In this document: positions 1 through 64,000 of the stretch, one piece after another
Layout of the letters: every line of letters starts with the position of its first letter
How positions within the stretch are numbered: position 1 is the first letter of the stretch
Assembly (NCBI GenBank): GCA_963669155.1
Contig: OZ022587.1
Location: 3,113,179 to 3,177,178, forward strand
DNA from: Arbacia lixula
Lineage: Eukaryota; Echinodermata; Echinoidea; Arbacioida; Arbaciidae
Direction: 5' to 3'
Length of the DNA: 64,000 nucleotides
The notes under the pieces: model-generated
Seen by the model: the letters and a program-made list of their open reading frames with translations, nothing else
Told to the model about the DNA's origin: nothing
The model's database searches: none
Program-made: the position numbers and the translations under genes

Positions 1-386
1 GTGAAACACCCCCCAGACTCTGAAAGGAAAAATAGAAGAAAAGAAAGCAAGAGGAAGACAATGGACTATATTTCAAGAGAATTGCAGAATGGAGTGGGAA
101 GTAAACTCTGGAATGAATAAACCATACACACAACAGAAATAATTTGCAGAAAATTGTTGCCTATTTCACTAGATAACAGCACTAACAGAAGAAGAAGATG
201 TGTATTTGATGCATGTAGTAGTCCCTTGAGCCAGCTGACGCTGTACTATGCACTTGGATGGTGTCCACCCGCATAACAACGTACCTGCATGCTCGCTGCA
301 TGGTTCCGCATGCTTTCAGACAGCATGGAACATGTATGTAATCAAATCCGTGAACACAATATACGGATAATTATCAAAATAAGGCT

Positions 387-455
387 GAGGATCATCCAAA
401 GATGTCATCATCGACTTCAGAACCTGAAGATGATGATGTCCCGGTGACAATGATG
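387..455 (+). repeat. Duplicated fragment of the 601-1347 exon
   Basis: This segment is a diverged copy of about 898-960 within the exon. Both read through EDxPKxSSxTSEPxDDD in the same frame. The copy lies upstream of the exon acceptor, has no clear splice sites and reaches TGA at 483-485, so it looks like an exon relic. Confidence 0.55.
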
Positions 456-600
456 CAGGCTCGGTGTACAAGCATTGTGTACTGAATATTTTCCAGGAAT
501 ACTACCATGCATTTCTTGTGCACCAGTCAAGAACAACTGCTGAGCTAAAATTTTCTTCCCTTATATGGCTTGACATCATTGTTTTTTGTTTTTTTTTCAG

Positions 601-1347
601 ACACAAGCAACTACCACTGCTGTGCCTGCTACCACCACACTAGACTTCCAAGCAGAGTATGACAGACTGATGGCCAAGCTGGCAGCCTTATCTCAGACCT
701 TTGAGGGTTCTGACCCTGTCTCAGACCCTGACTCAGGCACTAGCCCGCCCTCTAGTGGAGGGTTACCTGATAGTGATGGTGCTGATCCTGATGGCGAGAT
801 GCAGGGTCCAGATACTGATGGTCACCTTCCAGATGAACAACTCGTAGGAGGAGTGACTGAGGATCAGCCAGATGAAGAGCCAAAAGGTGAAGCTGAGGAT
901 CCTCCAAAGACATCATCCTTAACTTCGGAACCAGATGATGACGATATCCTGCGTGGCGACATTGCCGAGAATCTCCGGAAATTGGGATTCCCGGAGTCCT
1001 GGCTGGATCCATCAGAAGCGGGTGAGACCGATGCAGGAACTGCTGAGGACACTGCTCCAAAGAACATCCAGGAACAACTGGGGGACATCTCTGACGGCGA
1101 ACTCCAGGAGCTTCTGTTACGTCTTCTCGAGGAGGATGAGACGAAGAGCGAGAGGAGGAACTACCCCCATGATTCGGGACGAGCCCGGAGACATGCCGGT
1201 CTGCACGACTCTGGAGGAATCCAAAGGGTCATTTCTACTGGAACATTGGCTCCCTCTCTCAGTCCTGTCCTGGATGATAGATTCACAGACTCCAACAGCA
1301 TTGACGTCATCTTTGCAACCTATTGGTTCTATCCGAAACCTAAAAAG
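601..1347 (+). CDS. Exon of the unrecognised acidic protein (249 codons)
   Basis: The acceptor is a T-rich tract then CAG at 598-600; the donor is AAG|GTAATG at 1348. The exon is phase 0 at both ends. It starts TQATTTAVPATTT, then a possible helix (FQAEYDRLMAKLAALSQTF), a long Asp/Glu/Pro/Ser-rich low-complexity stretch, a second helical segment (GELQELLLRLLEEDE) and a hydrophobic end (VIFATYWFYPKPKK). Confidence 0.65.
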
Positions 1348-4300
1348 GTAATGATATGCCGAATTCTCTTATTTTCTCTGCATGCTGTTGTTTATGTGTG
1401 CTTTGGGAAAGAAAGCATTAGACACCCATTTATGATGTACAGACTCTATACACATGTTCACTGCCACAGAGTTGTGCTTGTTACAGTATATGCATAAAAT
1501 CCATCCAAATTGACAGATAATACAATTGATAGTAATCCATAATGACTTCGCCATCATTGCAAGTGACGTCACAAAATTAAGCACTTGAAAATTCATGACC
1601 CTGTTATCCTGTGACAGATTTTTGTCACACCTTCACTAATATGTTGCTTTAATTTTTCTTCTATGATTAGAATCAATCTGACGTCTGGGCCCCATAACAA
1701 AGAGATTTACAATCAATTGCAAAATGACAGTGGCCAATCAACATCATTGTTGCATGCTCTTTTTTGTTCAAAAGACAGATCAGTAACCAATCAAAGTTTG
1801 TCTTTCAAATTTGGAATTAATCGCAAACCTTTGTTACAGGGTCCAGGCTGGATTTTCCCTTGAAAGAGTGTGTGAATGTTGACATATCTGTTTCTCTATG
1901 TGTGTGTAGCTGATCGGTCGTGAGGAGAAGAAATGCCTCTCTGACTGGATGGACAATGAGGAGCAGAGGATGGATCCTAGCAGTAAGTTACCCATAGATA
2001 ATAATAATAATAATCATAATAATACATAGAATTTATATTGCGCACTTTCCATTTTAACTACTGTAGATTCTCAAGGCGCTTCAGAGCAAATTAAAGAGAT
2101 AGAGAAAAAAAATATACAATACAGGTATGAACTTGTATGTCAAAAAGCACCATTATACAGGTATGTCTTTAGGTTGCCCTTGAAGGTGGTCACTGACGTC
2201 AGGGTTTTCAAACTCTGTGGAAGAGAATTCCACAGGGTTGGCCCTGCATGAGCAAATGCCCGTTCTCCCCACGATCTCTTTGAAACCGGAACTTGCAAAA
2301 GACCGGATGTGGAGGATCTTAAGGTTTGTGATGGTTGGTAGATGTGAATTAAAGATTTATTGTAACTGGGGAAGTTCCGTTGACAATATGAAAGACTAAA
2401 AGAAGTATTTTAAAGGCAAGGCGTTCCCTCAGGGGCAACCAATGAAGACTTTTCAAGACAGGGGTGATGTGGCTGCGCTTGTCGGTTGAAGTTACAATGC
2501 ATGCAGCTGCGTTTTGTAATTTCTGCAGTTTCCCAATTTGATTACTCTAGAACCTCATTCATATACCATAATCAGAATAATACTGCTTAATTATCCATGC
2601 ATGCTGGTCAGAAAATTTCATAGAAATTTATCTTGGGGAGTGTTTCACCTAGCTGTTCATAAGCCACAAACAACTTTACACACAGCTGGTGACCTGTGCT
2701 TGTATTAAATCAGGTACTGTATAAGTGTTTTCTTGTGCGGGGGTTTTATTTTCGCAAATTTCGCAAATCAGGATGCGTCCGTGAAAAGGTTTTGAGCATT
2801 ACCGCGAATTTATCCACGCTAGAAAATGTTTTGAGCATTACCGCGAATTTATCCACGCTAGAAAGTGTGTTGAACTCCATGATCAGAGTCACGTATGCGG
2901 CGCTATAAATAGCACACACAACGATACAGCGCGCGCGATGCATTGAAGAATGTCCAGAATGTAGGTCAAATGAATACGGTCACAGTACTGTATTAAATTC
3001 GCACATGATCAGATGGATTACTTAGCGTAGTCTAATTCTAGTTACTTTAGATTTGATGACCGCGAATTTAACATCGCGCGAAAATGCCGGAACCCCAGCC
3101 TAGCGCAAAAATATCTGCACGCGAAAAAGAACACTTTTACAGTACCCCAATTTGCTCCTATTTTAACTTTGTGGGAGTCGTGTTCCAACAAGCATAAACT
3201 TTGTATTCAGATGCGTAGTAACAACAAGAATTTTTATGTATANNNNNNNNNNNNNNNNNNNNNNNNNNNNNNNNNNNNNNNNNNNNNNNNNNNNNNNNNN
3301 NNNNNNNNNNNNNNNNNNNNNNNNNNNNNNNNNNNNNNNNNNNNNNNNNNNNNNNNNNNNNNNNNNNNNNNNNNNNNNNNNNNNNNNNNNNNNNNNNNNN
3401 NNNNNNNNNNNNNNNNNNNNNNNNNNNNNNNNNNNNNNNNNNTATTAGGGTTAACTTAGTGGGAGTCGTGTTCCAACAATCATAAACTTTGTATTCAGAT
3501 GCGTGCTAACAACAAACAATTTTATTTACAATCAGATTTCAACTTGAGCTGATGGGAATCAAACTCATTGAGAATCTGATTAAGCACAAGAACCGTAAGT
3601 CATTCGCAGCTGACAAAAAGCTTGGTGAAACACCCCCCAGGTCTTTTCAGTGACACTCTGAAGTTGTGAATGTCTTACATAATCATTTGCTATGCTCGGT
3701 TTCACATCATGTGGCATTTTCTTTCTTCTTCCCCTATAGATGAGTATTATGGGATGGATCATGATGTGTACGAGCACTTGGGATCAGAGTATTGCGGTAA
3801 AAAAGGTGAGATACTTGTACCATCATCATTTTGGTTTAGTGTCTGTTGTTGCTTTTTGCGGGAGTGGTCTTTACTTAATGTCCCTGTCTCCCATGTTTTG
3901 ATTTCTGACATGCACTTTAGGTGAGATTTCAGACATTGTGGTATAGATGAGCCTGAAATCAATTTCACAATTTCAATGTTAATTTCACAGTTTCACTGAA
4001 TGTAGTGAGATCACCATCAAAATCTTTTGATCTTGTTTGCAATTTTTAAATGTCCTAGATAGGTGGAATCTGGTATGAAAAATGTTAACACAAGAGTTGT
4101 GAAAAAAGAGTATCATTGTAGATATTAGAGGTGCTATGGTATATTTTGTTGTTTTATCCTCGGTCTTTATAGATTTTACACCGAAGTAGAAAACAGCCAA
4201 TAGAGTTTGCATTTTTGTTTAACTTCATGTGTGCCACATTCACAAATCCCATAGAGTGTCATTCCATCAGGTGTACAGAGGATTAAAAATATTGTTGGTA

Positions 4301-4590
4301 TCTTGTTCTCTCTTTCAGCTAAAGAAGCGGCCACCAGCGATCCTCCCTTGAAAGAAACCAACCCCCTCAACATCTACCCCTTCAACCTGGATGCTGGAGA
4401 GATGACCGTCTACCGCATCCGCCTGTCATGTGACTGCTCCACCGACCAATCACAGGGGACCTCTAACAGCGCTCAGGTTAAGGATAGCGGCTCAGGTGCC
4501 CAGTGTGCCCGGATCCTTCCCTTCCATCAGCAGCAATGGGGTGGCTACATGGGCACCTATGGAAACAGCTACTTTAGGCGACGGCCCTAG
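601..4590 (+). CDS. Unrecognised acidic protein, last five visible exons
   Basis: I do not recognise this protein. Five exons are supported by GT-AG borders: 601-1347, 1910-1982, 3536-3594, 3740-3805 and 4319-4590. The ATG at 586 is not the start: it lies in a T-rich tract ending in CAG at 598-600, so coding enters at 601 from an upstream exon not identified. The first exon is rich in Asp, Glu, Pro and Ser with two Leu-rich amphipathic stretches. Later exons contain scattered cysteines (KKCLSDWMD, EYCGKK, RLSCDCS), which would fit a secreted protein, but no signal peptide is visible. Exon 2 ends in phase 1, while exon 3 is open only if entered in phase 2. An exon of length 1 mod 3 is therefore probably missing, possibly in the 200-N gap at 3243-3442. 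It converges with the large - strand gene. Confidence 0.6.
1910..1982 (+). CDS. Exon of the unrecognised acidic protein
   Basis: The acceptor is GTGTGTGTAG and the donor is AGCA|GTAAGT. The exon enters in phase 0 from the 601-1347 exon and encodes LIGREEKKCLSDWMDNEEQR and a few more residues. It leaves one base over, which does not fit the next recognisable exon. Confidence 0.6.
1998..2545 (-). mobile_element. LINE remnant: C-terminal reverse-transcriptase region and TAA-type tail, antisense
   Basis: Read on the - strand from about 2545, the translation resembles the end of L2/CR1-like LINE ORF2: ITPVLKSLHWLPLRERLAF, then KILLLVFHIVNG, and later RANPVEFSSTEF. It is broken by stops. An AAT-rich run at 1998-2030 is the expected microsatellite tail. 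It lies in an intron of the + strand gene. Confidence 0.65.
2714..3145. mobile_element. MITE-like element with about 26-bp terminal inverted repeats
   Basis: The left end (GTACTGTATAAGTGTTTTC) matches the reverse complement of the right end (GTACTGTAAAAGTGTTCTT). The interior is unusually CpG-rich (CGCGAATTT, GCGCGCGATG), unlike the surroundings. It also contains a 39-bp direct duplication starting at 2790 and 2829. No ORF is seen. Confidence 0.6.
3243..3442. other. Assembly gap (200 N)
   Basis: There are exactly 200 undetermined bases. Near-identical stretches of about 70 bp flank the gap (about 3165-3236 and 3452-3524, both with GGGAGTCGTGTTCCAACAA). Confidence 0.98.
3536..3594 (+). CDS. 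Exon of the unrecognised acidic protein
   Basis: The acceptor is TTTACAATCAG and the donor is AACC|GTAAGT. It is open only when the first base completes a codon (FQLELMGIKLIENLIKHKN). Joined directly to the exon ending at 1982, it would stop after four codons, so an exon is probably missing between them. Confidence 0.5.
3740..3805 (+). CDS. Exon of the unrecognised acidic protein
   Basis: The acceptor is CCCCTATAG and the donor is AAAAG|GTGAGA. Its phase fits both neighbours. It encodes EYYGMDHDVYEHLGSEYCG followed by KK. Confidence 0.6.
4319..4590 (+). CDS. Terminal coding exon of the unrecognised acidic protein
   Basis: The acceptor is TCTCTCTTTCAG, in phase with the exon ending at 3805. 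It encodes NPLNIYPFNLDAGEMTVYRI and RLSCDCS, then a Ser/Gln/Gly-rich tail ending YFRRRP and TAG. The stop lies in a direct duplication of CGACGGCCCTAG, so two in-frame TAG codons follow each other 12 bases apart. Confidence 0.65.
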
Positions 4591-4679
4591 CGACGGCCCT
4601 AGCAGCGGGCTGTATTCAACATCATCAGGTTTCAAATGCAGGTTTTCATGGGCTTTCTAAACTCCACCAACGGTTTCCA

Positions 4680-5180
4680 ACACAAATGTGAAATCAATTC
4701 AGTACAAGGGTGCTTGTAATAAATACCATCGTTGTTTAATCTTTGTTTAATTTTGAATATTTGGTTTAAAGCCTTCGGCCATTCCACCAATAAGAGTGAA
4801 GCATGTGTATTAATAGAGTACTGAAGTGTGAAGTCATATGAGCATGTTGTTAAGGCTACTGGTTCTAAACTATGAGGGTAGAGCGAACAGCAGTGATCAT
4901 AGCGGGCACTCTCATCGGGAGTGCCCGACACTAGCTCACTAGACAATGTCGGACCAGTGAAAGCTCACCTGAGCAATGTTGTTTAGAACCAGAAGCCGGC
5001 ATAATAGATGGGTATAATGACACCTTTTCGGTACTCTATGTGAGGTAAAGCTAGGACAAGGGTGCTTGTAATAAATACCATCGTCATTTTAATCTTTATT
5101 TGATCATGAATATTTTTTTGAAAGCCTTTTTACATTCCACTAATGCTAGAGTGGAGCATGTACACCGATATTATCAAGAC
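4680..5180 (+). repeat. Imperfect direct duplication of 3' flank
   Basis: About 4700-4812 and 5050-5172 are diverged copies: both contain GGGTGCTTGTAATAAATACC and then ATTCCAC...GCATGT. Between them lies an inverted-repeat segment (4857-4996) with ends CTGGTTCTAAAC and GTTTAGAACCAG and an inner hairpin at 4897-4922. Confidence 0.55.
4718..4723 (+). promoter_or_regulatory. Candidate poly(A) signal AATAAA of the + strand gene
   Basis: AATAAA lies 128 bases past the stop and is followed by a T/GT-rich stretch, as expected of a cleavage site. The segment is duplicated, so a second AATAAA near 5070 is an alternative. Confidence 0.35.
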
Positions 5181-5389
5181 TTTATAAGCATGTGGTCTTG
5201 ATGTGCAGGTTACTGTGATACATGTTGCTGTAGGAAACATTGCTCAAGGGACACACAAAAATTTGATCTTTATAGAGAGGTAGTCTATTTTTATAGATGG
5301 TCACTGGAAAAGATTTCACTGCCGATTGGAATTGCCAGATGTATTTTTGTGGGAGTAGAGTCATTAAAAGAGAAAAAGCTCTTTAGTGT

Positions 5390-5810
5390 TTGCACCGTAT
5401 ATTGATATTCACAGTAAATTTGAAAAAGTATTCACAAAAGGTCAACAAAACATATAGTATATCTCTGATAATGTGAGCAAATTGATATCCCAAGCGTGTG
5501 CACCATATTGATATTGACTCTTGAAAACTTATTCATGAAACGTCAACAAAACAGACAATATATTTCTGATAATGTGAGTGATTTGATACCCCAATTGTGT
5601 GCTCCATGTTGATATTGACAGTAAACTTGCAACAGTAGGCAGGAAAGGTCCACAAAATAGACAGTATATTTCTGATGTTAGTAATTTGAAATCCCAAGCG
5701 TGTGCACCATATTGATAGTAAAATTGAAATAGAATGCTTGAAAAGGTCAACAAAACAGTTTATTTGTGATATTGTCAGTAATTTTTTATCCCAAGTGTGT
5801 GTAGATCAAG
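5390..5810. repeat. Degenerate tandem repeat, about four units of about 108 bp
   Basis: Units share CCCAAGCGTGTGCACCATAT, TTGATATTGAC, GGTCAACAAAACAGAC and ATTTCTGATAATGTGAG. No coding potential is seen. Confidence 0.6.
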
Positions 5811-5861
5811 ACTAGGCTGAAAACAGTATGTATGAATTGTGACTGTGGTAAATGAACCAAA

Positions 5862-6110
5862 GGAGCTGACAGGATAAAGATAACAGTATTGCAGGTTGGA
5901 AATGAATTATTACAAGGTTTACCAAAGGTGTGCATATAATTTTGATCTTGCAGTAAGTGAATCAGAAGAGTGGAACATTAAAGGAGATAAATGTTTAATC
6001 AAAGGAGTTGAAAGGATAAAGATAACAGTATTGCAGGTTGGAAATAAGTTATTAGAAGGTTTACCAAATGTGTGCATATAATTTGGATGTTGCAGTAAGT
6101 GATTTACATG
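5862..6110. repeat. Tandem duplication, 142-bp offset
   Basis: AGGATAAAGATAACAGTATT recurs at 5871 and 6013, followed by matching GCAGGTTGGAAAT and GTGTGCATATAATTT segments. Confidence 0.6.
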
Positions 6111-6499
6111 TAGACGAGGGGAACAGTAAAAGAGAATTATGTTTTATAAGAGGAGTTTCATGATATACCATGTGTAGTCCAGAAAAAGGATTGCTTGCAT
6201 GCGTTCTCTAAAAAAAGCTCTGAAAAGACCTGCTCAGAGAGGAAGTTGAGAAAGGAGAGAGAATATAGAGTCAAGTTTCTTTGTGAGAGGTTAGCACTGA
6301 AAAGCAACAAACAACAGTCATTATCAGGACTCACATGGTGAGCCATGAAATGCATCTAATATGATATCTTGATCTTGCAACAACTTCCTTTAAAACGCAT
6401 CTCAAATGTTTATTAAGTTTATTGCACTGCCAGATGTACATTTATTTACCTATTCGCATTCCTTGAGCCATGATAGAGGACAGAGGTTTGAAAAGATGT

Positions 6500-6575
6500 G
6501 TTACAATGGACGATTTTCGTAATGTATTCACAACATTCCTCTTCACTGCGTAATAATGCGTCATTACGGGCACAT
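6500..6575. repeat. Dispersed repeat fragment shared with the core of the 59.7-60.2 kb MITE
   Basis: TTTTCGTAATGTATTCACAA and its flanks resemble about 59865-59935 inside the inverted-repeat element at 59677-60229. Confidence 0.4.
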
Positions 6576-6954
6576 TTAAACAGTTTTTATTTGAAAAAAT
6601 AGTATATGGGTGGATAAGAAACATACCGGTATGTAAAAACAGGACATCCAAAAAAATTAGGACAAAATGGCTGAATGGCTGAAAGAGTGAGCCAGATTTA
6701 CATAATAGCTAAGTGTTCAGATAGAACAACAGATGCTATGGTCTTTTATTACACGGACAAAGTTTAAAAGGGGCCCTTCGAAATTTTGATAGGTCTTTAC
6801 AGATGGTCTTGAAAGGTGGTCTTTAACAACTTTCTTGTATACTGGTCTTTATGGAAGTTGTAGGTGCATATATAGCGATTATAAGGAAACTGAGGAGAGC
6901 CAAGTTAAGTTGTCTTCAAAGACAGGTCTAACTTAAATGACTTTTTGTTCTGGT

Positions 6955-7328
6955 CTTAAAGGAAAATACTGTACTGGGAACACAAAAAACTTCAAAAAGG
7001 TGATCGTGAGCAATCTTCTTGTCAGTGGTCTTGAATTCATGTATTGTCCATTTTAGAAGCTTGCTGAAAGTTTTTTTGCCTTCAAATAATCCACATTTGG
7101 AGTAATTTAATCAAAATTTGTGAAATCCTCAAAATGCTCGGCCCGAACATTTTGAGGATTTGTGATTTAATCACCAATTTCTCCAAATGTGGATCATTTG
7201 AGTGGAAATAACTTTTGGGAAGTTTCTAAAATGGACAATACATGAATTTAAGACCATTGGCAAGATGATTGTTCACGATCACACTTTTGAAAGCTGTTTG
7301 TCTTCCCAGTACAGTATATGCCCTTTAA
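6955..7328. mobile_element. Palindromic MITE, family A copy 1
   Basis: The whole segment folds on itself. TACTGTACTGGGAA at the left matches TTCCCAGTACAGTATA at the right, and GAAATCCTCAAAATGCTCGG faces CGAACATTTTGAGGATTTG at the centre (about 7121-7165). Other copies lie at 17346, 24093 and 63079. Outer ends read TTTAAAGGGC/GCCCTTTAA in the better copies. Confidence 0.7.
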
Positions 7329-7436
7329 TATGTATATGTAGGTGCAATTATGAGGAAACTGCTCTGTGGAGAATGAACTTTAGTTGTCTATAAACTTATA
7401 GACAGGTTTGACTTATTATGAATGTGTATATACTTT

Positions 7437-7790
7437 TGTGCCTCCACCACAAAGTGGCCAGAGGCATAATGTTTTGGGGCTGTCCGTCCGTCTGTTCATC
7501 CAGAGTCCATTAACGCAATATCGTGAGGACTGTTCAACAGATTTGCTCCAAACTTGATACCTGAATGTGAACGTATCTAGTTTGAAAGCAATGTGGGCCA
7601 ACCCATACGATACCCACATAAACCTGATGGGCCCAGTGAGATCTATGTGGGCCCATATATAGCCCAAATGGGCCCTATATGGCTTACATGGGTAACATGT
7701 GGGTCATTTAAACCAGATGAAGGTAACGTAAAGGCGGAGGCATATTTATTGACTGCATAGCAGTCAAATTGCTCTAGTTTTTATTCATGA
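7437..7790. mobile_element. Dispersed repeat starting GCCTCCACC and ending near GGCGGAGGCATA
   Basis: The composition (GGCTGTCCGTCCGTCTG, GGAGGCATATTTATTGACTG, GCATAGCAGTCAAATTGCTC) looks like a widespread repeat of marine invertebrate genomes. That is recognition from memory, not a search. It includes three short GGGCC-type imperfect repeats near 7598-7700. Confidence 0.4.
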
Positions 7791-7799
7791 CTTTGTGTA

Positions 7800-10060
7800 T
7801 ATTTATACATTTTAGTTGAACACTGGTGGAGGAGGAATCTTTGATACAGCTTTGATTAATGTACAGTACTAATATTTTATGTGCTTTGTGTGTTTATGGT
7901 AGTCAAGTTTCCATTTTGCAATTTTTCTTTCAATGGGTGCTTATGTAATAATTGTCATATTTTGGCTTTTGATTTGTGAAAAGTGACTTTCAAATACAGT
8001 ATAGTAATTGAACAGCGACAGAAATGCACACATGATATATGTAAAAACTGAGAACAGCTTGGTGAAAGACCCACCGGTATTACTTTGACATTTAACAGCA
8101 ATTTTGGGGATTTGCAGTTAATTGAAATTTCATATTTGTCGTACTTGCCAGAACTCACATGTACACAGCATTTAACACAATAATGCCCAACTTAAATGTT
8201 TATGTTCATATAAAGTATGCAATGTTCTTAATGTCACAAATGATAGAAAGTTTTTGTTGATCAAAAGCAACTGAAATATGCCAGTATCAACCTTGATATG
8301 TACCTTGACTTCAAAAAGATGTTGCAAACTAAGTTCTTGAAAATGTGTAATATTTTTTCGCAAAGAGGCTCGTAAAAACCTACAGTATTTAACAGATGCA
8401 CTTGTGGTTTAACTTAATGTGTACTGATCCTGGACTACCTTGATGGGATGCTAAATAAAACAACACAAAAGATAAAGATTATTTTTTTATTCAATATCAT
8501 TGATTTCGTCCTCAGAATGGAGTTTTTCCACATAATATTTACAGCAAATAATTGAAATTCACCCAATGTTGGGATTCTGTACTGAAAATAATGAATTTTT
8601 GACAACATCCATTTCACGAAGTACTCAATATAGGTTAAACAACCATTATGACTACGGGCCAAAGAATGTAAAATGTTAAATGGGGAAATCATTATTGTAT
8701 AAGCTGTATTTTTGGACCTACATGTATGCATTCACATAGTATTTGAATTCAATGGTGTTGGCCAGTACTATTATTCTTTATATCATTGTAACTTCAAACA
8801 GAGGTTTTCAAGGAATCAAGATTTATATATATTTTTGAATTGTATATGCATTATTCTTTATCAGCACTTCGGGATGTGTGTTTTATCCAAGATGTTTGGG
8901 GAAATGGGGCATTAACAAGTACTATATGTTGGGTTGTGGGAAATGTGTATTCAAAATTAATAAAATGGAAGATAAAAACATTATGCTATTATGTCCAAGG
9001 TTGCATGATTTTGTCTTTATTTTCTGTGGTGTTTCTTCCCTAATCTTCCCTTTCTACATATTATTTTGTGTGTTACTGTACAAAGACGTCTATTAAAAAC
9101 ACAAATAACTCGGTTTCAAAATGTACACAGTGCATATCAATACATTTTAATACCAATCTGTTTCAAGTCACATGATGTGTCATATGATGCATCACAGGCA
9201 CATGATCAGTCACATGACATTTTTTTCTTCTTCAAGCACCTTTTATACACAATGATTAAAGTACATGTTTGTGTTATTACAAGACAATTCACAAATTCAT
9301 CATGCTTACCCTCCATACAAATTCTTTATACAAAAGCGGACAAAAAAACTACCCTGCAAAATTACCACTGGTTCTCAACTACTCAGATTCTTTCCCCGAG
9401 TGTTGTTGACAGCGATAAGAAATAGCACCATTGCAGCAGTAAACAATTTCAGACACTCATTTTATATAAATAGGTTTTACAATAATATCGGGCATTTCAG
9501 TGTTTAATCTTATATTGCTGGCTGTCTGTTGGTGAGTTGTCTTCATGATTTTTAGAAGATTTTCAAGCGAGTTTCCTTGGTGAAATAGTGGAATAGATAT
9601 ATCAAAGTGTTGTCCATCTCAAAACTTCAATAGGTATAGAATGGAGATCAAACAAACTCTGATATGGATATCGGAGGTGAATTCATCTTTTGGGCTGTAG
9701 CTGGAGATTGCTATCACCATTTTATAAGTAAATTCATGTTCCTTAGAGATGAGAATACAGAAACCGTTCAATCATAACCACTAAATACATGTAGGATGAA
9801 TGTCAACATGCAGTAGACATATTGAAATATTCCTTGAAATGACAAATTCCATCCATTTCACTACAAAGTTGAGTTTTCAGAAACCTCAGATTTGAACTGA
9901 ATTCAAAATGTTCAATAACTACATATTAAAAAAATAAATGCGCGACATGCCTAATGGTCAAATTTTCTAGGACATTTTTTTTTCACTGAGTGGCATCATG
10001 TTAGAAACTTACCCTCTGCAACAAGAATAGAAGTTAAAAAAAAAAAGAAAAGAGGTAGAA
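7800..10060. other. AT-rich convergent intergenic DNA without recognised genes
   Basis: Short ORFs here are random in composition and lack splice context or domains. Two short T/A runs and a tract near 9170-9215 with several TCACATGA-like words are the only structure seen. Confidence 0.5.
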
Positions 10061-10066
10061 TTTATT
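10061..10066 (-). promoter_or_regulatory. Candidate poly(A) signal of the kielin/chordin-like gene
   Basis: TTTATT on + gives AATAAA on -, about 1.04 kb past the stop codon. It is the clearest hexamer found downstream, but transcript data are lacking. Confidence 0.3.
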
Positions 10067-10817
10067 GTGTGGTACAGCCGACTTGCCTTACAAATAAAAC
10101 AGTGCATTCGAAATCTGTACACATACTTGCAAAAATTACACAAAGTCATGTACACAATAATAAATCTATTCAATTACAATCATTAAATTAAATTGATTCA
10201 TAAAAAAAGCAAAAAGTATTGTATATTTTACAGTGTTAAAACAAACAGGGCAAAACATACACTTGCTAAGGAAACAATAAATATATCAAAAATTTGTGCT
10301 AATGATCATGTTTTGATTTTCATTACAGCTACCACTTAATACTTTCTTGTTCATAAAAAAATATGCTCAACTTCTTTATGATGTCTGGCAAGAAGATTTA
10401 ATGTTACCGATCATTTCGTGAGATTACTTTGGCATTTAAAGTTCCTCTATTCATGAGACCATCCTGGAAGAACTCAATTCTTTTCATTGTTCCTCCTCAG
10501 AAATCATGTTAAATGCAATTTAATGCTTTGTGAAAGTTCACCTCTTTGTGAAGAATACTTTTTTTGTCTCCCTCCATTGGCTTTTATACACAAGGTACAT
10601 GATATAGTAACCAAACAGGTCCTATACATCAGTTTGTAGGCCAACATAATTTTATACATTTTGTCACCAATAACTTCTGATTATGCCATGATTTCTTTAT
10701 CCGGTTCGGTTAGCTTTCTCTCCTTGCCTCAAATATTTAATTGATGGCACCAATTTGAAGTGATGGATAATAAGAATACTGATTCAAAACCTCAAATTCA
10801 AGTCTGAATATGATTTC

Positions 10818-11150
10818 CAATGAAGAATGTTTTGAACACTGACGCTTCCCTTTTCTCAGTGTTATAAACACTTTTCATGACTTTTTCGGCTCGCAAGTGC
10901 CTGTGGTAACTACAGACAGACCGATAGAGGGCATTTTTCAGGAAATATACATCTGAATTTGAAGTATTGTCAAGAGTCGTCTCAGTGTAATTCCACATAA
11001 AACATTGTTGAACACTGACACCTACATTTCCTCAGTATTTCAAACAGTTCTCATGAGTTGTTTGCTCGCACAAAGAGTCTGTGGTGACCGACTATAAGAG
11101 GCGGACCTATAGAGGGCAGTTTTCTGGTAATATACATCTGAATTCGTGGA
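10818..11150 (-). repeat. Duplicated end of the last coding exon, inside the 3' UTR
   Basis: About 10825-10985 is a diverged copy of about 11008-11150. The copy includes the last coding residues: [11 protein letters not shown]-stop in the gene and FRCIFPEKCPL without the stop in the copy. Both share GAACACTGAC, TAGAGGGCA and AATATACATCTGAATT. Confidence 0.65.
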
Positions 11151-11294
11151 GCACCATCCCTGCTGGACATTTACATCCTGGTATGCAGCTCTCCTCTTGA
11201 CATTCGCTCTCCTCGATCGTGTTGATGGACAAACAGGTCTGCACACATGAGGGGGTGCACTCGTTGTAAATGGCGCCCTCTGGACAGGAAATTG
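11107..11294 (-). CDS. TIL domain and stop codon, last coding exon
   Basis: It enters in phase 1 and encodes [40 protein letters not shown] and [11 protein letters not shown], then TAG. The cysteine spacing is of the trypsin-inhibitor-like (TIL) type that follows C8 in this family. Confidence 0.88.
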
Positions 11295-14200
11295 CTATGG
11301 TAACAGAGGAAGAAGAAAAAGGGGGTGATTAACTATTATCATTGAGCCAGTCTAAGGAAGGAGGGGGAATAAAGATCAAGAAGAAACATAAAACAAAGCA
11401 CTACAAAGAAGTAGAAGAAGCAAGAAAAGGAAAGACAAAAACAAGGAAAGCAACTAATGTGGTTGTGGGCAAGTAACAGAGAAGGAAAGGAACAAGGAGG
11501 GAATGCAGAAGAAAGAGGAGGAGGAGGGAAGCAAGAGAGAGGAACAGTGGGAGGAGAAGGAAGAATATCAGAAAATTAAATGGAGAGGTACATTCAATTT
11601 TGGGTGCAAACTGTACGCTGGTCTATGCTCTGATATGCACAATGAACCAGAAATTACAAAAAAAAAAATCATACCTGCTATCCAGAAATTTTCATAAGTA
11701 TATCGGCAATGCTGGTATTCGACATTTTCTGAACGCGGATAAATGCGCATGTATGTCCCCTCTGAACTAAATCTAGACCGCATTAACTGGGTCCCATCTA
11801 ACAAAGAGATGCCAGTAATCTTAATTGATTGAAATCCAATCCCTTACCTCTAATGCACAGTGTTAAGAATAATATGATACGCAAGTCGAGCTGCGATCAA
11901 TCATGATTCTTTATTTAGACAGTGCCATGGTACTAGAAATGCTTGCTGTAATTCTTACCACAGTAGTTATCTCTCTGCCAGTCGATCATGACGCCTTTCT
12001 TTCTGGCTTCGTGTGAGTACGCAGTGAGGACGTCGCACAGACACCGCTCCTGAGCTGGGCAGGCACACAGGTCATACATACAGGCCTCAAAGAAAGGCAT
12101 GGGTGGGACTAAGGCATGTGCCGCAGAGAATGGCGCCCTCTGTAAATGATCATAGAATAAGACAAAACAGAAAAAAAGGTGATCACTAGACTCTAGGGGG
12201 TCAGAAATTCATTAGGCCCCTGCTGCAGAAATACTTGTGTTTACATTTGGTAATATTATGGTTTGATTCAGGTGAGGTCATTCTACTTTATCTCAATTAT
12301 TTCTTAAACTTTACTTATCATTTTCTTAAAAGTTGACACGTTATTCATTGTTTGGAAGGAGGAAAAAAATATCAATATACCACAATATCAACTAATAATA
12401 AACTATACATACAAATGTATCATAGCAATCAAATAAATACAATTACATATGAGAATAGGTATTTCTTGCAAATTATTATTGATACTTAGATGTATATTGT
12501 AAATCAGAATGATTGTTTGTGACAAAATATCCTTAATCAAGATGATCAAGACGCTGTTCACAAATTCAAATTGAAAACATAAAAGTATACATAACACATC
12601 ATTTATAACCAAACATATCTAATTATTAGCACAGAATAATTATGAAATCACATTTGAATATGGCAAATATTACAGATATATACAATGTAAGAGTGTTTCT
12701 TTTACACTTGAGCTTTTGGATGGCTACATGGTTGATTTTGTAAAAAAATTTTTGCTTTTATGTTAAATGTTACATTTTTTATATCTTACGAATGTAATGA
12801 ATTTGTCTTTTTAGGTGCAAATGGACAATCTGAATATACCTTGAGAATACCGCACTCCTCCCTAGCGATGAACTCTAAGTCAGCGTTCTCATCTCTCATA
12901 CACGGTGTCTGCTCCACACTCTCCTGGCAGGAACACTCGGCAAAGTCACCCACCATGAAGGTGTTACCAAACTCAGAGGCTGTGCCACAGAGCGTTCCGT
13001 TCAAGGCTCTGTCAGGGAGAGAAATTTGTTTGATTAAATCCTTGCTCGTTAAGTTCAAATTTTAATACATTTTGAAACATGATTTGATACGGATAGCAAC
13101 AATTGCCATGAATCTGCATTAACCAAGATGGTGTTGCTTAATTGCACCCTATAAGGATATTTAAGTTCAGTCATAACCTTTCGTCTATTGTCCATATGCT
13201 ACTGCTGATGATGCTGGAGTCAAGCTGTTCAGCATTTGAGTAGAAAAAAGCCATCCAGCAAATACATGGGCTTAGTAAAAAAGCAAATTAAGGAGAAAAT
13301 AAGATTGTTGATAAAAGCAGAAGTCTTAGAAAGCCAGAGTTGGCCTACGTCCCTGGATATGGCACTTTAGATAGATAGATAGATAGATAGATACCTCTCA
13401 AGTGAATACCATTAACATAATGAAACGACATGAGGATAGAACAAGAAAGAAAAAGCTTGAAATAATTTGTAAAGATGTAAATGATGTGCCTTACCTGAAG
13501 TCATCATCGGGATCCCCATTGTAGTCACCGCACAGCCCACACAGCTGGCCTTCCCAGATACCATCAGCCCTCACCTCAGCAAAGTGCTTACCATCCCACG
13601 ACAGAGAGATCCCGATGTTGGTATGTACCACCACCATCAGGCCTGGACGGGAAAATAGATGGGATTGATGATTAGGAATGATGTGATAATGGAGGAGAAA
13701 GGGAAGAGAAGAAGAGAGAAAATGAGACCAAAAATGTACATACATAAGGAGAAAGAACAAGAAAAAAGAGGAGGCAGAAGAAAAAATTGAAGAAAAAAGA
13801 GGAAACAAGATTAAGAGAAGAGGAGGAAAGAGAAGAAAAGAAGAGGATGATGAGATGGAAGAAGAAGAAACAGAAGGAAGAGGAATAGGAGCAGGATCAG
13901 GAAGAGAAGGGAACAAAAACAGTGAGAAAAGAGGACACAAAATAAGATAAAGAGGAGAGAAAGATGAAGAAGAACAAGAACGGATGAGAAGGAGAAGAAA
14001 AGAGGATAGGAGGAGGAGGAGGAGGAGGGGGGGGGCATAGAACAGGAGTGAAAGAGGAAGAAGAAAGGAAGTTGAGAAGAAGGAGGAGGAAGAAGAAGTG
14101 GTGCAAAATAGAAGAGGGAGAGATGGAAAAATAGAATAAGAACACTCACCCAGCTTCTGAATGCTGAACTCTGGTTCTCTAAGGTAGGGCAGCGTGATGG

Positions 14201-17200
14201 GCTCTTGGTTGAGTCGTACCTCAAAGTTTGACAGCAGGTCGATGGTGACATTATGAACCCGGAATGAAACCAGCTCTGTCCAGGACACAGCATACGTCTC
14301 CTTACCATTGTTTTGCACGATGATCTAGGGGGAAAAATAATCAAAATAATAATAAAATGTAGTAATCTAGGAATAATAGTAAACGAGTTACAATAATAAG
14401 AATTCTATCTTAATGCACTATAATCTATAATCTATAATCTAGGAATAATATAGGAATAAAATAGTTAATATCATAGTACACTTTAAAGTAGATTTTATAA
14501 AAAAAAAATAATCAAAGAACAAAATATCAACTTATTAATAGTAGTAATAATAAAGTAAGCCTTCCCATTTTTTGTACTTTGATTTAGGAAGAATATTACA
14601 AAAGAACTGAATAATAGTTCAAATGAATGCATTCTCTCCACTTTTTTAAGAAGGATATTGTTTATCAACAATAGGAATAATATATTTCCTTCAAAGTGTT
14701 TCTTAATTGGAAGTAGGAGGAGAGTTATTAACAATGGTACTAATATATCATTTATAAACAGTAGTAATAGTTTATCCTTCTTACTCTTTTACTGAATTGA
14801 TTAAGGAAGAAAATACAACTATCGGTAGCAATAATAACAATAATAATCTCATCAGTCTGGAATATTTTTCAAACTATTGTTTTGAACTTCAGATGGGAGC
14901 AGAGTAATGGGGGACGTTGCTCTATGTACCTCAAACTGATTGGTGGCGCAGTCCTTGGAGAGAGTATAGGTGCACGTCCCCTGGAAGTCATGGAAACGGT
15001 TGTCAAAGGTGCGATAGTGGGGGTCTCCAAACACGATGCATGAACCCATTTCTGGTTGAGGGGGAAAAAAATCATATATGATGAAATTTTAGTCTAAGAT
15101 TGCATGAAACTAAATTATCTTTTTCTGTAAATTCTCTGATTTTATTCTTGTAACATTTAAAAAGCAAAGTGAAAGTGTTAAAAAAAAAACTAAAAACCCC
15201 ATGAAAATTCATCTCTTCACTTTCCGTTCTTTTACTTTTTTTCTTTACCCTAAAAGTAGGCCAACTATCCTGAAAGAATACACCCACATGATGTTACCGA
15301 AAGTTTTACTGTTTTCTAAATGATATTCATTAGTAAATTCTCACCATGGAAACATTTAAAAAACATTCAATATCTACTTACTTGGCACACATTCCTCACA
15401 ACACCCGTCAGCTGACATCTGAACCACTTCTCCCTGGGAAGACAAAGAGCAACAAACAACCACAACATGAAGACACATATGACACATCATAAGTTATCTA
15501 TGAATCTATTTATCTAAATGCTATATTATTTGCCAGGCATAAAAGTTCCCTTTTTTACATGACTTGTTGGCATCCGTAGCTGATTTACACTGCCAATTAC
15601 AGTTTAAAACACAGTTGAATTGTATCAATATGTAGAAATGGAATAACAGTATAAATATAACATTACAACTTATAAAAAATTAAAATGGATTGTATGAAAT
15701 GCACCATGGATAAGTACAAGATAGATATTCCCATCATCATTTATAATGGCAAAGTCTATTAAGTATAATATTCATTTAAAATTAAAATAGTCCTATGGAT
15801 AGACTCACCCCAAGGCAATCCAGAACAGGGCACTCAACGGCTGAACATCTTGGTATACCGCCCTCGCAGACGCACTCCTGACAACCAACCTGGAAACGAC
15901 CTCCCGGTGGCACGATCTCATCATTGTATGTACAGGTCAGGGCACCTAGGGGGTTAAAGGTCAGATGTATATGGTTCAAAAGGAAAGTGTACAATACTAT
16001 ACAAACAACGGGCCTCTAGTTACATTTTTATATAGGCATATACAAAATAAATCTAGTACAAGAAATATAAATGAATGTCAATCCTGGGTTTGGGGTGTCT
16101 AAATTATTTTAGGTTGCTAACTTCAACCTAGGGCCTAGAAGAAGATTTAGGTTAGGGTTAGGGTTAGAGTAAGGGTTAGGCTGAAATTCGCAACCTAACA
16201 TAATTTCATGAGCAATATCAAATGGATATAGAATTAATTAATTCATTAACTTTTTTGGCTACCAATTTGCTATTCTTCTACTTTTTTTTTCAAATCTCTT
16301 GCAATCCAACAGTGTAACAATTAATTTGACATTAACATTCAGTGTCATATCTTATGATGAACTACTCCTTGAGATACTCTTTCTAAAACAAATTTGAAGC
16401 TACTGATGTTCAACTCACTGTTGTCCACAGGTCCTTGGCAGTGGTCACAGCAATCCCCGACTGTCTTGGCCAGCTGGTCAGCTGGGCAGTCCAGGGGTGG
16501 ACAGTTGACCGAGTGACACACCACGTTTCCGCGCTATCAAGAAAAACAAAGAATACAGAAAATTATCCAAATTCATCAACATCATACATTTTTTTCTTTG
16601 CTTGTAGTTTGTTATTATTCTTCTGTATTCACTGATGAATCTTTATTTTTGTATTACTTTCTATGTTTGATGCATATCACTTTTAGGCTGGCCGTCTTTG
16701 GAAGGGTGTGATTTTTTAATATAGAAATTAATTAAACTAAACTACATGTATGTATACGTGTACAATTTGAGTTTTCATGTGCCAGGTGTGAATTTTTTCA
16801 CCAATAATACACAGAAGTCCAATACAGCAGTTATTTTTCCGGCGCACAAAGGGTTAATCAATGGCAAAGGGATCTGTTCCCACTGCAAATCTGTCGACTG
16901 AATTGAGAGCGACGTTAGAATCTGAGTCCTGTTTACTCACAAGATACAGGCAAGAGTCGTGCACACAAATATGTACACCATCTCCACTCCTTCAGAAGTC
17001 AATGTAGTTTGATCTAACAAAGATTTAATGAAACTGCTGCTATTGATATGTTTATAAATATGATGGGCTATAGCAAAGTACTGAATTATTTATACATCTG
17101 TGATGAATTCAATGAGATTTTTGCTATTGATCTATATGGACATGTCCCTGATATAAAACACAATAGCGAATGAGTGAAGGTTTGGGGCTAATATACTTTC

Positions 17201-20200
17201 AAACCAAAGGGGTATGGCTCAATTGTACCCTGTAAGGAATCTGCTCTTTATTTATTGTCGTATTTGTCCATAGAGCAGCTTACGTGGGAGTCGCACTGCT
17301 ATGTATATGAGTGGAGAAAAGTCAGCCAGCATATATGCAGGCTCATTTAAAGGGCATATACTGTACAAATCCTCAAAATGTTCGGGCCAAACATTTTGAG
17401 GATTTGTGATTTAATCACTCATTACTCCAAATGTAGATCATTTGAGGGCAAATAACTTTCAGCAAGCTTCTAAAATAGACAATACATGAATTTAAGACCA
17501 TTGGCAAGAAGATTGCGAACAATTACACTTTGAAGGCTTTTTTGCCTTCCCAGTACAGTATATGCCCTTTAAAAATGGGTTAATATCTACCAGAGACAGG
17601 AAAAAGAACTCACATTACAGGTGCAGTTGGTGCAGGCGTCTGCCTGTGGGGAGAAGACCTCTCCATTTAGCAGCAGCCTGGAGTCAAAGACGCAGGCATC
17701 TAGCTTACAGGAGGGACAGCAGGCACCTTGCTCTCTACGCTGTCTGATGGGTGGGCAGCCGAGGTTTGGACACTCCTGGGCAGTGCATAGTAGCTCTCCC
17801 GCCTGTAGGGGTAAGGAGGGTAGCATCAAAGGGTGAGTGAAGGGGAGAGATTAAGAGTTTGGTGGTTGGTGGTGGTTGTGGTGGTGGTAAAGAGCTCTCT
17901 CCGCTGTCTGATGGGTGGGCAGCCAAGGTTTGGACACTCCTGAGCAGTGCACAGTAGCTCTCCCCCCTGTAGGGATAAGGAGGGTAGCATCAAAGGGTGA
18001 GTGAAGGGGAGAGATTAAGAGTTTGGTGGTTGTGGTGGTGTTAAAGAGCTCTCGACACTGTCTGATGGGTGGGCAGCCAAGGTCTGGACACTCCTGAGCA
18101 GTGCACAGTAGCTCTCCCGCCTGTAGGGGTAAGGAGGGTAGCATCAAAGGGTGAGTGAAGGGGAGAGATTAAGAGTTTGGTGGTTGTGGTGGTGGTAAAG
18201 AGCTCTCTCCGCTGTCTGAAAGGTGGGCAGCCCAGGTCTGGGCACTCCTGAGCAGTGCACAGTAGCTCTCCTGCCTTTAGGGGTAAGATGGATAGCATCA
18301 AAGGATGAATGAGGATGGATAAAATGGAAGTGGGGGGGGGGGTGGTGGGGTGGGGTTGGGGGTGGGTGTGTGGGTGGGGGTGGGGGTGGTGGTGGGGGGG
18401 TGGTGGTGGGGGTGGGGGTGGTGGTGGTGGTGGTGGTGGTGGGGGTGTTGGGGGGTGGTGGGGGTGGGGTTGGGCTGGTGGTGGTGGCGGCGGCGGCAGC
18501 GGCGTCGGCGGCAGTGGTGATAGTAGTAGTGATAGAGTCTAGTTTTTCTTTTAATTGAATAACCATTCCCTAAATTTACCTCAAAATAAGTTTTTATACT
18601 AATAAGCCATTTCATAATTGCAATTGTGCATGAGCAGATTATTGCTTTTAGTAAATGACCTCAGGTCATTTTCCAAACTCACAGAGTAAAATGGGAATTC
18701 ATTAGATAGTCGACCACATTTCAATCTATTATCATGCAAATATGGCAACAGCTATTCAGCTCTAAGAAGGTAGTGAAAGAACATTCCACCATGTGCATCT
18801 GCTTCTATTGTTGTTCTGGGCAAACTCTAAAATGTCTTTACATCCATCATCCAACACAACTTCATGAAAAACAATCCCAGTGAGTAGTCTAGTCGTATTG
18901 ATTCACTGCACAATTGTCCGACAATGGTGTAATTACGAAATGGTCTATTGATAAGCACATCATAATTCTGAGAGACTATGTAAGAGGATTCACCTTCACT
19001 ACGAAGCAAACATTATGTAAATATGAGTTTAACATTTTGAGGATGAAGATACTGATGAGGATGACAATAATGATGATGATGAGAAGGATTACCATGACAA
19101 CAGCACAACTTACCATACAGAGACAAGAAGAGCATTCATCTGGTTCATACTGGGAGCCACTGTGTAGGATGATGCCATTCACCTCACATGATATGTCTAC
19201 GCTCATGTGGTCTATATATCACAAAGCAAAAACACAACAGCAAGAAATGTCATTCATCAATACAAATGATATTATCCTTCAGTTATAATTTATACACATA
19301 TATTTGGGACCATTCCTTCAATTTTTGGCAAAGTTAGGGGAGCAGGATCATTTGATCATGGATGAATTCTACCCTAACTGTCAAAAGAGTTTATAAGATA
19401 ATATGTAGTTCAAAGTTTTCAGTAAATCTTTCAACTTTGGGGAAATCATTAACCTTTGATCATGGATAGAGTTGACCTTAGTTCTAAAGAGTTCATTAGT
19501 TTCACTAGATAACATCCAGGTTCAAAGTTTGAAGTAAATCTTCCCAAAGTATCTTGAGATACAATAAATTAGGGGGAATAATGAAAAAAATGATAGATGG
19601 ATGGACAAACATACCATATTTCTCTGGCTGATATAATATGGGCCTGATAGAAAGCCAGTAAACTGTAATGTATCTTGGATAATTGTGTCTTCAAACTTTC
19701 ATAGTGAAAGCCACATTGTCTTATACTGTACTATAACAGGTAACAGTTACTATAATGAGAGGAATAGCATGTATGCCGAAAAGCTATCCCACAATTCCAT
19801 GCACATTTTCTGGATTTTTAATCAGATTTTGAGTAATCTAAGTAACAAGGATTAATTTGGTTTTAAGTCTGAAAACCAGCCGCCGTGGTAACATGACTCA
19901 CCAGCACAGTTAGGGCAGCAGGCTCCGTCCTTGTAGACGACGTTCTCTGGAGGGCAGTCTGGTGTGGGGCACGTGATTGGCTGACAGTCCAGCCAATCAT
20001 GGAGGCATACACACTCCATGCAGTCCTGGTTGCTAGGGCTGAATATCTGCCCGTGTGTGTAATTGGTGTTGTCATAGAAACAGCCTGAGGAAGGATGAGG
20101 TGATGTCATTAATTCGAGTCTACCTCTGTACTCATCAGCTCTTCAATCACAGCTTTTAAGGACTACACTCATTTTAAAAGAATACTCTACTTTCAAATCT

Positions 20201-23200
20201 CCACTTTCTCGCCTTTCCAATTCACCTCCTACTCTATCCACATTTTCTCATCTCAGTCCTTCCAGGACTTTACACATGGTGTACCGTAAACCTCATTTGT
20301 GATTGGTCATTAATTTTCATTTAAAAGATAGAGCACGCTATCCTTTCTAGTGGGTATATATACCAGGTGTCTTGCTCCTCCTCGTGTTTTAACTCTGCTA
20401 GAGAACGGTTAGTACTATGTCATTATATCTGAATGCCGTCGATGCATGTAATCAGAAGTTTAATTGTTTAACTCCCGTTGAAGATCATTTTTGTGAAACT
20501 TCCTTCGAGAAATAGTAAGGATTTACTATACATTGCAAATCCATCTCTGAAGGAAATTCTTACACCACAGTACACATTGCGTGCACTGTGGGCACATTTT
20601 AGTGACAATGCAAAATCTCCAGCCGACACGCAAAGCCAATGCTGGCGAGCAACCAGGTGCCACTGATATTCACCCATTGTTTTTATTAATAGTGTGACAC
20701 ACACGGTACACAGGTACAAAGGCTGGGAATCCAAAGATAATCTTGCTTTGATTAGGCTGAGAGGGCTGGTCTAAAAATCTTATAGCACAAGGGTTAAATG
20801 CAGCGTTTTATAGTCCATACCTCGGCATGATGCGCAGCACTCTCCATCATCAAACCGTGGATCGATGCAGTTGCCGATGGGACAGATTGGAGTGTTGCAC
20901 TCTATCCTTGTATCCTGAAGATGACCATTGGTCAGGAGAGAACAAGGCAGGAAATTGGAGATTGCATTTATAGTGAAATCTGTATATAAAGACTACTTAG
21001 GGGAGACCATAGCAGGTGGTCTTTATGTGCAGTTTTCAATTAGAAAATCCAATGGGAACTAAAAACAAAATACAAATCAAAAGCAGATAAGGGTTTGGGG
21101 CAATACATTAAAACACTAAAAGTTTAATATGCATCATATCTATACAAATGTAGGCGCATAAACTGTTGCAGCTCATTATCAATAATGTTTCCCCGACAAA
21201 TACCCTAACTATTGCACACATGTATGATAACTCTATTCATAGAAGCTAACGTTTATTTCAATGTCAACAAAATAAGTTGCAGCTTAATTATTTTCAAGAA
21301 TATTGTCATATCATACATAGACACTACCAGCCCTGAACGGACAAATGCAAGAGAAAGGAAAAACAACTTGGAGCTACCCACAATGCATCTGCAGGTGGTG
21401 CATGGATCCTCTCCGTCCTGCCAGGTCTGGCCGTGGCTGTAGATGGTCCCGTCCGTCGCCGTGCAGATGGCACATTGAGGGCAGCAAACACCAAAGACCT
21501 CCACGGTCTCTGAGCAGTAGATGGGCGGACACACCTCCTCCTCACAGTAGACGTTGCCATTCTAGGGTGGAGAGAGAGGAGCACAAAATGCTGGAATCTT
21601 GAGGTATATTTATAAGGAAGCGGTTGACATTGTTTAATTTTCACCTGGATTCCACCGGATTTCACCTGGCAGCATTAATGGTACCAAGTGAAGCATACCC
21701 TACGCCATTAATGCAGCAATAAACTCACAAAGCATTCATATCATCTGCAGCAGTCACCGCTTGGACTAAACCTGGTACCATTGGTGGTAGAAAGTAAGAC
21801 ATAAAACTACACAACAAAATACACCAATAAATTTATGTATAACAAAACTTACAAAGTAGTAGTGATACCAAGTGAAACATACCCTATACCACCAAACACC
21901 AATAAACTCAGGAGGCATTGCATCTCCTTCAGGGTTGCCTTCTGGTCTTAACTTGGTACCATTAGTAATACCAAATAGAGCATACACTACACCACTTAAC
22001 ACATCATTAAACTCACAAAGCATTCGCAGCTCCACCAAGAGTCGCCTTTTGGATTTAACCTGGTACCATTGGTGGTCGAAAAGTGGAACAAACCATACCA
22101 TACCACAAAACACACCAAGAAACTTACAGAGCATGTGCACTAATGAAGGGGCTGGATGCCATTTAGAGTGAGCCTGGTACCTGGTACCATGGTACCATGG
22201 ACCTATCATGGATGGACTGCGCTCGGATAGACTTCCTTTGATCTATGATGACCACCGCCTCATAAAAATTCAAGACATTCAGGTGTTTTAAACAATACGC
22301 TGTATTTCTAATGAGGCAGTGCCTTCCTCTGAATAACAAAAGAAAATCTGTTTTGAGAAATATGTCAACCGTTCAGCCTTCGCTGGGAGTTCATAGCTGA
22401 TCTTATTACACACACTGGGAATTAGTTTGGAGGTGAGCGAAGGGAAATTTTGATAAAATTGTAGAAAGAATTTGGTCCGTAACGTTTTCGGACATCTCCG
22501 GACACGAAATCGACGTTGTTTCCATGGAAGGTGAAACACTCAATAAACGATTTACAAGATATTTGTAAGGAAATATGATTGCCCAATGTGCGATATTGAG
22601 GCATTTTTCTGACATGTTTTCTACCGTATTCTTGATTTATCACAAAAACGACGCAACAATATAATCTGAAATTCACAGATTCGTATCATTATAAGATGTA
22701 CTACTACTGCACATGTACTTCAGTACATGAAGTGGTTCTGAAATCTTCTGTGCATGCAGATTGTATATTCCTCTAAATGCATCCAAAATTTGTCTTGCAT
22801 ATTTGGCGGCGGTCATCACTGGATCAAAGAACCAAACGCGTAAAATATTCTATTGTGGTATCAATGATCGCGACTGGTGTATGAATAAATTACTCTTCGT
22901 TCCGACTCCAGTTCTAACACCTTCCTGATGGTACCAAGTGGAACATACCCTATTCAACCAAATACATCAATAAACTCACAAAGCATTCGCAGCTCCTGCA
23001 GGGGTCACCGTTGGGACTGAACCTGGTACCGTTGGTGTGCAGGTTGCCCTCAAACTCACACACAGAGCAGTCTGGGCAGCAGTTGCTCTCTACTACCAGG
23101 CCATGGGAGCAGTCTGATGCCGCAAGGCAAGGCAGCCGCACACAGTTGATGATGGTGTCCTAGGGGACAATAGAAGGATGGAGCAGGGAAAAGGTGATTA

Positions 23201-26200
23201 AAATGATGAAAATGAAGCACTACAGATGCAGATGGAAATTCTTTATTTTATGGGCAACAACAGGATTGGAAAACCTTCCCATGAACCTCCTTGATTATCC
23301 TGATACACCAATCAGAAACGACCCTGTACACGCACTTTATCAATACATAAGTCTCCTCTCTGTTCAGAAGACATATTTTTTTTCTAAAATAACATTCTGC
23401 ATAATCATGTTTACTAGAGACCTTGTTTCTTTAGTTGAGTTTTCATGACTGTAGCATGATCAAATTTCTAACTGGACCTGATCAGATTTTGTAACATTTG
23501 CCGAGGAAAATTAATAATCCCTTGGACTAGTGTCTATTAACAGTATTTGATAACATCACAACTTGAGGTACCAGCATAGGGTTAATTATTTATGTTCCAT
23601 TGAAGCAATCTTGCACTGGTAATACACACCACTCCCATAGGGCAGTATGGAGCCTGGCAGAGAGGGAGTGGAGACTGTTCTGGCGTATGTTACCATAATA
23701 ACCTTCACTGTGTCAGCTTCAAAACACTGGAATGATTTGCCACTTACAATTAGACAGTCTCCATAACTATCAATTTTCAGAAAGGCATTAAAAACCCATC
23801 TCTTTTGTAGTACGTAGTTTCAGATTATGTAATTCTATTTAGTTCACTGTAAGCGCTTTGGGCCTTATGGGAAAAGTGCTATATAAGTAATAAGTAATAA
23901 TAATAATAATAATAAGTAATAATTGGACCTACCAGACAGGTGCACTCCTGACATGGGTCAGAGGATGACATCCAAGACTCTCCACTTCGGTACTCCTCTC
24001 CATCCTGGCCTCGGCAGAAAGCATCTAGCACAACCAAAAACATGGACAATGATGAAGGAACTACACTTGTTGCTAGTTGACCACAGAATTCCATTTAAAG
24101 GGCATATACTGTACTGGGAAGGCATGAAAGCCTTCAAAATGTAATTATTAGCAATCTTCTTGCCAATGGTCTTAAATTCATGTATTGACCATTTCAGAAG
24201 CTTGCTGAAAGTTATTTGACCTCAGATGATCCACATATGGAGTAATTAATGATTAATGATTTGTGATTTCATCACTCATTACTCCAAATGTAGATCATAT
24301 GAGGGCAAATAACTTTCAGCAAGCTTCTAAAATAGACAATACATGAATTTAAGACCATTGGCAAGAAGATTGTCAACAATTACATTTTGAAGGCTTTTTT
24401 GCCTTCCTAGTACAGTATAGGCCCTTTAGAATATGAATGCTGATTGGCAAAGCTCTGAAAACTCACTTGTTCATGTACGAATGTACACTGCAACATTTAT
24501 GAGCTCTTGCAGCTCAGCAGAAATGTATCGGTATAGTTCTTCCACTTTACAAATGAATACGTTACATCATCATATAATAAAGAACTTTCCTGTAATGTTA
24601 AGGATTATGCTATACCTGCAGAAATGTGTCCATATAGTTATTGCACTTTCAAATGAATATGTTACATCATCATATAATAAAGAACTTTCCTGTAATGTTA
24701 AGGGTTATGCTCTACCTGCAGAAATGTGTCCATATAGTTATTGCACTTTCAAATGAATATGTTACATCATCATATAATAAAGAACTTTCCTGTAATGTTA
24801 AGGGTTATGCTCTACCTGCACATGAGGGACAGCATTCTCCAGCCACGGTGGTAGTGACTGGACACTTGAGCATCGGACACTGTTCCCTCTCTGTACATTG
24901 CACTGACCCAGCCTGAGGTTTCAGAAAAGACATATATGATTGATTTGTTCTCTGCTTGATTTCCAATACATCAAATGAGAATAAAACAGTAAATACATGT
25001 GTCAAAACGAATGAAGCTGATATTCAAAAGCATTAATAGAACATAATGGAATGAAATATAACAAGCTATTCATAATAAACAGAAGTTTGATGGAATGAAA
25101 GCCCAACGATATCATATAATACTTTGTATAAAATTAAGGAAAACATCAACAAATTGGTCACTGTATGTGTCGACAAACAACCAGTTACGATCAATATTCA
25201 CCCTTTATCTATCAATTGCATGAACACGTGCTGTGCAGTGGCTGGGAAGGCCAAAATATTTTTAAGGCAACAAAGGCTGGTCTTGAAATCTCATAGTATG
25301 TTGGTCAAGAGTATGTATTTATGTTGCTGTCAACTGATCAAATCTTGACTCTTGTTCATGCTTTCCCTCAGGCATTTATTGAATCAAAGGAATTATCCTT
25401 AAGAAAGAGTCAAGGTATTACACTCACATCACAGTGGCATGTCTTGCAGGAGTCGAGAGCTGGATTGAAGAATTCACCATCTGGGATGATCTGTCCCAAA
25501 AAGTAACAATCTGCAGGTGCAAGAATGAAAGAGATATAAACAGGAGAAGGGAAATATTACCACGTCATATTTGTAAATGTGCTTATATTGATATTGCTTT
25601 TATGAACATATACACTGTAATTACAATTCTCCCTATCGCTTATAGCTCTCCGAATCTGACCGTGTGTGGCGCTCTAATTTGTTTTACCTTTAATTCTTGG
25701 GATATGAACTTCCGGTCCACGAACATTCGGCAATCCCGTACAATAAGGGACCAGGGTATCCAACTAATTTCATGAATATTAACCCTAAACCTAACCCTGA
25801 CCTTAACACTAACCCTAAACCTTATTCTAAACCTAACCCTGACCCTAACCACAACCCTACACAAAATTTTCACTGCTTAATTCATAAAAAAAGTGATTTC
25901 TTGGTCACTTTCTGCCGACAACCAGCTCTTACCGGAAGTATACGACCAAGAGCAATCGATCAGATATCGGTATCGTGAGGTGATATTGCTTGATATCGGC
26001 TATATGCGATAGGGAGAATTGTGATAGAAAGTGACTCGATCTCTCTTAGTCTGCTCTGCTTCTCATTTCACTGTTTTTTGTTTTTTTTCTCACACTTCTT
26101 GCCCTCTCTCTTGCCCTAACAATACAATCTTTTCTTCTGCTCTATTCTCTTCTCTCTCCTCTTCTTTCTCTCTCCTCTTCTTTCTCTCTCCTCGTATACT

Positions 26201-29200
26201 TCCTGTTATATCTCTCCCCTTTCCCTTTTTGTCCCTCTGTCACTCTCTATCTCCTTTCTCTCCCCTTTATTTTCTCCTTGTTCTGTTTTTTTCTCTCTTT
26301 CTTTTTCCCTAATCTCTCTCTCTGTTATTGTGTGTGTGTGTGTGTGTGTGTGTCTCTCTCTGTCTCTCTCTCTGTCTGTCTCTCTGCCTCTATCAGTCTC
26401 TCTATGTGTACCTCTGCTCTCACTTGTTCTTCCTTGTTCACTATCCCCTACCTTCACAGACTGGACAGCATTCTCCTGGTGGATGATAGGGGGCGCTACA
26501 GTGGACATTACAGCTGACTGGCTCACAGATAGCCTCCCCTCCGAGACAAATACATGCGTCACACACGTCAAACGCTGAGGGGAACTTAGCTCCGTATGAA
26601 TAGCCAATGTTGTTGTAGTAGCATCCTAATGTAAGGAGAGAGGGAATATATGTTATGGTCACCAAAAAAATGAATATATCAGTTGAATACACTGCAGTAA
26701 CTCATTAGTATCTACTGTAAGATAACAAGAGCTTGAGAGCTCTTTCCTATCCACAAAATGGTACCTGCTCATTCTTTTGAAAGAAATACATGTAATCATA
26801 ATACCGTGCAATACATAAAAAATATGCTCCTTTTAACAAGTTGGTTTATTTTTTTTTTGTTTTACTGACATTCTTTTTATTAATGAACTTGATAAAAATG
26901 GCATGAGAAAAATAAGACGAGAAAAAAAGAAGACCAGCCAAGGACTTGAACCTCTATTTCATGCATGCTGGGCAATAACATTACCACCTGGCAAACAATT
27001 GTGAAAATAGCACAATACTTGATGTACCAATATCCAATGCTGCTATTCTCTGTCTTATTTACATTCATGAGTTGTTGGTCAACATAAATACCTATTTAAT
27101 CATGTTTTGGGGATTGTCAATGCCTGAAAGATTGCAAAGAAAATGAGTTAAAGAGCTAAAAGGATTGGAAGGGGGGAGATATTGGGGGAAAAGGGAAGTA
27201 GGAGAGACAATGATGGCGAGAGATGGTTTGAAAAGGGGAAGACAGGAGGAGAGGGAGATCGAGGGAGGAAAGAGAATTTAGCTAGCTAGATGGAGGATTT
27301 ATCTCACCATTGCAGTCTGGACAGCACTGGCCTCTGACGTGGACTGGGTTGTTACAGTTAAACTCACATTGCTCCCTCGAACACTGAACCTGCCCGGTAC
27401 TCTGTGTGCAAATCAGGTTTGATTAATTCATTAATTTATTCTGTCTTCTTTTACCTTGGTTATCCGTCAGTGAGCAAAGCACTGACAAACAACAACATAA
27501 CAAAGACAATCATGACAATTTGATTATTATAAGGCTCACTTCAACATTCAAGTAATGGATGGAGGAGGAGACTTTACACCAGCTCTCTCAGCTAAATTTC
27601 TGTATCAAAAGCATAATCCAGAAAAAGATGTATATTTAACACTGAACTTAGCCAGTGGGTGCAAAACATATACTACTGATCATTCACAGAGTAAGCACCA
27701 CAATGTATACAACCACTTCATAATGGGGGAGCAACAGCCAGGTAATTTGAGTTTATCTTATTTTTTATGGGTTCTTTCCTTTCAGAGTGGTGAAAAAAAT
27801 TGAATTTAGGAATAAAGATGATAGAACTAAAGATGGTTCGTGAATCACGAGTCTCACCTGATTTCGCAACCAATAAGTGCTGAGTGTATTTGTCAAATAT
27901 TTAAAATGGTGCCTAGATGACCTCTGATCTTATCATCCTCATCAACACACATGTGTCATTATGCAAGGATCCTTTGTATCAGGTATGATGCAGAAATAAA
28001 GAAATGAGAGCAAGTTAAACAAAAGCTTTAACATTTTTGTAGAAGACTAATAGACTAACAGCCCAACAGACTGACAGGAAAAGTGATAACGAGGTCTCAT
28101 CCGAACTTCGTTTAGGCGAGACAAAAAATAACTTACCAGGCACGAGCAAGTCAGACAGTTATCCCTAGGATCGCTCCAGGTTGTCTCATACTGATGTAAC
28201 ACTCCGTTCTTATCCACACAGCCTGGCACAGCACTGATACACTTCGGACAGCATTCACCTGGTAGCTGGACACGCTCGTTGCGAGAGCAGTTGAGAGGTG
28301 GGCAGTCAAACGGTCGGCACTCCACGACACCCCTCTGTGAGTGAGATAGAAAGTAATGTGGTTTAGAAGGAAAGGCCACAACTGTAGATTATGGTTGTCC
28401 AGCATTAGAGAGAACAAGGCCAAGACAGTGAGGTGGAGAGGGAGAGGGAATAGGAGAGAGAAGGCAATGGCAACGAAGATCCCAAATTCATTACAAGGAA
28501 TTTCATGGTCTGTAAATCTTTTACATATTAGACGGATTAAAAAAGCCATTTAGAAATATGATTTCTGTATCAATGTCTGGGTCATCATATGTTTTCTTCA
28601 TATCTAAGATAAGTTTTAAAATAATGGTGAATGATACCTACTCAAACTGCTATTATGAAGTCACATGAAACTCTAAAAGTAACGATAAGCAGCATGTGTA
28701 AAATGTACACAATACTCGAATTGCCCATAGGGATCATACTCACAGTGCACATACAGACGTTGCAGTCCAGAGTCTCTGCTGTGAAGGTCTCACCATCCTG
28801 GTATTCTTGGCCCTGGAACTCACAGTTATCTGTCAAAAAAGAGGAAAATTAGAGAGTCATGATACTCTCAAACTTGTCTGGAAAGACCACTTAAGGGATA
28901 CAAGGAATGTGGTCTTTATGTACAGATTATCTTAACCCATTCTTTATTGAGCCCGCATAATTTTGGGCAGGGCTTTTTCCCCCTCTAATACTGATTGAGA
29001 CTCTTGCATAATCTGATGTACAGATATTTGAATACAGGCAATGTATAAACTTTACATTTGTTATGGGGCACAATCAAGCCACGCCCCTTTCATTACTGCA
29101 GTTCCATGACAAATCTTGGACATCCAAACTGGACCAGAGTTCATGAAGCCTGAAATTCTAAATGTGAGCAACAGGTTGATAAAGGGTTGTATGAAAAGCA

Positions 29201-32200
29201 TTGTTCAAGAGAAACAAAAAATGTGATCTCTCTGGGCAGGTGTTCACTAAAAGCAGGTTTTGCTGTACAACATTTCATGTATCCTCAATGTGTGTGCTGA
29301 TTATTTACCTTCACAGGTCTGGCAGCAATCGCCCTCCATAGGTCTAGAGCAGGTGATTTCAGGACACGTTATGTTGCTGCACTTCACATTGCCATCCTGC
29401 AGGGGAGGGAAGGGGGGAAGAGAGGTGGAGAGAGGTGGCATTTGTACTAATATGCAAGAAAGACTTATTGAAAATATGCCCTAACTTCAACAGAGGCAAA
29501 TGGGCGATAAAGAGCAAGCTAGAGTACTTAGAAAGTAGGCACACAGGTGTAATGTGCGAGGTATTCTCCTCTTAATGCACTGAACACATGCCAAAAAATT
29601 AAGGTGCACACTTCTTCTCATGTACAGAGCTCAAAATAATGGAAGGTAAGGAATTTGTAGCAATGGTAACAGGAGCCGTTTTTCACCATCACATGTGCCA
29701 TACTACATTTAAATTCAACGATTGTATCATTCCTTTAGCAGAGAAGTGATAAATAGATAAAAAAAAAAATGGATGGATGGATGGATGGATGGATGGATGG
29801 ATGGATGGATAGATGGATAGATGGATAGATGGATAGATGGATAGATGGATAGATGGATAGATGGATAGATAGATAGATAGATAGATAGATAGAAAGATAG
29901 TGCTTAGCCTTACCTCACAGATGCATGTGGCACAGGTCTGATCGCTAGGAGAGAAGTAGAGGTGATTCCTGATGATGTTCCCATCATATAGACAATCTGA
30001 GAAACAGTTAAAACATTTAAGTCTTTTATTCATTTCTTCATCATATTTTAGTCAAACAATATCCTCCCTGGAACATAATGATTTCATGATACCACACATG
30101 ACAGATGAATCTCTTCCAAACACAACATTTTTTAACAGCAATTTCATGTTTGTTAGAGACAATAGAAAGGAATTAGTGTTTAACATTCCAACACCCACTC
30201 TTGTTGTCCACATTTGCAGGTATGACAATGTATTGATTTCAAAACATGCAATATATAAAATGGTAGAAACATGACTAGAATGCAGTCCTCCCGCAGAAGT
30301 ATAGTGCACATGTATGAAACTGATTCTCAAAATGTAAGAAAAGTGCAGAAAATCAGAGATGCTGGAAACATTCTTCAATATCAAAACATATTAAATAGAA
30401 AACTGAATGTGTTTATCTACTAAAATGATTAAAGAAATACTTACCTGTGCATTCGTGGCAACATTCTGTCTGGTGAGGGACAGGGTGATTGCACTGAACA
30501 TCACAGATCTCTCTCATGCACCTGACCTGACTGTCCAGACAGCTGCAATGGTCACAGGGGTCAAAGGGTGATGTCCAGTTGGACCCGTGGTTGAACTCAA
30601 TCCCCTGGTATGTGCACTGCTGGAACTCTGTCAAGTGTAAATGATCAGATACCATTTATTATTTTCTAATTGCTATACATTTTTATTAATATACTGTATT
30701 TCATAAATTCATATATGTAATGCATTTTGATTGTCATTCTTTATTAATTTAAAATGACACAATTTTCATATGTTGATTTTGTTGTTCAATCATTTAATTC
30801 TATTTCTTATTCTATCTCAGGCAATGATATTATTTATTGATCATCTTTTTACAATTCAATATAATAAAATACCTAATCGTATTCATTTTATTACCTTTAC
30901 TTTCTATGCATTTTATTGCATTTTATGAATACAATAGCTACACAATAATAAAAAATCATTGTGATCACCACCATCCCGATCATCAGTCTCAGCCTCACAT
31001 CAACATCAACATCACCATCAGTCCCACCTCCCCCCCCCCCCCCCCCCCTCCACATCCTTGAGTCCTACTCACGAGGTCTAGGGCAGTCTGTGCAGGTGGT
31101 GACACCCATATCACAGGAGCATTCCGTGCAGCCATCCACTGTCCATGTAGTACCTGATGCATACAGATGGTTCTCATACACACAACCTACAAACAAAGGA
31201 AAGATCAAACAGAAAATATAATATACAAATACAGTGTCTAGAGTTCGTATGCGCATGAGGTAATTGTACTTTTTCAACTGCAATGTAGTTTACTACATTC
31301 TTTCTCTATAGTTTATCAAGTTATAGATAACAAAAAAGAAACACTCATTTAGGATCATCATTAAGATATCTCCTATATCATCAAGTATCTAAACCTATTT
31401 TGAATTTACCTTCTGGGGAAATGTATGATATAAGCCAAATAAAAATACCATAGTCTTGCAGATGTGTCGAAAAACAGTGTTATTGCAACTTATTATGATA
31501 GCATATTCAATTTACTTCAGTCACTTTACTCTAGAATACACATAAGTAGGTATATAATATGATAATAGTAGACAGCAGGATGTACCTGATGGTCCAACAC
31601 ATGTGTTCCCATCAGCCTCCAGGATGAAGCCCTCGAAACAAGCACACAGGTACGACCCGATGGTGTTGAGACACCGCTGCTCACAGTTATGCTCCCCTTC
31701 ACACTCATCAATATCTGCACAGAAGCAAGAGTTAAGAAGTTATTATATGCACATGTATTTACTAGTGGTTACTCCTAGGTTTGTTTGAGGTTTGTCTCAC
31801 TAGCCACCACCAATAGATTCAAAGTGTATTCCACTCATTGAACCTTAATTATCATAAATTTGAGTACACTATGAAATTGGTCTATTAAGAGAAGTGAAAC
31901 CTCTGGAACTTATCATTGATACTATTTTACCCCTCAGTACCAAGCAATAATAGATCCATGACAATTACAACACAACTCATTGCCCATGGGACTAATCGGA
32001 TTAATGGCAAGGGGGACTCCTTACCAACGCATCTTTTGTCTGGTCCATGCTGGTAGCCTGGGGCACAGGAGCAGTAGAAACTCCCTATGGTGTTGAAGCA
32101 CTCATGTCTGCAGATATTGGAGTTGACTTCACACTCATTGATATCTGAAGAAGGAGAAGAAGAAGAATAGTGAGGGAGATAATAATAATGATGATGCTTA

Positions 32201-35200
32201 GGATGATTAAGAGGAGGAAGGGGATGGTATAATAGTAATAATAATGATAATGAGGAGGTGGAGGAGGAATTCATATCTCGCATACACAAATTATGCACAA
32301 GATTATCATGAAGTTTCCCTTAAAATCGAAACTAAAAAGGTCTTGCTCTGCTATTCCTAGCTGTTTTGTGGAAAATTAGACATTAAAAGCCTAGTTACAA
32401 TTGATATGTTGACTAAATAACCATATGGATGTGAAAATGAGATATCTTGGGCTTACCTTCATTGCAGGCCTTGCCAGTGAAGCCCACAGGACAGCGGCAA
32501 TAACCCAGCACACACACTGCATTGTTCTCACATACAGGGTCACAGGTCATCTCTGACAAAGAAACAAGATATAAAAAGGCATATACATTAGCGCATCACA
32601 TGCGAGAAGAGAGAGGCATGGGCTTGACAAAATTTTGACAAAAGAATGCAAGTGAAAATCACTCAGGTTTGAAATGTTTATGTTTATGTTTATGCATTTA
32701 GATTGGTCCCATCACTCCCTATTTACTACTCCCTACAGAAATATTAATCATGCTGTGAGATCTTTAAAGACAGCCCGTCCCTTTTTCAGATCACCACAAA
32801 ACCATCCAAACATTGGCAAAACATAAGAGAAGTGTTAGCAAGCTGTATATTCATAATTTGAAACTGATACGTAGTGTAAAATTCAAACAATGCACGTAAA
32901 CAACGTCTGATTGATAGTCTTTACCTCAGGCTCTTAGCAGTTTGTGTTGAAATATCTGTTTTATTGATTAATCTGTATATTAAATTATAAAATGCATTAT
33001 GAAAAAAAAATTGTTCTATAGAAGGAATCATTTCCAAAGTTTAGTAATTTACTCATAAAATTAGGAATACACACATGCATAATAACCACATAGATACTGT
33101 AACAAAGACTAATACTTTTTTCGTAGTACGAAAAAAGTCGGTTTGAAATTTAACAGCTGAAATTTTTACATACACAGAAAGCTTCAACATGCTATATTCT
33201 TAGAAATGGTCTTGAATCACACTTTCTTCAATTTACAATCGTGATAGACGATTTCAATTTTTAAGCTTGCAAAAGGTACGGACAATCTTTAATATTACAT
33301 GCTGTGTTGCTTTGGTGCCAATACAAATGACAGGCACATTTTACATTTACATTTACAAGTGAAATCCCATGTGTTACTTGATTCCTTTTAACACAGTATA
33401 TAATCGCAATATTGATCTATAAGGATCCAAATACATCAGGTCAGTTTGCTCGAACAGATATTTTAAAGCCTGCAAAAGCGATACTCTTGCTTAATTTCCG
33501 TGGGTGCATGACAAATTGTTCTCAATGGGCTTTATGTGTATTGTTGCTACCACAGTGCACACATAGCACAGTAAGTTCATAAAATGGGGCCTTACCTTCA
33601 GCACAGGTGGGCCCTCGGTAGCCTAAAGGACACAGACAGATGCCCTGGATGCAGGTGGCCCCGTTCTCACAGCCTGGTTCACAGGACTCGAACTGCAGCG
33701 TGAAATCTGAAATGTCAGATCAGAAATTAGACATGACCAAGATGCTTCAGCAAATGGAGACATGTCTGTGACTCCTTCATGGATAAGTTTTAACTTTAGC
33801 AAGGTTTTAGGACAAGCACACAGAATTGATGGTTCGTTAAAAATGCTGACGATTTACACATGGACCGTTTGCGGTATATGATTCAAACTATAGTCACTGC
33901 ATTAAGCATGATTATGATCCTTGTTAGGTTGTTTGGTACATGTTCAGAAAATCAAACCATAAAATCATCTTATGTTATGACAATTGTTGTAATACCAATG
34001 GTAATACTTTTAAAAAGAACTTACAGTAGCATTTTATTCAACTAAATATAGAAAACTTACTAGAAAATTCACAGAATTCTCCAAAGTAGTCTTCAGCGCA
34101 GACACAAACACCATTCTGACAATGGCCTCCGTTGAGACAGGGGTGAGGGCAGGCGATAGCTAGGAACAAGAATAATTCAGACAATAGTCACTTATTTCAA
34201 AGTATAAAATGAATTATATGCTCTTTTATAGTATCCTTTTGCACTGTCAACACAGCACTCCATTAAAGCAAGGATTCTGAAAATGGCTATTGACTACAGC
34301 TCATACACTAGTAATTGATTGCACATTGAAAACAACATTTCTGCACTCTTGCATACCATCATGTGTCACTGCCAAACTGCACTCCATTAAGGCAAGGGTT
34401 CTGAAAGACTGCATCTGACCACAAGAAATAATGTAACAGTAATCTATTGCACAGTAATCTATCGCATAGTAATCTATTGCATAGTAATCTATTGCATAGT
34501 AATCAATTTCATAGTAATCTATTGCACAGTATAGAGATATCTGCACCATTGGATAACATAATTTTACACTGTTCATACTGCACACCATTAGGGCAAGGAT
34601 TGTGAAAGATGCCATCTAACCACAACAGATCATACAATAGTAACACAGTATGAAGAGTGATACAATCTCTAACGTATGAGATTACTTATGCAGTATGAAT
34701 AGTGATAAAGTCTCAAACACATGAGATTACTTACTCAGTATGAACAGTGAAACAATCTCAAACGCATGAGATTACTTACGCAGTATGAACAGTGACACAA
34801 TCTCAAACGCATGAGATTACTTACGCAGTATGAACAGTGATATAATCTCAAACGCATGAGATTACTTACGCAGTATGAACAGTCATACAATCTCAAACGC
34901 ATGAGATTACTTACGCAGTATGAACAGTCATACAATCTCAAACGTATGAGATTACTTACGCAGTATGAACAGTGATATAATCTCAAACGCATGAGATTAC
35001 TTACGCAGTATGAACAGTGATACAATCTCAAACGCATGAGATTACTTACGCAGTATGAACAGTGATACAAGTGATACAATCTCAAACGCATGAGATTACT
35101 TACGCAGTATGAACAGTCATACAATCTCAAACGCATGAGATTACTTACGCAGTATGAACAGTCATACAATCTCAAACGCATGAGATTACTTACGCAGTAT

Positions 35201-38200
35201 GAACAGTCATACAATCTCAAACGCATGAGATTACTTACGCAGTATGAACAGTGATACAATCTCAAACGCATGAGATTACTTACGCAGTATGAACAGTGAT
35301 ATAATCTCAAACGCATGAGATTACTTACGCAGTATGAACAGTCATACAATCTCAAACGCATGAGATTACTTACGCAGTATGAACAGTGATACAATCTCAA
35401 ACGCATGAGATTACTTACGCAGTATGAACAGTGATACAATCTCAAACGCATGAGATTACTTACGCAGTATGAACAGTGATACAATCTCAAACGCATGAGA
35501 TTACTTACGCAGTATGCACAGTGATACAATCTCAAACGCATGAGATTACTTACGCAGTATGAACAGTGATACAATCTCAAACGCATGAGATTACTTACGC
35601 AGTATGAACAGTGATACAATCTCAAACGAATGAGATTACTTACGCAGTATGAACAGTGATACAATCTCAAACGCATGAGATTACTTACGCAGTATGAACA
35701 GTCATACAATCTCAAACGCATGAGATTACTTACGCAGTATGAACAGTCATACAATCTCAAACGCATGAGATTACTTACGCAGTATGCACAGCGATACAAT
35801 CTCAAACGCATGAGATTACTTACGCAGTATGAACAGTCATACAATCTCAAACGCATGAGATTACTTACGCAGTATGAACAGTGATACAATCTCAAACGCA
35901 TGAGATTACTTACGCAGTATGAACAGTGATACAATCTCAAACGCACGAGATTACTTACGCAGTATGAACAGTGATACAAACGCAAAGGCAGGAGATTACT
36001 TACGCAGTATGAACAGTGATACAATCTCAAACGCATGAGATTGCTTACGCATTATGAACAGTGGTACAATCTCAAACGCATGAGATTACTTACGCAGTAT
36101 GAACAGTGATACAATCTCAAACGCATGAGATTACTTACGCAGTATGAACAGTGATACAATCTCAAACGCATGAGATTACTTACGCAGTATGAACAGTGAT
36201 ACAATCTCAAACGCATGAGATTACTTACGCAGTATGAACAGTGATACAATCTCAAACGCATGAGATTACTTACGCAGTATGAACAGTGATACAATCTCAA
36301 ACGCATGAGATTACTTACGCAGTATGAACAGTGATACAAGTGATACAATCTCAAACGCATGAGATTACTTACGCAGTATGAAGAGGGCTACAGTCTTGGA
36401 GAGAGGGCCAGCAATGCAGGTGTAGTTGCCTATGTCTTGAACCTGGAAGTCGTTGATGATCAGTTCGATCTTCTGCCTCTCAATCACACTCACATGTTTG
36501 TGGGAGCTTCCACCTGATATAAGCAAAGAGATAAATGTCAAATGAGAATAGATTTAGAGTGTTAATTAAACCTCTGATCCTCATGATATTATTTCAAGGG
36601 GCATATCTGCAGTCTTGTAGTTTCTAAATCAAGCAATGTAATATACCTCAGGAATATTATATTATCATGATTCCTAAGCCCATCACTTTATTCATTTTAT
36701 ACAATTATGAAATCAATGTATATAACCTGAAACTCAATATGGACTTTTAATTACATGAACAAGATAATGAAGAATGATATTTCAATAAAACAAAGCAGAG
36801 CCAAGGCACTGATGTAGAATGTGTACTTCTGGAATTTAACCCTAAAATAGTGGTTCCTCTTTGCTATGGCAATGGACTGACCTTCTTCTAGAGTGTTGAT
36901 GAGAGTGCCGTTCTGGCTGAACCATTGGGGTACCTCGTCCACATCCCTGGCCTTGACCTCACACACGATGGCGGTATCCTCCCCGAGGGCTAGCACCTGA
37001 CCCTGGAATGGGCTCACAATGATCTGCGGCTGAGCTCCAACTGAGACAACAAAGCAAGAACATATTTTGATTCATACATATTCATCAATATATATATAAT
37101 CTTGATACACCTGTTCCGTTGGATAACAGGCATGACATAGAATTAACCATCCTAGCAAAATGACCTTATGTGGATAAATAAATAGCATTCAATAGTTCTT
37201 TAATTAAAATAAATTTGCACAATAAATGGAGATTCATGCCATGTTGTTACTTGTTGAAACCAAGTTAACCAAACTATGTGTATGGATGGCTCTGAGCTGG
37301 GCCATGATACGGCGCCATCTGTTGGTAGATTTTCAACAATCAATGGATCTTACATGGGCTGTAATCATTTTCTAATATTGTTCTTATACCAATAATACAT
37401 AACTTTGAGGAGATTCTTTCACATAACAAATTGGTAGATACTATGCCTGATTAATCCTGACAGTACCAAGCCATGGCCATGCAGAAAATGCCTAATAATT
37501 TATCACACTTTCCATGCATACATGGTACTGAGAGGGTTTAGAAATGGAAGCCAAATAACTAAAAGAAAAAAAATATACATAAATTGCTCTTCAACTCTTT
37601 ACATGCCACATGTGACTTTTTCACAAGTAATACATGCAAATACCATACTGCCCTACTCTGACAAAAGGAAATAAGTGACAAATCACTAAAAATCTGGGTT
37701 ATTGGTATTCTTAAATTGTACCCAGCATTCTCTACATACGGCCAAAATCTGGACAAGAAATATTAATATTGCTGCAAGATATTCAATCTAACATGATGTG
37801 GTGTTGATGTCAATGCAAGTGACAGACACATTTTGCTCATTTACAAGATAAGTCTCTTTTGTTAGTTTCTTCCTTTTGTCAGATTAGGGCAGCATAGCTT
37901 GGCAGCTTAAATGGCACAGACAGGGTTAAGATCATCAAAACACAAAAATCATCAAGACACTGAAGTATGTCTTATCAATCATGCCATTTAATAATGTTCC
38001 AGTAGGTGGTCTGTAATGTCCATGATCTAATAACCCACACGTCATGAAGTGGCCGTTAGCCTAATCACATTAGTTTTCTTCCTGACTGCGTGCCCCCTGT
38101 ACCACATTGCCCAACAGTCATGGCTTTCATCGGTGATAGGAGCAGGCAAGGGACATGAGTCTCAATGTGACACGGTAAAATTCAATTAGAGGAATTCCCC

Positions 38201-41200
38201 AAAGCAGGTTCTACATCATGATCTCTCTGCCAGGCATAGACGAGAACATCATGTCACTTCAAGACAGCTTTCATTATGGTATAGTAAGTAGTCTGTCCTT
38301 TGCCAATTGGGCAGTCTGTCCAACACATATGGGGGAGGTAGTCTGTGAGATTCAGGCTCATGGGTAATGACTGACAAGAGTGTGTATCAGCAAATTAGAT
38401 TCACGCTTATGACTGTTCAAACTCTCTTTGGATCCATCATGTACTTCAATCTTTAATGAGTTGTTCAAAAACATCACCCTTCTTAAAGAAACACATTCTC
38501 TGTTGGTGACAGGATCAATCCACCATTGATGGCAGCTAACCCTACATACAACACTACCTTGATTAAAAACACACAGGTTGATTTCATTTTCATGTCACAA
38601 TTATCATTAAAAGAAACCATAATAGTAGAGCTCACACATGGATTCCAGTAGTCGGGGGGTTATAGTACCTTTTTCAAGAATAAGCTTTTATATTTGTATA
38701 AAATTGCAAGGAAGTCTATCACTTCTCCAGATATTACCAAATTTTGTGAAAGTCAGTTTTCAGTTCCTAGTTTTTGCTATATAACTGTGATATTTACACA
38801 ACTTTTATAAGCTATGCCTACAAACAGGTCACACTACCTTGAGAACATACCTCTAGTTTCACAAGCAGGTCCTGTGTAGCCATCGGGGCAGATACAGGCT
38901 CCACTGTTACAGAAACCACCATTGATACAGGACGGGATGCACTCCACAGCTGAGGGAAATAAACATCAAGCAAAACTCATTCATTACCAGTGCATTTTCA
39001 TGTTATTTATTTAATTTATGTATTCCATCTTCTTTTAAAGGATGTTCTTTATTTTTGCCCTTCTCTGACGTAGATAAGCACCATATGTTCAGTGCATTTG
39101 GGTCACTGTGATTACAAAATCACATGCAGACTCGGGTCTTCTCGGGATCTTCGTTTACCGGGGAGCCATATCAATGAGAAAAGCACTGTTCTCCCCGTGG
39201 GCCCTGGGTACATCAAACAACAAGCATGGCACTTCATCATGACAATTTGATAATTAGGCATATAGTTACAGCCAAAAAATATAATTTCTTTGGCTTTCAT
39301 ATTGGCAATTTGACAAATTGATAATTGGGCATCTAGTTACAGCAAAAAAAATATAATTTCTTTGGCTTTCATATTGGCAATTTGACAATTTGATAATTAG
39401 GCATATAGTTACAGCAAAAAAAAAATAATTTCTTTGGCTTTCATATTGGCAAGACCATTAAGGAAGCAGTTTTCTCTCATAAATCAAGAGAATAACATCA
39501 AAACTACAATTTAGAGCAATAACTGTGAATATTCAAAGAGGAAGAGTGTCATTTCAACATTTCCAGCGAATCGTTTATTGAAGATTTAGCGATCATGCCA
39601 ACCATTTTTTATGTTTTTTATAACATGAAAATCATATCTCAATTTTACACTCTTCACAATATACTTAAACAGATGAAAAAGGTCTACAAATTACAGCAGA
39701 TACTAGCAATTAATCATTCATATGGGCAAACACTTTCAAGGAAAGTTTTTGAGACAAATCGGGGGAAAGATTTGCGGAACTTACGTCTGATCTCACAAAA
39801 CTCTCCCAGGTAGTCTGGCAGACAGAGGCATGTGCCATTGATACACGTTCCCCCATGTTGGCATTCCTCTGGGCAGTCTCGCTCTGTAAGAGGCACAAAG
39901 ACGTAAGATACAACACCATGACTTATAGATGAACTTAACTCACTTGTCACCACTTTCATGTTCAACAAGCAACCACATGTGTGTCAAAACATAATAAATT
40001 CAAAGGATTAAATGTTTTTGCACATAGATATAACAGATGATCTAAGCTTTGTTTTAAAGGTACTCTCTTTAGTTTTATTGTTCAATCTCTTTAAAGAAAT
40101 GAGCACAGAAAAAAGGTCTGATCACAAGCTAGTGGTAGCCTAGTGGAGAGTTTCCATGAATTATAATCCTTTGAAAAATTCCTGTAAAGGTATTGTACTC
40201 TTTTAAATATATGAATGAGTCATCTTACTTCTGAACTGGCAGGCGAGCCCTTCATAGCCAGGCTGGCAGAGACAGATTCCGTTCTTGCAGCGAGCGTTGT
40301 TCTCACATGGTACCCTGCATGGCCGCTCTGTGCCCAGAAAGAAAAATTATTATAAAGGTGATGACTAATGACACAATTGCATCAAATGTATAATCATCAG
40401 AATATCATCAAATATCTGTAGCATGTGTACTACATAACACACTTTTATTACAATGAAAAACATACTAGATATCTCAATCAATCCTATGTTAACGCAAGTG
40501 TTCCTTCTTCCAAATACTTTTGGGAGGGGGAGGGGGAGAGGAGGGCAGGGCAGGAGGGGGGAATGGGAGAGGGGGAGAGGGGGAGAGGGGGAGAGGGGGA
40601 GAGTAGGGGTAGGGGTAGGAGTAGGGGAGAAAAGAATGGGAAGACGATAAAGAAGTAGGAGGCAGAGAAGATACATAAAGCCACTTACATTCTAAAGATG
40701 ACTCATATGATATGATGTTCAATGACTTGACAGAGGTTATTTGAGAGCACATGACTTTGAATCATATCTCAAGGGCAAATGGAAGGCGTGCCCCAGAGTA
40801 GAATTTCCTTGTTCTTGTCTTGGAGGACACAGATATGATTGATTTGAATTCTCCAGGTGCATCTCAATTATTCACCACTGACAAAAACAAAATCTTGATG
40901 TACAATTGGTACACATTTTGTGTGCCCGAAAGACACACAGATTGAAAGAGCAATCTAAAAATAATGTCTGGGACAAAAAAAATGCATAATGGTGATTCAT
41001 CCCATTAATTACCATCTTTCTATTGTATTTCTCAATCAGTTTGTGTACTGTTATCACAGAATCAGTGATCAGTACAGTTTAGGTGAGTGGAACTAGTGGT
41101 TATCTCCAAACCACTGAGAGGTTTCTATTTCATTCTACTTCTATTTGATAGTCGGCTGACATGATTGCCTGATATATCAACGGAAATATTACAATCTAAA

Positions 41201-44200
41201 AAAAATGATTACAGCTATGGAAGCAGCCATTCAGATATCACCATTAACTAACTGACAAGGCCAGATCCCGCTACACCTACACAATATGCTTTTCAATTTA
41301 CAACAGTGTAGACTACTAGGTCTCAATGATCACAAAGCGTACTTCATTTTTAGTTGAAAACAGTCAAAAACTCTCATCCAATGTCAACTGCTATTGTGCC
41401 TATGCTCTCACACACCTCTTCCCCTCCAAGCACATACCAGGGATGTGTTAGGAAGGAGGGACAACTCAACCATAATATATTCAAACATCTGTATGGATAC
41501 TAAAGCGTGCTAATGAATGTCAAAAGCATTCCACAATCACTGCAATGCTTTGAAGTCCCATGCGCGGCACCGTCATTTTGCTATCGTCAACTTGGAAAGC
41601 AGTATCTTTAATTGCCTGTTTTGTTTCTCGAAGCTGTGTTTCTTATCACATTTTTTTGTAATTTTCAAGAAAGTTAAGGGGCAACACCTCTAAAGATCCT
41701 GTATTCGTTTTTCTTCTAAATAATTGTTGAATGATGCACAAACGGAGATATAAGATAATATTCTTACTTACATAATCAACAAATTTCTTCACTTTCCGGA
41801 GATTTCCGGAAATGTCGGATTCAATCATTATCAAAATCATATATTAAGCTGCTTATTTTCATTAACAGAGTTTGCGTGAATTTGCGTGCAAATGAGATAT
41901 TTTACTTTAAAAAACTGTTTATTTTTGTTCGCTGATATCTCTTTTCCTCACAAAAGTATTGATGCAATCCAACAGAAGTGGACAAGCGAAATAAGACTCT
42001 ATATTTCTTTTGTTCTCTCTGAGAAACCGTTGCTAGGCAATCGTGTTCGTTATTGTTAAAACACGTGAAAAGCACATGCTGAGACCACGCAATTTTTCGG
42101 CGGTGCCACGCATGGGCTCAAAGAAAGAATGTTGTTTCATATCCTTTCCTAACACATCCCTGCACATACAAGCAATTTCAGGAGAAGTATCCAATTCTTC
42201 ACACTTTAACCTCGCATCTTTATGGAAATCACTTTTAGATGACAAAAACTTCCTTCAAGCTGACTGGAATAGAGGACTACTCCAGGGACTGTCTTTCTGA
42301 GAAATCCAATTTGGACAAAGTGCTCCCAGAGGATTAATATATTCTCTTTAAAGGGTCGCTTGAGTTTAAAGTACAAATATGAACCTCTATGAACATGAAC
42401 CTCTACAGTGTATATATTGTACTCTAACTTAGGCACATCATGGCCATGGTCACACTTTACAAAATTAACCACAAGTTCTGTTCACACTATGACATTAACA
42501 TAATTTAAGAGCATTGTTCTCAAAGGTATGAGTTTGTTCACAACTAGCTTATCATGAAAGATGGGACTTGTATTAATAACAGAGCTGCTTGGTGTTAAAA
42601 ATGTGTATGCGATCTGTGCAGCATATTATGATCCCAGTTTGTGTAAAGTGTGTCTGCAAAAATTAAAAGTAATTCCCAAAGGTCAGGTTCACCACAAGCC
42701 TGTTGTTAACTCTGTTCAGACATGCTACTACCGTGACAAGGCGGTAATCCCTCATCATTACGCTTATCATGACCAACCACAGGAAATATTATGATTAACA
42801 AATTAGGGTAGACTGAGAAGCATGAACTAAAAGGGTGTGGTGATCAGACTGACCTTAACTTTATGCTAAAGACTTGATTTAAACTTTACATGTCCTAACC
42901 AAGTACTCCTAATGTGACCTGAGTTATTGTTTCATTTTCTGGTAGTTTGTTTCACATTTCGTTTTCCCTTTCTAATTCAAGTTTATTTTCATAAAGTAAA
43001 AACATACAAAATGCATAAATTTACACACTAAAGTGCTGTTCAGAACATGATAGATTCCCCTAAAAAAGCACAAGGCTTGAAATCGTAGGAGCCACCTTTA
43101 ATAAATTAACTTGTTCAAGAAGATTTCTGCTCCCTTTAAAGAATGTGGCATTTCACCTGGCGTAACGATCAAGCTCAAACATCACTCAAGACCGAAGCAC
43201 TTGAGAGAGTAGAGGTTTCATGTTCAAGGGAGCGATTTTGAGATTGAAACAGGAGGGAAAAGATTGAAATCGGTGCTGACAGATATAATAATTGGCCATC
43301 GTTTCTGAGTCACTGCTGAACATAAAGTCTGGTCTGCCTGGAAAAAATGCATTGCGGTATGACTCATGGTACTATACATGAAATCATTTCATGGATTTAC
43401 AGACTGGCTATGTGCTACAGCTATAAATTAAAGGATACAAAAATACATGCACAGCCATTTTACTTTCACATTGTGCCCAGCAATGGTTATGCTTCTAAGA
43501 CACAATTTTTTTAGAGCAAAGCATGTGATATGCTATCATTATAACATACACGGCATTAAACATCATTCTGCAGATATTCATAAAGTGTGCCTTTCCTTTT
43601 CTTTTTTTTTTCTTTTTTTTTTTTTGGGGGGGGCAGAAATTATTAAGTGAAATCAAATTGTATTCTGTAATCATGATGTGGACAATATTTTTATCAACAT
43701 CCCTCTTCAATTGTTGTTATTACATAATAAATTGTCTTTCATCATGGTTGGGATTTTCTTTTAGCATCCATTATTAAAGTTGAAAAAAGTTAGACACATT
43801 TAATGAAGATTTCTTTTTGAAAATACAAGGTTTTATTCCCTCTGACATCTGTTTTACACATTTAAACATTATCCATATCAGGATGTTCTGTGACAGATCA
43901 AAAACGATAGAGTGATATACTTTTTTTCTCAGCTATCTATCTCTACACCGTTTCAGCAGTTTTACAGAGTGCGATCACTGCCTTTAAGGTGGTAATATTT
44001 CTTTTATCATCTGATGGGAGGCTTTTATCTTTCAAGACAGTGATTCAAGACAGCTGGGTCTGTCCATCATTATCTTAAGACATACAAGGATGTGATAGTG
44101 ATGGATGAGTATGGTTGGAGAGTGATAAAGTCCAGATGTCGGTGATGGGTTTTGTCTCTCGGCCCATCACAAGATCTTGTGTAATATGACTGGCTTATCT

Positions 44201-44666
44201 TTAAATATAACATCCTGAATCCCCCTTTCTCTATTCTCTGTATCCAATCTACATTATGTTATAAACACTTATCATATCTTTCCTATATTTCTCTTCTCTC
44301 TCCCTTCCATCTATCCCCAAAGTTTAAACCCTGTCCCCCTTTTGATAATCACCACTATCAGGAGCCTGTATTCCAGACTGTGCAGAAGAGCTGGTGTGGA
44401 GAAAAAAGCCGATTATTGAGATAAGAACTAGGCAGATGAGTTTTGTAGGACATATAATTAGAAAGGACGGTCTTGAAAATTTGGCATTGTCAGGAAAGAT
44501 AGAGGGAAAGAGGGGTAGAGGCAGGAAACGGATGAATTGGATGACCAGTCTGAATGCATGGATTACAGAGAGAGGTGCGGGTCAGCGGGAGGTGGAGCTT
44601 ATTCAAACAGCTAGAAACAGAGATTTGTGGCATTCCATGATCGCCTACGTCTCTGGATATCGCACT

Positions 44667-44708
<42 letters not shown>

Positions 44709-47700
44709 GCAGTTCATGGATACACCCAGTGTGGGCAGAACTACAACTATGAACATGGTCTTTCAAATAAAATGTAAAATAAACCCTTTGAAAATTTGTC
44801 TGTGCAACAAAAGACTGTGATCATATTGTAGGTTTGGTAACAAGGACTAAAGCTCTCTTCCCACCTTTATTTCTCTTGCCATGAATAAGTTGGGTCGATG
44901 CACTCCATACCTAGAACCTAGGCTTCACAAACAGAAGCATGTGCCCTTTAACTCTCCCCATACCACCGTCCCATTTGTGCAATGATAATACATGCAAATC
45001 CCCACTGAGCAGCATTTGAGCTGGCTTGGAAGAGGTTAAAGAACCTAACGATCACTTCACGAGTTCTGACATGCCCCGCCCACACTGTCTCCCAATCCGT
45101 CTACGTGAAAGAGGAAATCATTCCGGATCGCTGGTTGGAGGAACCGCCAACTTTCCGCGAACATGCCCCCATGACTTCCTGCACACTTGTCCTTAGTCAC
45201 ATTGAAATGTAACATAGTTGACATTTATTAAGGAAATATGAATTATGATATTACACATTTGATTTCTTGCAGGTGTACATGAACATGACCTGTGTTACTT
45301 CTATACTTAATGAATTGTGCAAAGGCAGCAAGTCATGTATCCTTGTATCATGTCTCAACTTTTTTAGCATTATATGTACAGATCAAATAAAAACAAAGCT
45401 TGAAATGCACTGTGCAGAAAATAAGTTCATACGCTGTTATCACGATCATGTTACTAAAAATGAAATATTCGTATGACACCAATAATAATGAAATCACAAA
45501 TAGATTATCATAGTCATATTAGAATCAGTCATGACCATATACATTCATACTGTCATACATGTTACACACTGAATATATGAAAAAATGTGCCAACTACATG
45601 ACAATAAAAGAAGTGGTCTAATTGAAGATTTTGTTCCTATGCTCATTCTGTTTTCGTTATTTCTGATTCTTCTTCTATTTATTGTTATCCATCTTCTTCT
45701 TCCCCATTTCCTTTTAGTTCAGATTTCTACTTCTTTTTCTTCTTCTATTTCCTATATCTTCTTTTCTTCTTCTTCATCTTGTTTGTCTTCATATTCTTTC
45801 TCTTCCTCGTCTTCTTACTTTTCTTCTACAACAAACTGTATAGCAATAAAAGAGGTAAAATCCCCCTCCCCCCCCCAAAAAAAAAAAAAAAAAAAAACAT
45901 GCTTGCAAGACTGCAGAGCACACACTCCACTCGCATTTGGTTCTTTTCCAACCAATCAATTTCCTTTCCCAACAAATCTTTGAAACTGTACCTTTTTGAG
46001 GAAGGGTGTTGCCTAATGTACGTCTAATGATTTTAAAGGTTGAACATCCTTTTTGCAGGGCCAACATATAAATTTGTGGAAATACACCCTGACAATTATG
46101 AAGTACTCTACAGCTCCACAACACCATGTTGAAGGTACATTAGTGGAAGAATAGTGCATTGCTTCATAAACTACCACAATATTTCACAAAACTTGTGAGC
46201 AATGCGCTCTTTGCTGAAAATGCTGGCTGAAATATGGCAATATCACTATCATAGTATTTCAAGTATGAATAAACTCCTGTTAACCCTTCTTGAAAACAAA
46301 AGAGCAAGAGACAGGAGGAATGAACAAATCTTGTGATATTATCATCATACTATTTCAAGTATGAACAGAACTTCTGTTTACTTTTGTATATCAAATTCTA
46401 GGTATATGATGGGTACGATCAGTATGTGCATTGCTGGGTAAAATTTCATGTTTCCGGGAACATATGAACAATGCACTCCTCCCTGGAATTGTGCTGGGTG
46501 AAATATCGCGATATTGATCACCGGGACATTTCAAGTATGAACAGAACTCCTGTTTACCCTCCTTGAAAACAAAAGTGCAGGAGCTCAGTCCTCAAATAGC
46601 ACACAAAGAGTTTGTTTTATAAACAAGGATATTCCCACTGGAAATTCCCTGTTGTTGGTTCAGTTTACCCAATTTCCTTCCCATGATTCTGATATATATG
46701 TATATGTCAGTTTGAAAAGGATCCTAAAACTATCAATGTGATACAAGTTTGCTACAGTGCAGTTAAAGGCAGTACAAACATATTAAATGTGGAAAAAATA
46801 TTGCATGAACTTTGAAATTGATACATCATATAGAATCAGCAGTGTGTAGCTGCCTAGCAACTTCCACCCTCAGTTTTACAATTTTCAAAACATGCTGTTT
46901 TGCTGCAAGTATGAATGGCCTGTAAGATGTCTCTACAGCACATCCTGAAACTTTGGGTCATTGAATGAGATGAAGGTCTCTTGAGGAAAAAACATTAACA
47001 TCCTTCCTATCCATCACAATTTTACAAACAAATCATCAAATATGTAAGGACTGACTTTGCATACAGATTTAAAATAGATGCTTATATATTTCAATTTTAT
47101 GCTCCCTATTAATGATTCATATTTATGACCTAACAAGTAGAACTGGCACCTGCAAAACCTCTCCCATGAAAAAAAAAAGTTCAATTGATTACAATTGTAA
47201 CTTAATTTGCCCATAATTTCCATTGGCACTCGCCACACTTCTCCCAAGAAAAAAAACCTAAATTAATTATAGTTGTAACTTAATTTGCCCATAATTTCTA
47301 CTTCTGACGATGTAATCTCATTGAAGTTACAACTTTATGACTCCTTTCCTTTTGACGAAGATCAGCCTTCAAGTAACATCAAGTCAAGGAAACTCATGAG
47401 AAGGTTTAATGAGGTGGAATGTGAACTTCCTAATTCACTAGGGGTAACTGAATATTTCCTGATTAAACATTTATGAATTACTCTATCTATTTCTGCTGGA
47501 ACATTCAAGGATTTTGTCACAAGAACATTGACTGTGAAACAAATAAAATTTGTTATTAAGCTTTTTCTTTGCTAAACATATTCTCTATGGGATTTGTGTG
47601 CATTAATGGTGAAAAATAGACATGTAGCACACAACGAATTAAAGGTTAGGAAGAGTATTGGGAAGAAATAGAACTTCACCATAAATTGCTAGATCATTGT

Positions 47701-48507
47701 CAGAGAGTATCTATGGAGTGTATATATGAGAATTTGTATGCAAGAGCACTGGACTGTTAATGCCAGTTTTGGCAGCTCCAAGCTAGGCAGCAAAGACTTA
47801 GTCACCATGAAAATAACATAATGAACAATGATTACCTTTCCATACACCACATGGTTTTTTTAAACACAGTGTGGCACAGAGGGAGCTACCTTCAGGGTAA
47901 TTTGGCAAAAAAATAGCCCCTACGAATCAACAAAAATAGTTGATGTGACAAACATAGTTTCTCATAGAGTATGATGCACACAATGTTTGCTTCATGACGT
48001 TTGGCATGCAAAGTACAGCAGCCCTCCCAAATTGTTTTTATTTTTTGCTCTGTGCATAGCCAACCAAACAGGATCGCATGATATTGTTGCCAACATAAAC
48101 ATGATGGGTATACACAGAATCAAAACAGATGTAATCAGTTCAAAAAACAGAAACGGACCTGGTATTACCACACTAGTACCCTTCATGCTGAGCTAAACTT
48201 TGTTCCTGTGTATAACACATGGTGTTATTCATGTAAATCAAATTCGAGGTGAAATTCTGATTTCCCAAGTCCATATCACAACAACCACTTATCAGCTTAA
48301 AGGCTTGAACAACAGAGTGAAAGATAAACTTGCAAATAACTCATAATGAACATGTGTGTACATAGAGGAACAAGAACTGAGGTAAGAGGGAGAGGGAGAA
48401 AGAGAGATAGGGTGACAACTGAGAAAAAAATATATAGGGAGAGAAAGAGGGTAATAGATTGATAATGTAGATGAGGGAGAGAGAGGGGGAAGAGAGAGAG
48501 GGAGAGA

Positions 48508-48565
<58 letters not shown>

Positions 48566-51500
48566 GGGAGAGAGGGGGAGAGAGGGGGAGAGAGAGAAAG
48601 AGAGTGACAGGGAGGGAGAAAGAGAAAAATGTAGAGAAAGAGGAGGGGGTAGATTGGTAAAAGCAAAGTATATGAGAGGACATATAGATGGAAATGAGAC
48701 AAGAGGGATAAACAGAGAAAGAGAGAGTTACTTACAGAGAGAGCACTAGAGAGGTAGTGGCAGGGCAGAAGAGAAAGAGAAAGAGAAATGGAGTGAGAGA
48801 AAGGAAGGGAGAAAGACAGCAAGAGAGAGAAAATGGGTAGGGAGGGGAGAGAAGGGCAAAAACACACACACACACACCAAAAACAGAGAGAGTACATGTG
48901 TGAACATGTGCTCAGCACTTACTTGTAAATGAACACACACACACACACACACTCATCCATAGACATGACTTAACTCTACACAACAAAGATAAGACCAAGC
49001 CAATCAGCATCCAGGATATACACATCTGCAGCTCATCAACCAATCAGGTAGTATGCATGGCAAAATCTGTGTCCCCTTTGGACCAATCAGGAAGTAGGAG
49101 CTCAACCAAAGTAGGCCAGTCAATTGAAGATGACAGCCTTTGTGCTTAAATGTACAAGCATTGTTACTGTGCCATATTACATGTGTATATAACACTACAT
49201 CATACAAAAATTAAATAATTTGCTTTAATCATGGCTTCATGTACATGTCTAAAACTACATTCTGCCCATCTCTCATATCCCCTTTTCTCCCTTAACCTAG
49301 AAAAACCTTTAAAAACACTTCAATGATTTACCAAACCTGAGTAAAGAAGACATGCCCCCCCCCCCCACACACACACACACCACCATCACCACTACCCATT
49401 TAATGTTTTCCTGTCATAATAGTACAAAATCACTAACGCATCACATCCCCTTCTTTCCATAACCCCACCCCCTCCCTCTTCCCCTACCCAACCCATCAGA
49501 TCCCTGCCCATACTTTCCCTATCTCCCATAATAACCCCAACCCCCACCTACACCCATGCCTCACCCAAACCCCATCCCCGGTGCCTGAACTCACCCAGCC
49601 TGAGCTGACAGAAGACGCCTCCAATCCCTGCAGGGCAGATGCACAGACCTCGGTCACACGTCCCTCCATGCAGGCAGCCCGGCTCACATGTATCTGGATA
49701 GAGGAGAGAAAGTGAGAGAGAGGAACAATTTACAAGTGGAGACCAGCGTTAACACAGAGGAACAATTTATAATTGCATTGTAGACCAGCATTGGTAGATT
49801 TGTACCAGGACAGAGGGGAGAGGGAGAGAAAGAAAAACAATTTATAAGTGGAGACCAGTGTTAGCAGAGAGGAATGATTTATAATTGCATTGTAGACCAG
49901 CATTGGTAGATTTGTATCAGGACAGAGGGGAGAGGGAGAGAAAGAAAAACAATTTATAAGTGGAGACCAGCGTTAGCAAAGAGGAACAATTTATAATTGC
50001 ATTGTAGACCAGCATTGGTAGATTTGTACCAGGACAGAGGGGAGAGGGAGAGAAAGAAAAACAATTTATAAGTGGAGACCAGTGTTAGCAGAGAGGAATG
50101 ATTTATAATTGCATTGTAGACCAGCATTGGTAGATTTGTATCAGGACAGAGGGGAGAGGGAGAGAAAGAAAAACAATTTATAAGTGGAGACCAGCGTTAG
50201 CAAAGAGGAACAATTTATAATTGCATTGTAGACCAGCATTGGTAGATTTGTAACAGGACAAAGGAGAGAGGGAGAGAAAGGAAAACAATTTATAAGTGGA
50301 GACCAGCGTTAGCAGAGAGGAATGATTTATGATTGCAGGGGAGACCGATCCACTGAATTAAATACAAGAGATCAGACAGGACAAGGAAAACTTTTCATGG
50401 CATATTTTTAGACATGGGATGCACTATACAAACCAGGATGTAGGAACTTCACATCTCCATAATTATTACTCCACGGAGGATACATACAACAGCGAGTCAA
50501 CAACAGTTAGTTGGAGGAGCTGTGTCATCATGATACGAGGAATATTTGCCAAGCAAAATCAATGAGATGGATGGAAGACTGAGAAAGAACAACAGCTGAA
50601 AATGGACTTCTAATTCACACCTTTCTGTGCCAGATAAACTGCTGCTCAATGGGATTGATGTGAATTTAAGGAGACATCAAACACATATGCCATATGTCGG
50701 CTTATTTTATCATGCATAGTACCAGGTCCAGTTATCTGCACAAATGGTCAGGATAATAAATGAAACTTTCTTCAAGCGCTGTCGTTGCTGAGATAATGAC
50801 AATCATCTATCGGCTAGCTGCATGTTTATCCAACGGATACAACAGAGAGATTAGAATGGCAGAAAACACTCAACGGCATTCAATACTCATGTGTGAAGGA
50901 GACAGAGAGATTGAAAGATGAATCATGAAAAAATGTGTCGCTTTGTCTTTCTCTTTGTCGTCCTTGATACATCAAAAAAGACAATTAATTAACCCTCATG
51001 TAAACAAAAGAAAGATGGACTATGAGGTCAACTTAAAAATACTTAGCTCTGATGTCAGAGGTGCATGCCTCTGTGTCACACTAGTTGGCCAAAGAACAAA
51101 AGACAATTAGTTAATTCCTTAGTGTTCGACAATGACCTGCTACATATGACTTTACTGGTACAAAAATACAAGAATGGTCTTAAAGACTTTATTTGTACCA
51201 TACAGTGTTGCTTCATTGGGCTTGTGTGTTTTACAGTTGCAAAAATGCATTACAGATGCATAAAGACTTAACTCCATCTATACCAGACAAACTACTGCTC
51301 TGCTGGACTTATTGACTGTGGTTACGACTGGTTCAAGAATGTTGCGGTTGCAGTTACAGAATTAAGGCATGCAAGGAGTGTCTATGGTAAGTTTTCATCA
51401 TCAGCTGATCATGAATGACCCCTGCAACCTTTGTCTTCCAGATAAAATGCTGCATTATGGGATTTGTGCGTACTTGTGTACATTACCGGTGACAAACTAC

Positions 51501-54500
51501 ACACATGGGACTTACAGAGTTAAAACAACGTTGAGCAAGGACAGGCATGACGGCAAGAGATATAGAGAGGAGAGCACATTACAGCACAGAACATTCTCCT
51601 CTTTGCACACGACACCACCGTATGTACTCTGTCGATGCTACAGATCGCGGCTGTGCAGCATCTGATTACTGCGTAGATTTTCCAGCTGGAAAGCATTAAT
51701 TGGAGCAATTAAACACAAATAGCAAATTCCTTTCATCAAGGTGGACAGTGACTTGCTGGAAAGTCTTGAATCGCATACTCATGTTATTCAGAACACTCCC
51801 CTTTTTGCACACGGCACCTTATGTACACAGTCGGCTCTACAGATCTTGGCTGTGAAGCATTTAATTACAGCGTAGACTTCCCAGCTGGAAAGCATTAATT
51901 GGAGCAATTAAACACAAATAGCAAATTCCTTTCATCAAGGTGGATGGACAGTGCATCACATCCTCATGTTGTGGATCATGTTGTCAACATAATGAGGACA
52001 AATTCAACATGTGGATGAAGTTAGCAAGGATTTTGTGATCTCACTCATGAGTTTGCAGTTATATCAGGGAATGACAGCAGCTAGTTTCATGTTTAATAAG
52101 TTTGATAAGTTTAATTGCACAAATTTTTTCGCATTAATGGATGCTCATGTGTGTTAACCTCTCTGGTTGGATCCACAAGATCTAAGCTTGGACATACATT
52201 TCGCTTACAAAAAATGTGACGATGTAAACTTTGCATTCAAGTCTAAATTAAATGTTTGGATCATACAGGAACTTAATAATTCAGTGAAACATTAGAACAT
52301 TTTTAAGTCCTGTTTAAAGCTTCTTTGCAACTAACTTCTATGGGAATGGAGATGTCAACTTGCTTCAAGACAAAAGCATCCTGTTTCTGGCTTGCAACTA
52401 AGAAATGTGTCACTTTGCCTCTGAGTGGAATAAGAGGCCTGATCGGTAGACTCTGGCAAATGTGCAGCTGTGTTGGATAAATTCATCGCATCTGGCGAGG
52501 ACACACAATGATGGCAAATACTCAAAAACAAGCAGAGAAAATCCTTCTTCGAGATCAAGGCGGCGAGGGAAACATCAAGGAAGAGGATTGATTTGGATGG
52601 ATGAGTTCCCACATCATTGGTTTCCATGTATGTATGTATGTATGTTTTGTGGGAGGAAGCAGGATTCATGTGCTCAGACGGCCACATCCTCTCCTATGGA
52701 TCGCACGGACTGGATTCTCAGCGATGCGTTACACAACTCTGACCCAGCTCCACAGATAGAGAGAGGGAGTTTGCTTTGCGCACAGCTGTGAGAGCAACTC
52801 ATCAGTTCATACCATGATCTGCTTGGAACTAGTTTGGTGTATACTCCTCTTTCTCCTCCTACTCCTAAATGTTTTACTGTTACTTAAATACAGAGGGAGA
52901 TGGATATTGCTATATACGCAGCTGTGATAGCACTTCATCAATTCATGAGCTGATTTTCTTGCTACTTTGATTTGTTGGACTACTGCTCATCCTCCTGCTA
53001 CTACTACTCATCTTACTATTACTTCAATCAAGAGGAGGTGAATATTGCTGCATGCACAACTGTGATAGCGAAGCAGATTTTCTTGCTACTTCAATTTGTT
53101 GGACTACTGCTACTTCTACCAATTCTTAAACCAAGGGAGACGTGGACATTGGTGCATGTACAGCTGTGATAACAATCCATCAATTCATAAGTTGATCTTC
53201 ATGGTAAGAGTTTGTCGTACTACTACTGCTACCGCTGCTTCTACTATTCCTCAAACCAAGAGAGAGCTGTGATAGCAATTTAACAAATCATGAACTGAAC
53301 TCCTTACTACAGTACTTCAGTTTGCTTGTACTTCTACTACTACTACTTCAATTCTTTGAACAATTCCTTAAATACTCATGGTAGGCTGGCTACCTGAATC
53401 CGTCATCCTCAATACTCTCTGCTTCTGTTGAGCTACTTTTTGCAAAACATTTTTACTTTTGAATGGAGAAGTGAAATTCTGCTCATCTCCTTGAATTTCC
53501 TTCTCATGGAATACATCATGATAGATATGAATGGTGAAGTGAAATGCTGCAGAAGAAAATAAGTTAATCTCCCTGGATGTGAGTTTAACCTTTCCACTGA
53601 GCTACGCAAATACTGCTGTTGTTGACATAGTGATGACAATGTGACTGGAGATAGAACACACAGAAACGAAAGGATGTGATTTTAAGTTTGCTCATCAAAA
53701 ACTTGCTACAAGTGATTAACCAGCTAGATATGCCTTCCCGATCTGATCTACCTCAGCAGGAACAAAACATTGTCATCCCAGGAAATAAAGTGAGTACCTT
53801 ATCATAATTTATTCATTTTATTTATTCATTTATTCATTTATGTGATGCCAGTCATACACACATATCCCAGAGGGCAACATTTCAATTCACACATAAAAGA
53901 TTCAAGGAAATTACAAGTTTTGTTTTAAAAATGTAAAAAATAAATCACCCCCCCCCCCCCCCTTCTTGACGAATTATTTTAGAGTTTACATGAATTAATT
54001 ATTCTAAATACAAATTACACTTCTTTACACACAATTAAAACATTTCAATCAAATACATCAACAAGTGATCACACAGTTTTACAGCTTCGGTTATATCCAC
54101 CTACCATAGGAAAAAGATACTTTGGTGTTAGTTTTCAAGCCTGAACTATGCTGTGCAATATACCCTAGCTAAAAAAAAAATTAAAAAATCTTGGAGATGC
54201 TATCGTTTTCAGTGTATTCGGGGGGGGGGGGGAGGATGAGTTATTCTGAGCCCCCCCCCCTGCAATTTATTCATCACTGCCACAAACTGTGAAATTGCCT
54301 GTACCTTATATCAGTGGCTATTCCTGGAGTTATTCTATACCCTAGGTAGCCTTGATGAACAGGTGTGGTGGGAGTAGGGGATGAAGGTGTCAAGATGGTA
54401 GGATGTACAGGGTCTGACACCAATCATGACTCGGTCATTCAAGGAGGATAGTGACAGGGCTAATTATCACCTTTAGAGTGAGGTGGGATGTGCCCCTACT

Positions 54501-57252
54501 GACGTCTTCCCCTCCCCCCCCCCCCCCCAATCCTGAACTCCTCTTCATATATGGCATAAGTATAGCCTAAGGTGGAATAGAAGATGTGCCCATACCGTCA
54601 CCTACCCTCCCCCCTCAAATAACCCCCCCCCCCTCCTCTGCATAATAGACTATGTGGAACCTGAAGTGTAATGAAAAATGTGTCCGTACAGCCGCCAACC
54701 CCTATCCCCAACCCCAACCACACCCCTTGTGCATATATATATAGTCATAGCGTAAGCTAAAAGGTAGAATGGAACATGTTTCCTATAAAAATTAAAAGTG
54801 ATTCAGGAGCTCAATGCAATTTAGCCCCTGCAAAAACAGAGCCCCTGTAAAAAAGAAAATTAGTGCAGATACAGGGAATATAATAGCAAAGAAGCCTGAG
54901 TGAAATACCATACCCTAAACACAAATTAACCGTATACATAGCATGGATGTGTGTATCATTTCAAAAGGCTATTATCAGATTTCCTCTAAAAAAAATTTTT
55001 ACAGCATATTGTCGCCGTCGCTGCCACCCCCTTCCCCATCCACTCCCCTCTTTACTGACCCCTACCCCACCCTTAACTCTGTACCATGGTTGTTCATATT
55101 CACCAACAATGCACATAATCACACACAGGAGTGTTTCATTTTGTTGGTACCACGCTAACACGCTAAAAAGCCTGTTCATATTTTAATACACAAAATGTGA
55201 ACTATGCAAGCTTAAAATTTGAAATCGTCTATCACGATCGTAAATTGAAGAAAGTGTGATTCAAGACCATTTCTAAGAATATAGCATGTTGAAGCTTTCT
55301 GTATATGTAAAAATTTCAGCCGTTAAATTTCAAACCGACTTTTTTCGTACTACGAAAAAAGTATTAGTCTTTGTTAAAGTATCTATGTGGTTATTATGCA
55401 TGTGTAAAATCCTAATTTAATGAGTAATTACCAAACTTTGGAGATGATTCCTCCTATAGAACAATTTTTTTCATAATGCGTTTTTTATAATTTCATAAAC
55501 AGATTAATCAATAAAGCAGATATTTCAACACAAACTGCTAAGAGCCTGAGGTAAAGACTATTAATCAGACATTGTTTACGTGCATTATTTGAATTTTACA
55601 CTACGTATCAGTTTCAAATTATGAATATACAGCTTGTAACACTTCTCTATATGTTTTGCCAATGTCTCAATGATTTTGTGGTGATCTGAAAAAGGGACGG
55701 GCTGTCTTTAACCTCGCACAAGGAGTTCAATGTACAGTGTATCTACAATAGCAACTCCTTTTGGATTGGAGGGTCACAAATACAGGTCAGCTGGCAGTAC
55801 TAATAAACACCAATTCCTTGGCCATGGTCAAAGTTTTAATGGGGGTCAGCCAGAGTGTGCTGCAAGTCAAAGTTAATCATTTACCCTGACAGATATGGAA
55901 ACAAAGACTCCTTTTCACTTCTGACCTTCTGATATTCCATTAAAGAGAGTGATTTGTGTTGACATGAAGAGGCTGAAAACAAATTGTGAATTTCACTTTG
56001 TAAATTTCTTCACAAAAAAATTGGTAAGGAAATTTGGTGAAACAGATCACAGATTTGGGGTTAAGAATAAGCCATTAAAGGACGTTTTACTTTATATGCA
56101 CATGTGCTAATGGTATTGACAGAGTTACAGGTTGGGATAGGTAAACTATGGCAACTAGATGAAGCCAAAGAGCAAAAGATTAATTAAAAATATTTGACAT
56201 GGGATCAAGGTGATTTATCCCTCACAATGCTACAAACTTTTTCATGTTTCCTGATAAGGCTCAAAAGGCTATGACTGTGAGATTTCATACTCATTATCAT
56301 GAGGGTATACTGCTGATTTTCATGAGTTTCACGACTTTTGCAAATGGGCTCTACCCTGTCTTTAAAAGGTAGCCCGTCCCTTTTGCAGACCTAATTCTGA
56401 AAGTTCCCTGACTTGGTCATCATTTGAGAGAGAGTGACTGCAATAACCTTTCCCTGGAATCGACAAAGCGTAATATTCAGTTTTGAGGAAATAATCTTCG
56501 ATAATTGATCAAGCTTTCTTTTTTCGTACCACGAAAATAGTCAAATCTTAGTGAAAACTAGTTAGATTTTCATTTATTCTACGGGAGTTACAGTACCTCT
56601 AACCTTAAAATCTCACAGTTGGTATCCTAAAGATACGTGCTAGATATGTGCAAACTTTCATGAAGTTTGCAGATGTTTGTAAAAGGGACGGGCCATCTTT
56701 AATGGCCTCTCCTGGAGTTTCTGGATACAAACCAGATGAGAGGCCAAGGAGAGAACATTATCACATTACCCATTAAACTTCATGTCCTGTCTTCTCCCAT
56801 TACATGCATTGTCCATGAACATCAAATCTTGGCACTTCTTTGCAGTCAGAGGGGGCCTCTGATAGTTAAATGGAAGTTTAGTGAAGAAGGTTTTGAGCAA
56901 AAGATTAAGCCTCTATCACCCCCCCCCCCCCCACTCCCTCTCTCTCCTCCCCTCTCCTCCTCCTCTTCCTCCTTCTTTTCTTTCTTTCTTTCTCTCTCTC
57001 TCTCTCACTATATCTCTCTCTTTATCTGGCCTATCTCTCTCTCTCTCTCTGTCCCTCCTTTTTTTTCTATTTGTCTGACTATTGTCTATCTCCCTCCTAT
57101 TCTTCTCTCTTACTCTTTCCATTTGCCTTTACCTCCCCTACAACTCATTTGTGTCTATTTGTATCCTTCTCTTCCTCCTTCATCCTCCATCTATCTGTTT
57201 GCCTATCTCTTCCTCTCTCAATCCACCATCCCTTCTCCCCTATACCCCTGCA

Positions 57253-57287
<35 letters not shown>

Positions 57288-57418
57288 CTTTCCCTGTCCG
57301 TTTGACTGCCACCTCTCTTTCTCCCCTCATTCTTTACCCGTTTGTCTATTTTTCTATCTCCCTTCTACTTCTCTCCATCTGCCTCCACCTCCGCTTTACT
57401 CCCCCCCCCCCCCCCCCC

Positions 57419-57456
<38 letters not shown>

Positions 57457-60400
57457 ATTTCCCTATCCATTTTCTCTCCACTCTCTTTAACTCCTTCTCT
57501 ACCAGACAAAACACTCCTCTATTGAAATTGTGTGTATGACTGATACAAAAGTCCAACAGTGACACATTAAGACATAAACTACATTCATTCTCTACTCACC
57601 ACTCCCTAATACAGCTCTAGTTAAAACTTATCATGCTCAAGTTTCATTGTCTAATCCACCTCCTGTTATGTGGTTGCACGCATCAATATCATGTTTCACA
57701 ACTTATTGTTCTATTAAAACCACAATTATGTGTCATTTCCACTTGAAATATTCTCCCAGTATACAATTTTACATTTTCAGTCAAATCATCAACACATACC
57801 CACCTTAAAAAGGAAGTAAGTACCAATCATAACTTAGACCCACTCAGCACCAACCAATGATAGTCCTATACGGATTACAACACAATTAATCACTTATGGG
57901 ACTGAGAGGACTCATCCACCACAATCTCCATGGCAATATGTAACAAATAAATGAAAAAAAAATCAATGAACTCTCATTACTTCTAAGCATAACATTGACA
58001 CAATCAATATTGATGATGTAGCACAGCTACATATCAGTTTATTCTACCATGTTAGAAGTGGGTGTGAAACCACTAAAGGAAGTATTGGGGAAGTAAATAT
58101 ACTACATGATATCTTCTCTGTCTGTATCCTGATTAACAAACCATATCGCATGTCACATTCCTGTTTGACTCAATTTATTCTACATTAGAGCACCTCACCT
58201 CACAATGAACAAAAATCCTTTATCCAGCAAAAATAACTATGTGTCAAGATTACGAAAGTTGTTAATGCAAGCAGAAAAGTCAGAAATTGATCAGGGATGG
58301 CATTTTGAAAGCTAAGTCAGTCGGCATTCTGTAAAGGTCGACAACAACCATGGATTGTAAGAGGCTTCAGTCAAAAATTAACTCAAAATTTAATTAAAAT
58401 TAAATCTAATTTGTTTTCAGAATACCACTAAAGTTCTATTTGATTCTTCACTTCACTGACCCTCTTTTTTTCTGCTGTTTCATACAGGGCCTCTTTACCA
58501 AGGAGACAATCCTTTTTTAAGATTACTATTGTCACTTTACAACAACAAAAATACTCCTTGCAACATAAACTATGAGCAACAAAGACATTCAACTCTTTCT
58601 CTTTCATCACCAATCATGTACCCATATCCCATTGAGCAGGACAGGTTAACACAGATTTTTTAACCAGTTCATTTTATAGAGAATACATTGCATCAAACAA
58701 AGATAGCATGCTTACATTGTAATATTTTACTTGTTCTTTAATACTGAGCAGGCTGGATATTCCCCCACTCAGATATTATGCAGTTCGATTCATGCATAAT
58801 CTGCTGTACTGACAATAGACAACACAATATAAATACATTTTAGATTCCTTGTAGGGCGCAATTAAGATATACCCCTTTGGTTACTGCAGTACCATGACAA
58901 ATTCTGACATCCTTCTTTCTGGAACAGGGTTCACAAATTTAGAAAATAAAAAAGTGAGCAACAGATTTTTGAAGCAGTACTTTAACAAAGCTAACAGGAT
59001 GAAAAACAAAACTGACCTTGCAATTATACCAAAAAAATATCAAGCTGGCTTTATTCAACTCCAATATATACAAGCATCCAAGGGAGGCAATTATTGGTAA
59101 ATTAATGTCGGATTCACAGTTTATTTCCTAGCCAGTAGTAATCAGTTATGATGTGGAAATTGACCGCGTGCTGCGCGCTGCCCTTAGATTTCCTCTGACC
59201 ATGTCTGTAACCTTGGACACCAGGGGAGAGGGTAATTGACCAGCAGTGCTGATGGCTACTGGTCAAGATGATGCTGCGCTTACAAGGAGATTATTAACTC
59301 TTGGTGTGCCAGATAAAATGCTGCTCTATGGGATTTGTGTGCATTATTAATGGGTAAATTATACCCCTGACTTACGAAGAGTTAACTGTCAGAATGGCTG
59401 CAAAACTTTTGTATGTCGTGTGTGTGTGTATAACTTGAGCAAATAGCACAATTTATTGCAAGTGAGGCAAGTTCTTTACCATTGGAGTATGTTGCAATTT
59501 CTTCTCTTTCTTCAGCTTTGCATGTTTTCATTATTTTCTTCTTTTCCATCCTCTTCTTCTTCCTCTTCTTCTTCTTTCCCTATATCATTCTCATTCTTCT
59601 TCTTTTCCTGTTATGTCTTCATTCTAACCCCACCTCCCCGATCTCTGTCCTTTGCTCTCTTCCTCTTCTTAATTCTCTTAAAGGGTTACTAAATTAGAAA
59701 AATAAGTTCCCACTAATCTATGTAAAATTATCCACTAAAAACAAATTTCACATTTGTTTGCCACAATAAAGTCTCATTTTGACGAAAATTTAAAAAATGC
59801 ACGTCTCCAGTGACGTCAGAGAAGTCAAAATGCCATAGATTGTACTGAAGTCAACAATAGACCATTTTCGTAATGTATTCACAACTTTTCCCCCTAACTG
59901 CATAGTAACGCCTTACTGCATTCACCTGTATCTTGTCATTCAGATTCAATGGATGGAATGCACTTTGAATCTATTAGTTGTTGCTACTCGGACAAGCTTT
60001 GGGGTTCCCACTGGTAACGTATTGTTTGAACGGTGTGAATAAAATATTTTATTCATGCCGTTGGCATTTATGACATTTTGACTTCTCACACGTCACTGGT
60101 GGCGTGCTTTTTTCAAATTTTCGTCAAAATGAGACTTCATTGCGGCAAACGAATGTGAAGTTGTTTTTAGTGGATAATTTTACATAGATTAGTGGGAAGT
60201 TATTTTTCTAATTTAGTAACCCTTTAAGACAGTGAAATCTAAATTCCTATCTTAATAAATAATTTCAATTAAAATATTAGGTAATGTGAGATATGAACAC
60301 AAGTTTTCATAAGAGTCATAATCCAAATGTACAAGATTCAAGTAAATATTGCCTTAATTTAAAGAATTCATTTACTTTGCAATTACATGTACAGTACAGT

Positions 60401-60546
60401 CATTTACAACAGAACATATTTTTATAATTTGTTTTTGTTTTTACCTTCTATTTCACAGAAAGCTCCCTGGAATCCTTGTTGACACAGGCAGAACCCATCC
60501 AGACAGTGACCACCATTGATGCACTCCGGAAGACACTCAGAAAGAG
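11107..60546 (-). CDS. Kielin/chordin-like multidomain secreted protein (EGF-Ig-EGF-VWC-VWD), 38 exons, 5' incomplete
   Basis: Thirty-eight exons with GT-AG borders join in phase to about 1,617 codons before TAG at 11107-11109. The order is EGF x5, Ig (two exons), EGF x3, calcium-binding EGF x2, VWC x14, VWD (three exons), C8 (two exons), TIL. The VWC array followed by VWD-C8-TIL is typical of KCP, BMPER and Crossveinless-2, extracellular modulators of BMP signalling. The EGF/Ig front half is unlike the KCP and BMPER I know. The last nucleotides of the VWD supply the Arg codon split with C8. The start codon and signal peptide were not found; upstream exons are probably beyond 60.5 kb or outside the window. 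VWC intron phases are regular: whole-domain exons 1-1, half-domain exons 1-0 and 0-1, fused exons 0-0. That suggests growth by exon duplication. Ligand and function are inferred from family only. Confidence 0.85.
11959..12139 (-). CDS. C8 domain, second exon
   Basis: Phase 0-1. It encodes [40 protein letters not shown] and [13 protein letters not shown]. The motif F-x-x-C-x-x-D-x-C is a C8 hallmark. Confidence 0.88.
12840..13008 (-). CDS. C8 domain, first exon
   Basis: Phase 2-0. It encodes [20 protein letters not shown], then [12 protein letters not shown] and REECGILK, the C8 signature (EECGIL). Confidence 0.85.
13341..13394 (+). mobile_element. 5'-truncated LINE end with GATA tail
   Basis: GCCTACGTCCCTGGATATGG, then CACTTTAGATAGATAG, matches the 3' end of the LINE at 44.35-44.71 kb, including the GATA tail. 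Only about 50 bp remain. Confidence 0.6.
13495..13642 (-). CDS. VWD domain, last exon
   Basis: Phase 1-2. It encodes [20 protein letters not shown] and [28 protein letters not shown] is the conserved VWD C-G-L-C-G-x-x-N/D-G segment. The exon splits the Arg codon with the next exon. Confidence 0.92.
13680..14140. repeat. Purine-rich GGA/GAA tract (pyrimidine tract of the intron)
   Basis: It is nearly pure A/G on the + strand with short GGAGGA and GAAGAA runs. Long ORFs over it on the - strand read Ser/Leu/Phe/Pro-rich and are artefacts of composition. Confidence 0.85.
14150..14324 (-). CDS. VWD domain, middle exon
   Basis: Phase 0-1. It encodes [40 protein letters not shown] and [13 protein letters not shown]. 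The intron after it (13643-14149) is a long GGA/GAA-rich tract on the + strand. Confidence 0.9.
14930..15051 (-). CDS. VWD domain, first exon
   Basis: Phase 1-0. It encodes [20 protein letters not shown], then [20 protein letters not shown], the classic VWD start. It contains GDPH, the Asp-Pro motif at which related VWD domains (MUC2, BMPER/CV2, RGM) are known to be cleaved. Confidence 0.92.
15382..15433 (-). CDS. VWC 14, short final exon
   Basis: Phase 0-1, only 52 nt. It encodes [17 protein letters not shown] with the closing CC-x-x-C. The acceptor GTCTTCCCAG and donor CCAA|GTAAGT fit, and its phase fits both neighbours. Confidence 0.8.
15809..15945 (-). CDS. VWC 14, first part
   Basis: Phase 1-0. 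It encodes [33 protein letters not shown] and [12 protein letters not shown]. It extends further into the domain than other 1-0 exons; only the last cysteines are in the next exon. Confidence 0.85.
16147..16184. repeat. Interstitial telomere-like repeat (TTAGGG)
   Basis: GGTTAGGGTTAGGGTTAG, then AGTAAGGGTTAGG, four to five imperfect units. Confidence 0.7.
16419..16533 (-). CDS. VWC 13, second half
   Basis: Phase 0-1. It encodes [27 protein letters not shown] and QGPVDN. Donor AACA|GTGAGT. Confidence 0.85.
17346..17573. mobile_element. Palindromic MITE, family A copy 2 (internally deleted)
   Basis: It starts TTTAAAGGGCATATACTGTA and jumps directly to the central CAAATCCTCAAAATGTTCGG; the left arm is mostly lost. 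The right arm is intact and ends CCCAGTACAGTATATGCCC. Confidence 0.7.
17614..17802 (-). CDS. VWC 12 second half fused to VWC 13 first half
   Basis: Phase 0-0, 189 nt. It encodes [25 protein letters not shown], then [17 protein letters not shown] and CTNCTCN. Three partial copies of its 5' half with acceptor sites lie upstream in the intron at 17.9-18.3 kb. This is the only copy that continues through CCPSC to a donor. Confidence 0.9.
17785..18290 (-). repeat. Tandem array of exon 5' edge and acceptor, about 155-bp units
   Basis: The word CAGTGCAxAGTAGCTCTCC recurs at 17781, 17945, 18099 and 18253 (steps 164, 154, 154). The first belongs to the real exon; three intronic copies carry an acceptor-like site and the first part of the exon ([17 protein letters not shown]), then break at the same point, near GAGAGC. 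Confidence 0.85.
18331..18535. repeat. G-rich GGT/GGGGT microsatellite
   Basis: About 200 bp of GGTGG, GGGGGTGG and GGCGGC words with many runs of three or more G on the + strand; the transcript of the - gene is C-rich here. It directly follows the exon-edge array. ORFs across it are low-complexity. Confidence 0.9.
19114..19211 (-). CDS. VWC 12, first half
   Basis: Phase 1-0. It encodes [20 protein letters not shown] and SSCLCM. The acceptor GATATATAG has a weak pyrimidine tract, but the phase and cysteines fit. Confidence 0.8.
19902..20084 (-). CDS. VWC 11, whole domain in one exon
   Basis: Phase 1-1, 183 nt. It encodes [33 protein letters not shown] and [12 protein letters not shown] is a possible glycosylation site. 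Confidence 0.9.
20821..20914 (-). CDS. VWC 10, second half
   Basis: Phase 0-1. It encodes [20 protein letters not shown] and DGECCASCR. Acceptor GTCATCTTCAG, donor CGAG|GTATGG. Confidence 0.85.
21382..21561 (-). CDS. VWC 9 second half fused to VWC 10 first half
   Basis: Phase 0-0, 180 nt. It encodes [27 protein letters not shown], then [16 protein letters not shown] and CTTCRCI. Confidence 0.9.
21668..22200 (-). repeat. Four degenerate copies of an exon 3' edge and donor
   Basis: Each copy resembles about 22930-23035 (end of exon 22980-23159 and the start of its intron): GTACCAAGTGxAACATACCC, AATAAACTCACAAAGCATTC and CCTGGTACCxTTGGTG recur. Copies 1, 3 and 4 keep a GTGAG/GTAAG donor on the - strand; copy 2 has lost it. 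Confidence 0.75.
22980..23159 (-). CDS. VWC 8 second half fused to VWC 9 first half
   Basis: Phase 0-0, 180 nt. It encodes [25 protein letters not shown], then [16 protein letters not shown] and CRSCECF. Four degenerate copies of its 3' edge lie in the next intron at 21.67-22.20 kb. Confidence 0.9.
23640..23925 (+). mobile_element. LINE 3' end: reverse-transcriptase C-terminus and TAA-type tail
   Basis: The translation fits the LINE ORF2 C-terminus: [14 protein letters not shown], then [10 protein letters not shown]. It is followed by GCGCTTTGGGCCTTATGGG and an ATAA/TAA tail. It ends next to the donor of exon 23933-24024. Confidence 0.7.
23933..24024 (-). CDS. VWC 8, first half
   Basis: Phase 1-0. 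It encodes [20 protein letters not shown] and CQECTCL. A LINE 3' end with a TAA-type tail lies almost directly behind the donor (about 23640-23925). Confidence 0.85.
24093..24428. mobile_element. Palindromic MITE, family A copy 3 (full length)
   Basis: Both arms are present: AAAGGGCATATACTGTACTG at the left and CTAGTACAGTATAGGCCCTTT-like sequence at the right. The arms run about 150 bp around an ATTAATGATTAATGATTTG centre. Flanking TTA/TA may be the target duplication. Confidence 0.75.
24519..24818 (-). repeat. Three 100-bp tandem units ending at a splice donor
   Basis: Units 24519-24618, 24619-24718 and 24719-24818 share GTTACATCATCATATAATAA, AGAACTTTCCTGTAATGTTA and GCTxTACCTGCA. The last unit contains the real donor of exon 24816-24912; the other two carry CTGCAG|GTAxAGC copies 100 and 200 bp downstream in the transcript. 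Confidence 0.88.
24816..24912 (-). CDS. VWC 7, second half
   Basis: Phase 0-1. It encodes [20 protein letters not shown] and AGECCPSCA. The donor region TGCAG|GTAGAGC is repeated at 100-bp steps in the adjoining intron. Confidence 0.85.
25428..25510 (-). CDS. VWC 7, first half
   Basis: Phase 1-0. It encodes [20 protein letters not shown] and CKTCHCD. Donor TGAT|GTGAGT. Confidence 0.85.
25780..25862. repeat. Interstitial telomere-like repeat (CCCTAA)
   Basis: Degenerate AACCCTAAACCTAACCCTGA-type units, about twelve in number. An ORF across it is an artefact. Confidence 0.75.
26040..26435. repeat. CT-rich tract with a GT microsatellite
   Basis: It is polypyrimidine on +, with a (TG)n run at about 26330-26353 and CTCTGTCTCTC runs. 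No gene. Confidence 0.85.
26452..26625 (-). CDS. VWC 6, whole domain in one exon
   Basis: Phase 1-1, 174 nt. It encodes [33 protein letters not shown] and [10 protein letters not shown]. The following intron starts with a long purine-rich run (CT-rich on +, about 26040-26430). Confidence 0.9.
27308..27401 (-). CDS. VWC 5, second half
   Basis: Phase 0-1. It encodes [20 protein letters not shown] and RGQCCPDCN. Acceptor TTTGCACACAG, donor AATG|GTGAGA. Confidence 0.85.
28137..28334 (-). CDS. VWC 4 second half fused to VWC 5 first half
   Basis: Phase 0-0, 198 nt. It encodes [16 protein letters not shown], then PGECCPKC closing VWC 4, then [17 protein letters not shown] and CLTCSCL opening VWC 5. 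This fused type recurs at 22980, 21382 and 17614. Confidence 0.9.
28744..28829 (-). CDS. VWC 4, first half
   Basis: Phase 1-0. It encodes [20 protein letters not shown] and DCNVCMCT. Acceptor TTTTTTGACAG, donor CACT|GTGAGT. Confidence 0.85.
28940..29180. repeat. Dispersed repeat, pair of 58742-58972
   Basis: The two segments share TGCATAATCTG, ATTACTGCAGT, CCATGACAAATC and GTGAGCAACAG in the same order and orientation, diverged throughout. Confidence 0.55.
29309..29396 (-). CDS. VWC 3, second half
   Basis: Phase 0-1. It encodes [20 protein letters not shown] and EGDCCQTCE, with the terminal CC-x-x-C. NIT is a possible glycosylation site. Confidence 0.85.
29771..29895. repeat. Compound GGAT/AGAT microsatellite
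   Basis: (GGAT)n, then (AGATGGAT)n, then (AGAT)n. It ends about 20 bp from the donor of exon 29914-29996. Confidence 0.95.
29914..29996 (-). CDS. VWC 3, first half
   Basis: Phase 1-0. It encodes [20 protein letters not shown] and CATCICE. The exon ends at the border of the two VWC subdomains. A GATG/GATA microsatellite lies about 20 bp beyond the donor. Confidence 0.85.
30445..30627 (-). CDS. VWC 2, whole domain in one exon
   Basis: Phase 1-1, 183 nt. It runs [36 protein letters not shown] and ends [11 protein letters not shown] is a possible N-glycosylation site. Confidence 0.9.
31030..31048. repeat. Poly-C run of about 19
   Basis: It is a homopolymer 25 bp from the donor of exon 31073-31186 (poly-G in the transcript). 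Confidence 0.95.
31073..31186 (-). CDS. VWC 1, incomplete (first subdomain only)
   Basis: Phase 1-1, 114 nt. It encodes [20 protein letters not shown] and [18 protein letters not shown]. The first VWC subdomain with C-x-x-C-x-C is present, but the usual terminal CC-x-x-C is missing. The next exon starts a new VWC in phase, and no intervening exon is visible. Confidence 0.75.
31586..31714 (-). CDS. Calcium-binding EGF exon 2
   Basis: Phase 1-1, 129 nt. It starts DIDEC, contains [10 protein letters not shown], and ends [13 protein letters not shown]. It is the link between the EGF and VWC blocks. Confidence 0.9.
32025..32144 (-). CDS. Calcium-binding EGF exon 1
   Basis: Phase 1-1, 120 nt. It starts DINEC, the calcium-binding EGF signature, and contains [10 protein letters not shown], which fits the Asp/Asn beta-hydroxylation consensus. 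It ends [13 protein letters not shown]. Confidence 0.9.
32457..32552 (-). CDS. EGF-like exon 8
   Basis: Phase 1-1, 96 nt. It encodes [20 protein letters not shown] and [11 protein letters not shown]; six cysteines. Confidence 0.85.
32762..33292. mobile_element. MITE family B copy 1
   Basis: Terminal inverted repeats: CTTTAAAGACAGCCCGTCCC at the left; AAAGGTACGGACAATCTTTA at the right. At the centre, 33114-33138 is a 25-base palindrome, TTTTTTCGTA-G-TACGAAAAAA with two more pairs each side. It lies between EGF exons 7 and 8 and has no ORF. Confidence 0.7.
33596..33706 (-). CDS. EGF-like exon 7
   Basis: Phase 1-1, 111 nt. It encodes [20 protein letters not shown] and [16 protein letters not shown]; six cysteines. 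Confidence 0.85.
34061..34159 (-). CDS. EGF-like exon 6
   Basis: Phase 1-1, 99 nt, acceptor TGTTCCTAG, donor TCTA|GTAAGT. It encodes [20 protein letters not shown] and [12 protein letters not shown]. It follows the Ig domain across the minisatellite intron. Confidence 0.85.
34240..34646. repeat. Degenerate repeats and a 15-bp tandem run
   Basis: Three copies of a segment with CTCCATTAAxGCAAGGxTTC-like sequence occur near 34257, 34380 and 34583. Between them about six units of AGTAATCTATTGCAT lie at about 34436-34526. They precede the 45-bp array. Confidence 0.65.
34647..36372 (-). repeat. 45-bp minisatellite, about 38 units, nearly all carrying a 5' splice site copy
   Basis: On - each unit reads TTCATACTGCGTAAGTAATC, then TCATGCGTTTGAGATTGTAT, then CACTG. 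It starts at the real donor of the second Ig exon (36371-36372). AATCTCA and TGAGATT form a 7-bp stem just after GTAAGT. Two units carry a 9-bp duplication of GTGATACAA (about 35062 and 36331); GTGATAC/GTCATAC variants are mixed. Units toward 34.65 kb are more diverged. Since 45 is a multiple of 3, the array is open in one frame ([15 protein letters not shown] repeated) but that is not a gene. Confidence 0.95.
36373..36513 (-). CDS. Ig-like domain, second exon
   Basis: Phase 1-1, 141 nt. It encodes [20 protein letters not shown] and [25 protein letters not shown] is the Ig strand-F motif (D-x-G-x-Y-x-C) and NYT a possible glycosylation site. The donor ACTGC|GTAAGT is copied about 38 times in the adjoining intron array. 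Confidence 0.9.
36882..37040 (-). CDS. Ig-like domain, first exon
   Basis: Phase 1-1, 159 nt. It encodes [35 protein letters not shown] and [12 protein letters not shown]. The first Ig cysteine (AIVCEV) and the core Trp (PQWF) are present; the second cysteine is in the next exon. Confidence 0.85.
37041..38850. other. Intron between EGF 5 and the Ig domain
   Basis: AT-rich, with no exon recognised. Part of it (about 37790-37860) is weakly similar to 33300-33370, so old repeats are likely. Confidence 0.5.
38851..38949 (-). CDS. EGF-like exon 5
   Basis: Phase 1-1, 99 nt, acceptor CCCTCAG, donor AGAG|GTATGT. It encodes [20 protein letters not shown] and [12 protein letters not shown]; six cysteines. 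Confidence 0.85.
39240..39450. repeat. Three tandem units of about 72 bp
   Basis: GACAATTTGATAATTAGGCA, then ATAATTTCTTTGGCTTTCAT, recurs starting near 39240, 39311 and 39383. Confidence 0.8.
39785..39883 (-). CDS. EGF-like exon 4
   Basis: Phase 1-1, 99 nt, acceptor CTCTTACAG, donor AGAC|GTAAGT. It encodes [20 protein letters not shown] and [15 protein letters not shown] is a possible N-glycosylation site. Confidence 0.85.
40229..40327 (-). CDS. EGF-like exon 3
   Basis: Phase 1-1, 99 nt, acceptor GGGCACAG, donor AGAA|GTAAGA. It encodes [20 protein letters not shown] and [12 protein letters not shown]; six cysteines. Confidence 0.85.
40520..40640. repeat. G/GA-rich simple repeat
   Basis: GGGGGAGAGG and TAGGGGTAGG runs on the + strand. 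ORFs here are low-complexity. Confidence 0.85.
41438..42162. mobile_element. Inverted-repeat DNA element, about 725 bp
   Basis: The left end CAGGGATGTGTTAGGAAGGA is complementary to the right end CCTTTCCTAACACATCCCTG. A second inverted pair lies inside (CCCATGCGCGGCACCGTC at about 41557; CGGTGCCACGCATGGG at about 42101). No transposase ORF. Confidence 0.7.
44350..44710 (+). mobile_element. LINE 3' fragment (ORF2 C-terminus) with GATA tail
   Basis: The 91-codon stretch from 44394 reads [33 protein letters not shown] and ends YVSGYRT. This is the typical C-terminal tail of endonuclease/reverse-transcriptase LINEs. TAG and a (GATA)n tail follow at 44667-44710. Confidence 0.8.
46225..46585. repeat. 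Three degenerate copies of a repeat
   Basis: ATTTCAAGTATGAACAGAAC, then TCCTGTTTACCCTCCTTGAA and AACAAAAGxGCA, recurs around 46255, 46350 and 46530. Confidence 0.6.
47152..47300. repeat. Tandem duplication of about 76 bp
   Basis: TTGTAACTTAATTTGCCCAT, then AATTTC, recurs, each time after CTCCCA-GAAAAAAAA. Confidence 0.75.
48360..48960. repeat. GA-rich microsatellite with CA runs
   Basis: (GA)n and GAGAGG words, densest at about 48478-48604, with (AC)n runs near 48862 and 48933. The long Ser/Leu-rich ORFs on - are artefacts. Confidence 0.92.
49595..49693 (-). CDS. EGF-like exon 2
   Basis: Phase 1-1, 99 nt. It encodes [20 protein letters not shown] and [13 protein letters not shown]; six cysteines. 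The acceptor is CTCTATCCAG, and a 112-bp tandem array begins right behind it. It sits alone between introns of about 9.3 and 10.8 kb. Confidence 0.8.
49700..50340. repeat. 112-bp tandem array, about 5.6 units, with 224-bp dimer order
   Basis: GAGACCAG recurs at 49739, 49851, 49963, 50075, 50187 and 50299, always 112 apart. Units alternate between two types (GTACC/AGTGTTAGC and GTATC/GCGTTAGC), so the period is partly 224 bp. It begins next to the acceptor of EGF exon 2. Confidence 0.88.
51584..51957. repeat. Tandem duplication, about 200-bp offset
   Basis: GCATTAATTGGAGCAATTAA, then ACACAAATAGCAAATTCCTT, recurs near 51692 and 51893, with upstream CTTTGCACACG/TTTTGCACACG and CAGCTGGAAA. Confidence 0.75.
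52770..53330. repeat. Degenerate tandem repeat, units of about 120-140 bp
   Basis: AGCTGTGATAGCA, CATCAATTCATxAG, TTTTCTTGCTACTT and GTTGGACTACTGCT recur in the same order four times or so. Confidence 0.6.
54220..54260. repeat. Poly-G and poly-C runs in hairpin order
   Basis: About 13 G, an 18-base spacer, then 10 C. Other C runs lie at about 53948, 54513, 54624 and 54250. Confidence 0.85.
55207..55711. mobile_element. MITE family B copy 2, inverted relative to copy 1
   Basis: Over about 500 bp it is the reverse complement of 32762-33270, including the 25-base palindrome (55338-55362) and the AAAAAGGGACGGGCTGTCTT end. Its other terminus is lost. Confidence 0.75.
56360..56702. mobile_element. 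MITE family B relative, short form
   Basis: The ends CTTTAAAAGGTAGCCCGTCC and AAAAGGGACGGGCCATCTTT are inverted repeats like those of family B. The centre (56521-56537) is TTTTCGT-ACC-ACGAAAA. The interior otherwise differs. Confidence 0.65.
56915..57480. repeat. CT-rich microsatellite with poly-C runs
   Basis: Long (CT)n, CTTTCT and poly-C runs (about 56921 and 57401). The Ser/Leu-rich ORFs on + are artefacts of composition. Confidence 0.92.
57833..57905. repeat. Dispersed repeat fragment, pair of about 31935-32010
   Basis: Both share AATGATAG/AATAATAG, GGATTACAACACAA/CAATTACAACACAA and ATGGGACT, in the same orientation. Confidence 0.4.
58742..58972. repeat. Dispersed repeat, pair of 28940-29180
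   Basis: It contains GCATAATCTGCTGTACTGAC, GTTACTGCAGTACCATGACA and GTGAGCAACAG, in the same order as the other copy. Confidence 0.55.
59677..60229. mobile_element. Long-TIR element, 553 bp with arms of about 150 bp
   Basis: The left end CTTAAAGGGTTACTAAATTA is the exact complement of the right end TAATTTAGTAACCCTTTAAG. The arms stay complementary through GTGGATAATTTTACATAGAT and AAAATGAGACTTCATTG to the ACGTCAC/GTGACGT region. No transposase ORF. Confidence 0.85.
60445..60546 (-). CDS. EGF-like exon 1 (most 5' exon found)
   Basis: The acceptor is TCTCTGCAG and the donor is GAAG|GTAAAA, phase 1-1. It encodes [12 protein letters not shown], then [19 protein letters not shown], a six-cysteine short EGF of the tenascin/TIE/WIF style. 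A diverged copy of its 5' edge lies just upstream at about 60636-60695. Confidence 0.8.
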
Positions 60547-61075
60547 CTGCAGAGAGAGAGAAGATAAAGAACAATTGCATCATGACTCATGAGGATCATC
60601 TGACATAGCGACCAATGTTATAGACATAGGAGGATCTGCTATGCAGTGACACCCATCGATGCATTCTGAAAGACACTTGGAGCCAGCTGCAAAGAACATA
60701 AAAAAACTTTGAAACACAATTTACAATGTGTTAGCAGCATGAGGGGCACCTGACATAGCAACTGCTACTACCTGAAGTTGTGTGGATCACTGTGGTTACT
60801 GTATTCTAGAAGATCTTAATAGAGAAGACAGAGAAGTTGAATAATAAATTAGGACACCCCTTGAGTAAAGATTAAACGATATGACTATTCCACAAGGATC
60901 ATCTGATATAGCGACAAGCATTACATGACAATGTATTGACCAATGGGTTCTGGAGAAGAGTCTGTCAGAGGTTGAGAGAATGTAAGCGATAGTTGTATTA
61001 CACAATGAGCATCTGGTATCGCGGCAACCATTTCATGAAGACGTGCAAATCACCTTCTCCCAGGTTCTATTATCA
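60547..61075 (-). repeat. Degenerate array of about 110-150 bp units with a copy of an EGF exon edge
   Basis: AxCATCTGACATAGCGACxA recurs near 60596, 60747, 60897 and 61008. The unit at 60636-60695 also carries a diverged copy of the exon start: TTGCAG, then AAGTGTCTTTCAGAATGCAT, against CTGCAG and GAGTGTCTTCCGGAGTGCAT in the real exon. Confidence 0.65.
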
Positions 61076-61658
61076 CATGTCAGAAAAGAAAATGACAGTG
61101 TACGTGTAGATTTAGTACTCATAGGACACTCCTTAAATGGATATATTGAGACCTGAATGTACAAATACCATTCATTCATATTTTTTCATACATTATTCTT
61201 GCAATATTATCACCTTGTTTCACACATTCCTCATTTATACCTTTAAGTGTCAAGTCTGAAATATGAAAAACTATCTGTCTTGTTTTGTTTATTGTATATT
61301 TACTCATCAAAAAGTTACAAATGTATTGATCTTTTGCATTTCGTATTCTACGTTGGCCCCAAGTCACATGGAAAATATGAATTTAACCTAGTCTGAATTC
61401 TTGAAATTAAATCAACTAGGTAGATTGTAGCTTAATTTGTAACAGAAGAATAGTTACAGTGAATGTATGATATAGAGGTTAACAATTTACATTGCAGGTT
61501 TGATTTTGTGGCCTAATCCTAGGTTGAATTCACAATTCATCGTGATATTAAGCCAATGATATCACATTTTCCATGCAAAAGATTTTCAGCTTTGCAGGAC
61601 CTTGGATGGCACCATGGTAAAGGTAACAACACTTTATCAGCAAAGGAAGCAGATGTAA

Positions 61659-61949
61659 GTATAAATAGGTAAGTTTATAGCTAATACACTACAGCTCAAA
61701 GGAATTGGCATAGGGAAAGGGAAAGTAAAGAAAAGGAAGGGGACGCAGTTTCAAATCGTGGTAAATTTTGTCCAGTTCAGCATGAAACATGATGCATTAG
61801 CCTAAAAAGCATCATGTTTCATGCTGAACAGGAAAAAATATGCCACGGTTTAAAACTGCGGCTCCTTCCCTTTCTTCCCTTTCACTTTCCCTATGCCAAT
61901 TCCTTTGAGCTGTAGTGTGAGTATAAATAGGTAAGTTTTATAGCTAATA
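61659..61949. mobile_element. Hairpin element (61686-61918) flanked by 28-bp direct repeats
   Basis: ACACTACAGCTCAAAGGAAT at the left is complementary to ATTCCTTTGAGCTGTAGTGT at the right. The arms continue about 110 bp to GTTCAGCATGAAACATGATG facing CATCATGTTTCATGCTGAAC with a 13-base loop. Outside lie direct repeats GTATAAATAGGTAAGTTTAT plus AGCTAATA (61659-61686 and 61921-61949, one T longer). Confidence 0.85.
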
Positions 61950-64000
61950 ATTTCTTCCATAACAATCATACTTGCAAAGCAAAATCCTTTTATTAGCATT
62001 GCAGAGAGAGAGTTCTGTGTACAGAATAATAATGAATATTTAGACATTAACATTTTCAAGATTAAAATTGTTATTCATAATCACAGAGCAGTGAACAATT
62101 TTAATTTTGTCACCAAACATGCAAGTCACATTTTTGTCAGATAATACTTTGCAAATTTGAAAGGAAACTGATGGCTTCCTCCAAATGAATACAATTAAAA
62201 TATTGTAGATAAATTAAAGAAGATGTCCTAAAAATTATTGGAACCAGCAAAGATTTAAACCTGGGTCCAAGACATCTTAAATCTTTTCAGATTTAATTTT
62301 TCCTCCCAGACAACTTTGTGTACAATGTTTTCTACCTTGTCAGTATGTCACCATGTGGAAAATAAATGTGCCATGAAATAGTCCACAAAAGGGAACAAGA
62401 TATAGGTCAAATAGAAACAGGAATTTTTCCACCTGGAACATGCCTGACCTCAATGCTGTTGTTCATTTATAAACCAAAGTATTCAATAAAGAGGTCTGGT
62501 TGAAGAAAACTAACCATTCTCAATCTCTTCTCTGGCTAGATGGAGGGAGAAAAAAACAGAGAATGCTGAAGTAACTAGTCTTACAAGTACTAGACTCTAT
62601 TTTTCTGTTTGGATTTAAAATGTTCAACAGGCTAGGGGCCAGGCTAAATTCTAGACTGTCTGCATATGGTTGCCATGGACGCCACTGAGAAATGGAGTAA
62701 AATGTTGACCACCTGTTTCCTGACACAATTTAGGAATACAGGAACAGAGAGCGATGCACTATGAATGACAAGCACCCCTTTTACATATAGCTGATTTTTG
62801 TCAGGGGGTTTCACATTGTGTTTGTATAGAGGTACATAGTCGCTATGCAACGAGATACAAGTCCAGTGTGAAACACCCCTTACCTCTTTCACTTGTAAAA
62901 AGCATTATTGTCATCACCTATCATACACCTATTTACATGAAGGTCTCGCCCACATCTGAACCAGCATGGTTTCAATTAACAGCACTGTAAGTTGCAACCT
63001 TGTCCAATTAACCATATATAGAGTGATTCCATTTCAGAACTGGATTAGATCTGTTTTAGCTACAAATATAGCCTAACATTCAAATGTAGGTCATTTGAGG
63101 GCAAATAACTTTCAGCAAGCTTCTAAAATAGACAATACATGAATTTAAGACCATTAGCAAGAAGATTGCTAACAGTTACATTTTGAAGGCTTTTTGCCTT
63201 CCCAGTACAGTATATATGCCCTTTAAATAGATTGTAACCATCTATGAATAAGTACAACATTCTAACTTGCAGCATGTGTTTACATGTACTAACCCTATTT
63301 ATGAAAAGAGTTATTCCATGTTATAGCTACAAATATTACTTTGATGTATGAAAGAGGTATACATATAAGCACTCATATTTAACCTTGAGTTCTTCACAAA
63401 CAGGAAGCTCAATGTATGGGTCCATTGAACCAGCTGAAGCATATTGGCCTACGGACGATCAACTTTCAGAACGATCGACTTTCAAAACATTGTTTCTCTG
63501 TTATTATCAAAGTCCATAGAGGTACATAAATTGTTAAGCTGTTATGATATTTTAGTCATTCTTTAATTCCTTTGTCTTATTTTTCTTTGCTTATTTTCTT
63601 ACAGATTGATTAAACAAGCTTATCTTCAGGGAAAGTATGAGAACAACATAATTTCTCTAAAAGTATTGATTCCTTTAAATAAATGTTAAAGCTTTCAATA
63701 TAAAAAGTCTTCTGAAAACCATCCATTGAATGAAGCTGCACTACCCAGATATGAAGAGAAAAGAACAAATCTCTCGCATGTAAAGCAGAAGTAATTTGTT
63801 TAACATTTGTTTCAATCTTCTAGACCATGGCATACCAGAAGGGAAATGTACAATTATGGAGCTCAAAGGGAGTGTGGTAACAAAAACACTAACTACTTTT
63901 GGCATTGTTTTTTATATTTCTTCAGAAATAGTTAACATACAAAAAGGGCAAATGTAAAATGATTCTTTTTAACAATGAAGTATAAAAAGTAAACTTTTAT
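61950..64000. other. Upstream or 5' intronic DNA of the - gene
   Basis: No exon was accepted here. A MITE family A half-copy lies at 63079-63227. The first exon(s) of the - gene may lie here or beyond the window. Confidence 0.4.
63079..63227. mobile_element. Palindromic MITE, family A copy 4 (right half)
   Basis: TCATTTGAGGGCAAATAACT, TTCAGCAAGCTTCTAAAATA and CCCAGTACAGTATATATGCC match the right arm of the copy at 24093-24428. The left arm is absent. Confidence 0.7.

Follow-up and report, generated by a model that had tools for sequence, protein, structure and literature searches.

A boundary-spanning 45-bp minisatellite with dozens of 5′ splice site copies in the sea urchin Arbacia lixula, a probable counterpart of the amphioxus mirages

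Background

Minisatellites that span exon-intron boundaries, termed mirages, have been described in amphioxus in Adh3, the globin genes BflGb6 and BflGb9, troponin C and PGBD5 (PMC3087553, PMC3902484). The cited accounts place them on the donor or the acceptor side, with AG/GT signals in many copies and with inner units that are homogenised while the edges are not (PMC3087553, PMC3902484). Haplotypes with 3 and 6 copies are reported for BflGb6 and assemblies with 2-7 copies for PGBD5 (PMC3087553, PMC3902484), and Adh3 data together with globin RT-PCR suggested regular splicing (PMC3087553). A Rogers-type model, in which introns arise when AGGT is duplicated in tandem, is also described (PMC3087553). 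In human duplicated genes, variable internal tandem repeats at exon-intron boundaries are reported to be able to activate cryptic splice sites (PMC2812944), and in PAH intron 11 downstream U1 binding is reported to promote exon definition (PMC5933811).

Here we describe a tandem array within a 64,000-nt stretch of the A. lixula genome (contig OZ022587.1, positions 3,113,179 to 3,177,178; hereafter the window). The array resembles the amphioxus mirages in that its unit is of minisatellite size, a boundary is spanned, the copies carry splice signals and the inner units are homogenised with the edges excluded. It differs in lying in an echinoderm, outside the reported cephalochordate host range, and, compared with BflGb6 and PGBD5, in reaching 38 copies of which 36 have an intact GTAAGT. 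The mitochondrial code bears out the echinoderm host and excludes amphioxus: in COX1 the conserved residues N (at AAA) and I (at ATA) are obtained with the echinoderm code but not with the invertebrate one. A search for the GFP family gave no hit, a weak result because its control gave none either. On these sequence features the array appears to belong to the known mirage type, and its splicing behaviour would be regular by likeness. Our limited search of open-licence literature found no boundary-spanning minisatellite in an echinoderm; as far as that search goes, such a minisatellite, with 35 intact decoy donors, is now found outside the cephalochordates.

The remaining systems are less close. 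Local tandem duplication with splice signals is shared with Rogers-type intron gain, and a 100-bp array of the same gene (24517-24820) has AG/GT-bounded units; however, neither a new intron nor a new exon can be seen, and the 45-bp array sits inside an intron at an Ig-domain boundary. We rejected intron gain because the array lies within the Ig-EGF intron and each unit brings an in-frame stop. The human repeats likewise sit at an exon-intron boundary, but they alter transcripts, whereas any such change in A. lixula would be hypothetical. As in PAH intron 11, predicted U1-binding sites lie downstream of a natural donor; PAH, in contrast, has a single regulatory element backed by mutations, not an array. 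We consider it likely, from the sequence comparisons given below, that the locus is a mirage-type minisatellite in which a junction was duplicated, the unit expanded and the array tolerated, close to neutral.

Structure of the array and its host gene

The array lies in a 2.2-kb intron of a gene encoding EGF, Ig and VWC domains. The features concerned are as follows.

36373..36513, minus strand: 141-nt exon, with a phase-1 junction on either side, for the second half of an Ig domain (open frame; Ig_3)
36367..36372, minus strand: true 5′ splice site GTAAGT, in unit 1, whose use preserves frame and phase into the next exon
34646..36396, minus strand: 45-bp minisatellite, 38 full units and one partial (TRF, unit listing, junction copies)
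34655..34699, minus strand: unit 38, the most distal full unit, donor mutated to ATAAGT (unit listing and extension test)
34061..34159, minus strand: next exon, EGF-like domain, acceptor TTCCTAG

The joined Ig and EGF translation matches Ig_3 (E 1.5e-7). For positions 34646-36396, TRF reported a period of 45, 38.5 copies and 94% matches, in agreement with the preliminary description, in which about 38 tandem donor copies had been noticed behind the real donor. When the array is cut on the minus strand, which is the gene strand, 36 units are of 45 bp and two (units 1 and 29) are of 54 bp, and a degenerate partial copy lies at 34654; units 1-37 were taken from the variant listing, and unit 38 and the partial copy were read from a separate unit listing. 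The array covers the last ~24 nt of the Ig exon. GTAAGT is intact in 36 of the 38 full units, that is, in the true donor and 35 decoys, the exceptions being unit 8 (GTAAGC) and unit 38 (ATAAGT). The claim that nearly every unit holds GTAAGT therefore stands, but the exon part of the unit, given as 10 bases, is about 24-25 nt long. The window holds 33 occurrences of the 16-mer TTCATACTGCGTAAGT, always within the array and with the exon's own occurrence counted, and a 40-nt stretch over the junction has 37 further copies with 3-7 mismatches.

Direct reading of the unit confirmed the arms (AATCTCA/TGAGATT) of the 7-bp stem hairpin that had been noted. The immediate stop foreseen for decoy use or failed splicing was also borne out by the frame, since read-through past the exon end or use of a decoy adds C/GT AAG TAA, encoding Arg-Lys-stop. 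The description of each donor as a near-consensus U1 target applies to positions +1 to +6 and fails at -3 to -1, which read TGC.

The true donor among the decoys

Predicted U1 pairing of the true donor (-7.3 kcal/mol) is mid-range for the gene: the 14 other donors scored divide equally into 7 stronger and 7 weaker ones, a misplaced fifteenth (Ig first half) having been dropped. The U1 5′ end and the donor and acceptor weights used in scoring are those that we take to be correct. Over the 11 scored positions 34 of the 35 intact decoys equal the true donor (-7.3 kcal/mol), with unit 37 at -7.2, and 34 of 35 also match it over the nine-base donor; pairing was computed for the true donor and five array copies, and the remaining decoys were assigned by base identity. 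Predicted accessibility is 0.040 for the true donor and 0.005-0.158 for the decoys. Concealment of the decoys by their hairpins is not supported, as 15 of 35 are predicted to be more accessible than the true donor. In these predictions the true donor is not set apart from the decoys by either U1 pairing or folding, and the array presents a natural experiment in how the spliceosome chooses one among dozens of equal 5′ splice sites.

In units 1-37, one of 21 distinct variants falls in GTAAGT, where 2.8 would be expected (P 0.21); adding unit 38 brings the count to 2 of 24, with scan p values of 0.07-0.49. Within the unit, just 5 of 24 variants fall in one 22-nt stretch (p 0.07 in the scan). Selection on GTAAGT is not supported, variants not being significantly depleted there, although with n=21-24 weak donor conservation would escape. 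Other GTAAGT ladders occur in the genome, for example at C1:14669990-14672051 with a spacing of ~39-40 bp, this being among the matches listed, all of which lie on contig C1; the reversed pattern used in the scan is a weak control, probably swollen by simple repeats.

These results bear on whether the decoys do something. In regulated unproductive splicing they would compete with the true donor, a diverted share of transcripts would end in Arg-Lys-stop, to be degraded or to yield an Ig-terminated protein, and copy number would tune output. Such a scheme would draw on the equality of 34 of 35 intact decoys in predicted U1 pairing, on the greater predicted accessibility of 15 of them and on the in-frame stop directly after any decoy. 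We nevertheless regard it as improbable, given that GTAAGT is not significantly more conserved than the rest of the unit, that similar ladders lie elsewhere in the genome and that amphioxus mirages with splice signals appeared, in the account cited, to be normally spliced (PMC3087553). Just as doubtful, in our estimate, is the more specific proposal of a copy-number dial, in which decoys would capture some splicing and length variation would act through proteins ending in Arg-Lys; if it is true, differences in array length between individuals would set the output of the EGF-Ig-VWC gene.

Slightly less credible again is a helpful array, in which downstream U1 would strengthen definition of the Ig exon or guard the 2.2-kb intron from premature polyadenylation. 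U1 downstream of a natural donor is reported to be able to promote exon inclusion (PMC5933811), and a consensus 5′ splice site placed at the 3′ end of test pre-mRNAs reportedly gave more two-U1 snRNP complexes and, for one substrate, more splicing (PMC8724738). However, the predicted strength of the true donor is ordinary, so there is no apparent need for a helper. Protection from intronic poly(A) was rejected because the intron holds neither AATAAA nor ATTAAA and there would be nothing to guard against.

Of the four readings offered in the preliminary description, neutral expansion is thus the one favoured by the tests, over a splicing tuner, a U1 sink and truncated isoforms. We favour a neutral by-product because GTAAGT lacks significant conservation, the donors are alike in predicted pairing and folding, junctions are duplicated at about the background rate (see below) and other GTAAGT ladders exist.

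Origin of the unit from the junction

The unit consists of about 24 nt of exon end and about 21 nt of intron start. The exon end AAGACTGTAGCCCTCTTCATACTGC and the corresponding part of the unit, GAGATTGTATCACTGTTCATACTGC, are identical at 20 of 25 positions, and in the exon's frame the unit translates as EIVSLFIL, as compared with KTVALFIL in the exon, an Ig G-strand-like string. Just ahead of its final TTCATACTG, unit 38 shares a C with the exon (CTCTTC), in place of the G of the unit consensus. For the leftward extension of this most distal copy, 8 of 50,000 shuffles reached the same value, as did 26 of 121,800 other positions in the window (p about 2e-4), and the exon homology of the inner unit consensus has a p of about 1e-3 to 2e-3. 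An inverted origin from the plus-strand 15-mer at 34567 is conceivable, with a local alignment score of 17 that 8 of 300 shuffles reached. The array's founder was, on the homology to the exon end, the exon-intron junction itself. The earlier view that the sequence cannot decide between the readings was too cautious, since both the birth of the unit from the junction and a published counterpart, the amphioxus mirages, can be recognised.

On the exon side, unit 1 departs from the unit sequence at 5 of 25 positions; on the intron side it agrees with the consensus, and a 9-bp insertion is common to units 1 and 29. Units 2-6 equal the consensus exactly, while units 37 and 38 carry 5 and 4 differences, respectively, as many as 4 being found also in inner unit 9. 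The exon side of unit 1 is an array edge left out of homogenisation, as is reported for amphioxus BflGb6 (PMC3087553).

The neutral mirage-type reading runs as follows. The junction (about 24 nt of exon and about 21 nt of intron) was once copied by a tandem duplication, and the 45-bp unit grew to about 38 copies, presumably through unequal exchange or slippage. The array was homogenised, with the intron half of unit 1 included. Splicing would normally occur at the first donor, because this is joined to the full exon and transcribed first, and decoy products, if any, would be cleared by nonsense-mediated decay; the array would thereby be tolerated and stay near neutral.

With reversed polarity, the terminal exon bases and the donor would derive from an unrelated satellite that had inserted at the boundary. 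The final 10 bases of the exon do agree fully with the array consensus, as does unit 1 on its intron side, but translation of the unit in the frame of the exon gives a string resembling an Ig G strand, the phase-1 junction of the Ig exon fits the next (EGF-like) exon, and a 37-mer of the unit (≤3 mismatches) has 34 matches in the 607-Mb genome, all in the array. We consider this reversal very unlikely. A DNA search of the genome with the unit found at least 10 places, all in the array among the matches listed. With no related copies outside the array in the 37-mer scan or the DNA search, a dispersed satellite or transposon family was rejected. A 31-mer scan of viral contigs gave no match, Rfam returned no RNA family at the gathering threshold, and a search for a paralogous exon or second haplotype of the second Ig exon gave only the window's own match with good coverage, the other matches being mostly EGF.

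Near-identical units are difficult to assemble, but an artefact inflating the copy number is barely credible given that distinct variants are scattered over the units, two of which are 54 bp long, and that the array has a length (1.75 kb) that long reads can span, in an assembly of 590 contigs and 607 Mb.

Boundary arrays in the window and beyond

Three further boundary arrays of the window are relevant here.

24517..24820, minus strand: second donor array, 100 bp x 3, same gene (TRF, sequence, copies)
17730..18312, minus strand: acceptor array, 154 bp x 3.7, same gene (TRF, sequence, copies)
49689..50337, minus strand: 112 bp x 5.8 array, extending ~5 nt into the EGF exon starting at 49693 (TRF, sequence)

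The 100-bp units repeat the TGCAG/GTAGAG found where a VWC exon ends (24816), with GTATAG in the third copy. The 154-bp array places three acceptor copies (two CTACAG, one CTAAAG) upstream of the VWC exon starting at 17802, together with its first ~70 nt. The 112-bp units have a pyrimidine tract but CTG in place of the true site's CAG, and therefore are not decoys; no 24-mer copy was found at this boundary at ≤30% mismatch.

In the window, 3 of 38 junctions have a copy, the 34646-36396 array counted, as compared with 316 of 5311 random 24-mers (5.9%), a background that excludes this array. The 38 junctions belong to 19 exons of a partly manual model that does not cover the whole gene; two of the four hand-added exons were previously known to carry arrays, which biases 3/38 upward, and the Ig first-half exon has edges that are off by a base or two. 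In a wider sample of 60 loci, 30 p450 (of 101 listed matches) and 30 EGF_CA (of 150 listed), 4 of 119 junctions have a duplicated copy, as compared with 132 of 3313 random 24-mers (4.0%). Exon ends in this sample were picked by a simple score, two loci have stops inside the match, and introns seem to be absent from at least two of the p450 loci (L020, L021), so that the 119 junctions include some false ones. The random 24-mers were complexity-filtered and the 119 junctions were not, although all five hits pass the filter. The fifth hit (L070) was dropped, being 1408 nt away, beyond 500 nt, and resembling a neighbouring exon; one of the four kept (L072) has a copy without GT.

With both rates near background, the idea that junctions attract arrays is not supported. 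The counts suggest that boundary arrays need no special cause, frequent tandem duplication and an intact exon-attached copy being sufficient. Chance is less comfortable as an account of the array's length than of its place, because its 38 copies far exceed those of the other window arrays of period ≥30, the next having 5.8. Further arrays, outside the junction counts, are present in the adjoining 20 kb upstream (L050 and L051).

Structure and setting of the 45-bp array

The gene is read from the minus strand of the window, and its exons there encode EGF-like, Ig, EGF_CA, VWC, VWD and TIL domains according to a Pfam scan of 10 hand-picked proteins, eight of which gave matches. The array makes up about 1.73 kb of the 2,213-nt intron that separates the second Ig exon, whose end presumably forms the final strand of the Ig fold, from the next exon.

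Exons and TRF arrays of the gene
36513-36373, minus: second Ig exon, ending in phase 1
34646-36396, minus: 45-bp minisatellite, 38.5 copies
34438-34531: 15-bp array, AGTAATCTATTGCAT x 6.3, same intron, apart from the 45-bp array
from 34159, minus: next exon, EGF (translated frame)
29772-29893: 8-bp microsatellite, GATGGATA x 15, starting ~20 nt into its intron and adjoining the donor at 29913
49689-50337, minus: 112-bp array that ends at the acceptor of an EGF exon (TRF and sequence)
24517-24820, minus: donor array, 100 bp x 3 (TRF and sequence)
17730-18312, minus: acceptor array, 154 bp x 3.7 (TRF and sequence)

Read on the gene strand, the array holds 38 full units, of which two have 54 bp and the other 36 have 45 bp, and then a degenerate partial copy. 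GTAAGT is unchanged in 36 of the 38, which bears out the preliminary description of about 38 tandem copies with GTAAGT in nearly every unit. The 54-bp units, 1 and 29, carry an identical 9-bp insertion, for which recurrent 9-bp slippage could be an alternative cause. Among units 1-37, 18 of 21 distinct base variants are singletons. A 37-mer search of the 607-Mb genome, allowing up to three mismatches, found no unit elsewhere, all 34 matches lying inside the array. An exact 15-mer of the unit, CACTGTTCATACTGC, occurs inverted at 34567-34581 (plus strand) within one member of a set of three degenerate direct repeats of ~80 bp (34242-34640); its alignment score was equalled in 8 of 300 shuffles.

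Origin of the unit

Nearly every unit had been credited with 10 bases of the exon; exon sequence is indeed present, but its extent was understated, since alignment further left gives identity at 20 of 25 bases. The most distal copy has CTCTTC, as in the exon, where the unit consensus has CTGTTC. For this copy, an equally good leftward match to the exon arose in 8 of 50,000 shuffles and at 26 of the 121,800 other positions in the window, the match with the consensus being weaker (0.00085 of shuffles; 250 of 121,800 positions). In the frame of the exon, the unit translates as EIVSLFIL, where the exon has KTVALFIL. The base identity, the distal CTCTTC and the related translations together indicate that the unit is a copy of the exon-intron junction rather than a foreign satellite. 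Unit 1 departs from the array at 5 of 25 bases on its exon side, and its intron side is consensus with the insertion of unit 29.

The true donor and its decoys

Predicted U1 pairing is -7.3 kcal/mol both for the true donor (GTAAGT of unit 1, 36367-36372) and for unit 2, and 34 of the 35 intact decoys are identical to the true donor in the scored bases. The true donor is mid-range against 14 other donors of the gene; of the gene strand's 3,631 other GT sites, 2.3% have equal or better predicted pairing. By predicted folding, 15 of the 35 decoys are more accessible than the true donor. Neither prediction distinguishes the true donor from these decoys; provided that the gene is spliced correctly, position therefore probably decides, the first donor being the one attached to the exon. 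Any decoy would add Arg-Lys-stop, the immediate stop that had been claimed.

Comparison with known mirages

In amphioxus globin genes, Ebner et al. 2010 (PMC3087553) describe exon-intron boundaries that have been duplicated in tandem in the manner of a minisatellite; such duplications take the name "mirages" from the Adh3 case, in which units are 10-72 bp. Many of these repeats contain splice signals, Adh3 data and globin RT-PCR suggest regular splicing, array length is unstable, and the edges are left out of homogenisation (PMC3087553). Pavelitz et al. 2013 (PMC3902484) likewise place mirages in PGBD5 and cite troponin C.

Judged on sequence, the 45-bp array agrees with the amphioxus mirages in every structural feature tested, and it is a real, extreme and probably neutral member of that kind. 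It belongs to a phylum for which we found no earlier report in searches of the open-licence literature that seldom targeted sea urchins.

Splice-site duplication in the gene and genome

Two further arrays of the gene copy a splice site, one a donor and one an acceptor. The three ~100-bp donor units at 24517-24820 are bounded by CAG/GTAGAG or a variant, that is, by AG/GT, which is the geometry of intron gain by tandem duplication or of recursive splice sites. At 17730-18312, an acceptor and the start of a VWC exon stand in four copies; as their period of 154 bp cannot be divided by three, splicing to a copy further upstream would change the reading frame. The 49689-50337 units keep the pyrimidine tract and have CTG in place of the true site's CAG, hence no AG.

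For the 60 exons sampled elsewhere, a copy lay within 500 nt at 4 of 119 presumed junctions, against 132 of 3,313 random flank 24-mers. The window gave 3 of 38 modelled junctions (the 45-bp array's own included) against 316 of 5,311 random 24-mers, the junction count being biased upward by hand-added exons already known to carry arrays. In these small samples, duplication neither favours nor avoids junctions. The four sampled junctions with a copy are an acceptor (locus L056) and three donors (L059, L064 and L072). The donor loci each have one local duplicate of the exon end with its donor region, which lies at 114 nt in L059 and 280 nt in L064, both with GT retained, and at 166 nt in L072, where GT is missing. 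Of the 60 loci, two have a TRF array with a period of at least 12 close to an exon-match edge. In L052 it is a low-complexity repeat; the other locus is L056. The latter (1051-1515) is an acceptor mirage of another gene, before an EGF_CA exon at 1501, where a C-rich tract and ATATAAATAAATG-like exon start have about five copies upstream; their AG occurs as CTCAG, CTGAG or CTAAG or is absent, and three copies pass the 24-mer test.

A pattern of three GTAAGT separated by 20-50 nt matched 915 times genome-wide on both strands, in clusters; the reversed pattern, a weak control, matched 9,853 times, so ladders show no excess over it. The unusual feature left for the 45-bp array is its copy number. 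Among the matches listed, a ladder on contig C1 (14669990-14672051; ~39-40-bp spacing) exceeds the array in length.

Mitochondrial sequence

Contig C590 of the assembly is mitochondrial (15,740 bp), with frames that we take to be ND1, ND2 and COX1, all on one strand. When translated with the echinoderm code, but not with the invertebrate one, COX1 has the conserved residues N at AAA and I at ATA, and the tRNA-Lys anticodon is CTT. The one-strand order of ND1, ND2 and COX1 fits the sea urchin and sea cucumber type rather than that of starfish.
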